From a virus, in the IMG/VR virus record IMGVR_UViG_3300023082_000259, positions 1 to 40,479 of that record: 40,479 nt of DNA; one strand, given 5' to 3'. The position numbers and the translations under genes are program-made. Shown here piece by piece: positions 1-40,479 of the stretch. A model generated the notes under the pieces. It did not search any database and was not told the origin of the DNA. It saw only the letters and a program-made list of their open reading frames with translations. How positions within the stretch are numbered: the stretch's first letter is position 1; the number at the start of each line of letters is the position of its first letter.

Positions 1-231
1 ATGAGCCGCACCCTCACCGCTCGAGGTGTCAGGACGATGCTCGCTCGTCGCGGCGTCGATCACTCGACACTGACGGTCACCGAGACCGTCAACGCCAACG
101 AGGTACGGATCGAAGGACCGAAGGAAGCACGTCGGGCTGCCACGCACGCGCTCGTGCTGAACTACGAGAACACCGCCCCCGGCATGTCAGTCGCGCCGTA
201 CCCGGAACACGACTTCCTCATCCGCCGCTGA
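1..231 (+). CDS. Small protein of unknown function (76 aa)
   Basis: Not recognised with certainty. The ORF opens with ATG at the first base of the window, so a longer upstream start cannot be excluded. The protein is small, soluble and mixed alpha/beta in appearance, with a basic N-terminal half (LARRGVDHSTLTVTE), a GPKEARRAA stretch near the middle and a short end rich in proline and aromatic residues (VAPYPEHDFL). It has no membrane segment or cysteine motif. It lies in the same orientation as the recombinase at 418, with a GC hairpin between them. In a circular form it would sit between the repressor gene and the integrase. I infer a phage accessory gene; a host flank gene is the alternative. 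Confidence 0.55.
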   Translation: MSRTLTARGVRTMLARRGVDHSTLTVTETVNANEVRIEGPKEARRAATHALVLNYENTAPGMSVAPYPEHDFLIRR

Positions 232-238
232 TGCGCGC

Positions 239-260
239 GGGGTGCGCGGACCGCCACCCC
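239..260 (+). terminator. GC-rich hairpin after the first gene
   Basis: GGGGTG (239-244) pairs with CACCCC (255-260), and an inner GCG/CGC can extend the stem. It begins 8 bases after the stop codon of the 76-aa gene. There is no T-run, so this would be a weak or factor-assisted terminator. A second weak GC hairpin lies near 328-350. The rest of 232-417 shows no gene. Confidence 0.35.
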
Positions 261-399
261 AGCGCCATCCGCAGTCGGTCGAAGACCAGTATCCGACGCC
301 GCCACGCCTTGTGAAATCCACCAATCGCGCCCCCTGACCGGGGTGCGTTCTGGTGTACGCGCGCGCCCGTTACCGCAGGTCAGAGCCCCTTTACAACGC

Positions 400-428
400 T
401 AGACGCCCACCTGAGAGATGAGTAATTT
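400..428 (+). promoter_or_regulatory. Candidate promoter of the plus-strand recombinase
   Basis: TAGACG (400-405) and TAATTT (423-428) are separated by 17 bases, with 7 bases between the -10-like box and ATG at 436. This would give a transcript starting at or very near that ATG, i.e. a leaderless mRNA, which is common in actinobacteria. If correct, translation starts at 436 (MTSPTPTPV) rather than 418. The boxes match the consensus only partly. Confidence 0.35.
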
Positions 429-1380
429 CCGAAGCATGACTTCCCCAACTCCCACACCAGTCCCCGCCCATCCCCCGGGTTCCACAGACTTCGCGATCGT
501 CGACCGCTGGACGACCTGGCTTCGCGGCGAGTCGTACTCCGACAGCATCGTCCGCGACCGGCCCGAGCTCGTCCGCCGCGCAGCCACCCGCCAGGGCATC
601 GCACCGGAGTACCTCACCGTCGACGACGTCCTCGCGTTCCTCGGGAGCTCGAACATCGCCCGCTCCTCGAGGTACACCTACCACGAGTCGCTCAAGGCAT
701 GGTTCCGCTGGCTCGTCGCCGTCGGCGTGCGAGACGACAACCCCATGGAGGACCTCAAGACTCCGAAGCCAGGCCGCCGGGTCGCGCGCTACATCACGAT
801 CGAGCACGTCACCCACCTACTGAACTCTGGAGTCCGATCCCGGACACGCGCGATGGTGCTGCTGATGGGCTACCAAGGGCTGCGGGTGTCCGAGGTCGCG
901 AAGTTCCGCGGTGACGACATCGATCACATCTCGAAGCAGGTTCGCGTGATCGGGAAAGGGGACTCCGAGTGGATCCTGCCGCTGCACCCACTGATCGAGG
1001 AGATGTCGGCCGCGTACGGGCGCGGCTGGTGGTTCCCGCAGTACGGCGCGAACCGTCTCGGCACGACTGGCGGCCACATCCTGTCCGGGTCGGTGACGAC
1101 GACGGTCGGGGGTGCGATGAAGCGCGCTGGTGTCCCTGGTTCGGCGCACTCGCTGCGGCATTGGCACGCGACCGAGATGCTTCGTGCTGGGGTCGACATC
1201 CGTGTGATTCAGCAGCTGATGCGTCACGAGTCGATCGCGACGACGCAGCTGTACACGCACGTCGACGACACGCAGCGTCGTGCGGGGCTGATGCTGCTCC
1301 CGGACGTCACGCAGCCTGCCGTGAAGCCCGGACCCGGCATGAAGGAGTGGAACGGACTCGACGGCAGGCTGGTCGCGTAG
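418..1380 (+). CDS. int: Tyrosine recombinase / phage integrase (XerC/D-like)
   Basis: Site-specific recombinase that would integrate and excise the phage by strand exchange at attachment sites. Numbered from ATG 418 (320 aa), an N-terminal core-binding (SAM-like) domain spans about 25-110 and the catalytic domain about 125-300. All catalytic positions are visible: R156 (GLRVSE), K180, H244 and R247 (HSLRH), H270 (LMRHES) and nucleophile Y279 (TQLYTH). No arm-type N-terminal domain is obvious, so it is a short XerC/D-type enzyme. ATG 418 has a weak GAGAG upstream; ATG 436 fits a leaderless start. It converges with a second recombinase at 1391. Because it is co-oriented with the repressor at the right edge, it is the likelier partner of the tRNA-Gly attachment site; that is inference. 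Confidence 0.88.
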   Translation: MSNFRSMTSPTPTPVPAHPPGSTDFAIVDRWTTWLRGESYSDSIVRDRPELVRRAATRQGIAPEYLTVDDVLAFLGSSNIARSSRYTYHESLKAWFRWLVAVGVRDDNPMEDLKTPKPGRRVARYITIEHVTHLLNSGVRSRTRAMVLLMGYQGLRVSEVAKFRGDDIDHISKQVRVIGKGDSEWILPLHPLIEEMSAAYGRGWWFPQYGANRLGTTGGHILSGSVTTTVGGAMKRAGVPGSAHSLRHWHATEMLRAGVDIRVIQQLMRHESIATTQLYTHVDDTQRRAGLMLLPDVTQPAVKPGPGMKEWNGLDGRLVA

Positions 1381-1390
1381 GACGCAGCTG

Positions 1391-2323
1391 TCAGGCGCCA
1401 CCCATCAGGTAGCCGGCGACCATGTACGAGGCGTGGCGGTCGAGGTTGAGCCGGGCCCGGTCGTACCGCATGGTCGTGCGGGGGTCGGAGTGCCTGGCCG
1501 CGGTCTGCACGTCACGGAGCGGGACGCCGGCGTCGAGCGCCGACGTCACCATCCCGTGGCGGAGCAGGTGGGGCCGGGCGGGCTTCGTGATGCCGCACTG
1601 CTTCGCCAGGCGGCGGACGGCCTTCCTGACGGCGGCACCGGTGTACGGCAGGCCGTTGGACTCGCGGAGGCACAGCACGCCGTGGGTGCGGTCGCCCTTC
1701 GCGCGCATCAGGGCGCGGAGCACCGGCGCCGGGAGCGGGATCGTCGCGGCCTTGTTGCCCTTGCCGACGAGGCGCAGAACGGTGTGGGACCGCTCGATCT
1801 CACCGAAGTCCTCGATCCGGACACCGGTGGCTTCGGAGAGGCGGAGGCCGAGGATGGCCATCAGGACGATCAATGCATGGACGGAGCCCGACTCGGCCTC
1901 AGCAGCCTTGATCATCGCGGTGATCTCCGTGCGGTCGAGACCGATGATCGACGCCTCGTCGCGGTAGTACGCAGGGCGGCGGACGCGACGGGCCGGGTTC
2001 TTCTCGATCAGCCCGTCCTCGTTCGCGAAGTCGTAGTAGCCCATCAGCACGCCGACCTTCGCGTGGATGGTCGACATGTGGTTCTTGCGCTCGTGCTCGC
2101 AGTACCGCATGTACAGCTCGAGGTGCGCGCGGGTGGCGTCGAGCGGGTCGAGCTCGTGCTGTGCGCACCACTCGAAGAAGATCTTGAGCAGGTAGCGGTA
2201 GTTGTCCAGGGTGGCCCCGGAGAACCCGGCCAGGTAGTTCATGGCGGCGAGTTCGTGTCGGGCGATCGGTCCTCGGTGATCTAGCACCGGCATTGCAGTA
2301 GCGTGCAGCACAGCGTTCTCCAT
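1391..2323 (-). CDS. Second tyrosine recombinase
   Basis: A complete second tyrosine recombinase, clearly different from the first. Counted from ATG 2323 (310 aa), the core-binding domain is about 25-110 and the catalytic domain about 130-300. Catalytic residues are R161 (GLRLSE), K188, H252 and R255 (HLLRHG), H278 (ARHSD) and Y287 (MRYDRA). The frame stays open to 2422. ATG 2323 has no good ribosome site, while GTG at 2311 has GGAG about 7 bases upstream, so 2311 may be the real start. It lies beyond the terminator that closes the late operon and therefore needs its own promoter. It could be the phage integrase, an excision or dimer-resolution enzyme, or a resident recombinase of another element. 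Confidence 0.85.
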   Translation of the reverse strand: MENAVLHATAMPVLDHRGPIARHELAAMNYLAGFSGATLDNYRYLLKIFFEWCAQHELDPLDATRAHLELYMRYCEHERKNHMSTIHAKVGVLMGYYDFANEDGLIEKNPARRVRRPAYYRDEASIIGLDRTEITAMIKAAEAESGSVHALIVLMAILGLRLSEATGVRIEDFGEIERSHTVLRLVGKGNKAATIPLPAPVLRALMRAKGDRTHGVLCLRESNGLPYTGAAVRKAVRRLAKQCGITKPARPHLLRHGMVTSALDAGVPLRDVQTAARHSDPRTTMRYDRARLNLDRHASYMVAGYLMGGA

Positions 2324-2445
2324 TCCACGGATGGTGGGCGTCAGAGCCGTTCGGTGTTGGTAGCACCGGGCGGCTCGCCCGTTTGGTCCCTCGACGTTAC
2401 GTCGCGGCCAGGACAGTTTCAAGAGACGTCGTCACAAACGACGAA

Positions 2446-2477
2446 AGCGCCCCACCCCGGTGAAGGGGTGGGGCGCT
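2446..2477 (-). terminator. Intrinsic terminator of the late/lysis operon
   Basis: A perfect 13-bp stem (AGCGCCCCACCCC at 2446-2458 with GGGGTGGGGCGCT at 2465-2477) encloses a 6-base loop. On the minus strand it is followed by TTTCGTCGTTTG, a moderately T-rich tail. It starts 18 bases after the stop codon of the last lysis-region gene (2495) and separates the late operon from the minus-strand recombinase. It is the best terminator in the window. Confidence 0.85.
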
Positions 2478-2494
2478 CTGCTGATGCCGGTCGA

Positions 2495-2896
2495 TCACCG
2501 TCTTCCGGGGTCCTCGATCCGGCCACCCGTGGCGTAGGTGCGGTTCACGAGCAGGCCGTCCGACGGTGCCGAGATAGCGGTGTCTGTCGAGGAGGTCTGC
2601 GTGCGGAGGTATCCGCCGAGCACCAGGGTCAGCAGGCCGATGATGGCTGCGGTCGACTCGTCGCTGATGTCGTACCCGAGGAACACCACGAGCACGATGA
2701 CAGCCTTCGCGAGCCCGACGAGGGCGGCGAGGAGGGTGTCCTTCGCCGCGATCGCGGTGAGCACACCTCCGACCGCGACGGTCAGGGTCGCGAGCACGGC
2801 GGCGGCGTCGTGAGGGAGACCGAAGGTCACGAGCACGAGGATCACCGCCTCGATGACGCCCACGAAGAACGCGGGCTCCTTGCCGAAGATCTTCAC
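2495..2896 (-). CDS. Small membrane protein, holin candidate (133 aa)
   Basis: Starts with GTG 2896, which has AAGGAG 8 bases upstream. The first 85-90 residues contain three to four hydrophobic segments (about 10-27, 32-50, 53-75 and 85-95), followed by a polar tail rich in Ser, Thr and Arg. Length and topology fit a phage holin, which forms holes in the cytoplasmic membrane at the end of infection. It directly follows the lysin gene and is the last gene before the terminator. No specific holin family motif is recognised, and other membrane proteins upstream (4248-5196) compete for the role. Confidence 0.6.
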   Translation of the reverse strand: MKIFGKEPAFFVGVIEAVILVLVTFGLPHDAAAVLATLTVAVGGVLTAIAAKDTLLAALVGLAKAVIVLVVFLGYDISDESTAAIIGLLTLVLGGYLRTQTSSTDTAISAPSDGLLVNRTYATGGRIEDPGRR

Positions 2897-2934
2897 TGTG
2901 TTCTCCTTCGATGGGTGGGTGTGAAGCGATGGGG

Positions 2935-4188
2935 TCAGGCGCGGCGGCCGATGACGGCCTCGACGCCGAAGTGGTCCGTGCCGTAGGGCCAGGCGTGGAC
3001 GTCGATGCGACCGCGCACGCCGTACAGCTCCTCGGAGACGAGGAACCCGTCGATGTAGCGGTATTCCTTCGGCGCGGGGTGCTTGAGCCCGTTGTAGGAG
3101 TTGTGCTCGCCGTGGACGACGTCCTGCCGCAGGTCGGTGAACGGGTCGTGGAGGCCGTGGCGCAGGGCCTCTCTGCGGACACCGGAGCGGGCGTCGCGGA
3201 AGTCGTTGAAGTCCGCGCCGAGCAGGTGCGGCAGCCGGCGGAACGACTTGGTCATGAGCTCGGCCCAGCGGTCCATCTCCTCGATGCGCCGCTGGCCGTA
3301 CTGCTCACCGGAGATGAGGTGCCCGACCGAGGCTGCGATGCGCTCGTCGGTGTTGTCGCGGCGGAACAGCTCGGCGGCGAAGGCGTGCTTGCCGTGGCCG
3401 AGGGAGTAGCCGACGCGGGAGTCGGAGACGTAACCCCAGACGGCCTTGTCGACCCACATGACCTTGCCGCGGTGCTGGCCGACGAGGGCGTAGCGGGACT
3501 CCAGGCGCGACGACAGGCGCGGGCGGAGGACGGAGTAGCACTCCTGCGCGAACAGGATCGACGGGCGGGCGAGGTTGATCTCCTTCGCGACGATCTTCAT
3601 CCGCTTCGCGAAGTCAGCGGGCTTCGCGCCGAGGGTGTTGATCGTGTAGACCTCGGTCGACCAGGCGAGCGCCGGCGCGGGGACGGTCGACGGCTTCGGC
3701 TTGGACGCCGCACCCGATGCCGGGACCGGTGCCGGCTTGGCCTGTGCCTTCGCCCACGCGATGCCCTGCTCCCACGTCCTGCCGGAGAGCGGGCGCGGGC
3801 CGGTGTCCTTGCCGTGGTTCGCGAGACCGTTCAGGTCCTTCTTCACGTCGGTGATCTGGTAGCGCGCCGGCCCGTTGTGCGGGCAGCCCGTGAGCACGCC
3901 GTGGACGTGCGCCATGCCCTTGCGGTTGTCCCAGTTGTACGGCCGCGACCAGGTCGCGTCGGCGCCCATCTGGCGTGCGACCCAGATGTCGTCGCCTCCG
4001 GGGAGGTCGAGGATGTCGAACGCGCCGCCGGTGGAGTGGGTGCCGCCGCTGGCCTTCGCGCCGCCGATCAGCTGGTAGATGCGCAGCGACCCGGTCTTGA
4101 GGATCCCGCGACGCTTGAGCTCGGCCTCGTAGGCGGGGAGCCATTCGATCAGGCATGCGCATGCTGGGTATCCGCGGAATGTGGCCAT
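2935..4188 (-). CDS. Endolysin: M15-type peptidase fused to an EEP (DNase I-like) domain
   Basis: A 417-aa protein with two domains. Residues 1-150 look like an M15-type zinc peptidoglycan peptidase: H51 and D58 in THSTGGAFD and H94/H96 in AHVHGV are the expected zinc and catalytic positions. After a Pro/Ala linker (about 150-175), residues 178-417 match the endonuclease/exonuclease/phosphatase superfamily: N184, Q215-E216 (FAQE), H290 (VGHL), D326 and N328 (ADFND), D380 (YRYID) and D405-H406 (GTDHFG). All metal-binding and catalytic positions are therefore present. AGGAGG stands 5 bases before ATG 4188. The peptidase would cut cell-wall peptides for lysis; the second domain would hydrolyse a phosphodiester or phosphomonoester, substrate unknown. 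No signal peptide is seen, so export needs a holin. Confidence 0.8.
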   Translation of the reverse strand: MATFRGYPACACLIEWLPAYEAELKRRGILKTGSLRIYQLIGGAKASGGTHSTGGAFDILDLPGGDDIWVARQMGADATWSRPYNWDNRKGMAHVHGVLTGCPHNGPARYQITDVKKDLNGLANHGKDTGPRPLSGRTWEQGIAWAKAQAKPAPVPASGAASKPKPSTVPAPALAWSTEVYTINTLGAKPADFAKRMKIVAKEINLARPSILFAQECYSVLRPRLSSRLESRYALVGQHRGKVMWVDKAVWGYVSDSRVGYSLGHGKHAFAAELFRRDNTDERIAASVGHLISGEQYGQRRIEEMDRWAELMTKSFRRLPHLLGADFNDFRDARSGVRREALRHGLHDPFTDLRQDVVHGEHNSYNGLKHPAPKEYRYIDGFLVSEELYGVRGRIDVHAWPYGTDHFGVEAVIGRRA

Positions 4189-4247
4189 GGGTGCCTCCTG
4201 GGCATGACGAGGACCCCGCCGGCGGCAGGGTCAGAGGGTGGGGTGGG

Positions 4248-4532
4248 TCAGGGCAGGCGGTTCAGCCAGCGCCAGGGCGTCCAGAGGGACGTGAGGTAGG
4301 CCGTCAGGAGCAGGGTGGAGATCTTGACGGTGAACGGCAGCGGGAGGTCGCGATCGAGTGCGACACCCGACGAGACCGCGATCCACGCGAATACCGCGAT
4401 CGACAGCGCCGAGCGGAGCCGGTTGTCCGGCCCGTTGCGGTGGCGGTAGTAGAAGTGACGCCACGACAGGGTGCCGGCGATGAGGAACGCCACGGCGACG
4501 TTGACGACCCGGAACAGGGACTCGTCCATCAC
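4248..4532 (-). CDS. Membrane protein of the lysis region (94 aa)
   Basis: Contains about three hydrophobic segments: residues 8-24, a central one near 42-60 (SIAVFAWIAVSSGVAL) and a third near 66-84 (FTVKISTLLLTAYLTSLW), separated by a basic loop (WRHFYYRHRNGPDNR). GTG 4532 overlaps the upstream stop as GTGA, and the next codon, ATG 4529, is an alternative start. Position between the 101-aa membrane protein and the lysin makes it a holin or holin-modulator candidate. The family is not recognised. Confidence 0.6.
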   Translation of the reverse strand: MMDESLFRVVNVAVAFLIAGTLSWRHFYYRHRNGPDNRLRSALSIAVFAWIAVSSGVALDRDLPLPFTVKISTLLLTAYLTSLWTPWRWLNRLP

Positions 4533-4834
4533 GCTGTCTCCTCTGCTGCCTTGGTCAGCGCGACCGGGAACGGTGGCGGCGGTGGCGGCTTGCCCTCGCT
4601 GATGTGCTGCCGCAGCTCGAGGATGTAGTCGTCGCGGATCCGTTCGCGGCGCACGCCGGCGTCGACGCGCTTCTCGAGGATGTCCATGCGGTCGCGGTCG
4701 GAGGCGCGGTCTTCTTGGTACTGGTCGAGGAGGTCGATCTTGTTCTTGCCGCGCTGGGCGAAGTAGCCGCCGGTGCCGAACGCCGCGATGACGGCGACGG
4801 CGAGGGCTACCCAGCCCGGGGGGATGTCGGTCAT
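4529..4834 (-). CDS. Single-pass membrane protein with coiled-coil tail (101 aa)
   Basis: One N-terminal membrane segment (about 8-26, WVALAVAVIAAFGTGGYFA) is followed by a long charged helix (30-80, DLLDQYQEDRASDRDRMDIL) typical of a coiled coil, then a proline run (PPPPPP) near the C-terminus. This layout resembles small actinophage lysis-region proteins and also spanin-like or holin-associated proteins. Start and stop overlap both neighbours by 4 bases, so translation is probably coupled. Function is inferred from location only. Confidence 0.6.
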   Translation of the reverse strand: MTDIPPGWVALAVAVIAAFGTGGYFAQRGKNKIDLLDQYQEDRASDRDRMDILEKRVDAGVRRERIRDDYILELRQHISEGKPPPPPPFPVALTKAAEETA

Positions 4835-5196
4835 TTACGGACGACCCGTCCCTCGGTGATCATCCCGATTCGGTACAGCTGGCCGGCGGTGCCGGAGATG
4901 AAGACGAGCGCGAGTGCCCAGCTGGTGGTGGTCGCTTCGGGTTTGGTGACGGAGGTGACGGCCCAGACGAAGAAGCCGGCGCCGACGAACGCGCATCCCC
5001 AGATCTCGGAGCCGAGCTTGTGGAAGGTGACGCCGATCAGGGAGGCGAGGGCGCCGATGCCGAGCATGCTGGCCCAGAGGTATCCGAGCCCGCCGTTCAG
5101 GCCTCCCTCTTGAACAGAGGGTGGCGTCTGCACGAGTAGCAGAACGCCGGCTCCGATCAGGCATAGGTCGCGCAGCATTCGGGCGAAACGGGTCAC
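4831..5196 (-). CDS. Multi-pass membrane protein of the lysis region (121 aa)
   Basis: GTG 5196 is preceded by AGGAGG at a spacing of 4. About four hydrophobic stretches are visible: 7-24 (LRDLCLIGAGVLLLVQT), 38-56, 65-83 (IWGCAFVGAGFFVWAV) and 90-108. The gene overlaps the next one by 4 bases and is the first of four consecutive lysis-region membrane or lysin genes. Holin, antiholin or an exclusion protein are all possible; no family is recognised. Confidence 0.6.
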   Translation of the reverse strand: MTRFARMLRDLCLIGAGVLLLVQTPPSVQEGGLNGGLGYLWASMLGIGALASLIGVTFHKLGSEIWGCAFVGAGFFVWAVTSVTKPEATTTSWALALVFISGTAGQLYRIGMITEGRVVRK

Positions 5197-5223
5197 CGTG
5201 CCTCCTGGGAGTGGGTACGACGA

Positions 5224-5249
5224 AGCCCCGCCGAGGTCTCGACGGGGCT
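5224..5249. terminator. Hairpin between tail genes and lysis genes
   Basis: AGCCCCGCCGAG (5224-5235) is nearly complementary to CTCGACGGGGCT (5238-5249), with one mismatch. It lies just upstream of the first lysis gene (GTG 5196, minus strand). There is no T-run, so it may be an attenuator or an mRNA-stability hairpin. Confidence 0.4.
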
Positions 5250-5264
5250 GGACTTGGGAAGTGC

Positions 5265-5310
5265 CTGGTCAATCCCAAGTGGATCGGGCTTCGACTTGGG
5301 GATTGACCAG
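5265..5310. repeat. Long inverted repeat, candidate operator or cruciform
   Basis: CTGGTCAATCCCAAGT (5265-5280) and ACTTGGGGATTGACCAG (5294-5310) are reverse complements except for one extra G in the right arm; the spacer is 13 bases. A further partial copy, ACTTGGGAA, occurs at 5252-5260. It lies in the only sizeable non-coding gap of the late region (5197-5384), between the minus-strand lysis genes and a plus-strand small gene. It is a strong potential hairpin on either strand or a protein-binding site. Confidence 0.6.
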
Positions 5311-5348
5311 AGCGGGGGCACTTATGGGGTGGAAGGTGTACGGCTTCA

Positions 5349-5377
5349 TGGACGCAGAGAGGTTGTTGCAATACGGT
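5349..5377 (+). promoter_or_regulatory. Candidate promoter for the 54-aa plus-strand gene
   Basis: TGGACG (5349-5354) and TACGGT (5372-5377) are 17 bases apart and 7 bases separate the second box from ATG 5385. The geometry predicts a leaderless transcript and matches that proposed for the integrase at 436. Confidence 0.35.
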
Positions 5378-5384
5378 GTCTGAC

Positions 5385-5549
5385 ATGAAGCCTGCGCGCC
5401 GCCTGCTGGAACTCACTGAGGAATACAGCGCGTCGCGCTTCGCCCGGGAGCCGCAGCACTCGCAGTACGGCGGGGAGCCCGCGGGCCGCGACCTCGACGA
5501 GATCGCGGACGACTACGAGCAGACCCTCAAGGAACTGCTCAGCCAGTGA
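5385..5549 (+). CDS. Small acidic protein on the opposite strand (54 aa)
   Basis: ATG 5385 opens a 54-codon frame with the GC-rich third positions typical of real genes here. The protein is charged and likely helical: it begins MKPARRLLELTEEYSASRF, has a short Gly/Pro turn, and ends in an acidic helix (DLDEIADDYEQTLKELL). There is no ribosome site, but a leaderless promoter fits. It points against the late operon and overlaps the 3' end of the convergent tail gene at 5539 by 11 bases. A lysogen-expressed (moron-type) gene is the inference; the protein family is not recognised. Confidence 0.5.
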   Translation: MKPARRLLELTEEYSASRFAREPQHSQYGGEPAGRDLDEIADDYEQTLKELLSQ

Positions 5550-6135
5550 GCGACGTCCACTGGAAGTCGTCGAACGTGTGCGCACCGGTGCTGTAGACGA
5601 ACAGGCCCTTGCGGGTCTGCGTAAGGTGCGTGGCGTCTGTCAGGGACAGCGCCAGTGCGCCGTTGACGTAGAGCTTGTGGCTGTCGCCCTGGACGACCAC
5701 GCGGAGCTTGTCGCCCGCTGCGGGGCTGATGCCCGACGTGGTGCCCATGGCCGTGAACGACCCGGTGCCGGTGCGCCGCTTGATGACGTAGGTCGAGGCG
5801 TCGCGGTAGCACACGTAGCCGTTCGAGACGCTCGACGAGCGCCAGAACAGGCCGTCGTTGGCGCTCCCGCTGTGGGTCATTGACAGTTCGCCGTCGAGGT
5901 TGGCGTCGATGATGTACGCGCCGGCCGACTGGGCGTTGACTCCGGTGAGCGCCATCTTGTTCGAGGCGATCGCCATCGCTCCCGAAGCGTTCTCGAGCGC
6001 CCAGGGCAGCCCGCCCACCTCGGTGTTGCCGGGTGCGCCGTCTGCTCGGTTGAAGGAGTCGGCCGCGTAGATCTGGCCGACCTTCTTCGCGGCGGTGTCC
6101 GTGGTGACGAAGTCCGACGTGATGAACCTGCTCAT
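5539..6135 (-). CDS. Tail-associated protein with lectin-like beta-sandwich (198 aa)
   Basis: Residues about 22-195 look like a concanavalin/LamG-type beta-sandwich: FNRADG near the start, LPWALENASGAMAIASNKM, a central SMTHSGSANDGLFWRSS, a VVVQGDSHKLYVNGALAL strand typical of these folds, and the end FDDFQWTSLTG. Such modules at the end of a tail operon usually bind surface carbohydrate. Its start overlaps the stop of the tail-fibre gene by 4 bases (6132-6135), so the two are probably co-translated and may form parts of the same adsorption apparatus. No chaperone or enzymatic motif is visible. Confidence 0.65.
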   Translation of the reverse strand: MSRFITSDFVTTDTAAKKVGQIYAADSFNRADGAPGNTEVGGLPWALENASGAMAIASNKMALTGVNAQSAGAYIIDANLDGELSMTHSGSANDGLFWRSSSVSNGYVCYRDASTYVIKRRTGTGSFTAMGTTSGISPAAGDKLRVVVQGDSHKLYVNGALALSLTDATHLTQTRKGLFVYSTGAHTFDDFQWTSLTG

Positions 6136-8045
6136 GCGAGCCAGCCCCTTTCCAGTTCGGTGAGGTAGAGGAACTGGGCGAATGCCTGGTTCCCGAGGGT
6201 GTTGTAGTGGATGCCGTCAGAGCGGAAGCTCGACGGGGTGATGCCGGACGCGATGTCTGCGAGATCCTGCGTCGTCCACGTCAGGCCGACAGCGGCGGCT
6301 GCTGCGTCGGTGAGCATCCAGGCGGGGCCGTCGACCCAGTACTGGGGGAACGCGGTCTTGATGGCCGTGTTGAAGGAGTCGAGGGCGGTGCGGCCGGACG
6401 ACCCGATCGTGTCCGTGTTCGACGGCGGCTCAGCGATCAGGATGACGTCCTTGTGCGCGGCCGTCATGTAGTCGATGATCCGGCCGATCGTGCGGATCGC
6501 CTGCGCGGGTGAGGAGTCGGACTTGCCGACGTCGTTGCGGGCGGGCCACAGGATGAGCTTGTCGGCGCGGCGCGAGGAGTAGAGGTTCGGGATGAACGGC
6601 GTCCCGGCCGGGATCGCGATCGAGGTCCCAGCAGTGGTGCGGGCGAATGTGCCAGGCGCCGAGCCCCCGATGCCGTTGGGACCGTCGCCCGTCCGGGCGA
6701 GGGTGCCGGGGATCGGGTTGCCGGGGATCATGAGCGTCCCGGCGATCGAGTCAGGTGCGGACTCACACATCAGGTCGATCGACATGTTGACCACGACGGT
6801 GCTCGTGTCGGCCGGCAGCGAACCGGCTGCGGTGATGAGCGTCGGGGTGCCGCCCTGACGTGCACCAGCGTGGCGGGCGTACTGGCCGGCCACGGCGTAG
6901 TTGCGGTAGGTCTTCGCGGTCAGGGTAGTCAGGGGTGTCGTCCACGGTGTGGCGCCTGCCGTGGTGCCCTGCGCCAGGGAGTGACCGAGGATGGCGATGT
7001 CCGCGGTCGACACCGTCACCTGAGGGCCGAGCGCGGCACGGATGCGCGACAGGGCGTAGTCAGTCGGGCCGCCGCTTGCGTCGAACAGCAGCCACGTCTC
7101 GCGGCCGTTGGCGTCGAGGAAGCCGCCCGCCGCGACGCCGTTGGCGATCGACTTGAGGCCGAGGCGGAGGCGGGCGTACTCGCTTGGGCCACCGCTGGCG
7201 TCGTGGGTGAGCCAGGTCTCGCGTCCGTTCGTGTCGACGAGTCCGCCGATCGAGTCGATTACGGTAGGGGCGGAGCGGCCCTTGACCAAGTCCAGACCCG
7301 TGGCAGCGGCCGACACGGCCGATGCTGCTGCCGCGGCAACCGTGCCGTCGGCCGCGATCCCAGCAGTGACGGCGGACGGGATGGCGGCGAGCGTCGAAGC
7401 ATCACCGGCCACCCTGTTCGCGGCCTCAGCGGCAAGTGCGGACGTGTCAGCCTTGCCGCTCGTGCCGTCAGCAATCTTGGCAGCAAGTACCCCCGCCGCC
7501 GGCCCCGTCACCAGGGTGTCAGCGACGAACTCCGCGGAGTCGACAAGCGACCCCGCAGCAGCCAGAGCGGCGGCCTCAGCCTGCGCGATCTGCTCCGACC
7601 AGATGTCCGGGATCGACACGACCGTGCCGCCCGGCGACGTCAGCGGGATCAGCTTGTCGAGGTCGAGCGGTGACCCGTCGCCCTGCGGGATCGCGATGAC
7701 CTTCGACCGCGGCTGCGCGTCGGTGAGCGGCCGGTTGTCCTGCATGAAGATCACGGTCGCGATGTACAAGAAGACGTGCCCGTCTTCGCCGGGCACGATG
7801 GTGTTGCCGTCGCCGTCGCCCCATCCGTCTTGGTCGGTGACGGGGAGCGAGATGGACTGCTCGACGCCGTCGGCTGCGAGCTTCGTGATGGGTCGGGACA
7901 CGGCGGGCTGGCCGGTGGCCATCCAGAGCACGCCGGGGCGGGTGGCCTTGAATGTGACCTGCATGCCGGCGGTGTCGCCGTCTTCGAGCTCGAATGCGGG
8001 CCCGAACGTGACCTGCCTGGTGATGACGCCTGCGGGGTATGCCAT
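6132..8045 (-). CDS. Tail fibre / receptor-binding protein with SGNH hydrolase domain (637 aa)
   Basis: The N-terminal ~150 residues (MAYPAGVITRQVTFGPAF...) look like a virion-attachment beta domain. An Ala-rich region (about 155-265) suggests a trimeric coiled coil. A protein repeat then occurs twice (LVDTNGRETWLTHDASGGP and FLDANGRETWLLFDASGGP). The C-terminal ~285 residues carry SGNH/GDSL-type blocks: ILGHSLAQG (Ser block I, with His where GDS has Asp), WPARND (block III) and DGIHYN near the end (block V Asp-His). This is probably a tail-borne esterase that removes acyl groups from a surface polysaccharide. The upstream leader carries GGAGCCC about 4 bases before ATG. Confidence 0.75.
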   Translation of the reverse strand: MAYPAGVITRQVTFGPAFELEDGDTAGMQVTFKATRPGVLWMATGQPAVSRPITKLAADGVEQSISLPVTDQDGWGDGDGNTIVPGEDGHVFLYIATVIFMQDNRPLTDAQPRSKVIAIPQGDGSPLDLDKLIPLTSPGGTVVSIPDIWSEQIAQAEAAALAAAGSLVDSAEFVADTLVTGPAAGVLAAKIADGTSGKADTSALAAEAANRVAGDASTLAAIPSAVTAGIAADGTVAAAAASAVSAAATGLDLVKGRSAPTVIDSIGGLVDTNGRETWLTHDASGGPSEYARLRLGLKSIANGVAAGGFLDANGRETWLLFDASGGPTDYALSRIRAALGPQVTVSTADIAILGHSLAQGTTAGATPWTTPLTTLTAKTYRNYAVAGQYARHAGARQGGTPTLITAAGSLPADTSTVVVNMSIDLMCESAPDSIAGTLMIPGNPIPGTLARTGDGPNGIGGSAPGTFARTTAGTSIAIPAGTPFIPNLYSSRRADKLILWPARNDVGKSDSSPAQAIRTIGRIIDYMTAAHKDVILIAEPPSNTDTIGSSGRTALDSFNTAIKTAFPQYWVDGPAWMLTDAAAAAVGLTWTTQDLADIASGITPSSFRSDGIHYNTLGNQAFAQFLYLTELERGWLA

Positions 8046-8090
8046 GACGGGCTCCTGGTGTGGGGTGGGAGGGGTGCGGCGGGACGGGCT

Positions 8091-8639
8091 CTACGCGGAG
8101 GCTGCTGGGTAGGAGATCGAGCCGACGAAGAGCGCCTGCCCTGCTGCCTGCGCGGCGTCGGCTCGAAGGACCCCGGTTGGCAGAACGGTGAAGGGCCGGA
8201 GGCTGCCGTTGTTCTGGCCGGTGGCTCGGATCGCGCGACGGGGCCGAAAGCCGGCGGGCATGGTGAGGACCGGGCTCTCCGCGGCGTGGGCGTCTGGGCG
8301 GGTCACGCCGACGTAGATGGTCACGACCCCGTTGCGACGCTCGTACTCGGTCGCCTCCGGCGCATAGGTACTCCATCCGGATGCCCAGGTGACGTTGTTC
8401 AGGAGGGCCGTGTCGCTGATCCACGCTGCGCCGTTCCAGACCGCGTAGCCCTTGACGTCGATCAGCCAGACGCGCTGGCCGTCGAAGTCACCTGAGGCGG
8501 GCAGCGCCGCCGCGTTGGCGACCTTGCCGCCGTAGAACGCGTCGACCTGGTTCCCGAGCTGCTGGATGATCCCGGGCCCGTTCGGGCGGGAGTCGAGGTC
8601 GTCGAGGATGACCATGCCGTTGGTGGTGGTGATGCTCAT
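8091..8639 (-). CDS. Minor tail protein (182 aa)
   Basis: Start chosen at ATG 8639, which has AGGAG 5 bases upstream; the longer open frame upstream overlaps the next gene. The sequence contains GIIQQLGNQVDAFYGGKVANA and then ALPASGDFDGQRVWLIDVK followed by YAVWNGAAW, a pattern common in baseplate or fibre proteins of actinophages. The C-terminal half is beta-rich (VVTIYVGVTRP; FRPRRAIRATGQNNGSLRP), resembling a fibre tip domain. It is directly upstream of the SGNH fibre gene in transcription, so a structural role in the tail tip is likely. Confidence 0.6.
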   Translation of the reverse strand: MSITTTNGMVILDDLDSRPNGPGIIQQLGNQVDAFYGGKVANAAALPASGDFDGQRVWLIDVKGYAVWNGAAWISDTALLNNVTWASGWSTYAPEATEYERRNGVVTIYVGVTRPDAHAAESPVLTMPAGFRPRRAIRATGQNNGSLRPFTVLPTGVLRADAAQAAGQALFVGSISYPAASA

Positions 8640-8646
8640 GTCGCTC

Positions 8647-8868
8647 CTAGGTCGTCTTGAAACAGATCGGGAGGGATGGTGCGGTCCACGTCGCCCACCC
8701 GGATTCGCCGGAGCTGAACGTCGAGCCGGCCTGGATGCGGGCAGGGACGGCGACGCTGTAGTCGCCATCGATGAAGACCGTGAACGGGGTCTCGGTCACG
8801 CACGTGACGGTGACCTGCCGCTGCGGGCGGGCGGGGAGGCGTCCGAGGATCTCGGTTGCGAGCGACAC
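8647..8868 (-). CDS. Small minor tail protein (73 aa)
   Basis: GTG 8868 has AGGAG 7 bases upstream, within the end of the preceding tail gene. The product is short and beta-rich (RQVTVTCVTETPFTVFIDGD, then VAVPARIQAGSTF) and has no signal sequence. Its location between the 371-aa tail protein and the 182-aa minor tail protein supports a structural role. No family is recognised. Confidence 0.55.
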   Translation of the reverse strand: MSLATEILGRLPARPQRQVTVTCVTETPFTVFIDGDYSVAVPARIQAGSTFSSGESGWATWTAPSLPICFKTT

Positions 8869-8869
8869 G

Positions 8870-9985
8870 TCAGGACTCCTCGACGTCGGCGATGTTGTTG
8901 GAGCGGGTCGCGAGCGTCATGAGGCCCGAGAACAGGTCGACCTGCCACGAGTCGATGAGGTGCATCGCGCTGAACCCGGGGTCGGTCTCGGTGGGCTCGT
9001 GCACGATGGTCACGACGTCGCCGACCTCGAGCGCCGGATTCGACAGAGCGTTGAGACTGACGGTCTCGGTGGTCCCGAGGACGCGCTGCAGGATCGTCTC
9101 GCCTGCCGCCTTCGCGTCGGCCTCGGTGGTGAGTGTCGGGGCGCCGTAGAAGAACGGCACGACACCGATCCCGGGGTGGGTGTCGTCGCCCGCGTACCGC
9201 GGGTGCCCGAGCGGGACCGAGGTCCGCTGCCGCGCCCAGACCTGCGTCGCGTCGACGGGCACGACGATGACCGTGTTGTAGAGCCGGTCGAACGGGTACT
9301 CGCGGTCGGCGGTCAGGATGTTCGCGGCCACGCCGGACGTGAAGTTCCAGACTGACGCGGTCGGATCCATGATCGGCTCGGCCCGGACGACGAACGCGCC
9401 CTCGGCGTCGAAGTAGACGTCGAGCGACCCGTCGGCGGCCATGTCGTTGATGAACTTCGTGCGGTCGCGGTCCCAGAGGTTGTCGCCCTGCACGTACTGG
9501 CCGCCGTCAGATGACACGCGCGCGGTGACGGTCGGGATGGCCTCGACGATGGCGTCGACGATCCGGGACGCGCGGGTGCCGTTCTCCGGGTAGTGCGGCG
9601 ACACGAAACGGCACCGCTCGACGCGCTGCCAGAGGTCCACGAGGCTCAGCGACACCTCGCCGTCCCCGAGGCTCACTGCGCCCTTCGCGGCCTCGTAGAC
9701 GCCCATTTCGACGAGTTCGACGTCGCGGCCACCGAAGTTGATGCCGTGACGGATGTGGAAGATCGCACCGGGGGTGGAGACGAGACCGTAGGTGTCGACG
9801 CCTGGGGTCGGTGCGAGGTTCAGGCTTGCCTGGTAGCGGACGCCGGTCGCGTTCGACGATGACACGGTCCCGCTGTTCCAGACGAGCTCGACCGGCTCAC
9901 CGCCAGGAACCGTGCACGTGATCTCGGTGGCCCAGTCGGCGCCGGTCTCCACGGCCTTCGCGAACCGTGCGCTGATCGGCCTCAT
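8870..9985 (-). CDS. Minor tail protein, DUF5047-like baseplate component (371 aa)
   Basis: Start is ATG 9985, which overlaps the TGA of the upstream gene as ATGA; longer in-frame starts are inside that gene. The protein begins MRPISARFAKAVETGADW and has the layout of actinophage tail-tip proteins: an N-terminal beta part, a middle with VDLWQRVERCRF and TRASRIVDAIVEAIP, a section with NTVIVVPVD, and a C-terminal ALEVGDVVTIVHEPT segment followed by LIDSWQVDLFSGLMTLATRS. This C-terminal pattern is typical of siphovirus proteins that follow the distal tail protein. Assignment to DUF5047 is from memory of the motif pattern. Confidence 0.65.
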   Translation of the reverse strand: MRPISARFAKAVETGADWATEITCTVPGGEPVELVWNSGTVSSSNATGVRYQASLNLAPTPGVDTYGLVSTPGAIFHIRHGINFGGRDVELVEMGVYEAAKGAVSLGDGEVSLSLVDLWQRVERCRFVSPHYPENGTRASRIVDAIVEAIPTVTARVSSDGGQYVQGDNLWDRDRTKFINDMAADGSLDVYFDAEGAFVVRAEPIMDPTASVWNFTSGVAANILTADREYPFDRLYNTVIVVPVDATQVWARQRTSVPLGHPRYAGDDTHPGIGVVPFFYGAPTLTTEADAKAAGETILQRVLGTTETVSLNALSNPALEVGDVVTIVHEPTETDPGFSAMHLIDSWQVDLFSGLMTLATRSNNIADVEES

Positions 9986-11232
9986 CAGCCGGCCAGCACG
10001 TCGAGCCAGGTGGGATTGTCCGCGAGCAGTTCGCGCCACGTCGCGTACCGCAGCAGGACGTCACCCCACGTCCAGAGCGCACCCTGTCGGACGATCGGCT
10101 CGTCGACAGGCGTGAGGGGCAGAGGGATCAGGACCAGCTGGTTCGCGACGGGCTTCTCGAGACGGTTGAAGTCGACGTCCCCGACGGAGTACCAGCCGTC
10201 GGGGAGGTCCCAGCCGGCATCGGCCGGCGACCGCAGGAGCAGTGGCGTCTGGTCGTCGATGAGCGCACGGATGTCGTTCTTCGCGCTGATGGTGGGTGCG
10301 CCGACGACGAGCGTCCAGTCGTCGGCCTCGCGCGGGCCGTGCGTGTGGACAACGGCCCTACGGCGTCCCGGTGGGCGGTGGACTGTCCGGACGGCGCGGG
10401 AGGTCTTGGACTCCCCTGAGCGTGCCTCCACGAAACGCAGCGCCTGGTTCGTGGTCTGACCTGAGTCGATGCGGCACGACAGCGACGGGCTGGACGGATG
10501 GATGAGCCACGTCCCCTGAAACGCGGGAGTGATCGTCCACGAGTCGTTGAACGGCAGGTTCGTGGGAGTGGTGATCGCGAAGTCCTCGACGAACGACGCG
10601 GACCCGACGACCTGCAGCAAGAGGGTCGTACTCGCCGGCGGTGTGCCAGCGATGCTCCAGGTCCCGTCAACGGTCGTCAGGGTTGCGCCATTGGTGTCCC
10701 AGACGACGTTGAAGGGCGAATCTAGACCCGAGACGCTCTTCTGACTCTCGCCCCAGTGAAAGCCCGGACCTAGTTGGTTCTTGACCACCAAGAAGAGACC
10801 CGCGGGGCTACTGAGCGTGATCCCGGCTTCGTCGAACGACCCTGTCCTCTTGAGCCCTTGGCAGTCGAGACGCCCCTCTGCAGGGGCCACGAGTGGACGT
10901 CGGACACCCCCGCCGCCGAGGTGGCTACCCGAAACTGACGGCGTTCCGGAGTCTGTGGTCCAGCCCGAGAGGCTCGACCACGCCTCAGTGAAGAACGACG
11001 AGAACGTCGCCATCGTGCCGACCGCCGAGTACGTCACGCTAACGCCGAACGGCGACTCATAGTCGTCCACGACTGCAGACGATCCGCCGATGAACGGCTG
11101 CTCACGGATCAACTTCCCGTCTCGGAAGATCTCCAGAGACGTGAACGACTTCGCCGGGTCGTCCGTGCCCGCCTCGATGTGCACGCGAGGCGGCTCGTCG
11201 ACAGGCTGCTGAGCGATGGCAGAGAAGCTCAT
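9985..11232 (-). CDS. Distal/minor tail protein (415 aa)
   Basis: It follows the tape measure gene with a 4-base ATGA overlap (11229-11232), the usual position of the distal tail or first tail-tip protein. The N-terminal ~100 residues (VHIEAGTDDPAKSFTSLEIF, then YSAVGTMATF) look like a fibronectin-like beta domain. A middle insertion (about 70-210) is rich in Gly, Ser and Thr and may be a carbohydrate-binding or lectin-type module. The C-terminal part (DDWTLVVGAPTISAKNDIRA; LPDGWYSVGDVDFNR) resembles the actinophage distal-tail proteins that form the ring below the tube. Confidence 0.65.
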   Translation of the reverse strand: MSFSAIAQQPVDEPPRVHIEAGTDDPAKSFTSLEIFRDGKLIREQPFIGGSSAVVDDYESPFGVSVTYSAVGTMATFSSFFTEAWSSLSGWTTDSGTPSVSGSHLGGGGVRRPLVAPAEGRLDCQGLKRTGSFDEAGITLSSPAGLFLVVKNQLGPGFHWGESQKSVSGLDSPFNVVWDTNGATLTTVDGTWSIAGTPPASTTLLLQVVGSASFVEDFAITTPTNLPFNDSWTITPAFQGTWLIHPSSPSLSCRIDSGQTTNQALRFVEARSGESKTSRAVRTVHRPPGRRRAVVHTHGPREADDWTLVVGAPTISAKNDIRALIDDQTPLLLRSPADAGWDLPDGWYSVGDVDFNRLEKPVANQLVLIPLPLTPVDEPIVRQGALWTWGDVLLRYATWRELLADNPTWLDVLAG

Positions 11233-14200
11233 GAGAACCGTGCTCCGATCTCGGCGGCGTCGGCCGCCCGCTTGACCGCGGTGTTGGCCGCCTGGTCGGC
11301 GACGAGACGGAACCTGCCCTCGCCGGTCTCCCAGTTGGTGATCTCGAGCTCACCGGTCAGGCCGCTGAGAGAGATCGACGACGGCTGCGCCGTCGACGAG
11401 GTGAATGGGTTGAACGTGCTCGACACCTGCGGGGAAGGCGCCTGCAGCGCAGCCCGCATCCGGTAGACCGCGTCTTGCCCGCCGAGCTTGGTGACGTCGT
11501 CGGCAGTGAGGACGTGCTCACCGTTCGAGCCCATGAAGAGCACCGAGTCGGACGTGCCCGTGCCAGGGCCTGTGATGGCTCCACCAGTAGCGTGCGACGC
11601 GAGACCCGCGACGGCGTGGGTGGTCTTGTTCTTGCCCTTGCCCGTGGTCCACACCTTGCTAGTGGCCGGGGCCGCCGACTGCTTCCCCGCGGCGGCGTTG
11701 GTGGTCGCCTCGGCAATGCCCGCAGCCTGGTTGTTCAGCTCCTCGATGAAGCCCGCAGACCAGCCGATCGCCGAGTCCTGCCCGGCCGCGGTCAGGTCGA
11801 GCGCCTTCGCGATGACCTCACCCGCACCGTTCGCGTAGGTCTCGATCTCGGCGTACGACGCCTTGATCAGGGCGATGTCGTCCGAAGACGACGAGAGCAG
11901 CGCGTCGAGCGCGACCATGCCCTCCTCGACGCCGAGGCCCGTGATCTCCTGCAGCATCGACACAGGGATCCCGAGCCGGCGTGCCTGCTCGATCTTCCCC
12001 GCGAACACCTTCACCTTCGCGGCGTACGCCGCGGCGCCGGCTGCGATCGTTGCTCCGGTGACCGGGCGGTAGATCCCGAGCGGGTTCTTCGTGATCATGT
12101 CCGCGAGCCGGAACCCGCCGGAGAGCCCCGAGGCGACCGAGTCGCGCGCGCCAGTAGCCGACGACAGACGGTCGTCCTTCGCCTTCTGCGCCTTCTCGGC
12201 GGCGTCCTGCGCGGCCTCTTCGCGGTCCGCGCGACCTGACTTCAGGTCGGCAAGATCCTGCTTCGCGTCGGCGAGCTCGCGCTCCGCGATCTTGCGGTCG
12301 AGGCTGCCCCGCGGGAGGACGAGGCGGGTCCGCTTCTTCTTGCCCTTGCCGTACTTCTCGGTCTCCTTGAGCGACCGCTCGAGGTCCCGCACGGACTTCT
12401 GAGCGTTCAGGATGTCGAGCGCCGAAGCCCCCGAGATCCCACCGTTCACGAACCAGTCCACGGCACCGCCGAGCATCCCGACCGCCTGCTCGGCGATGGA
12501 CCTCGAGCGGCCACGCTTCGCCGGCGCGAGCGGGATGTACGCCTCTCCGCCAGTCTCGGGTTCGTTCCACACCCGCGTGACCTGACCGTTACCGATCTGC
12601 GCGGTGTGGTCCTCGCTCATGCCGCCGTTCGCGAAGGCTGTGATCCGGCCGTGCGGTGTGTGGATCGAGCCGTTCGCGTCGCGCGTGATCCCGCCACCGC
12701 CACCCTTCACAGCGATGTGGACGGTCTTGCCGTTCATACCGTTGATCAAGCCCTGGAGCCGACGCAGCTCCTCGCGCGCCGCCGCGGTATCGATGTCGAC
12801 GTTCTTCGGCGGGACCTTCAGGTCGATGTAGTCCTGGATGGCCTGCTCGCCCTTGCGCCACGCCTTGTTCGCGCGCTTGATCTCGGAGTCGCTGGCGTTC
12901 GCCAGCTCCGCGAGCCGCATCGCGCCGGCCGGACCAGCCTCCTGCAGCGACGCGATCAGCCCGTCGTCGAGGCCCTCCTTCGCGGCCTTCTTCGCGTTCT
13001 TCGTGAAGTCGCGGAGCGCCTTGCCCTGGGACTCGAGCTGCTTGATCCAGTCACCGAGCGAGACCTTCGGGTTGTCGAGGTCGTCGCCGAGGTCCATGAA
13101 GGACTCCCCCGTCGACCGGGCGGCGTCCTGCGCCTTCTTCATCGCCTCGGCGGCCTCGGCGGTCTCGGCCGCGGCGCCGTCGATCTGGCCGCCCATCTTC
13201 GCTGCCGAGTCCCCGGCCATCTTCTGCTGGTTGTCGACGCCGATCATGGCCTCGGTGTAGCCGGGGAGCAGCGCCTTCAGGTCGGTGATTGACTTGCCGC
13301 TCTCCTCGCCGAGGAACCGGAACCCCTCCGCGGCCTGCTCCACAGCGCCCGACGAGACCATCTGCGTCAGGGCGGCGTCGATCTGCTCGATGCCCTTCTG
13401 CGCGGTGTCGTAGGCGTCGTCGTACGGGGTGATCTTGTTCCCGAAGGACTGCAGCCCGTTGCGGCTCGCCTTGTCGAACATCTCGCTGAGGCTGTCGATG
13501 TCGGCGAAGCTCGAGCCGCCGAAGCCAAGCCGGTGCAGGATGTCCTGGTCCGCCTTGATCGAGCCGAGGTCGCGAAGGGACTTCTTCGCCTTCTCGCTGC
13601 CGTCCGCGAGCGCGAGGAACTGCTTCGTGATCTCGGCGGTTCCCTTGACCTGGTCGCCACCGCCCTGTGTCTTGTTCAGGACGTAGTAGGCGCCGACGGC
13701 CACCGTCGCGAGGCCGGCCGCCTTCTGGACCTTGCCGAGAGCGGCCGCCGTGGCCGGAGACGAGGTCTGCAGCGCGGTCATGGCCGCGCTCGACGCGACG
13801 AGCCCGCCGGCCAGTTTCGAGATCCCAGCGAACGCGAGCAGGCCAGCGCCACCGACCGCCGCGATCGCCGCGAGACCGCCCTGCGCCTCATCCGGGAGGC
13901 TGCCGAACGCGCCCGCCAGGTCGCCGACGGTGTCAGCCATGCCGGCGACGACGGGCAGCAGCGCCTCGCCTGCCTGGACGGCCGCGGCCTTGATCTCGTT
14001 CCACGACATCTTCACCTGCGAGGCCGTGGTGTCGTACCGCTTCGCGGCCTCCATCGCCAGCGCGCTGTTGTTGTTCCACGCAGCGTCGCCGTTCGCGAGG
14101 GACTCGCGCAGCATGTCGCCCGACGCCGCCATGTTCAGCAGCGCCCGGGTCACCCGGATGTCGGACTGGCCGAGGCTCGTCAGCGTGGAGAACACGTCCT

Positions 14201-15071
14201 CGCCGGACTCGTTCATCCGGCCGAGGCCCTCGACGAACGTCGCGACGGCGTCCGACGGGTCCGCCTCCCACTTCGCCGCGAAGGCGTCAGCGGACATGCC
14301 GGCGACCTCGGCGAACTTGTCGAGCTTGTCCGACCCGGTCGACACGGCCTTGTCGATGTCGATGAGGACGTTCGAGATCGCCGAACCGCCGGCCTCCGCG
14401 TCGATGCCCGACGACGCCAGCGCGTTGCCCAGCGCGAGCACGTTCGACTCGGTCAGCCCGACGATCGCGCCGGCGCCGGCGATGTTCTGCGCCATCTCGA
14501 TGATCTGGCGCTCCGTCGACGCACCCTTGTTGCCGAGATCGACCAGCGTCGCGCCGAGGTTGTCGACGTCGTCGGGCGCGGTCTGCATGACGTTCATCAG
14601 CTGTGCGATCGACGTCGCGGCGTCCTCGGACGTCAGGTTCGTCGTCTGGCCGAGGTCAGCCATCACCGAGGTAAAGCTGAGGATGTCCTCGGTCTTGACA
14701 CCGAGCGCGCCGGCGGACTCCGCGATCGCGGCGAGCTCGACGGCCGTCGTCGGCTTGACCGCCGACATGTCCTGCAGCCCCTGCTCGATCGCGGCAAGCT
14801 GCTTCGGGGTGCCGTCGATCGTCTTCGTGACACCGGCCCAGGCGGTCTCCCAGTCCATCGCAGCCTTGACCGCGAACCCGGCGAGCGCCGTCAGGCCGAC
14901 GCCGAGCTTCAGCGCGCTGTTGCCGAGGGTGTCGATGTGCTGCTGGTTGCGGACGAACCCTGCCTCGGCGCGCCTCGTGAAGTCGGTGACGGACCCCTGC
15001 GCCGTGCGCATCCCTGCGACGAAGCCCTGGACAGCCGCCGATACGACGACCCTGACGGAACGATCAGCCAT
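11229..15071 (-). CDS. Tail tape measure protein (1280 aa)
   Basis: By far the longest gene, directly after the tail assembly chaperones. Start chosen at ATG 15071 (MADRSVRVVVSA) with GGGAGG upstream; the frame stays open to 15161 but the extra residues are not protein-like. Residues about 60-350 form the conserved tape-measure core (MDWETAWAGVTKTIDGTPKQ; SVMADLGQTTNLTSEDAATS), followed by hydrophobic helices near 395-460 and 465-485, a long helical region with Lys/Ala-rich coiled coils, and a Ser/Thr-rich C-terminus. It sets tail length and is ejected with the DNA. At about 0.15 nm per residue a tail near 190 nm would be expected. Confidence 0.92.
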   Translation of the reverse strand: MADRSVRVVVSAAVQGFVAGMRTAQGSVTDFTRRAEAGFVRNQQHIDTLGNSALKLGVGLTALAGFAVKAAMDWETAWAGVTKTIDGTPKQLAAIEQGLQDMSAVKPTTAVELAAIAESAGALGVKTEDILSFTSVMADLGQTTNLTSEDAATSIAQLMNVMQTAPDDVDNLGATLVDLGNKGASTERQIIEMAQNIAGAGAIVGLTESNVLALGNALASSGIDAEAGGSAISNVLIDIDKAVSTGSDKLDKFAEVAGMSADAFAAKWEADPSDAVATFVEGLGRMNESGEDVFSTLTSLGQSDIRVTRALLNMAASGDMLRESLANGDAAWNNNSALAMEAAKRYDTTASQVKMSWNEIKAAAVQAGEALLPVVAGMADTVGDLAGAFGSLPDEAQGGLAAIAAVGGAGLLAFAGISKLAGGLVASSAAMTALQTSSPATAAALGKVQKAAGLATVAVGAYYVLNKTQGGGDQVKGTAEITKQFLALADGSEKAKKSLRDLGSIKADQDILHRLGFGGSSFADIDSLSEMFDKASRNGLQSFGNKITPYDDAYDTAQKGIEQIDAALTQMVSSGAVEQAAEGFRFLGEESGKSITDLKALLPGYTEAMIGVDNQQKMAGDSAAKMGGQIDGAAAETAEAAEAMKKAQDAARSTGESFMDLGDDLDNPKVSLGDWIKQLESQGKALRDFTKNAKKAAKEGLDDGLIASLQEAGPAGAMRLAELANASDSEIKRANKAWRKGEQAIQDYIDLKVPPKNVDIDTAAAREELRRLQGLINGMNGKTVHIAVKGGGGGITRDANGSIHTPHGRITAFANGGMSEDHTAQIGNGQVTRVWNEPETGGEAYIPLAPAKRGRSRSIAEQAVGMLGGAVDWFVNGGISGASALDILNAQKSVRDLERSLKETEKYGKGKKKRTRLVLPRGSLDRKIAERELADAKQDLADLKSGRADREEAAQDAAEKAQKAKDDRLSSATGARDSVASGLSGGFRLADMITKNPLGIYRPVTGATIAAGAAAYAAKVKVFAGKIEQARRLGIPVSMLQEITGLGVEEGMVALDALLSSSSDDIALIKASYAEIETYANGAGEVIAKALDLTAAGQDSAIGWSAGFIEELNNQAAGIAEATTNAAAGKQSAAPATSKVWTTGKGKNKTTHAVAGLASHATGGAITGPGTGTSDSVLFMGSNGEHVLTADDVTKLGGQDAVYRMRAALQAPSPQVSSTFNPFTSSTAQPSSISLSGLTGELEITNWETGEGRFRLVADQAANTAVKRAADAAEIGARFS

Positions 15072-15106
15072 GGAATGCCTCCCGTTCGTGGTCGCGATGT
15101 AGTTAG

Positions 15107-15367
15107 ATGGCCGCCATGAGCGACGACGACCGCAGCTGGGCCGAGAAGCGCATCGACGCACGGCGCGACGCGCAGGGTCTGCCGACGGGGTCCGCCGTGC
15201 AGAACCGCCTGATCACCGGCGCGCTGCTGCTGATCGCCGGGGTCCTGCTGGTGACGTTGAGTGAGAGCGTCGGCATCGTGCTCGGCGTCGTGTGCCTGGT
15301 CGGCGCCGCGTACCAGCTGCTCGTCGGGGCGATCGCGAAGGGCGTCGGCGAGGGCCGCGACCAGTAG
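15107..15367 (+). CDS. Two-helix membrane protein on the opposite strand (moron candidate)
   Basis: An 86-aa protein (83 aa from ATG 15116) encoded against the late operon, exactly between the tape measure and the tail assembly chaperone genes. A charged N-terminus (DDDRSWAEKRIDARRD) precedes two adjacent membrane segments (about 36-53, ITGALLLIAGVLLVTL, and 56-76, IVLGVVCLVGAAYQLL). TTAGAT at 15103-15108 lies 7 bases before ATG 15116 and could be a -10 box of a leaderless transcript, but no -35 is evident. A single gene of reversed polarity inside a morphogenesis operon is typical of lysogeny-expressed cargo, e.g. superinfection exclusion; that role is inference. Confidence 0.6.
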   Translation: MAAMSDDDRSWAEKRIDARRDAQGLPTGSAVQNRLITGALLLIAGVLLVTLSESVGIVLGVVCLVGAAYQLLVGAIAKGVGEGRDQ

Positions 15368-15376
15368 CGGTCGGAC

Positions 15377-15778
15377 CTAGTCGGTCCGCATCGTCGCCGA
15401 GTAGATCAGCGAGTCGGGGAACTCGATGCCACCGTCCGCGTCGGCCTTCTGTTGGCGGCGGATCGCCTTCGTGACGTGGCACCGGTCGGCCTCGGCCTTG
15501 AACTTCCGCTCGTTCCCGCGGGCCTGACACACGGTCTTCGGGAGACCGCACATCGGGCAGTCCATGGTCTTGCGCACGTACTGCAGGGACCGCATCCACT
15601 CGATCTCGATCTCGTCCCACTCGACCTCCGGCTGCGTGTAGAGCAGCCGGCCGTCGTCGTCGTACACGTAGAACGTCTTCGGCTCCCAGCCCTGGGACCT
15701 CTTGTACGAGATCCGCAGGTGCTCGGCAAGCTCTACTTCTGCTCGGACTTTGTCGTCAGCAGCAACGCGGCGCGCGAG
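15377..15778 (-). CDS. Tail assembly chaperone, frameshifted C-terminal extension (GT)
   Basis: This frame has no credible start of its own and is reached by -1 frameshifting from the upstream chaperone frame at 15778-15784. The extension is 133 residues, giving a fusion of about 305 aa. It begins LARRVAADDKVRAEVELAEH, is highly charged and carries two Cys pairs-like spots (DCPMCGLPKTVC). The long form is expected to link the tape measure to the tail-tube subunits during assembly, as with lambda G/GT. The stop codon is at 15377-15379, ten bases beyond the convergent membrane gene. Confidence 0.8.
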   Translation of the reverse strand, partial: LARRVAADDKVRAEVELAEHLRISYKRSQGWEPKTFYVYDDDGRLLYTQPEVEWDEIEIEWMRSLQYVRKTMDCPMCGLPKTVCQARGNERKFKAEADRCHVTKAIRRQQKADADGGIEFPDSLIYSATMRTD

Positions 15779-16293
15779 AAAGGGGTGCCCACGACCCCAC
15801 GGTTGAGCTCGAGGAACTTGTCGACGAACTCGCCGTACTGGCCGATCGACATCTCGTCCGCGAGCCCCATCCACTCGGCCTTGGGGTCGAAGTCACGGAC
15901 GTCTCCGGAGACCTTCTCGTTCGCCGCGAAGATCGACGGCGGGATCCGCAGCTCCTCGTCCCCGGTCGCGAGCGCGTCGAAGAACGTGGACATGTTGACG
16001 CTGTACGCCTGGTCCTGCTCGTTGTCGTCGCGCGGCGGGTGCTTCGCGGCGAGCTCCTGCCACTTCTTGCCGCTGACCGACTGGAGGTGGATCCGGACGG
16101 TCGCGTCGTTCATGCGCGCTTCGAGCTCGCGCACCGCTGCGGCGGCGTCGCTCTGCGTCCGGTCGCCGAGACGACCGGACGGGTTCCGCCTCGCCTGCTC
16201 GAGCACCTCGACTGCGGCTTCCCACTCGCTGCGGAGCTCGAGGTCCTCGCAGAAATCGACGTAGCCCTTGGCGCGCTTGACGGTGATGGACAT
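15733..16293 (-). CDS. Tail assembly chaperone, short form (G)
   Basis: A 186-aa product from ATG 16293 with GGGAGG 6 bases upstream. It is helical and acidic, begins MSITVKRAKGYVDFCEDLEL and ends with AALLLTTKSEQK. It sits between the major tail protein and the tape measure gene, the conserved location for the G/GT chaperones of long-tailed phages. A canonical slippery heptamer close to its end produces the longer GT form. It assists assembly of tail tube around the tape measure and is normally absent from virions. Confidence 0.82.
   Translation of the reverse strand: MSITVKRAKGYVDFCEDLELRSEWEAAVEVLEQARRNPSGRLGDRTQSDAAAAVRELEARMNDATVRIHLQSVSGKKWQELAAKHPPRDDNEQDQAYSVNMSTFFDALATGDEELRIPPSIFAANEKVSGDVRDFDPKAEWMGLADEMSIGQYGEFVDKFLELNRGVVGTPFSRAALLLTTKSEQK
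15778..15784 (-). promoter_or_regulatory. Programmed -1 ribosomal frameshift site
   Basis: On the minus strand the zero frame reads ACC CCT TTC TCG. C CCT TTC fits the X XXY YYZ rule exactly, so slippage gives CCC TTT and then CTC GCG CGC in the -1 frame, which stays open to 15377. It lies 15 codons before the zero-frame stop at 15733-15735. Confidence 0.82.
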
Positions 16294-16334
16294 GGTGTAC
16301 CTCCCGGTTTGGAGCCCGATTTCGGATGGTGTGG

Positions 16335-16372
16335 CCTGCGTGGGTCGGGAACCGGGACCCGACCCACGCAGG
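16335..16372 (-). terminator. Perfect hairpin after the major tail protein gene
   Basis: CCTGCGTGGGTCGGG (16335-16349) and CCCGACCCACGCAGG (16358-16372) form a perfect 15-bp stem with an 8-base loop. It lies 16 bases after the tail protein stop and before the chaperone start. There is no T-run, so it may act as a partial terminator or as a block to 3' exonucleases that keeps tail-tube mRNA abundant. Confidence 0.65.
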
Positions 16373-16388
16373 GATCGTGGGGTGACGC

Positions 16389-16880
16389 TCAGGTCAGAGC
16401 GATGTCCTGGACGACGCCGCCAGCAGGGATGAACTGCTTCTGCGTGACGCGCGACTCCTCGTTGCGGGCCACGGGCACGCGCTGACGCTGGCCGGGCTTG
16501 GTCGTGACGACGTCGACCTTCTGGCCGGCGACGGCGGGCGTCCCCTCGGCGATGCCGTAGCGGATCGCGAGGTACTTGGTCGAGTAGGGCACGAGCGTCG
16601 CGTAGGCCGTCGTGGTGAGGACCGACTGCGGGTCCCACGCGTAGGTGAGCTCGACCGACTCGCTGTACGAGCCGGGGTTCTCACCGGTCTGGCGCGAGCA
16701 CAGACGGTCGATGACGACAGCGTTCTCGTTCATCGACCGGTTGAGGCCGTCGCCGAGGAGGTCGCACGTGATGTCGACTCCCGCGGTGAAGGCGGCCGCC
16801 GTCAGCGTCGTGCCGTTGAAGGTGGTGAGGACGCGGACTTCAACCGCGCCATCGAGGATGACCGGGTCAATTCCGGGCAT
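16389..16880 (-). CDS. Major tail (tube) protein (163 aa)
   Basis: Position after the tail terminator and before the G/GT chaperones is that of the tail tube subunit. The 163-aa protein is beta-rich: MPGIDPVILDGAVEVRVLTT at the start, ITCDLLGDGLNRSMNENAVV, RLCSRQTGENPGSYSESVEL and a C-terminal strand pair ending PAGGVVQDIALT. A good ribosome site (AAGGAG, spacing 5) stands before ATG 16880. Its 5' leader (16881-16968) is the longest in this part of the operon and contains a small GCCGG/CCGGC hairpin; the gene is flanked downstream by a strong hairpin. Both fit a gene expressed at high level. Confidence 0.75.
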   Translation of the reverse strand: MPGIDPVILDGAVEVRVLTTFNGTTLTAAAFTAGVDITCDLLGDGLNRSMNENAVVIDRLCSRQTGENPGSYSESVELTYAWDPQSVLTTTAYATLVPYSTKYLAIRYGIAEGTPAVAGQKVDVVTTKPGQRQRVPVARNEESRVTQKQFIPAGGVVQDIALT

Positions 16881-16968
16881 GGTGACTCCTTAGATGCCGG
16901 TTGGTCCGGCTAGTGGGTGGTGGTGGATTCCCGGTTATCCCGCCCGGAGGCGGAAGCGTGTGTCCGCG

Positions 16969-17298
16969 CTATTCGTTGGCCGCGTCGTCGGCGACGAGCG
17001 CCGCGATCAGGTCGGGCTTGTTGCCCTTGCCCTCGACGACGATCTGGTGCCCCTCGTCGCGGCCGGCGTTGCGCTCGGCGATCTCGCCCTCGAGCTGGTC
17101 CTTGTTCTGCTCGTCGTAGGGCGACGGCGGCAGGTCGACGGTCTGCCCCGCCTTGTCGGTGCGCGGCTTCCCCTCACGGGCCCACGGGCCATCGTGCTCG
17201 GGGTAGTCCTTGACGGGCTTCGCGCCCTTCGGCAGCGCGAGGTCCTTCGGGTGGTCGTATTGGCCGAACGCGTCCTCGACTCGGATCCAGGTGGTCAT
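16969..17298 (-). CDS. Small acidic protein between tail terminator and tube genes (109 aa)
   Basis: Start at ATG 17298, which overlaps the upstream TGA as ATGA and has AAGGAG 6 bases before it. The protein has a short N-terminal strand (MTTWIRVEDAFGQYDHPKDL), a long polar, Pro/Asp/Lys-rich middle, and a C-terminal HeH/SAP-like helix pair (GKGNKPDLIAALVADDAANE). Similar small proteins with a C-terminal SAP-like end occur in head-tail regions of actinophages. The exact role is unknown. Confidence 0.6.
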   Translation of the reverse strand: MTTWIRVEDAFGQYDHPKDLALPKGAKPVKDYPEHDGPWAREGKPRTDKAGQTVDLPPSPYDEQNKDQLEGEIAERNAGRDEGHQIVVEGKGNKPDLIAALVADDAANE

Positions 17299-17714
17299 GG
17301 CGTCTCCTTGGTGGTTGCGTAGAAATCGAAATCGAACGGGAGGACGACGGGGTGTGCGTTCGTGACCGCGAGGGTCATGTCCGTGTCCTCGTACGGCATG
17401 GGGTTGTCGTTCAGTTGCTGCAGCGGCGCCGGCGCCCACCCCTCGGCGACGACACGGACCCCCTCGACGGCATCGGTGAGCATCTGGCCGAGCTGCCACA
17501 CGGCCTCGTCGTTCGCCGCGACGACACGGCAGCGGACGAGCACGCGCTTCGAGAGGATCCGGGTGTTCATCGCCCGGGTGCTCGGCGACGGCAGGGCGAT
17601 CGAGATCGCGGTCCACGGCGGGACACTCTTGTCGGGCACGCGGACGAAGAGCGGGTTGATCGTGGAGGGGAACAGCGCCTGGACCCCGAGTCGGAGGACT
17701 TCGAGGTCAGCCAC
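17295..17714 (-). CDS. Tail terminator protein candidate (139 aa)
   Basis: GTG 17714 opens a frame overlapping the preceding gene by 8 bases. The sequence (MADLEVLRLGVQALFPSTIN; LVRCRVVAANDEAVWQLGQM; LTDAVEGVRV) fits the layout of tail-completion proteins: an N-terminal helix, a beta-sheet core and a helix with a conserved hydrophobic face. Its place, after the gp10-like protein and before the tube gene, is that of the tail terminator that stops tube growth and joins the connector. Sequence similarity alone is weak. Confidence 0.6.
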   Translation of the reverse strand: MADLEVLRLGVQALFPSTINPLFVRVPDKSVPPWTAISIALPSPSTRAMNTRILSKRVLVRCRVVAANDEAVWQLGQMLTDAVEGVRVVAEGWAPAPLQQLNDNPMPYEDTDMTLAVTNAHPVVLPFDFDFYATTKETP

Positions 17715-18099
17715 GACGGGAAGCCAGACGCTCGGCTACGTCCGCCAGGTTCCGCTCGAGAGGCGGACCCTCGGAGCGCATCCCGACCTCGATGTCGAGC
17801 TCGGGGTCGTTGTTCGAGGTCCCGAAGTAGAGGATGTTGCCGAGAGCGCCCTGCGGGCGGTCCTTGTCGGGGCCGACGTCGTAGGCGATCGAGCCGAACC
17901 CGTACCGGCGGTCGTACGAGATCGACGCGGCGAACAGCTTGTAGTGGCCGCTGTTCGCTGCGTCCTCGGCCATGGTCTTCTTCATGCCGAGGGCGCCCCG
18001 CTCGACGACCTTGTCGATCTCGAGGATCGCGTCGTCGCCGGCGTGGCCGAAGTCGGCGGCGAGCCGACGGACCTCGGTGAGGTCGATGACTGCAGCCAT
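17707..18099 (-). CDS. HK97 gp10-like head-tail joining protein (130 aa)
   Basis: The protein starts MAAVIDLTEVRRLAADFGHA and continues with helices typical of the gp10/tail-completion family (DKVVERGALGMKKTMAEDAA), followed by the family signature region: SGHYKLFAASISYDR, YDVGPDK, then a LGNILYFGTSNNDPE loop where homologues have an E-x-G-T motif. It ends with a short basic helix. It sits between the DUF6093-like stopper and the tail terminator, as in other siphoviruses. Confidence 0.7.
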   Translation of the reverse strand: MAAVIDLTEVRRLAADFGHAGDDAILEIDKVVERGALGMKKTMAEDAANSGHYKLFAASISYDRRYGFGSIAYDVGPDKDRPQGALGNILYFGTSNNDPELDIEVGMRSEGPPLERNLADVAERLASRRG

Positions 18100-18503
18100 T
18101 ACGCCTCCTCGAAGGTGACACGCAGCCGGTAAGCGGTCGCTCGCGACTTGTGCAGCAGTCTCGAGACGCGTCCGATACGCCCGGCGAGGTGTGGGTCGAG
18201 CTCGGACGTCAGGCAGGTGAAGACCATGCCGATCTCGGGCCGGAACGATCCGACCGGCACATCAACGCGGTAGTGCTGCACGGTGTAGATGTGGCCGCCG
18301 GCCTCGGGGGTGCCGCCGTCGCTACCGAGCTCTTGGATTCCGCAGGCGCCTTCGTACGGTGGCGGGTCAATGTAGTTCGGGGTGACGTGGCCGGCGACCG
18401 TCGTTGATGGGTTCGCCGGGTCGACGAGATCGAAGCGACCGGTGTCGATCATGAGCAGCTCGGCGGCTGCGCGGCCGCTGTGGACCGTGGACTCAGCGCT
18501 CAC
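18099..18503 (-). CDS. Head-tail stopper, DUF6093-like (134 aa)
   Basis: The layout matches actinophage head-closure proteins: an N-terminal helix, then MIDTGRFDLVDPANPSTT and a long beta section with GACGIQ and YTVQHYRVDVPVGS, then FTCLTSELDPHLAGRIGRVS and a final strand RATAYRLRVTFEEA. Pairs such as DVPV and TVTFEE are typical of this family. It overlaps the Gp19-like gene upstream by 11 bases. The protein would close the portal channel after packaging. Confidence 0.65.
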   Translation of the reverse strand: MSAESTVHSGRAAAELLMIDTGRFDLVDPANPSTTVAGHVTPNYIDPPPYEGACGIQELGSDGGTPEAGGHIYTVQHYRVDVPVGSFRPEIGMVFTCLTSELDPHLAGRIGRVSRLLHKSRATAYRLRVTFEEA

Positions 18504-18870
18504 CGTAGGCCACCAGTCGACGGCTGCTCGTCCGCTGGCGGGTGCCAGGCAGGAGCTCGTTGATCTCGTCCTGCGTGATGTACAGGCGGCCCGACGAGAC
18601 GAGGGTGTCGCGGCGCTTCCGGTAGTCGTCGATCTCCTCTTCGAGGAGCCCCTCAGGGTTGATCAGGATCCGACGCACGACGTGCGCGATGAGGCGGCGG
18701 ATGTTCCCGACGGCGATCTTGCCGTTCGTGACCTGCTCCTCGAGATCGGGGACCTTGTCGGTCAGCAGCCACCACGCGTCGTCGAGGAACGCCTCACAGT
18801 TCGTGCGGAGCTGGCCGGTGAGGGGACGCCACCTGTTCTCGACATCCTCGATGGTCGTCGGGTTGAGCAT
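18493..18870 (-). CDS. Head-tail connector, Gp19/Gp15/Gp42-like (125 aa)
   Basis: All-helical protein of the size expected for adaptor proteins. VENRWRPLTGQLRTNCEAFL near the start, then KIAVGNIRRLIAHVVRRILI and NPEGLLEEEID, and a C-terminal LYITQDEINELLPG motif are characteristic of the Gp19/Gp15/Gp42 family, which binds below the portal. The following polar tail (TRQRTSSRRLVAYGER) is typical as well. It is first after the small protein downstream of the capsid gene. Confidence 0.78.
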   Translation of the reverse strand: MLNPTTIEDVENRWRPLTGQLRTNCEAFLDDAWWLLTDKVPDLEEQVTNGKIAVGNIRRLIAHVVRRILINPEGLLEEEIDDYRKRRDTLVSSGRLYITQDEINELLPGTRQRTSSRRLVAYGER

Positions 18871-18885
18871 GGCGTCCCCTTCCGA

Positions 18886-19086
18886 TCAGACGAGACCGGC
18901 AGCGGTGCGCGCCTCGGCGGCGAGCTTCGTGTCGGTCTCGGGGGTGGGCTTGCCGGCGAGCACCCCGGCAACGGTGTAGTTCTCGTTCGGGGTCGGGTCG
19001 GTCACCGTGCCGAAATAGCCACGCTCGGTGTCCTTCTCGACCTTGTCGGCGACCAGCTCGGTCGCATCCTTCTTGGGTTCGCCCAT
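18886..19086 (-). CDS. Small protein after the major capsid gene (66 aa)
   Basis: ATG 19086 has GAAGGAG 7 bases upstream. The protein is polar and contains YFGTVTDPTPNENYTVAGVL, followed by helical TDTKLAAEARTAAGLV. The position directly behind the major capsid protein is often held by short head proteins (head fibre, decoration or connector accessory). No family is recognised, and the strong hairpin before it suggests a lower expression level than capsid. Confidence 0.6.
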   Translation of the reverse strand: MGEPKKDATELVADKVEKDTERGYFGTVTDPTPNENYTVAGVLAGKPTPETDTKLAAEARTAAGLV

Positions 19087-19112
19087 GACGGGTCTCCTTC
19101 TTCCGGGTGGAC

Positions 19113-19150
19113 GCGGGCTCGGACGCCGGGGAAGAGGCGTCCGAGCCCGC
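19113..19150 (-). terminator. Perfect hairpin after the major capsid gene
   Basis: GCGGGCTCGGACGCC (19113-19127) pairs perfectly with GGCGTCCGAGCCCGC (19136-19150); the loop has 8 bases. It begins 17 bases after the capsid stop. Without a T-run it is best read as an attenuator or mRNA-end stabiliser. Stem length and loop length are the same as in the hairpin behind the tail tube gene, but the sequences differ. Confidence 0.65.
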
Positions 19151-19167
19151 AACCTGAGCCGGACGGC

Positions 19168-20130
19168 TCAGAACTTGAGGACGCCGACCGGGTACCGCTC
19201 CGACTCCGTTGGGCGGTCGTTGTTGAGCAGGTTCGCGACCTGCCAACCCAGACGGATCTTCACGCGGAGCGCGATCATGTCCTGCTGCGCGAGGTTGTAC
19301 ACGATCGCGCCGCTGTTGTCCTGGATGACCGCCTGGTCGAGCACCTTGTAGGTGACGTCCTGGCGGAGTCCGATGACGAACTGCGACCAGTCGCCCGCGA
19401 ACAGTCGGACGTTGGTGCCGGCCGCGCCACCCGCCGGCCAGAGCCCACGCATCGGGTACGACACGGGCAGCCCGTCGATCTCGGTGAGAGAACCGTTCAG
19501 GCGGTTCTCGTCGAGCTTCTTGCCGTCGGTCGCACGAGCAGCGCGGAGCTTGCCGCGTGCGCTGCGGGACGCGACGAAGCCGTCGACGTCGAAGCCGTCG
19601 TCCTCGACCGTGCCGTAGACCTTGTCCACGTCGCCGAAGAACGAACCCTGCGCGGCGGTGGAGCCTTCGGTGACCGTGTTGCCGGCGGCCGTCGCGGCCG
19701 CGTTGATGTTGGTCGGGAACGAGCTCGGCGCGTTGACGCCGAAGAACACAGTGGCGTCGATCAGACGGCCGATGGCCTCGACGATGTCCGGCTTGATCTC
19801 CGACCAGATGTCGATGTTCCCCGCGTCGCGCAGGTCGTCGACGACGTTCTCGGGGATCGGGACGATCGTCGCGGCCTCCTCGATGTTGAGGAACTTGTTG
19901 GCCCAGGCGACCTCGCTGGTCTGCTTGAGACCCGTGTCGCCGTTGACCCAGTAGGCCATCGGCAGCGCGGACAGGACCGGGAAGCGTGCCTGCTTGCCGG
20001 CGATCGGAACCCGGCGGAACTGCGTGAGCGCGGCGGACTGCTCGCGGGCGCGGTCCAGGAACTCCGTGGAGACTTCCTGGGGGATCAGCGACTCGGAGTC
20101 GGTGCGCGAGATCAGGCTGTCATAAGGCAT
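19168..20130 (-). CDS. Major capsid protein, HK97 fold (320 aa)
   Basis: A 320-aa protein with AAGGAG 7 bases before ATG 20130. It begins with an N-arm (SLISRTDSESLIPQEVSTEF) and continues with FRRVPIAGKQARFPVLSALP and TSEVAWANKFLNIEEAATIV, a pattern typical of the E-loop and P-domain of HK97-type capsid proteins, then IPENVVDDLRDAGNIDIWSE (spine helix start), and a C-terminal VKIRLGWQVANLL. There is no protease gene or long delta domain; a separate scaffold gene precedes it. It builds the icosahedral shell. Confidence 0.88.
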   Translation of the reverse strand: MPYDSLISRTDSESLIPQEVSTEFLDRAREQSAALTQFRRVPIAGKQARFPVLSALPMAYWVNGDTGLKQTSEVAWANKFLNIEEAATIVPIPENVVDDLRDAGNIDIWSEIKPDIVEAIGRLIDATVFFGVNAPSSFPTNINAAATAAGNTVTEGSTAAQGSFFGDVDKVYGTVEDDGFDVDGFVASRSARGKLRAARATDGKKLDENRLNGSLTEIDGLPVSYPMRGLWPAGGAAGTNVRLFAGDWSQFVIGLRQDVTYKVLDQAVIQDNSGAIVYNLAQQDMIALRVKIRLGWQVANLLNNDRPTESERYPVGVLKF

Positions 20131-20193
20131 GGCGTTTCTCCTTCATAGGTGAGTTGAGCAGCGTCCGGATGCCATGCCCGGTGCTGCTGGGTG

Positions 20194-20805
20194 CTACTTC
20201 CGACCACCGAAGAGGAGGTCGTTCATGCTGGATGCCGGGCTTCCCGAACGGGGCCCGTGGCTGAACCCACCGCCGCCGCCCTGCTGGCCGTTGTTGGCCT
20301 TGCGGAGCTCGGCGATGTCCTTGGCGCGGGCGGTGAGCTCTTCCTCGGTGCCCGTGCCGAGCAGGTTGACGGCCTTCTCGTCGACGGTGAAGGCGCCGGT
20401 CTTCTCGTCCTGGACCACGAACCCGTGGTTCAGGGCGACGCGGAGCTGCGTGAGCTCGGCCTTCGTGGCGCCCGCTTCCGCGGCAGCCTCGGTGGCCCTC
20501 TGCGTGGCCTTCTCCACCTCGGAGAGGCCCTGCTGCTCGAACTCCGTGACCTTCGTCTTCAGCTCGTCGTAGTCGGCGTACTTCGCACGCTCGCGCGCGA
20601 GGCGATCGCTGACGATCCGATCCAGGTCTTCCTGCGATGCGGGGGGCGTGTAGTTCCCGCTGTTACCGCCCTGTCCTCCAGCTCCGGCGTCGCCGCCCTC
20701 ACCGCTGTTCCCGGCGCCACCGCCGGCTCCAGCTCCGGCGTCTCCGCCGTCGCCACCTTCTCCCGCAGTCATGAGACGCAGGAATGGATTCGTGTGCTGC
20801 TTCAT
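20194..20805 (-). CDS. Capsid scaffolding protein (203 aa)
   Basis: The N-terminal third is a low-complexity Gly/Ala/Asp region (GDGGDAGAGAGGGAGNSGEG). A long helical coiled coil follows (LDRIVSDRLARERAKYADYD; VTEFEQQGLSEVEKATQRAT), then a short tail (LNDLLFGGRK-like end, SMNDLLFGGRK). This is the design of DUF4355-type scaffold proteins, and the gene lies immediately upstream of the major capsid gene. The basic C-terminal hook would contact capsid subunits. GGAGA stands 5 bases before ATG 20805. Confidence 0.82.
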   Translation of the reverse strand: MKQHTNPFLRLMTAGEGGDGGDAGAGAGGGAGNSGEGGDAGAGGQGGNSGNYTPPASQEDLDRIVSDRLARERAKYADYDELKTKVTEFEQQGLSEVEKATQRATEAAAEAGATKAELTQLRVALNHGFVVQDEKTGAFTVDEKAVNLLGTGTEEELTARAKDIAELRKANNGQQGGGGGFSHGPRSGSPASSMNDLLFGGRK

Positions 20806-20857
20806 CTGATTCTCCGTAGCCCGTCGGCGTGACCGTCCTTGAGCGCGGACGTAGCGC

Positions 20858-20878
20858 CTTCCCGCGAACGCGGGGAAG
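20858..20878 (-). terminator. Short GC hairpin between MuF-like and scaffold genes
   Basis: CTTCCCGCG (20858-20866) pairs with CGCGGGGAAG (20869-20878) with one extra G. It lies in the 83-base gap between the MuF-like protein stop and the scaffold start, where a processing site or partial terminator would raise scaffold and capsid expression relative to upstream genes. Confidence 0.4.
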
Positions 20879-20888
20879 TCGTGGGGTG

Positions 20889-22187
20889 CTACTCGATGAA
20901 CCGCTGCCCGCCGGTGGCGAGCATCCGGCGGTAGTGCCGCTCCGCCGTGGCGAGCTCGGTCGCGGTGACCTTGCGGCTACCGGCGGCGACGCGGTTCAGG
21001 CCGAGACCCTGCGGGTCTGGCGTGTTCCCGAACCCGGGTGAGCTGTACGGACTGACGCCGCTCAACGCGATGTCGTAGTCCCGCTTGGCGTCGAAGAGAC
21101 GCCGCTCGGCCTCGGTCATCGTGTAGCGAGAGCGGGGATCGCGGACACCGGTGCGCCGTGCCTCGGCGACCGCGCTCGACGCTGCCCGGCGAAGCCCACC
21201 GCGGCCGAGCGCCCCGGCTCCCTCCCGCTGACCGACGAGCACCCCTGTCGGGTTCTGGCCGCCAGGAAGGACGTAGCCGAAGTGCTCGAGATCCTTCAGC
21301 GCGTCGGCCCGGTTCGGGTTGAGCCGGTAGATGGCCGCGGGAGTCATGCGGCGCTGGCCCGGCCGGAGGGACCGGGCCGCGTTGCCGCGGCGTCCGGTCC
21401 CCTCGGAGGTGAAGTCTGCGCCGGCGACCTTCATCCCGCGGTTCGCGTTGATGACCTGGAAGATGTCGGCGCCGTCGGCGATCGCACGGGCACCGGCCGG
21501 GGAGAACGTCCTAGCCTGCTCGGCCGGGGACAGGGAGTGGAAGTAGGCGTACGGGTCGGAGATGAGCCCCTCGGCCTTCGCGGCGTCGAGCGAGCTCGCT
21601 TTCGTGAGCCGGTGAACGCAGTCGCAGCGTGGGTGCCGGCGGAACCCGGCGTTCCAGCGGAAGAACTTCCCCGCCAGGACGACGCAACGCGAGCAGGACG
21701 GCGGGTTCAGGAACCGGGTGTACCCGACGCCGGGACGGGTCGCGATGTCGACGGACGCCGCGGACCGCGCCGCGTCTGCGAGCTGTGTCGTGACGATCTG
21801 CTCGAGCACCGACCGGCCGGAGAACATCGCGCTGTCCAGACCGCCGGCGGTCGTCATCCGGTCCTTCACCGTGACCGTCGGGGTGTACAGCAGGGACTCC
21901 AGCGGCGCGCCGTCCGACGTCCAACCGCTGAACGCTTCGACGTCGACGAACGACTTCGGCGCGACGTAGTCGCCCTGCTCGGCCAGTCCGCTGGCGCCGT
22001 ACGTCGCGCCCTCGAGCGCGGCGTCGGTCTGGAGCACTCCGATCACGGCTCCGAGGAACGGGAGGAGCCGTGTCCACGACCAGGTCAGACGGTTCGGGTC
22101 GACCTCGGCCCAGGCGAGCCGTGCTGACTCGACACCGCGTGCCTGCAGCGAGGCGATCGCAGCGTAGTGCTCAGCGTCAGAGCTCAT
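20889..22187 (-). CDS. MuF-like minor capsid protein (432 aa)
   Basis: It directly follows the portal gene with an 11-base overlap. The N-terminal half is helical with FSGWTSDGAPLESLLYTPTV, and the middle contains the MuF/VG15-type cysteine cluster: NPPSCSRCVVLAGKFF followed by RRHPRCDCVHRL. The C-terminal part (about 280-432) is longer than in minimal MuF proteins and polar, with SSAVAEARRTGVRDPRSRYT and KVTATELATAERHYRRMLAT, but shows no obvious toxin motif. It is a minor head protein probably attached to the portal and packaged inside the capsid. Confidence 0.75.
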   Translation of the reverse strand: MSSDAEHYAAIASLQARGVESARLAWAEVDPNRLTWSWTRLLPFLGAVIGVLQTDAALEGATYGASGLAEQGDYVAPKSFVDVEAFSGWTSDGAPLESLLYTPTVTVKDRMTTAGGLDSAMFSGRSVLEQIVTTQLADAARSAASVDIATRPGVGYTRFLNPPSCSRCVVLAGKFFRWNAGFRRHPRCDCVHRLTKASSLDAAKAEGLISDPYAYFHSLSPAEQARTFSPAGARAIADGADIFQVINANRGMKVAGADFTSEGTGRRGNAARSLRPGQRRMTPAAIYRLNPNRADALKDLEHFGYVLPGGQNPTGVLVGQREGAGALGRGGLRRAASSAVAEARRTGVRDPRSRYTMTEAERRLFDAKRDYDIALSGVSPYSSPGFGNTPDPQGLGLNRVAAGSRKVTATELATAERHYRRMLATGGQRFIE

Positions 22188-23631
22188 CGGCCGGTGCGCC
22201 GTCGGTCGGCGCCGGCGTCACGACCGGACGGCTGATCCGCTCGAACACCGCCGCGTCGCGCTCGGCGTCCTCGTCCTCCATCCGCTCGATCTGCGTCTGC
22301 GTGTAGCCGACGTCCTCGCGCGACTGCCGCAGCGACGCGATGCCCGAGTTCAGGCGCTTGATCGCCGCGTCGGTGACTTCGCCCTCGGTCCGGTACTCCG
22401 GGCTCCGCCAGATGGTCTCCATCGCGATGTACGACTCCGACGTCAGCCCGCCGAGCCGCGCTGCGATGTTCATGACGTCCTCGAGCGGGCCGTCGTGGCC
22501 ACGCATCCGCTGACGGACCTTCGAGATCAGGCCCGACTCAGACGCCTTGAGGGTCTCACCGTTGACGTTCGACATCTCCCCCAGTAGGTACTGCGCGGGG
22601 GTACGCGAGCGGGACGCGATGTCCTTCACGTCCTCGCGCTTCGCCATCGAGTACGGGTCGAGCGGTGCGGCGTCCCACTGGCCGAACTTCGCCTCGACGA
22701 CGTCGGTCGTCACGAGCCGGTTGCGGCCGATGTCGATGCCCGGTGTCGGGTTGCCCTGGTCGTCTTCCTCGGGGTAGCCGGACGCCCACTTCTGCGGGAA
22801 CGCGCCGAAGTCCTGCGTGATGAGCCGATCCGCGACCGTCTTGTTGATGCGGTCCTGCGGGTCGAGCAGATCAGCGAGCTCGGAGACGCCACCGAGCATC
22901 AGCCGGGGGTTGTTCGGCAGCTCGACGATGGTGACCTCTTCGGCTGGGTTAGGCTCGATGCCGGTGATCGTCCACCGCGGCAGGCCGCCTGTGGGTGCCT
23001 TAGCCCAGGCGCGGACGACGAACTTCGGGACCTGCAGCTCAGCCTCGATCCTCCCGGTCCACTCGTCGACCCAGACCTTCATGCCGGCGGCGCGCTTGCG
23101 GCGGTTGCCGGGGACGTGCTCGACGATGGCCTGCGACGGGTGCTCGATCGAGATGATCGGCATCTCGGGACGATCGGGGTTCGGCCCGACCATGGCGTAC
23201 GCCGACCCGGACTTGCCGGCCTCCAGGAACGCCTGGTCCGAGCTGCTGTCGAGGTTGTTGTACTGCCAGATCTGCCACAGCTTCTTGTCGGCATCGGCGC
23301 CGACCCGGAAACCCTCGACGTTCATCCGCTCGACCATCGAGTCGATCACGAGACCCATGTAGTTCGTCCGGGTCATCTTCAGGATCCGGCGGAACTCCGA
23401 CCGCGCCTGCGCCGGCAGCCACGGGAGCGGGTGATCGCCGCAGTAGTAGTCCTCGAAGATCTGGAGCGCCCGCTGCTTCTTCGCGAGCGCCGCGAACAGC
23501 CGGTTCAGCCACCAGATCGGGTCGTCGAGACGGGCCGGCTGCACCGTGAGCGTGGCCGGGGTCGACGCGGCCGCGAACGGCGCACCATCGGCGACCAGCG
23601 GACCCCACGCGACAGCAAGACTCTCGGTCAC
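22177..23631 (-). CDS. Portal protein, SPP1 Gp6-like (484 aa)
   Basis: GTG 23631 has AGGAG upstream. The sequence follows the SPP1-type portal pattern: DDPIWWLNRLFAALAKKQRA near the start, YYCGDHPLPWLP, RTNYMGLVIDSMVERMNVEG, AWAKAPTGGLPRWTITGIEP, then DRINKTVADRLITQDFGAFP and DIASRSRTPAQYLLGEMSNV with a final SLRQSREDVGYTQTQIERME. The protein forms the dodecameric channel through which DNA enters and leaves. It lies between large terminase and MuF as in most siphoviruses. Confidence 0.88.
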   Translation of the reverse strand: MTESLAVAWGPLVADGAPFAAASTPATLTVQPARLDDPIWWLNRLFAALAKKQRALQIFEDYYCGDHPLPWLPAQARSEFRRILKMTRTNYMGLVIDSMVERMNVEGFRVGADADKKLWQIWQYNNLDSSSDQAFLEAGKSGSAYAMVGPNPDRPEMPIISIEHPSQAIVEHVPGNRRKRAAGMKVWVDEWTGRIEAELQVPKFVVRAWAKAPTGGLPRWTITGIEPNPAEEVTIVELPNNPRLMLGGVSELADLLDPQDRINKTVADRLITQDFGAFPQKWASGYPEEDDQGNPTPGIDIGRNRLVTTDVVEAKFGQWDAAPLDPYSMAKREDVKDIASRSRTPAQYLLGEMSNVNGETLKASESGLISKVRQRMRGHDGPLEDVMNIAARLGGLTSESYIAMETIWRSPEYRTEGEVTDAAIKRLNSGIASLRQSREDVGYTQTQIERMEDEDAERDAAVFERISRPVVTPAPTDGAPADEL

Positions 23632-23643
23632 GCGGCATCACTC

Positions 23644-25392
23644 CTATCGGGCGGACGCACGGCCACGAGCTCTCGTGTGGCGCTGCTGTTCGTTGGGGGT
23701 ACGGACGACGCCGTCGAGCGCCGTGACCGCGGCCTGGATCCCGTCGATCCGGTACGACGACTTCCGCCGGTCCGGCTTCACGGGGCGGATGTTGTCCTGG
23801 CCGTCGTTCTTGACCTCGACGACCGACGCCATCCACCGCAGCACCGGGTTACCGCCGTGACGGACACCGGCGGAGCCGATGAGCCGCTCGAGCTCCTTGC
23901 ACGACGGCGACAGACCGAGGAACGTCTGCGCGACCGGCGCGGTCGTGACGCCACGCTCGGCCTCAAGATCCTGCACCAGCTGGCCAGCGAACATCCGGTC
24001 GTACGACACACGCTGCATCGAGTAGTGCTGGCTGTCACCGATCACCGCGGACTTGATCGCCGAGTAGTCGATGACGTCGCCCGGGGTGGTCTCGACGAAG
24101 CCCTGGTCGACCCACTTCTCGATGGGCACGAGGAGCTTCTTCTCCAGGTCCTCGACGCGGTCCTCGGGGATCCAGAACCGGGTCAGTAGGTCGTACTGGG
24201 CTCCCGGTCGCACCGACTCGACGAACACGGACCAGGCGGTGAAGTCCGACACCGCCGAGAGGTCCAGTCCGCCCCACGCGCGCCGGCCGGAGAGCTCCTC
24301 GCGGTGCACGGCGCCGTCGAGCGCGTCCCAGCGGTCGATGTCGAGCCAGCGGGTCTGCTCGCGGGTGCGGAGGTTCAGCGACAGGCGCTTGAACGTCGGG
24401 AGGTACGTCGGGGTGCTCTCGGCCTTCTTCGCCTCGCGGCGCATGTACGCCAGCGTCGGCGACTTCCCGAGACCCGGGTTTGCCTTGCGCCACGTCGCCT
24501 CGACGAACGGATCATCCTTCTTGTCCGCGGCCCAGATCACGCCGTAGTGGCCGGGATCCTCGACGATGTTCAGCGACACGTTGCGGGTGTACGTGTGCTT
24601 CTCGTCGTAGATCGTGCCCTCTTCGGCCTCGTCCGCGGTCGTGATGAAGATGATCAGCGGCTGGTCGCGGGCTCCGGTGCCGGTCTCGATCGCCTCGACG
24701 AGCGCGCGGCGGAGGCGCAGCGTGTGCACCTCGTCGATCACGGCACCGGAGACGTTGAGTCCGTGGGCGGTCTCGCCGATCCGGGACAGGACGCGGAGGA
24801 TGCTGTCGGTCGCGGGGGCCCGGATGACTTCCTTCAGCGGTTGGATCCGCCGGCGAGCCGCCGGGGCCGTGAGCATCATCCGCTTCGCGTCGTCGAACAC
24901 TCGGCCGGCCTGCGCCGTCGAGCCGGCGGCCGCGTAGACCTCGGCGCCAGGCTCGGAGTCGGCGAGGAGCAGCACGGCGACGATCGCCGAGGACAGCGTC
25001 GACTTGCCGTTCTTGCGGGGGATCTCGATCCACGCGGTGCGGACGACACGGACGACGCAGTCGATCTCGGCGTCGTGGTAGACCCACCCGAAGATCGGGG
25101 CGATGACCCACACGACCTGCCAAGGGTCGAGCCCCTCCCCGATCCGCATCCGGACGCCAGCCCAACGGCCCTTCGTGTGCTTGAACGCTCCGAGAGCCTT
25201 CAGCTTCTGCTTCACACGATCGACGTCGAACCATGCACCGGCGTGCTTGTCGGCTTGGAACGCGAGCGTCGACGGGGCGGCCGCCAGAGCCTCGTCGATC
25301 TGCTCATCGGTCAGACCGAGCTCGATGAGCTTCGCACGAGGAACCGGCAGCTTCGCCTTAGTCGAACGGGTCTTCGTCGTCCGGGCCATCAT
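23644..25392 (-). CDS. terL: Terminase large subunit (582 aa)
   Basis: Packaging motor ATPase and nuclease. An N-terminal helical region precedes the ATPase domain with Walker A-like PRKNGKST (about 125-132), Walker B GAVIDEVH (206-213) and a coupling FITTAD (about 239-244). The nuclease domain opens with GGLDLSAVSDFTAW (about D367) and has the later acidic cluster in VIDYSAIKSAVIGD. ATG 25392 and the next ATG 25389 are both possible; GGGAGG fits 25389 better. The start lies inside the end of the small subunit gene (35-base overlap), so expression is coupled. Length is normal for the family. Confidence 0.92.
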   Translation of the reverse strand: MMARTTKTRSTKAKLPVPRAKLIELGLTDEQIDEALAAAPSTLAFQADKHAGAWFDVDRVKQKLKALGAFKHTKGRWAGVRMRIGEGLDPWQVVWVIAPIFGWVYHDAEIDCVVRVVRTAWIEIPRKNGKSTLSSAIVAVLLLADSEPGAEVYAAAGSTAQAGRVFDDAKRMMLTAPAARRRIQPLKEVIRAPATDSILRVLSRIGETAHGLNVSGAVIDEVHTLRLRRALVEAIETGTGARDQPLIIFITTADEAEEGTIYDEKHTYTRNVSLNIVEDPGHYGVIWAADKKDDPFVEATWRKANPGLGKSPTLAYMRREAKKAESTPTYLPTFKRLSLNLRTREQTRWLDIDRWDALDGAVHREELSGRRAWGGLDLSAVSDFTAWSVFVESVRPGAQYDLLTRFWIPEDRVEDLEKKLLVPIEKWVDQGFVETTPGDVIDYSAIKSAVIGDSQHYSMQRVSYDRMFAGQLVQDLEAERGVTTAPVAQTFLGLSPSCKELERLIGSAGVRHGGNPVLRWMASVVEVKNDGQDNIRPVKPDRRKSSYRIDGIQAAVTALDGVVRTPNEQQRHTRARGRASAR

Positions 25393-25963
25393 CGTCCTCC
25401 CGGGGCGGTACCCCGGTCCTGGCCGACGGCGAGAGGCCGAGCTCGCGGATGTACGTCTTCAGCTGGGTGCGGTACTGCGACACAATCGTCGTCAGCGGGT
25501 TCTTCGCCATCCCACGGTCGCCCTGCACGACGAGACCCTCGACCGACAGACGCCGCTCACACCACTCGACGCGGGCCGTGCACACGCAGTAGTCGACGAC
25601 GGTCGACCAGTCCGGGTCCCCGAGGCCGACGGACTTCCGCAGGACCGGCACGACGCGCGCCCACTCCGCAGTTGCTCGAGCACGTCCCCACTCCGACCCC
25701 TCGGCCGAAACGGCCAGCTGGTCCCATGCCGCCAGACGGCGCTCGAACTGCCGGATCCGGGTCTCCCAGGTACCGACCTTCTCGCCCTTGCGTCGCCGCG
25801 GTCGCGCCGGCTTCGACGGCAGCTTGACCTTCGGGAACGCTTCGGACCAGTCCGGGTCACCGAACGTCGCGGGCGGCAGAGTGACCGACTCGGGGATCGC
25901 CCGCTTGCCCGGGTTGCCCTCGCGGACGACCTGCAGCGCCGGCTTCTTCGCGGGACCCGGCAC
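25358..25963 (-). CDS. terS: Terminase small subunit, P27 family (201 aa)
   Basis: The N-terminus (MPGPAKKPALQVVREGNPGK, then RAIPESVTLPPA) and the C-terminal part (GLVVQGDRGMAKNPLTTIVS, QLKTYIRELGLSPSART) are signatures of P27-type small terminases. A helical middle (FERRLAAWDQLAVSAEG; VVDYCVCTARVEWCERRLSV) would form the DNA-recognition oligomer. The C-terminus is strongly acidic. AGGAGGTGC stands before ATG 25963. It recognises phage DNA and hands it to the large subunit. Confidence 0.88.
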   Translation of the reverse strand: MPGPAKKPALQVVREGNPGKRAIPESVTLPPATFGDPDWSEAFPKVKLPSKPARPRRRKGEKVGTWETRIRQFERRLAAWDQLAVSAEGSEWGRARATAEWARVVPVLRKSVGLGDPDWSTVVDYCVCTARVEWCERRLSVEGLVVQGDRGMAKNPLTTIVSQYRTQLKTYIRELGLSPSARTGVPPREDDDGPDDEDPFD

Positions 25964-26086
25964 GGCGCACCTCCTGGCAGAAAGCCATCAACCTGCGGCG
26001 GGACGAAGAAGCCTCCCCGGCGGTCCGCTGCCATACGCGCTCAGGGGGTCACCCCCCACCCCCTGGGGGCCTCTTGGGAGGGCCTT

Positions 26087-26425
26087 CTAGAGGGCTGCTT
26101 GGTGGCCTTTGGCTCCGCCTGCTCGGCGGTTGCAGCGGATGCATTCGGGGCCGGTGTGGTGGGTTCGGTCGTCGGAGTGGCCGAGGTCCCATTGGGTGCC
26201 GGTGATGGGTGTGCCGCATGCTCTTGCGCAGAACACTTGCTCGCCTCGGTCGATGCGTCGTTGCCACTCGGCCTTGCGTCGGTCGTGCTCGGCGTCGTAG
26301 CCGCGGTCCTGCCTGCTGCCTCTGCGCTGTTCGTAGTCGCGTGCGCAGTCGTCGCAGCGTCGTGTGCGGGTGCTGATGATGGCTGGGCATCCGACTGTGG
26401 GGCATGCCTTGGTGCCGTAGGGCAT
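26087..26425 (-). CDS. HNH endonuclease next to terminase (112 aa)
   Basis: Start taken at ATG 26425 (MPYGTKACPTVGC), because upstream sequence in the frame is not protein-like. A zinc-binding pair at each end frames the HNH core: CPTVGC and CDDC near the N-terminus; then FCARAC, WDLGHSDDRTHHTGPEC and CNRRAGG. His in DLGH, the central His/Asp positions and the final Cys-x-x-Cys-Asn fit the HNH family. HNH proteins adjacent to terminase genes are required for DNA packaging in HK97-like phages. It is the first gene of the late operon. Confidence 0.82.
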   Translation of the reverse strand: MPYGTKACPTVGCPAIISTRTRRCDDCARDYEQRRGSRQDRGYDAEHDRRKAEWQRRIDRGEQVFCARACGTPITGTQWDLGHSDDRTHHTGPECIRCNRRAGGAKGHQAAL

Positions 26426-26455
26426 GGCGTTCACCGCCTTGGCGTGGACGTGCGA

Positions 26456-26488
26456 AGACCCCGCTCGGATGGTGCGTGAGCGGGGTCT
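26456..26488 (-). terminator. Candidate terminator between early and late operons
   Basis: AGACCCCGCTC (26456-26466) pairs perfectly with GAGCGGGGTCT (26478-26488); loop 11 bases. It lies in the 149-base gap between the last early gene and the HNH gene. On the minus strand it is followed only by TTCGC, so termination would be partial or antiterminated late in infection. No clear late promoter was found in the gap. Confidence 0.5.
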
Positions 26489-26574
26489 CGGTGGGCAGTG
26501 GAGATACCTCTGCCGTGGTTCAGGACGTGACACTACCACCAGATCGGCAACCGTTCGGGTGCAATGCCAGGCGT

Positions 26575-27393
26575 TCAGCGTGTCGCACGGTCGTGCTCGG
26601 TGACGAGGGCACGGATGTCGCCGAGGCGGTAGAGCTTGCGCTCGATGCCCGCGACGAGGGTTGAGCCACGGCTGCTGATGCGCCCTCTCGTGTGCCATGT
26701 GCGGATGCGGGCCTCGAGCCTGTTGCGGTGGTTGTCGGCGTCGTCTCGGGTGGACATGGCTCGTGCTGCTTGTGCGGTGGTGACGAGGGTGTCGTCGGCG
26801 AGGGTGAGCAGGAGCTCGAGGTCGGCGTCGACGAGGTGTGTCGTGCCGCACGAGGGGCACGTGGTGGAGTCGACGTCGTCGAGCTCGTAGAGCCTGGTGT
26901 CGCACATGCCCGACAGGGTGATGTCGAGGTAGGTGGTGCAGATCCCGAGGAAGCGTTGGACCTTGGGCCGGTCGATGGTCTCGAGGGTGCGGGCCGCGAT
27001 CTCTTCGAGGTCGACGAGCATGCGGGCGAGTGACGGCCAGGTGTCGAGCCGGCCGCTCGCGATGGCGTTGCGGATCTCGCGTGCGGCGCGGACGGGGTTT
27101 GGGTATCGGGTTGCTGTGCCGAGTCGGTCTTGGGTGAGTCGGTCCCACGTGCGCATGGTGGCGACGACTCGGGCGAGGGTGCGGGAGGCGCCTTCGTTCC
27201 AGACGACGGGTGTGCTGCCGTCGCCTGACATGGCGGTGGAGTAGCGGGCCTGTCGTGTGAGCTGGGTGTTGAGCTCGGCGAGGGTGGCGCCGACGTGGTC
27301 GAGGTGGTCGGTGAGTGCTCGGCGGTGTTGGGCGCAGAGGCCGGACGATGTCGGCCGGTCGCAGGTCTGGACGAAGCATGACGGTCGGCTCAT
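26575..27393 (-). CDS. Zinc-ribbon / helix-turn-helix DNA-binding protein (272 aa)
   Basis: The N-terminus has a CFVQTCDRPTSSGLCAQH metal-binding motif, a helical middle follows (about 30-150), then a second zinc-ribbon half (CPSCGTTH near 185-192) and a C-terminal HTH (LVTTAQAARAMSTRDDADNH; RLEARIRTWHTRGRIS). Similar proteins are common at the end of early operons in actinophages, next to the packaging genes. It could act as a late-gene activator or replication-associated DNA-binding protein. The start overlaps the upstream gene by 4 bases. Confidence 0.65.
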   Translation of the reverse strand: MSRPSCFVQTCDRPTSSGLCAQHRRALTDHLDHVGATLAELNTQLTRQARYSTAMSGDGSTPVVWNEGASRTLARVVATMRTWDRLTQDRLGTATRYPNPVRAAREIRNAIASGRLDTWPSLARMLVDLEEIAARTLETIDRPKVQRFLGICTTYLDITLSGMCDTRLYELDDVDSTTCPSCGTTHLVDADLELLLTLADDTLVTTAQAARAMSTRDDADNHRNRLEARIRTWHTRGRISSRGSTLVAGIERKLYRLGDIRALVTEHDRATR

Positions 27394-28076
27394 GAGGCAT
27401 CCTCGAAGTCGTGATCGGCGAAGGCCGGGACGGCCCCGCCGTGGTAGGTCTCGGGCTGGTTGCAGATGCGGCAGAGGTGCGGGGTGTTGCGGCGGCCGGC
27501 CCTAGGCTTGCGTAGGTCAACTGCGGTAGTAGGTGTAGTTGGGTATGGGTAAGGGTGTGTCCCTGTGAGAGGGACAGTCGTGGGACTCTCGTGGGACTCT
27601 CGGGCGCTGGGAGTCCCTGTGACGTGGACTCCCAGGAGTCCCTTTGAGAGGGACACTCGATCCGGCGACTGTCCCTGTGAGAGGGACACTGAGTGTCCCT
27701 TTGAGAGGGACAGTTGATCGGCGTAGTTGACGTGCGTCTGGAGGACGAAGCGACGGTTCCGGTGGCCCTTGTCCTGCACTCGGATGAGCAGCGCGGGACG
27801 TGTCTCGGGGTGGCGCTCGTACTTCATTTCGGTCTCGAGGCGCTCGATCGCGCGGTACAGCGGTGACCGGTACAGACCGGTCCAGGCTTCGAGGTCGATG
27901 GGCCTCGGGCGGCTGCTGATGCCGTCGAAGGAGTCGGCCGCGAGAGCCATCAGCACGAGACGTTCGCCGGAGTCTGTCCAGTGCTTCGGGAGGCTGGAGA
28001 CCCACCTGAACGCGGGGCGTGCGCCGTCGACGTCGAGGGGTCGGAGGTCGTCTGCTGGTTCGGTCTGGTCGTTCAT
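27390..28076 (-). CDS. Winged-helix protein with iterons in its gene; replication initiator candidate (228 aa)
   Basis: Residues about 22-125 look like a replication-protein winged helix (WVSSLPKHWTDSGERLVLMA; RPIDLEAWTGLYRSPLYRAI; RRFVLQTHVNYADQ), comparable to phage DnaD/O-like initiators. The region 125-190 is low complexity and encodes repeated SLSKG or SLSQG units because the DNA carries four 19-bp palindromic repeats. The C-terminus has a small Cys/His cluster (CRICNQPETYHGG). Like lambda O, an initiator gene with iterons inside it suggests that the origin lies in the gene. AGGAG precedes ATG 28076. No helicase gene is found nearby, so host helicase loading is presumed. Confidence 0.6.
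   Translation of the reverse strand: MNDQTEPADDLRPLDVDGARPAFRWVSSLPKHWTDSGERLVLMALAADSFDGISSRPRPIDLEAWTGLYRSPLYRAIERLETEMKYERHPETRPALLIRVQDKGHRNRRFVLQTHVNYADQLSLSKGHSVSLSQGQSPDRVSLSKGLLGVHVTGTPSARESHESPTTVPLTGTHPYPYPTTPTTAVDLRKPRAGRRNTPHLCRICNQPETYHGGAVPAFADHDFEDAS
27558..27712. repeat. Four 19-bp palindromic iterons, candidate origin of replication
   Basis: TGTCCCTGTGAGAGGGACA occurs at 27558-27576 and 27670-27688; TGTCCCTTTGAGAGGGACA at 27694-27712; and the 27638-27654 copy has the same core with A at the first position. A degraded copy is at 27613-27629. Arms TGTCCCT/AGGGACA flank a 5-base spacer. A tandem GTGGGACTCTC repeat lies at 27580-27600. The flank at 27510-27556 is visibly richer in A/T (GTAGTAGGTGTAGTTGG) than its surroundings and could be the unwinding element. 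Confidence 0.7.
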
Positions 28077-28276
28077 CCGGAGGCTCCTAGGTGGTGGCCC
28101 TTGTCGCAGATCGCTTCGATGCCGTCAGGGGTGTGGACGGTGATGGCGATGCGGCATTCGGCGGCGGGTGCGTTGTCGATCTCGAACCGGCGGCAGACCT
28201 CGACGCCGGCGCCGACGACGAGCTGGACGATGTTCATCGCCATGGCCTTCTGCGCGGGTGTGGCTTGCTGGGTCAT
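28073..28276 (-). CDS. Small hypothetical protein (67 aa)
   Basis: ATG 28276 overlaps the stop of the upstream gene and its own stop overlaps the next ATG (28073-28076), so it is clearly part of the operon. It begins MTQQATPAQKAMAMNIVQLV with an amphipathic helix, followed by ECRIAITVHTPDGIEAIC. No function is recognised. Confidence 0.55.
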   Translation of the reverse strand: MTQQATPAQKAMAMNIVQLVVGAGVEVCRRFEIDNAPAAECRIAITVHTPDGIEAICDKGHHLGASG

Positions 28277-28488
28277 CTGCCGCACCTCCGGCAGACGTAC
28301 TCGCCGTCGATGGTGACGCCGATGGTCTGGCCGACGACGGCACCGTGGCCGCAGTCGAGGCGTTGGGCGTAGCGGGCGTCGAACCACTGGAGGACGGCGT
28401 TCTCGTGGGTCTCGAGGTCGTGCTGGAGGCAGTGGGCGCACTGGTCGGCTGGGAGGTCTGACCAGGTGCAGAGGTCGTCGTCAGCCAT
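28273..28488 (-). CDS. Small zinc-ribbon-like protein (71 aa)
   Basis: Cys and His residues are grouped as CTWSDL...CAHC...H near the N-terminus and CGH...CRRCGR at the C-terminus, the arrangement of a treble-clef or zinc ribbon. It overlaps both neighbours by a few bases. It may bind nucleic acid or a host protein; the family is not recognised. Confidence 0.6.
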   Translation of the reverse strand: MADDDLCTWSDLPADQCAHCLQHDLETHENAVLQWFDARYAQRLDCGHGAVVGQTIGVTIDGEYVCRRCGR

Positions 28489-28753
28489 GGTTCTCCTCCG
28501 TCGTCGTCCGGGCGGTGCGGGCGGCCTGCTCGCATCGTTCGCACACGTCGAGTCCGATCAGCGCGGTGTGCTTGCAGTCGGCCTCGATGGCGGTGGCGAT
28601 GCGTTCCCTCTCGGTGGCAAGGAGCGCCGGGGCAGCAGCAGCGAGACCATCTGCGATGACCTCATCCAGGAAGTACGCGGTGGACCCCGCCGTCCCGCGC
28701 CTGAATGCCTCGATTGCTTCGGCTGGGATCGGTGTCGTGGTGTCGTCGCTCAT
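28481..28753 (-). CDS. Small early protein (90 aa)
   Basis: Helical protein with PAEAIEAFRRGTAGSTAYFL, ERERIATAIEADCKHTAL and a final CERC pair. The ERxRIAxAIE motif followed by Cys residues recurs in early proteins of actinophages. It overlaps its neighbours by 8 and 4 bases. Function unknown. Confidence 0.55.
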   Translation of the reverse strand: MSDDTTTPIPAEAIEAFRRGTAGSTAYFLDEVIADGLAAAAPALLATERERIATAIEADCKHTALIGLDVCERCEQAARTARTTTEENHG

Positions 28754-28980
28754 GACGTGGCCTCTGCTTCCAGCGACAGCGTCAGAGCTGCAATGACGTG
28801 AACAAGCAGTCGGCGCTCGTCGATGCCTGCGGGATTCGGGAACGCCTCAAGCACTCGCTCTCGCGCGATCGCCATCACGGTCCGAGCGACTTGCGGGTTG
28901 GCCTCAAGGTCGCGGGCCATATCCATCCGGGCGGCCTCGATCTCTGCCTGCAATCCGTCTTCGATCAGCATGTGCGTCAT
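28750..28980 (-). CDS. Small early protein (76 aa)
   Basis: Starts at ATG 28980, which overlaps the upstream stop. The sequence is almost entirely helical (LQAEIEAARMDMARDLEANP; VARTVMAIARERVLEAFPNP; VHVIAALTLSLEAEATS). No motif or membrane segment is obvious, and function is unknown. Confidence 0.55.
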   Translation of the reverse strand: MTHMLIEDGLQAEIEAARMDMARDLEANPQVARTVMAIARERVLEAFPNPAGIDERRLLVHVIAALTLSLEAEATS

Positions 28981-29153
28981 GACGTGGCCTCCTCGGCGAG
29001 GCAGTCGAAGCACACGTCCTTGCCCTTGCGTCGACCCCAGCCTTGAGAGCGCGCCCCGGCGCGAGCATGTGCGATCGTCTCCGCGCCCATGTCGGACGGC
29101 GAGTTGTTGCCGCACTCGTCGCACTCGATCCAGCACGCCCGGTGCGCGCTCAT
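28977..29153 (-). CDS. Zinc-ribbon microprotein (58 aa)
   Basis: ATG 29153 to TGA 28977; both ends overlap their neighbours by 4 bases. Two Cys pairs are spaced as in a zinc ribbon: CWIECDECGNNSPSD near the start and CFDCLAEEA near the end, with HARAGARSQGWGRRKGKDV between. Many actinophages carry such RNA- or DNA-binding ribbons. No specific role is known. Confidence 0.6.
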   Translation of the reverse strand: MSAHRACWIECDECGNNSPSDMGAETIAHARAGARSQGWGRRKGKDVCFDCLAEEATS

Positions 29154-29341
29154 CGTCGGTCTTCTTGCTCGTGCGTGTCAGGGTCGGCGTCCGGAGTGCG
29201 GGCGCACGCACCAGCGCAATTGCCGCGTCGACACCCCGCGCACACCAGATCGTCGTTGTGTTCACCGAAATCGCCAGAGCACGCCGGGTTGTCTGCGCAC
29301 AGCCATTGCGGCTCGCCGCACTCGCGGCAGAGGTCGCTCAC
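29150..29341 (-). CDS. Cysteine-rich microprotein (63 aa)
   Basis: GTG 29341 overlaps the upstream TGA as GTGA. The protein has eight Cys (CREC, LCADNPAC, CAGC, CAGAC), enough for two zinc sites, followed by an acidic tail (TPDADPDTHEQEDRR). It is embedded between other overlapping early genes. Function unknown. Confidence 0.55.
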   Translation of the reverse strand: MSDLCRECGEPQWLCADNPACSGDFGEHNDDLVCAGCRRGNCAGACARTPDADPDTHEQEDRR

Positions 29342-30366
29342 GACAGACCCCCCTGTCGCGCGATGATCGCGGCATCCACGAAGACTTGCTCCTCGTAGCC
29401 GTGTGTCCATGACCGCGCCTTGGCTTCGATAGCCTGAGCGATCTTTTCGCGCTCGTCTGCCCGCACCTCCTGCTCGTGCTTGGCGACCGGGGGGACATCG
29501 GCACTGACTCGACCGGCAAGCCATTGCGACTCGTCGACCTCGTCCAGCACCTCATATGCGCGCCCCGTGTACTCGTCCCACGCCGGGATGTTCTGGCCGT
29601 AACTGGGAGGCAGGATCTCGTTCTCGTCCCACACTCCGTCGAGTCGGCATAGGCGACGTGCGACAGCCTCGATCAGGCTCTTGCGCGCCGCACTGAGATC
29701 GTGGCTGTCGTCCGGCTTGGCGACCGCATCCGGGCCGTACACGGCGTGGTCCTTGATCCCGACACCGCTGATGTCCTCGACGATCCGACGAGCACGGACG
29801 ATGCCGGCGTAGGCGCTGTCGACCGGGAACGTCTCACCGCGGGCGTAGTGGACGGCCAGGGCTGCGAGATAGAACGCCTGACCCGGCGACTTCGCCGCGT
29901 GAGCCCGTGCGGTCAAGTCGGCCATCACCTCCGCGTGATCGGGTCGCAGCACGTGCTCAACCTCGACCGCACCGGACACGGGAGCGAGGGCAGCGCGGAG
30001 GCGGTCCTGCCACTCGCCGTCGTCGGTCGCTGCTTCCCACTCGTCCGCCAGCGCCGCGACTGCACCCAGGGCGGCGGTCAGACGTGCGTTCTCGCGCTGG
30101 GTCGCCAGGTACCCGTGGTCATCGAGGTAACCCCGCAGCCGCTCGACCTCGGCAACCAACGCGGGGACGTCGGTACGGGCGTGGGCCAGGAAGTCTGCGT
30201 TGAGCGCCGCGCTCTCTGGATCGACGTCCTCGGCGCTCATGACGCGGGATCCGTCCTGCCCGTGGATGCGGTGCTCGAAGGATCCGAGTCCACGGTCTGC
30301 GTACCAGGGGCCGGGCGCCGCGAGGGCGTCGCGGGCCTTGATCGCGTTGAGGTCGAGGTCAGGCAT
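29338..30366 (-). CDS. Early protein with coiled-coil segment (342 aa)
   Basis: The N-terminal part (LDLNAIKARDALAAPGPWYA; ADFLAHARTDVPALVAEVER) matches a recurring actinophage module (A-R-x-D-V-P-x-L-V-x-E-V-E-R-L), continued by a coiled coil. The C-terminal third resembles other small early proteins (DEREKIAQAIEAKARSWTHG, then AAIIARQGGLS), suggesting that it is a fusion of two such modules. Similar proteins are often annotated as hypothetical. Function unknown. Confidence 0.6.
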   Translation of the reverse strand: MPDLDLNAIKARDALAAPGPWYADRGLGSFEHRIHGQDGSRVMSAEDVDPESAALNADFLAHARTDVPALVAEVERLRGYLDDHGYLATQRENARLTAALGAVAALADEWEAATDDGEWQDRLRAALAPVSGAVEVEHVLRPDHAEVMADLTARAHAAKSPGQAFYLAALAVHYARGETFPVDSAYAGIVRARRIVEDISGVGIKDHAVYGPDAVAKPDDSHDLSAARKSLIEAVARRLCRLDGVWDENEILPPSYGQNIPAWDEYTGRAYEVLDEVDESQWLAGRVSADVPPVAKHEQEVRADEREKIAQAIEAKARSWTHGYEEQVFVDAAIIARQGGLS

Positions 30367-30571
30367 GGGGGATCTCCTTCGTCGTCGGCCGGGTCGGTGT
30401 CTCGTCTTCGGGGCGGACGTCGCGGCGCCAGCCCTGCGCCCAGAGGTAGTCCGCGAGCTGCTGGCGGTCGCTGAGCCACCAGTAGGTGTCGTCCTCGCGG
30501 GGCGCGTGGGTGATGTCGTTGAACAGGACCGCGCGGCGCCGGTCGTCTTCGCGCTCCTCGGGCGTCTTCAT
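30359..30571 (-). CDS. Small early protein (70 aa)
   Basis: Charged protein beginning MKTPEEREDDRRRAVLFNDI, with a conserved-looking YWWLSDRQQLADYLWAQGWR segment near residues 30-49. It overlaps both neighbours by 4-8 bases. No function is recognised. Confidence 0.55.
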   Translation of the reverse strand: MKTPEEREDDRRRAVLFNDITHAPREDDTYWWLSDRQQLADYLWAQGWRRDVRPEDETPTRPTTKEIPHA

Positions 30572-31410
30572 GCGTCAGCCCGGTCGAGTCTGAGGTCGGC
30601 GTAGATGCCGTCGACGTGCTGGTCGAGCCAGGCCAACGCCTCGTGGGTCTGGTCTGCGACGAGGTCCGCGATGTAGAGACGGTCCATGGCCCGGCGGTAG
30701 GAGCCCGCCATCGTTGAGGTCGCCATGCCGACGCCGGACATCGCGTCGCCGAACCGGGACATGGCCGCGTTGAACTGGGTCAGATCGACGGTGAGCGTGA
30801 CGGTGACGGTCTTGGCCGGGTGACGGCGCCGCTCACGCGCGGCACGGCGGGGGTCGAACCGCTCCAGCAGCTGGGAGATGACGCCGACCATGCGGACGAG
30901 GATCGCGGTCAGACCGAGCGCCTCGATCACCCGTGCACGCAGACTCGGAGACGGCGCAGCCCACAGGTCAGACGCCGGGTTGTAGCCGCCGGTCTCGTCG
31001 AAGAGGACGTAGTCGAGCTCGGAGCCGCCCGTCGAGTAGGCGAGCTGTGCCGCGCGACGTGTGGCCTCGGTGTCGCCCCTTGCTGCGAACAGACGTGAGA
31101 GGAGGTCGAGCTGTCGGACGTCCCCGCCCGTCGTGATCCGCATCTGTGCGGCGTAGGCGGAGTCGGTGAGGAGCGCGAGCTTTTGCACGGCTCGCTCGCG
31201 GTCGGCGAGGATCCGTGTGGCGCGGGCCACGATGCTGCTCGTCGTGACGTGGATCTCGCGCGCGCTCGTCTCACCGTAGGGGGTGTCGTGCTCGGTGGCG
31301 GGCCGTGATCGCATGGCGTCGCCGGACACGGACCAGTCCTCGCCGACCGCCTGGTCACCGCCGGCGAGGACTTCGTCGATCTGGTCAAGGATGTCGTCGT
31401 GCTCGCTCAT
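30568..31410 (-). CDS. Hypothetical early protein (280 aa)
   Basis: Helical protein with several conserved-looking parts: a polar N-terminus (SEHDDILDQIDEVLAGG), helices around 55-130, an amphipathic helix near 165-190 (ALGLTAILVRMVGVISQLLE) and a C-terminal helical end ending in DQHVDGIYADLRLDRADA. There is no enzymatic motif. Its size and place suggest a DNA-metabolism accessory protein, but this cannot be shown from sequence. Confidence 0.55.
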   Translation of the reverse strand: MSEHDDILDQIDEVLAGGDQAVGEDWSVSGDAMRSRPATEHDTPYGETSAREIHVTTSSIVARATRILADRERAVQKLALLTDSAYAAQMRITTGGDVRQLDLLSRLFAARGDTEATRRAAQLAYSTGGSELDYVLFDETGGYNPASDLWAAPSPSLRARVIEALGLTAILVRMVGVISQLLERFDPRRAARERRRHPAKTVTVTLTVDLTQFNAAMSRFGDAMSGVGMATSTMAGSYRRAMDRLYIADLVADQTHEALAWLDQHVDGIYADLRLDRADA

Positions 31411-31685
31411 CGGCCCTCACCCGCCGGATACGCCCGGTGGTCGCCCTTCGTGTGCGTCGGCTGATGAGGAGAGGTGCACGTGCACGGCTGATCCTCAGGC
31501 CGGTCGGGCGACTCCCTGCGGGACCACTTAGCCAGACACGTCTGGTTGTGGAAGTCCAAAGACCGCGACGGCGTGCCGACGATGACCTGAATCCACGGGA
31601 GGTCGCCGAGGCGGATCGTGTAGCCGTCGCCAGGGGGCCGGGTCTCATTGCAGCCGGGGCCGTCGCAGAGGACGAGGTTGCTCAC
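31407..31685 (-). CDS. Small cysteine-containing early protein (92 aa)
   Basis: Start is GTG 31685, coupled to the upstream gene as GTGA; the frame is open a little farther but without a start signal. It carries LCDGPGCNETR at the N-terminus, a central SLDFHNQTCLAKW and a CTCTSPHQPTH run near the end. This C-x-G-x-x-C ... F-H-x-x-x-C spacing resembles phage zinc-finger proteins. Function unknown. Confidence 0.55.
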   Translation of the reverse strand: MSNLVLCDGPGCNETRPPGDGYTIRLGDLPWIQVIVGTPSRSLDFHNQTCLAKWSRRESPDRPEDQPCTCTSPHQPTHTKGDHRAYPAGEGR

Positions 31686-32017
31686 GACTCCTTCACCCAC
31701 AGATGCTGTGAGTGGACAGGGCAGCCGGGATGGATGGTCGCCGGGGGCCCATCACACGTGCACTTCTCTTCCAATCTCTCGACGTCGATGATCGGCACCG
31801 TGACGAGGTACCGCAGCTCTGAGACGTCGAGTCCCTCGATGACCGGTCCGGGGACGCCCACCGGCTTCGTGGCGTCGGGCTGCTCGGAGTGCGCCATATC
31901 GATGACGATCTCGGTCGGTCCGATGGTCATCGTGTACACGGCGTTGATGTTGAGGCCGAGGTCGTCGAGCAGTGGTGTCATCAGGCTGAGGACGTGCTGG
32001 CGGTCGATCATGGTCAT
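31682..32017 (-). CDS. Small early protein (111 aa)
   Basis: ATG 32017 overlaps the methyltransferase stop, while ATG 32011 (MIDRQHVLSL) has AAGGAG at a better spacing of 7 and is the likelier start. The N-terminal half is alpha/beta (VYTMTIGPTEIVIDMAHSEQ), the C-terminal part has CTCDGPPATIHPGCPVHSQH, a possible zinc site. The family is not recognised. Confidence 0.55.
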   Translation of the reverse strand: MTMIDRQHVLSLMTPLLDDLGLNINAVYTMTIGPTEIVIDMAHSEQPDATKPVGVPGPVIEGLDVSELRYLVTVPIIDVERLEEKCTCDGPPATIHPGCPVHSQHLWVKES

Positions 32018-32568
32018 GCTCCTTCGGTGAGTGCGGGGAACAGGCCGCCGGGCGGCAGCGCGTTCGGTGTCCAGACGTCGCGCTGCCAGATCAGCAACAT
32101 GCAGCCGAACGGTGGGCGGGAGTCCATCTCGATCGAGGTCCGTCCCGGCTTGATGAACCGCATCCGACCGGGCATGAACTCGGTACGCAGCGGAGATCCC
32201 GGGCGATCGCGGTAGGGCTCGACCATGAGCTGCCAGAACGACTGCTCGGTGCGGTTCGCCGGCAGGAGCATGACGATCGTGGCCCGCGTGTGCTCGGCCC
32301 ACGCCTTGCGGATCCACGGCGCGAGGTCGCTGAACGGAGGGTTGCACCAGACCGTCTCCCCCCCCCAGTCCTGGGAGAGGCCGTCAGTGTCGCGGTCGTA
32401 GTAGCGGTCGCATTTCGCGTTGTGCGCGGCCGCTGCGACGTCGATGGTGAAGCCGAACCGGTCGTTCAGGGGACCGAAGTCGGTCCAATGCGTGGCGCGG
32501 TCGTCGACGTCGTCATCGGCACCGTGTACCGCGACCTGCTGCGGGTGGTTCCGCCCTGTGAACGCCAT
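32014..32568 (-). CDS. DNA N6-adenine methyltransferase (Dam-type)
   Basis: A 184-aa protein with the pattern of the phage DNA N-6-adenine methyltransferase family: DVAAAAHNAKCDRYYDRDTD, then SQDWGGETVWCNPPFSD, where NPPF is the catalytic D/N-P-P-Y/F motif, then helices and a final hydrophobic strand (FGCMLLIWQRDVW). It transfers a methyl group from S-adenosylmethionine to adenine N6. Such enzymes can protect phage DNA or affect regulation. The codons before NPPF contain a run of nine G (32358-32366), unusual within a gene. No matching restriction enzyme is visible. Confidence 0.82.
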   Translation of the reverse strand: MAFTGRNHPQQVAVHGADDDVDDRATHWTDFGPLNDRFGFTIDVAAAAHNAKCDRYYDRDTDGLSQDWGGETVWCNPPFSDLAPWIRKAWAEHTRATIVMLLPANRTEQSFWQLMVEPYRDRPGSPLRTEFMPGRMRFIKPGRTSIEMDSRPPFGCMLLIWQRDVWTPNALPPGGLFPALTEGA

Positions 32569-33119
32569 CAGTTCATCCCGTCCAACATCTCCAAGAGGTC
32601 CTGCGGTTCGTCGCTCGGGCCGAGGGGGTCGAGGAACGCTCGGCACACGGCTTCGTGCTCGCGGGCGCGGATGATGTGGGCGTCGCGCCGCACGGCCAGG
32701 TCGGCGTTCGCTGCGTCGAGCGCGATCCGGTCGGCTGCGTACTCCTCGGGGGTCGCGTCGTCGCGGTCCCACGCGTACGGGTGCCCGATCCCCGGGTAGG
32801 GCCTCGGGGAGTCGTCGCGGATCTGGTGCGCCTCGGCCTGCAGCTGCTCAGCACGCTGGTGGGTGGCGTCGTCGAGGCCGTTCGACCAGTCGCGGATGAC
32901 CGTCCACGGGAGGTCGACGAGGACGTCGCCGCCACCGATCCGGTTGAGGATCCGGAGACCCTTCGCGTTGGTCTCGTACCAGGTGCCCTGGACGTCGCCG
33001 GTCATCGAGTGGCCGGTGCCGACGATGTACTGGCGGGCGGTCTCGTAGTCGGCGATGAGCCAGAGTCGTCCCCAGGTGGGGTTCATGCGGGCGAGGAGCT
33101 TCCACTGGTCGCGGTTCAC
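32568..33119 (-). CDS. Early protein of unknown function (183 aa)
   Basis: GTG 33119 overlaps the upstream stop as GTGA; its own TGA overlaps the methyltransferase ATG. The N-terminal half is mixed alpha/beta (LARMNPTWGRLWLIADYETA; GTWYETNAKGLRILNRIGGG), the C-terminal half is charged and helical (ADRIALDAANADLAVRRDAH). A pairing with methylation is not demonstrated. Family unknown. Confidence 0.55.
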   Translation of the reverse strand: MNRDQWKLLARMNPTWGRLWLIADYETARQYIVGTGHSMTGDVQGTWYETNAKGLRILNRIGGGDVLVDLPWTVIRDWSNGLDDATHQRAEQLQAEAHQIRDDSPRPYPGIGHPYAWDRDDATPEEYAADRIALDAANADLAVRRDAHIIRAREHEAVCRAFLDPLGPSDEPQDLLEMLDGMN

Positions 33120-33532
33120 GCTGACCACGACCAGACGGCCGCGTTGCGTTCTGCCCACGCGCGGCACTCGGGGCACAGGGCCTCGTCGAGCCGGAGCAGG
33201 GAGCCGCAGTCGCACAGGTGGACCGGCAGCGGAGGTGCCGGCGTGGCCATGAGGGTGCGGGCGAGCACGGTCATGAGCTCGTCGACGCCGAGGTCAGAGG
33301 CGTGGGTCTTCCGTCGCGGTGTCGGTGCCGTGATGCTCGCGAGGAAGCACGACCGGCACCGTGATGCGCCCTTCCACATGAGGGCGCCGCACGCGCAGGG
33401 GACCTTGACCTCGTACCGCTTCCGCGGCTTCTTCGGCTTTGGGTCGGGCACGATGGTGAGGTGAGGCTGGGTCTGGTGCCAGATGCCGCGGGTGTCGCGT
33501 TCCCACCCGTACGCCTGCAGATCCGCGGTCAC
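33116..33532 (-). CDS. Double zinc-ribbon protein (138 aa)
   Basis: Two well-formed treble-clef or ribbon halves are visible: VPCACGALMWKGASRCRSCF near residues 45-65, and LCDCGSLLRL followed by LCPECRAWAERN near 105-130. The N-terminus (MTADLQAYGWERDTRGIWHQ) resembles other phage zinc-finger proteins. Likely a nucleic-acid-binding protein; its partner is unknown. Confidence 0.62.
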   Translation of the reverse strand: MTADLQAYGWERDTRGIWHQTQPHLTIVPDPKPKKPRKRYEVKVPCACGALMWKGASRCRSCFLASITAPTPRRKTHASDLGVDELMTVLARTLMATPAPPLPVHLCDCGSLLRLDEALCPECRAWAERNAAVWSWSA

Positions 33533-33726
33533 CGGACTGGCCTCGCTGCCCTCTTGGCGGCCCGGTACTCGCGGAACGCGAGGCGCTGACCCTCAGTGCA
33601 GACGTCGCACCGGCATGAGTGGTTGCGGTAGGCGTGCACCCCGTGAACCACAGGGTTCCCGGCTGCGGTGACGTTCACCGCGACACCCGGGATGGGCGCG
33701 TACTTCGTGCGCTTGAGCCTGCTCAT
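33529..33726 (-). CDS. Small zinc-finger protein (65 aa)
   Basis: Contains HGVHAYRNHSCRCDVCTEGQ, a version of a motif that recurs in actinophage proteins (HGT-x-Y-x-N-H-x-C-R-C-x-x-C), followed by a basic helix (REYRAAKRAARPVR). A small nucleic-acid-binding role is plausible. It overlaps both neighbours by 4 bases. Confidence 0.6.
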   Translation of the reverse strand: MSRLKRTKYAPIPGVAVNVTAAGNPVVHGVHAYRNHSCRCDVCTEGQRLAFREYRAAKRAARPVR

Positions 33727-34076
33727 GACAGGGCCGCCGTGATCTGGTCAGCTCTCGCCCTCAGGAGGTCGGGGATGACGTTCGGTCGCACGACCATGCC
33801 GTCGTCAACCCGGGACAGCAGCTCCTCGAACAGCCAGTCTGCTGCGTCCCGGAGTGCCGTCACCTGCGTCGTCCTCGCACCGGTACGCAGACGCTCGACC
33901 TCGTCAACGAGCGCCGGGACGATCGGGCACGTCACCAGCTCGGTGTTCGTCATCCGCTCCCGCGGGTCAACCTCGAACGGCGTACGACCACAGCACGGCA
34001 TGACCGCCTCGCCGTTGCGCGGGCACTGGTGGACGATCATCGACCGGGCCGCCCCGAGGTCCGTCAGCCCGCTCAC
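33723..34076 (-). CDS. Small cysteine-containing early protein (117 aa)
   Basis: Start GTG 34076 overlaps the upstream TGA. Contains SMIVHQCPRNGEAVMPCCGR, then TPFEVDPRERMTNTELVTCP, a cluster met in other actinophage early proteins, and VPALVDEVERLR, the same kind of coiled-coil start seen in the 342-aa protein at 29338. The rest is helical. Role unknown. Confidence 0.58.
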   Translation of the reverse strand: MSGLTDLGAARSMIVHQCPRNGEAVMPCCGRTPFEVDPRERMTNTELVTCPIVPALVDEVERLRTGARTTQVTALRDAADWLFEELLSRVDDGMVVRPNVIPDLLRARADQITAALS

Positions 34077-34396
34077 GGGTGGACCTCCGTGCACTGGCAC
34101 TGCGTCTTCTCGTCAGCGTCGAAGTCCCACGCCCACCCGTCACAGTTGCCGTGCTTCGACTGCTCGCACTCCGGGCACACCCACAAGTCCGGCGTTGGAT
34201 GGGCGTCGACGAGGGGCGACGCGGGCTTGAACGCGAGGCACCGCGGGCACAGGTCCCGGGCGTTCGCGCCGACGATCGCGAGCTCCCACCCGGCAGCCGT
34301 CGACAGCGTCCGTGCCGTCACCGCGTCAGCGGCGGGCTGGTCAGACTGCTGGTGGCAGCGGTCGCACACGACCGCGAAGAGACCAAGGAGACTCAT
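34073..34396 (-). CDS. Zinc-ribbon protein (107 aa)
   Basis: Cys-x-x-Cys units occur three times: CDRCHQQ near the N-terminus, CPRCLAF in the middle, and CPECEQSKHGNC near the end, followed by CQC. This gives two or three potential zinc sites. It overlaps both neighbours by 4 bases. It resembles the proteins at 33116 and 33723 in composition but is not a clear duplicate. Confidence 0.58.
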   Translation of the reverse strand: MSLLGLFAVVCDRCHQQSDQPAADAVTARTLSTAAGWELAIVGANARDLCPRCLAFKPASPLVDAHPTPDLWVCPECEQSKHGNCDGWAWDFDADEKTQCQCTEVHP

Positions 34397-34872
34397 CCCG
34401 CCACCACCGCATTCGCCTCGAGCGCGACATCACGCTCGTACTGCACCAACCGTGCCGCGAGCTCAATGACGGCCTCCTCCCACGACGGCACGACCGTGAC
34501 CGCATGAAGCGCGTGGAACACGTTCTCGGGCTCACCGACGAACACCACAGGCAGTTCGCGGGCGAGCGCGTAACCCATCTCGACGTGCCGGCCGCCCGAG
34601 GTTCCACGATGCAGGTCACTCAATGCGAGTGCCTCGCCGGCAGCGAGCACCACGAACACGTCAGCGTTGTCGATGTCCTCCAGGTCGTCGGCCGCCCACG
34701 CTCCTCGCAGACCACGGTCGACCTCGAGCGCGGCACCCTCGGGACCGACGTCATGCGTACCGTCAGCCCAGCGGCACCGCACGGTGAAGCCGATGCGGGT
34801 CAGTTGGGTGATGCGGTCGGCGACGAGCTCACGGGCCGCATACGGGGCGGCGATGTAGACGCTCAGGGTCAT
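34393..34872 (-). CDS. Nucleoside 2-deoxyribosyltransferase-like protein (159 aa)
   Basis: Start placed at ATG 34872 with AAAGG about 8 bases upstream; an upstream TTG in frame is less likely. It has the Rossmann-like layout of deoxyribosyltransferase/DUF1937-type proteins: SVYIAAPYAARELVADRITQ at the start, a DLEDIDNADVFVVLAAGE strand, and GRHVEMGYALARELPVVFVG, where the Glu in the H-V-E-M-G-Y-A segment is the expected active-site residue. The family exchanges or hydrolyses bases on deoxynucleosides. A role in nucleotide supply or base modification is possible but not shown. Confidence 0.65.
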   Translation of the reverse strand: MTLSVYIAAPYAARELVADRITQLTRIGFTVRCRWADGTHDVGPEGAALEVDRGLRGAWAADDLEDIDNADVFVVLAAGEALALSDLHRGTSGGRHVEMGYALARELPVVFVGEPENVFHALHAVTVVPSWEEAVIELAARLVQYERDVALEANAVVAG

Positions 34873-34883
34873 GGTCGTGCCTT

Positions 34884-35333
34884 TCAAAGTCTGTAGATGC
34901 GGATGAACGCGCCAGGGCGCTCGAGCTGATCAGTGCCAGGAGAGTCCGGGTATGCCTTGCCGCCGCCGAGCCGAACGACCTGCACGTCGTTCGTCAGGAC
35001 GCCGCCGTCGGCGAGGCCGTCGAGGACGGCCCGGTAGTGCTTGTCCGTGTCGCCCGTGCCGACGACGTGCGGCCACGGCCGGGTCACGGACTTCGGGCGG
35101 TCGACCGTCGTCGTGACCTCGATGCCCAGCGGGCCCTCGAGCGGCATGTCGTCGGGGTACGCGCGGACGAGAGCCTTCGCGGCTTCCGCGACGCGCTCCT
35201 GCCACGGCTTTGTGTTCACGTTGTCGTTGACCAGCTGGTGCCGGCCCTTCTGACCGACGCACTTCATGGACCCCTTGGGCGCGGGCTTGCCGTACGCCTT
35301 CACAGCCCACGAAGTACGTCGGTCGTCGGTCAT
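34884..35333 (-). CDS. rusA: RusA-family Holliday junction resolvase (149 aa)
   Basis: The pattern is typical of RusA: AYGKPAPKGSMKCVG at the start, a long helix, GPLGIEVTTTVDRPKSVTRP, then GTGDTDKHYRAVLDGLADGG followed by LTNDVQVVRL. Aspartates in D-T-D-K, V-L-D and N-D-V-Q-V are the metal-binding active-site positions. It cuts Holliday junctions formed during replication or recombination, which fits the nearby RecT and Cas4-like genes. Start overlaps its upstream neighbour by 4 bases. Length is normal. Confidence 0.85.
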   Translation of the reverse strand: MTDDRRTSWAVKAYGKPAPKGSMKCVGQKGRHQLVNDNVNTKPWQERVAEAAKALVRAYPDDMPLEGPLGIEVTTTVDRPKSVTRPWPHVVGTGDTDKHYRAVLDGLADGGVLTNDVQVVRLGGGKAYPDSPGTDQLERPGAFIRIYRL

Positions 35334-35584
35334 GACTGCGTGCGCTCCGAGGCGGGCTGCTCGACCGACGACGGGTCGGCAAGACCACGGAGCACCATCT
35401 GCATGCCCTCGATGTCCCGCTTCAACGCCGCGAACGCACTCTGCATGGCCTCGCCGAGGCTCGGGTTCTCCGCGAACCCGAGCGGCAGGGTCGCCTCGAT
35501 GACCATGACCTTGAGGTCGGTGGCCGCGATCATCTTCGCGACCTGCGTGCGCACCTCCTCGGGGGTGAACCGCTGCTCCGCCAT
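35330..35584 (-). CDS. Small early protein (84 aa)
   Basis: ATG 35584 overlaps the upstream TAA as TAATG. The protein is helical (FTPEEVRTQVAKMIAATDLK; AMQSAFAALKRDIEGMQMVL) without cysteine or membrane segment. No function recognised. Confidence 0.55.
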   Translation of the reverse strand: MAEQRFTPEEVRTQVAKMIAATDLKVMVIEATLPLGFAENPSLGEAMQSAFAALKRDIEGMQMVLRGLADPSSVEQPASERTQS

Positions 35585-35931
35585 TAAGAGCCGGCCTCGG
35601 CGTCGCTGATCGGGCCCTGCTGGACGACCTCGACCGTGTCCAACGGCAGAGGCGTCTTGCCCGTCCGCTTCTCCGCCGACTTGAGGAACTGGTCCCGGAG
35701 CTCCTTGGCGACCTCGCCGAGCGTGCCCACGGGTTCGGCCCTGATGATGTTCAGCTTCGGCAGCGTCGTGCCTGCCTCCGCGTTCACGATCGACTTCGGG
35801 GCGTTGACGAGCAGCAGCACGACGCGTGCCGTCATCGGGTCGTCGATCAGCTCCTGCGTGATCGAGTCGAGACCGTTCATGTCGTTGTCGGCGGGCGGGA
35901 TGGTGCTGTCGAACCTGACGTTGTTGCTCAT
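35584..35931 (-). CDS. Small early protein (115 aa)
   Basis: ATG 35931 overlaps the upstream TGA. The protein starts MSNNVRFDSTIPPADNDMNG and contains LIDDPMTARVVLLLVNAP and LGEVAKELRDQFLKSAEKRT. It is a mixed alpha/beta protein of unknown function. Confidence 0.55.
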   Translation of the reverse strand: MSNNVRFDSTIPPADNDMNGLDSITQELIDDPMTARVVLLLVNAPKSIVNAEAGTTLPKLNIIRAEPVGTLGEVAKELRDQFLKSAEKRTGKTPLPLDTVEVVQQGPISDAEAGS

Positions 35932-36278
35932 GGGGTGGTGCCTTCCTGTTGACCGGGCTCCGGCGAGCTCGGGGTCTGTGAGGTGAGGTCGAACAGCGCG
36001 GGTTGGGTCTTCGGGCCGGGCGCACCGCGGGCGCCGGTCTCGTACCGGTTCAGGTGCAGGGCAACGACGCAGGTGCGGACGTGCGGCATGTAGATCTGCC
36101 ACCCGTCAGGGAGGGGCTCGCCGGCGGTGCGGACGTGACCGAATAGGCGGCCATGGACCGGGTGGGCGTAGACGTTGCCGCCTTCGTCGGGGACGGGGTC
36201 GACGGGCAGGTTCTTGCCGGTCTCGGTCATCCTCACGAAGACGATCGACCGTCCGCACTTCTCCCGGCACGCGGCCAT
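35928..36278 (-). CDS. Small early protein with N-terminal Cys pair (116 aa)
   Basis: Starts at ATG 36278 (MAACREKCGRSIVFVRMTET), followed by LPVDPVPDEGGNVYAHPVHG and a region RTCVVALHLNRYETG, ending in a Pro/Ser/Thr tail. The C-x-x-x-C ... K-x-x-P-V-D-x-x-P-x-x-x-G-N-V pattern recurs in actinophage small proteins. The role is unknown. Confidence 0.58.
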   Translation of the reverse strand: MAACREKCGRSIVFVRMTETGKNLPVDPVPDEGGNVYAHPVHGRLFGHVRTAGEPLPDGWQIYMPHVRTCVVALHLNRYETGARGAPGPKTQPALFDLTSQTPSSPEPGQQEGTTP

Positions 36279-36631
36279 CAGCGGAGCCTCCCGATCAGGG
36301 CGCGTAGACGCGCCATGTCGCGGCCGTTGAAGTGCCGGTCGGAGTCGTCGGAACCCTCGTACCAGTGGTCGTCGTGATCGGCGTCCGGAGCCGGGTGCTC
36401 GAAGTCCTCGCACGAACAACCGCCGGCCTCGTCCGGCAACAAGACGACGTGACCGGCCACGCACTCGATCCGCCACGACTGGTATTCGAAGTCGACGTGT
36501 CCCAGCGGGACGTCGTCGGAGAGCAACTTCGGCGTGAGCATCAACCCGCCCTCGATCGTCACGACGAGCTGATTCGTGCAGTCGGGCATGGGGCACTCGA
36601 CCTCGTACTCGTCGTTCGTCCACCCGGTCAT
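36278..36631 (-). CDS. Small acidic Cys-containing protein (117 aa)
   Basis: Two possible metal sites: CPMPDC near residue 13 and CSCEDFEHPAPDADHDDHWY near 72-91. The protein is strongly acidic in the middle and basic at the end (RDMARLRALIGRLR). ATG 36631 overlaps the stop of the 45-aa membrane gene. Unknown function. Confidence 0.55.
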   Translation of the reverse strand: MTGWTNDEYEVECPMPDCTNQLVVTIEGGLMLTPKLLSDDVPLGHVDFEYQSWRIECVAGHVVLLPDEAGGCSCEDFEHPAPDADHDDHWYEGSDDSDRHFNGRDMARLRALIGRLR

Positions 36632-36765
36632 CGGCTTGCTCCGACCAGGTAGCCGACGTAGAGACCGAACGCGAACGCCGCGACGAACGCGACAGTGAAC
36701 GTCCACGCGAGTGCCTGCTGGTCGGCGTACGGGCGACGGTTCGACGTCGGCTGCCGGCGGGTCAC
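36628..36765 (-). CDS. Single-pass membrane microprotein (45 aa)
   Basis: GTG 36765 overlaps the upstream TGA as GTGA and its stop overlaps the next ATG. A basic N-terminus (TRRQPTSNRRPYADQQ) precedes one membrane helix (AWTFTVAFVAAFAFGLYVGY), with a short end. The tight overlaps on both sides support it as a true gene. Role unknown. Confidence 0.55.
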   Translation of the reverse strand: MTRRQPTSNRRPYADQQALAWTFTVAFVAAFAFGLYVGYLVGASR

Positions 36766-37286
36766 GACGGGGCTCCGTCGACCGCTTCGAGGAAGCGTGC
36801 GACACGGAGCTTCGCAGGAGTGTCGTAACGCGCTGAGCCGCTCCAGCCGCCGAGCCAGTCCCGCAGTGCCGCGAGAGCTTCGGTGGGGACTGCCGTCGCC
36901 GGAGAGAACGCGGTAACGCGCTCCCGCGGAATGTCACGCTCGGACTGGACGAAACCCTCGTACACGTCGATCGAGGAGGAGTGCTCGTAGGTCTGCCAGG
37001 TGCCAAGCACCGTCATGGGCTCCGCGTCAGGGCGCTCGAACGTGGCCCATCCGAGCGTCGGTGTCGACGGCAGGTCGACTGCACTGGGACGAGGCGCCTG
37101 ATGGACCAGCCGTCCGGCGTTCGTGGCGAGCCACATCTGCGCGTGCTCGTCGGCCCAGATCGGATAGCCCTTCGCCGAGCGCCATTCGCCCATGGGCGTG
37201 CGAACCCAGGTGGACTCGTTCTCCTCTCCGAACGCGTGCACGATGACGTCGCCCGACGCGAACTCGATCGGCTCGCGGGTGCTCAT
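36762..37286 (-). CDS. Early protein of unknown function (174 aa)
   Basis: Mixed alpha/beta, with IEFASGDVIVHAFGEENEST, WRSAKGYPIWADEHAQMWLA, and a helical C-terminus with LRDWLGGWSGSARYDTPAKL. It overlaps both neighbouring membrane microprotein genes by 4 bases. No family is recognised. Confidence 0.55.
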   Translation of the reverse strand: MSTREPIEFASGDVIVHAFGEENESTWVRTPMGEWRSAKGYPIWADEHAQMWLATNAGRLVHQAPRPSAVDLPSTPTLGWATFERPDAEPMTVLGTWQTYEHSSSIDVYEGFVQSERDIPRERVTAFSPATAVPTEALAALRDWLGGWSGSARYDTPAKLRVARFLEAVDGAPS

Positions 37287-37432
37287 CGCGCACCCCGCTT
37301 CGCGAAGATGTCAGCGCGCTGGCGGATGTGCCGCTTCTGCAGCCACGCGTTCGTGGCCGCGACCATCAGCCACGACGCGACCGGGCAGAGCAGCGCGACG
37401 AGCAGCATGTGCCCATCGACCCAGCCCCACAT
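37283..37432 (-). CDS. Membrane microprotein (49 aa)
   Basis: ATG 37432 overlaps the RecT stop and its TGA overlaps the next ATG. One hydrophobic helix (HMLLVALLCPVASWLMVAAT) is followed by a basic tail (WLQKRHIRQRADIFAKRGAR), so the C-terminus is expected inside the cell. Function unknown; overlaps support it as real. Confidence 0.55.
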   Translation of the reverse strand: MWGWVDGHMLLVALLCPVASWLMVAATNAWLQKRHIRQRADIFAKRGAR

Positions 37433-38865
37433 CAGGACTCCCGCCCTTCACGGTTCGTGATCGTGGCCCGGATGATGTCCTCGAGATCGTCGCGGTTGTC
37501 GCACTGCTCGAGGGAGTCGATGATGCTGATCGACTCGGACTTCGACAGCTCGTTCGCCGACCCGATGTCGCGACCGGTGAGGTCCGACAGGATCGACAGC
37601 CGCTCGGCCTTGTCCTTCACGCCGAGCTCACCGAACAGCGCCATGAGCTTCGGCCGCTGCAGGACCGTGATCCTCGGCTCCGCTTCTCCCTCGTCGTCGA
37701 CGATCTCCGCCTCGACGATGTCCTCGTCCGACGGCGGCTCGGTGGTCTCATCCACCGAGCCGCCAGACCCGGCGGCATGGGTAGCGCTCGCCGGGTCTTC
37801 CTGGGGAGCCGCGGGAGCGGGCTCAACCTCAGGATCTTGAGGTGAGGAGTCGTCACTGGTCTTCTGTTCCACCGACTCCTCACCGGTCTGGGGGTCACGT
37901 AGGCGCAGCGTCAGCACCTCGACGAGCTCGGTCGCCTCGTCCTGCGTGAGTTCCGCGAGCTTCCCGACCTGCCGGCCGGACACCTCGTTCGCGAGAGCAG
38001 CGCGCGTCGACGTGTCGTAGCCGAGCTCCTCGAACAGCCGACGAGCCGCCTTGATCGAACCGTCCGAGGCGGGGACCGCAGGATCGGTGGCCTCGGCCGG
38101 GGCGCCCTCAGTCCCCGACGTGCCGGTTTCCGACCCTGCGGCCGTCTGTGAGGTCGCACCGCCGCGGCGAGTCAGACCCGGCTTCGGACGCTGCACCGGC
38201 TCGGCCGGCTCCGCGTCCTTCTCGGCGGCGTCGACGGGCTGCGTCTTCGCCTCACGCTTCTTCCGCGTCAGCGCCGCCTTCGGGGGCTCAGCATCGCCCC
38301 GGTCCGGGATCACGTCGAGGGACTCGCCGCCGAGATCCTCGAGCTCCTCGATCGACCGCAGACCGTGGATGACGTCGGCGAACAGCAGACGGCACAGCTC
38401 CGTCGTCGCACGTGCGGCGAACATCTGCCGCGGGTACTTCACGTGGTTGCCCGACAGGATCCCGGCGCGGCGGGAGTCCTGCTCCGACCACTCGACCGTC
38501 GTCCAGTCCTCCTCGTCCTTGCGACGGCCACGGATGACGACCTTCACCGACGTCGACTCAGTCACCTGGATCTGGTGACCGGCCTGCAGTACGAGGCCGC
38601 GCATCATCTCGGCCGAGATGCCCGGCTTGCCGTTGATCATGTGGATCGACGCCAGCGCCGTCATGGGCGGCAGGCCGAGCTCGCGGCCGGTCAGGATCGC
38701 AGCAGCGACCTTGGCGCCGTTGTCCTTGCCACGCAGCCCGTTGGGCACGAACTCGGTCTGCGAGATCTGGCCGGCGAACAGCGCGACCTTCTCCACGACC
38801 GCGGTCCACGAGTCCGTGACCGGGTCCAGCATCCCGGCACCGTTGTACCGCTCGATCTCACTCAT
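37432..38865 (-). CDS. recT: RecT-like single-strand annealing protein (477 aa)
   Basis: The first ~200 residues are RecT-like: AAAILTGRELGLPPMTALAS, IHMINGKPGISAEMMRGLVL, and a strand pair around 105-130, then VKYPRQMFAARATTELCRLL and FADVIHGLRSIEEL. Residues about 200-480 form a long acidic, Pro/Ser/Glu-rich extension with two small helical repeats (KAARRLFEELGYDTSTRAAL; PKLMALFGELGVKDKAERLS). It anneals complementary ssDNA and would act with the exonuclease encoded just upstream, which overlaps it by 8 bases. The extension is longer than usual for RecT. Confidence 0.8.
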   Translation of the reverse strand: MSEIERYNGAGMLDPVTDSWTAVVEKVALFAGQISQTEFVPNGLRGKDNGAKVAAAILTGRELGLPPMTALASIHMINGKPGISAEMMRGLVLQAGHQIQVTESTSVKVVIRGRRKDEEDWTTVEWSEQDSRRAGILSGNHVKYPRQMFAARATTELCRLLFADVIHGLRSIEELEDLGGESLDVIPDRGDAEPPKAALTRKKREAKTQPVDAAEKDAEPAEPVQRPKPGLTRRGGATSQTAAGSETGTSGTEGAPAEATDPAVPASDGSIKAARRLFEELGYDTSTRAALANEVSGRQVGKLAELTQDEATELVEVLTLRLRDPQTGEESVEQKTSDDSSPQDPEVEPAPAAPQEDPASATHAAGSGGSVDETTEPPSDEDIVEAEIVDDEGEAEPRITVLQRPKLMALFGELGVKDKAERLSILSDLTGRDIGSANELSKSESISIIDSLEQCDNRDDLEDIIRATITNREGRES

Positions 38866-39715
38866 CGTCGTTCTCCTGCCATACGTCGGGGGTGGACTCG
38901 TCGTCCTCGGGGTTGAGCGGCTCGCCGACCGTCGGGTCGAACGCCGGGTCGTCCTTCCAGCGGTAGGAGTCCGTGCGCCGGATCCACGTCTCGTGGACCT
39001 CGAGCAGGTGCAGGAACACGTCGAAGATCGACCGATCAGCGCGCATCGGGATCAGCTGCGCCGCGTCGTGCGTCACCGCGATGACGGCAGCACGGTCGAC
39101 CTGGACCATCGGTTCCTCCACGAACAGCGACTTCAACTTGCCGCCGCGCGGCCCGAACTGCGGGACCTCGCGGAGTCGCACGTCCGCGAACCTGTAGCCG
39201 GCCAGCTGCAGCGACACGTCGGAGTACGGCAGGCGCCCGTCGTCGCGGGTCTTGTAGTCGATGAGGACGTTCCCGAGCCGCGGGGACTTCACGACGGCGT
39301 CGAGCGTGCCGGCGTACAGCCACTCCGAGTGCGCGACCGGCGACTCCGTGATGAGCGGTTCCATGTCCCAGGCATCCATCAGCTTCGCGACCTGCGTCGC
39401 CATGCCGAGGAGCTCGGCCGGGATGTCGTCGACCGTCTCGCCGAGCAGGAGCCGCTCGGCGATCGCGTGGACGCGGGTGCCGCGCTCGGCAGCCTTGTTC
39501 TTCGCACGCTCCGAGGCGTTGCGGACGTGGTTGCCGCGCTCCGTCGGGTTCATCTGCGTGAGCCGGTCCCAGTCGTTCACGACGGAGTCAGCGGCGCAGT
39601 TCGACGCCCACCGGACGAGACCCGGCTTGTCGAGGATGCCCTTCACCGTGGTGACGGACGGGAGCGCGTTGCCGTCCCAGGTGTAGCGGCGGCCACTCTT
39701 CGCGAAGCGGCTCAT
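38858..39715 (-). CDS. Cas4/RecB-like exonuclease (285 aa)
   Basis: PD-(D/E)XK nuclease of the RecB/Cas4 type. GTRVHAIAERLLLGE supplies the conserved His, YAGTLDAVVKSP the first Asp (about D139), VLIDYKTRDD the D-x-K pair, and LQLAGYRFADVR the Q-x-x-x-Y motif. It would resect dsDNA ends to produce single strands for RecT. The N-terminal YTWDGNALPSVTTVKGIL is common in phage members of this family. It lies directly before the RecT gene in the operon. Confidence 0.82.
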   Translation of the reverse strand: MSRFAKSGRRYTWDGNALPSVTTVKGILDKPGLVRWASNCAADSVVNDWDRLTQMNPTERGNHVRNASERAKNKAAERGTRVHAIAERLLLGETVDDIPAELLGMATQVAKLMDAWDMEPLITESPVAHSEWLYAGTLDAVVKSPRLGNVLIDYKTRDDGRLPYSDVSLQLAGYRFADVRLREVPQFGPRGGKLKSLFVEEPMVQVDRAAVIAVTHDAAQLIPMRADRSIFDVFLHLLEVHETWIRRTDSYRWKDDPAFDPTVGEPLNPEDDESTPDVWQENDDE

Positions 39716-39801
39716 CGTGCAATCACTCCTGCGAACGCGAGGAGGAGCATGAGGGCACCGGCGCTGACGAGCAGGTCGCCGAGGCGATCACTGCTCTTCA
39801 C
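39712..39801 (-). CDS. Tiny membrane protein (29 aa)
   Basis: GTG 39801 overlaps the TGA of the Cro-like gene as GTGA, and its TGA overlaps ATG of the exonuclease gene. After KSSDRLGD it is one hydrophobic helix (LLVSAGALMLLLAFAGVIAR). The two overlaps argue for translation. It would be the second protein made in the early operon. Function unknown. Confidence 0.5.
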   Translation of the reverse strand: MKSSDRLGDLLVSAGALMLLLAFAGVIAR

Positions 39802-40022
39802 TGCGTGACCTCTGCCGGGAGCAGCGTCGCGACGGGGATCTCGAGGATCCCTGCGATCTTGTGGACCTCGTCGACGTCGAACGCGATCTTCCCGAGAAGA
39901 CGCTTCGAGAGCTGGCTCTGCGTGAAGCCCATCTTCTCGGCGAGCCACATCTGCGACTGGTCGCGTCTGACCAGTTCAGCGCGGAGGTTCCTGCCGACGA
40001 CCTGAGAGGGTGTGATGTCCAT
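39798..40022 (-). CDS. Cro-like HTH regulator (74 aa)
   Basis: First gene of the leftward early operon. Residues 14-65 form an XRE-type helix-turn-helix (LRAELVRRDQSQMWLAEKMG, recognition helix FTQSQLSKRLLGK). Start chosen at ATG 40022, 7 bases after a -10-like TATGGT, so the mRNA may be leaderless; an upstream ATG at 40034 would add four residues but has no ribosome site. It resembles the repressor at 40141 in the second half of the domain (SQLSKRLLGKIAFDVDEVHK versus SQFSKRLRGIIPLDINEISA). It probably competes for the same operators as in lambda CI/Cro. Confidence 0.78.
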   Translation of the reverse strand: MDITPSQVVGRNLRAELVRRDQSQMWLAEKMGFTQSQLSKRLLGKIAFDVDEVHKIAGILEIPVATLLPAEVTQ

Positions 40023-40029
40023 GCGCCAC

Positions 40030-40060
40030 ACCATATGTCTCTAAGAGACATGTCTGTCAA
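40030..40060 (-). promoter_or_regulatory. Early leftward promoter with operator between its boxes
   Basis: On the minus strand TTGACA (40055-40060) is a perfect -35 box; the -10 is TATGGT (40030-40035, spacing 19) or CATATG (40032-40037, spacing 17). The perfect palindrome ATGTCTCTAAGAGACAT (40035-40051) fills the spacer, and AGACATGTCT (40046-40055) overlaps its right end. A repressor bound here would block polymerase. TATGGT ends 7 bases before ATG 40022. Confidence 0.72.
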
Positions 40061-40115
40061 GCACTACACGCGTGTTATTTCGGAAAGATTGTTATCGAAT
40101 CAGGTAGCGCGCTAG

Positions 40116-40173
40116 TCCCTCACGCACTAAAGTGCTGGTCATGACCACAATGAGCGCGCTCCCTAGTGAGGGA
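40116..40173 (+). promoter_or_regulatory. Repressor promoter and operators
   Basis: GCACTAAAGTGC (40124-40135) is a palindrome whose centre TAAAGT (40128-40133) stands 7 bases before ATG 40141 and may be the -10 box of a leaderless repressor mRNA; no good -35 was found. TCCCTCAC (40116-40123) is repeated inverted as GTGAGGGA (40166-40173). The second copy is itself part of the palindrome TCCCTAGTGAGGGA (40160-40173) inside the coding region, suggesting autoregulation. Confidence 0.5.
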
Positions 40174-40479
40174 TCTCCGAGCGCAACATTCGCAGCAGAA
40201 GTTCGTGCCCTCATGGGCCGCTACCAGGTGACCCAGGCACAGCTTGCCGAGGTGCTCGACATGACGGCGAGCCAGTTCAGCAAGCGCCTACGCGGAATCA
40301 TCCCGCTCGATATCAACGAGATCAGCGCCATCGCGCGCTTCTTCGGCGTCACGATCGGCGAATTGTTCGGCGAAACGACGACCGCCCCCCAGCCACGAGG
40401 GCCGGAGGGCGGACAGAGCGGACGACGAGACTCGAACTCGCAACATTCTGCTTGGAAGGCAGAGACTCTAGCCAATTGA
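40141..40479 (+). CDS. Phage repressor with 3' end in the attachment site (112 aa)
   Basis: The frame opens at GTG 40132; ATG 40141 is preferred because it fits a leaderless promoter. From there an XRE-type HTH occupies about residues 18-70 (MGRYQVTQAQLAEVLDMTAS; QFSKRLRGIIPLDINEISAI). There is no dimerisation or autocleavage domain. The last 20 residues (from about GQSGRR to ETLAN) are encoded antisense to the tRNA-Gly gene, and the TGA at 40477-40479 is inside it. Recombination at this tRNA would therefore change the protein's C-terminus. It is divergent from the Cro-like gene and is the probable immunity repressor. Confidence 0.72.
   Translation: MTTMSALPSEGSPSATFAAEVRALMGRYQVTQAQLAEVLDMTASQFSKRLRGIIPLDINEISAIARFFGVTIGELFGETTTAPQPRGPEGGQSGRRDSNSQHSAWKAETLAN
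40417..40479 (-). tRNA. tRNA-Gly(UCC), 3' part, cut by the window end
   Basis: On the minus strand: D-loop end TCAATTGG, anticodon stem TCTGC/GCAGA (40459-40463 and 40447-40451) with loop CTTCCAA and anticodon TCC (40454-40456), T arm GCGAG-TTCGAGT-CTCGT (40425-40441), acceptor 3' strand CGTCCGC (40418-40424) and discriminator T (40417). The 5' acceptor strand lies beyond the window. CCA is not encoded. Confidence 0.88.
40417..40479. other. Candidate attachment junction (attR) in tRNA-Gly
   Basis: Tyrosine integrases often use the 3' half of tRNA genes, with the phage copy restoring the gene. Here the tRNA 3' end points into the phage genome and the 5' part lies outside, the expected orientation for such a junction. 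No matching copy was found in positions 1-417 or 1381-2500, so the core length and the other junction cannot be defined from this window. Confidence 0.6.

What the first reader, a model, noticed from the sequence alone, without database searches (positions are those of the whole stretch)
40132..40479. Repressor gene ends inside the tRNA-Gly attachment site: candidate integration-dependent immunity switch
Seen: a small HTH repressor frame on the plus strand runs antisense into tRNA-Gly(UCC) and stops inside it. It is divergent from a Cro-like gene, and a co-oriented tyrosine integrase stands at the other edge (418-1380), so that on a circular genome the order would be repressor, attachment site, integrase. 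Known: in mycobacteriophages such as BPs, Brujita and Charlie, attP lies within the 3' end of the repressor gene; the viral form carries a C-terminal degradation tag and integration replaces it, stabilising the repressor. Inferred: the same logic operates here at a tRNA-Gly site in a different actinobacterial host. The viral C-terminus cannot be seen in this window.
Basis: partly seen in the sequence, partly recalled or inferred. Interest (0 to 1): 0.88.

Follow-up and report, generated by a model that had tools for sequence, protein, structure and literature searches.

The report
Prophage repressor switched by integration
A bacterial virus has its repressor gene split by its own insertion site in a host tRNA gene, so that inserting into the chromosome very probably swaps a self-destruct tail on the repressor for a stable end; this is a new example of a switch already known from related viruses.

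Summary
A Cro/C1-type repressor gene (40132-40479, +), divergent from a Cro-like gene, reads antisense through the 3' 63 nt of a tRNA-Gly(UCC) gene (Rfam, 41 bits) and stops in its D-arm. A Brujita-family, arm-less tyrosine integrase stands at the other edge.

The viral C-terminus and attR are not in the window, whose edges are gene ends. Relatives supply the missing half:
- IMG/VR contig L142 (integrase 47-48% identical) carries the other junction at the same tRNA-Gly: 41 bp identical, ending inside the anticodon loop, then the displaced repressor tail in the same frame ending ...VASAA*, a small overlapping ORF, and int.
- The closest integrase relatives (57-59%) have repressor tails ending ...EVAA* and ...AVAA*.
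- All 25 distinct viral-form repressors surveyed end -AA or -VA; prophage-side forms end in host tRNA sequence (HYE*; here KAETLAN*).
- The window's integrase ends -RLVA.

This is very probably integration-dependent immunity, as in mycobacteriophages BPs, Brujita and Charlie, and reported also for Gordonia phages and Bifidobacterium prophages. It is a new member of a known kind at a tRNA-Gly site. This phage's own viral tail, its degradation and the immunity are inferred.

The parts
40132..40479 (+). Repressor gene, prophage form (115 aa from GTG 40132, or 112 aa from ATG 40141). By comparison with L142, residues 1-108 are phage-encoded and residues 109-115 (KAETLAN) plus the stop come from the host tRNA gene.
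   Evidence: HTH by Pfam and PHROG; core boundary by comparison with L142
40417..40479 (-). 3' 63 nt of tRNA-Gly(UCC); the 5' end lies outside the window
   Evidence: Rfam RF00005, 41 bits, 5' truncated
40415..40455 (+). Attachment core (41 bp), predicted; its right end lies inside the tRNA anticodon loop (40452-40458)
   Evidence: Identical in the attR of L142 and in L139; end repeats of two other proviruses (43-44 bp) also stop in the anticodon loop
39798..40034 (-). Cro-like HTH gene, divergent from the repressor
   Evidence: PHROG 4583, Pfam BetR; 35% identical to the repressor over 65 aa
40035..40051 (.). Perfect 17-bp palindrome ATGTCTCT-A-AGAGACAT in the cro-rep intergenic region; candidate operator
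   Evidence: only copy in the window; 0.05 expected by chance
1..231 (+). Small ORF (76 aa) between attachment site and int on the circle. It begins ATGA, the 4-nt overlap with the viral repressor stop seen in Guacamole, Obliviate, Phishy, TillyBobJoe and (as GTGA) L142.
   Evidence: no homologue found
418..1380 (+). Arm-less tyrosine integrase of the Brujita kind; C-terminus RLVA (ssrA-like)
   Evidence: Pfam PF00589 1.6e-23; 40% identical to Brujita Int; alignment A1; tree

Best explanation
This is an integration-dependent immunity switch. On the circular phage genome the order is cro < > rep, with the attP core inside the 3' end of rep, then a small ORF, then int. The viral repressor would run through the core into a phage-encoded tail with an ssrA-like end (-AA or -VA) and be degraded. 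The integrase, itself ending -LVA, recombines the 41-bp core with the host tRNA-Gly(UCC) gene, crossing over at the anticodon loop. In the prophage, rep loses its viral tail and is completed by antisense host tRNA sequence (KAETLAN, then TGA), giving a stable repressor, while int is moved about 40 kb away from the rep promoter. Shown here: the prophage form, the tRNA, the gene order, the integrase family and its C-terminus. Shown in relatives: displaced viral tails, the core and its boundary. Inferred: this phage's own viral tail, proteolysis, immunity.
For: Repressor antisense through tRNA-Gly. L142: same core, integrase 47-48% identical, displaced viral tail in the same frame ending VASAA*, then a GTGA-overlapping small ORF and int. 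L041 attR tail ending EVAA*; L039 intact attP with repressor ending AVAA*. 25 of 25 distinct viral-form repressors end -AA or -VA, against 2 of 48 window ORFs. Provirus G009: prophage-side repressor ends HYE*, while the attR-side tail ends KVPA*. Same T-arm frame in Brujita, Guacamole, Purky, Phishy, Obliviate, TillyBobJoe and Butters. Integrase ends RLVA and groups with L039, L040, L041 and L142/L147 at 100/99. Published mechanism: PMC4557955.
Against: The window's own attP and viral C-terminus are not visible. A related phage with the same core in its repressor gene, G032/L139, has a tail ending PPR* and another integrase, and Arthrobacter phage Galaxy has the gene order without tags (PMC5513430), so a repressor ending at a core does not guarantee a tag. 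No promoter was recognised between cro and rep.
Confidence: 0.9

Rival explanations
1. An ordinary tRNA-integrating prophage in which the repressor gene merely happens to abut and overlap the attachment core, with no change in repressor stability.
For: G032/L139 shows a repressor running into the same tRNA-Gly core with a tail ending PPR*; phage Galaxy has the gene order without tags (PMC5513430).
Against: The window's integrase is of the integration-dependent family, ends RLVA, and its nearest relatives L039, L041 and L142 all have tagged repressor tails. G032 has a different integrase (26% identical).
Confidence: 0.07
2. Integration at tRNA-Gly is driven by the second recombinase (1391-2422), and int1 is a passenger.
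For: The second recombinase is intact (Pfam) and conserved: 91% identical in G032, about 54% in Arthrobacter phages Zaheer and Bridgette. G032 also carries the tRNA-Gly core.
Against: It is convergent with int1, and in Zaheer, Bridgette and G032 it accompanies other, dissimilar integrases. L142 uses the same tRNA-Gly core with an int1-type integrase next to its attR.
Confidence: 0.05
3. Assembly or trimming artefact: the repressor-tRNA overlap arises because the record edge is wrong.
For: The record ends exactly on gene boundaries and its flanks are not held.
Against: The overlap lies inside the record, in a coherent tRNA, and is mirrored by the reciprocal junction in L142.
Confidence: 0.02

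Closest known systems
Integration-dependent immunity of mycobacteriophages BPs, Brujita and Charlie (Broussard et al. 2013; PMC4557955)
   Same: Divergent cro/rep, repressor gene crossing the attachment core in a tRNA gene, co-directional arm-less integrase next to it on the circle, ssrA-like integrase end, truncated prophage repressor
   Different: Site is tRNA-Gly(UCC); a 76-aa ORF lies between core and int; the last seven repressor residues and the stop are read from the host tRNA; a second tyrosine recombinase is present; function not tested
Gordonia phages Guacamole, Obliviate, Phishy, TillyBobJoe (PMC5559632, PMC4929511)
   Same: Same order including a small ORF overlapping the viral repressor stop by 4 nt; same reading frame across the T-arm; integrases 34-40% identical
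   Different: Other tRNA sites and hosts; these records show the viral form, the window shows the prophage form
Bifidobacterium prophages Bb423phi2 and 689b-1 (PMC6109161)
   Same: Provirus ends carry int and repressor; the viral form reconstructed in that paper has 18 extra residues with an ssrA-like tag
   Different: Different phage lineage and host; recalled from the paper, not compared in sequence here
IMG/VR contigs L039, L040, L041 and L142
   Same: Closest integrases (47-59%); repressor tails crossing the tRNA and ending AVAA, EVAA or ASAA
   Different: L039-L041 use another tRNA (anticodon TGT); L142 shares the tRNA-Gly core but only its attR side was read

Membership tests
[quoted passage not shown]
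   Repressor frame covers 40415-40455, identical to the core at the L142 attR; attP itself is not visible
Integration-dependent immunity (BPs/Brujita type) | Repressor divergent from a Cro-like gene, and co-directional with the integrase that follows it on the circle | tested here: met
   the join of the two ends is inferred
[quoted passage not shown]
   attR is not in the record; in the three nearest lineages the tail ends AVAA, EVAA, ASAA
Integration-dependent immunity (BPs/Brujita type) | Prophage repressor lacks the tag | tested here: met
   Ends KAETLAN*
Integration-dependent immunity (BPs/Brujita type) | Arm-less tyrosine integrase with an ssrA-like end | tested here: met
   Aligns with Brujita Int from its start; C-terminus RLVA; 40% identity
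Integration-dependent immunity (BPs/Brujita type) | Only the prophage form is stable and gives immunity | not testable with these tools
   Needs an experiment

The most novel reading that the evidence does not exclude
The host tRNA-Gly gene supplies not only the stop but seven functional residues (KAETLAN) of the prophage repressor, so that the choice of tRNA site tunes repressor activity or stability, and constitutive repressor transcription runs antisense through most of a host tRNA gene.
Probability: 0.1. Interest if true: 0.5.

Novelty: new member of a known kind. Interest (0 to 1): 0.36.

Why it matters
It extends a simple, regulator-poor lysogeny switch to another phage lineage and to a tRNA-Gly site. 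The comparison also shows a strict pattern across this integrase family: viral repressors cross the tRNA antisense and end -AA or -VA, while prophage-side forms end in host tRNA sequence. That makes such switches recognisable from one provirus end alone, and gives a 41-bp core that could serve as an integration site for genetic tools.

Tried and rejected
Search for a second copy of the tRNA fragment at the left edge: none. Search with the full repressor in viral contigs returned only the tRNA-coded tail, mostly tRNA-Gly genes. A 38-bp core pattern that reached past the crossover found nothing; moving it to the core side found L139 and L142. ORF1 has no convincing homologue; its one match, in L038, lies inside an unrelated 3238-aa ORF. 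Genomes related to the host could not be drawn for a virus record. Promoter and terminator scan between cro and rep: nothing. An Rfam scr5239 match at 40284-40412 (-) is far below its gathering score (18.5 against 64 bits) and was rejected. The Rhodococcus plasmid integrase L034 (43%) is a near relative of int1, but no repressor is annotated beside it.

Full report
OBSERVATION. The window is a virus record of 40,479 bp that begins on an ATG and ends on a TGA. Its edges therefore look like gene-based trimming of a provirus and are not att sites. At the right edge an HTH protein gene (40132-40479, +) reads into the antisense of a tRNA-Gly(UCC): Rfam RF00005 matches 40417-40479 on the minus strand with 41 bits and is cut only at its 5' end. 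The repressor's stop is in the tRNA D-arm. The protein has a Cro/C1-type HTH domain over residues 19-86 and matches PHROG 2328, a phage repressor family, over residues 6-109. A Cro-like gene is divergent (39798-40034), with a perfect 17-bp palindrome next to its start. The tyrosine integrase at 418-1380 is co-oriented with the repressor. The body of the record holds terminase, portal, protease, capsid, tape-measure, tail, RecT-like and exonuclease genes, so it is a substantially complete prophage.

WHAT IS MISSING. The host could not be identified. The structural genes are nearest to Arthrobacter phages of the Bridgette/Judy group (portal 57-59% identical).

KNOWN SYSTEMS FOR COMPARISON. The integrase is about 40% identical to Brujita Int and matches hundreds of Mycobacterium and Gordonia phage integrases. 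In Brujita, Guacamole, Obliviate, Phishy, TillyBobJoe, Purky and Butters the repressor crosses a tRNA T-arm antisense in the same frame as in the window (TCG AAC read as Ser-Asn), continues into a phage tail ending -AA or -VA, and is followed by int; in the four Gordonia phages a small ORF overlapping the repressor stop by 4 nt stands in between. The published system works by ssrA-like degradation of the viral form and its loss on integration (PMC4557955; Gordonia: PMC5559632; Bifidobacterium: PMC6109161).

THE RECIPROCAL JUNCTION. A scan of viral contigs with the core side of the window's tRNA found L142. It reads: host sequence, then 41 bp identical to window 40415-40455, then, in the window's repressor frame, SGRRDSNSQHSAW|DADSSVVSIFPGQLDVASAA*, then a small ORF starting at an overlapping GTGA, then an integrase 47-48% identical to the window's. 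Identity with the window stops inside the anticodon loop, where the 43-44 bp end repeats of two other proviruses also stop. By this boundary, residues 1-108 of the window's repressor are phage-encoded and residues 109-115 (KAETLAN) plus the stop come from the host tRNA. The window's first bases, ATGA, fit the same overlap, which predicts the viral stop at window 2-4 (inference).

NEAREST LINEAGES. L041 (integrase 57-58%) is an attR with displaced tail ...VVDDKEVAA*. L039 (59%) has its attP intact, with a 128-residue repressor ending ...AIAVAA*. A tree puts window int1 with L039, L040, L041 and L147 (the integrase of L142's record) at 100/99 support.

FAMILY SURVEY. Among loci carrying this integrase family, 25 distinct viral-form repressors that cross an antisense T-arm were recovered; 22 end -AA and 3 end -VA. 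Three further rows of that call (L046, L063, L069) are a host-side read or reads in another frame and are not counted. By comparison, 2 of 48 ORFs in the window end so. Close phage relatives are among the 25, so they are not 25 independent events. On the prophage side, repressors end HYE* inside host tRNA sequence in L123 and L134; at L122 and L125 the record ends at the crossover, at PAD*. Provirus G009 shows both halves: HYE* at one end, and a displaced tail ending KVPA* at the other. Of 62 distinct integrase C-terminal pentapeptides, 43 end in Ala; the window's ends RLVA.

CAUTIONS. G032/L139, a phage sharing 90-96% identical segments with the window, carries the same tRNA-Gly core at the end of a repressor gene read in another frame and ending PPR*, with a different integrase. 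A core at the end of rep is therefore not proof of a tag. The literature has a similar exception, Arthrobacter phage Galaxy (PMC5513430). The second recombinase in the window is conserved in Zaheer, Bridgette and G032 beside other integrases and is not the likely integrase for this site.

VERDICT. The step from sequence to function (degradation of this phage's viral repressor, immunity only after integration) is inferred.

Noticed in passing
window 1391-2422 (-): A second, intact tyrosine recombinase convergent with int1; 91% identical in phage contig G032 and about 54% identical in Arthrobacter phages Zaheer and Bridgette, always beside another integrase. Its role is unknown.
   Followed up: partly
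G032 (L139/L152, L151): A 50-kb phage record with segments 90-96% identical to the window has the same tRNA-Gly core at the end of its repressor gene, but in another reading frame, with a tail ending PPR* and an unrelated integrase oriented outward at the other record end. This does not fit the standard scheme.
   Followed up: partly
L107 9576-9971: A repressor next to an int1-type integrase runs into tRNA-Lys(TTT) sequence in the sense orientation (5' half of the tRNA) and ends LSA*, the reverse of the usual antisense arrangement.
   Followed up: no
L094, L095, L098, L113, L067, L076, L037: A second class of these repressors crosses the tRNA T-arm in another reading frame (ARTWDLRI in place of SN) yet still ends -AA, so the tag is kept while the tRNA-coded peptide differs.
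   Followed up: no
window 2437-2477: A 41-bp stretch with a strong G+C-rich hairpin beside the second recombinase is 100% identical in G032; probable terminator.
   Followed up: no
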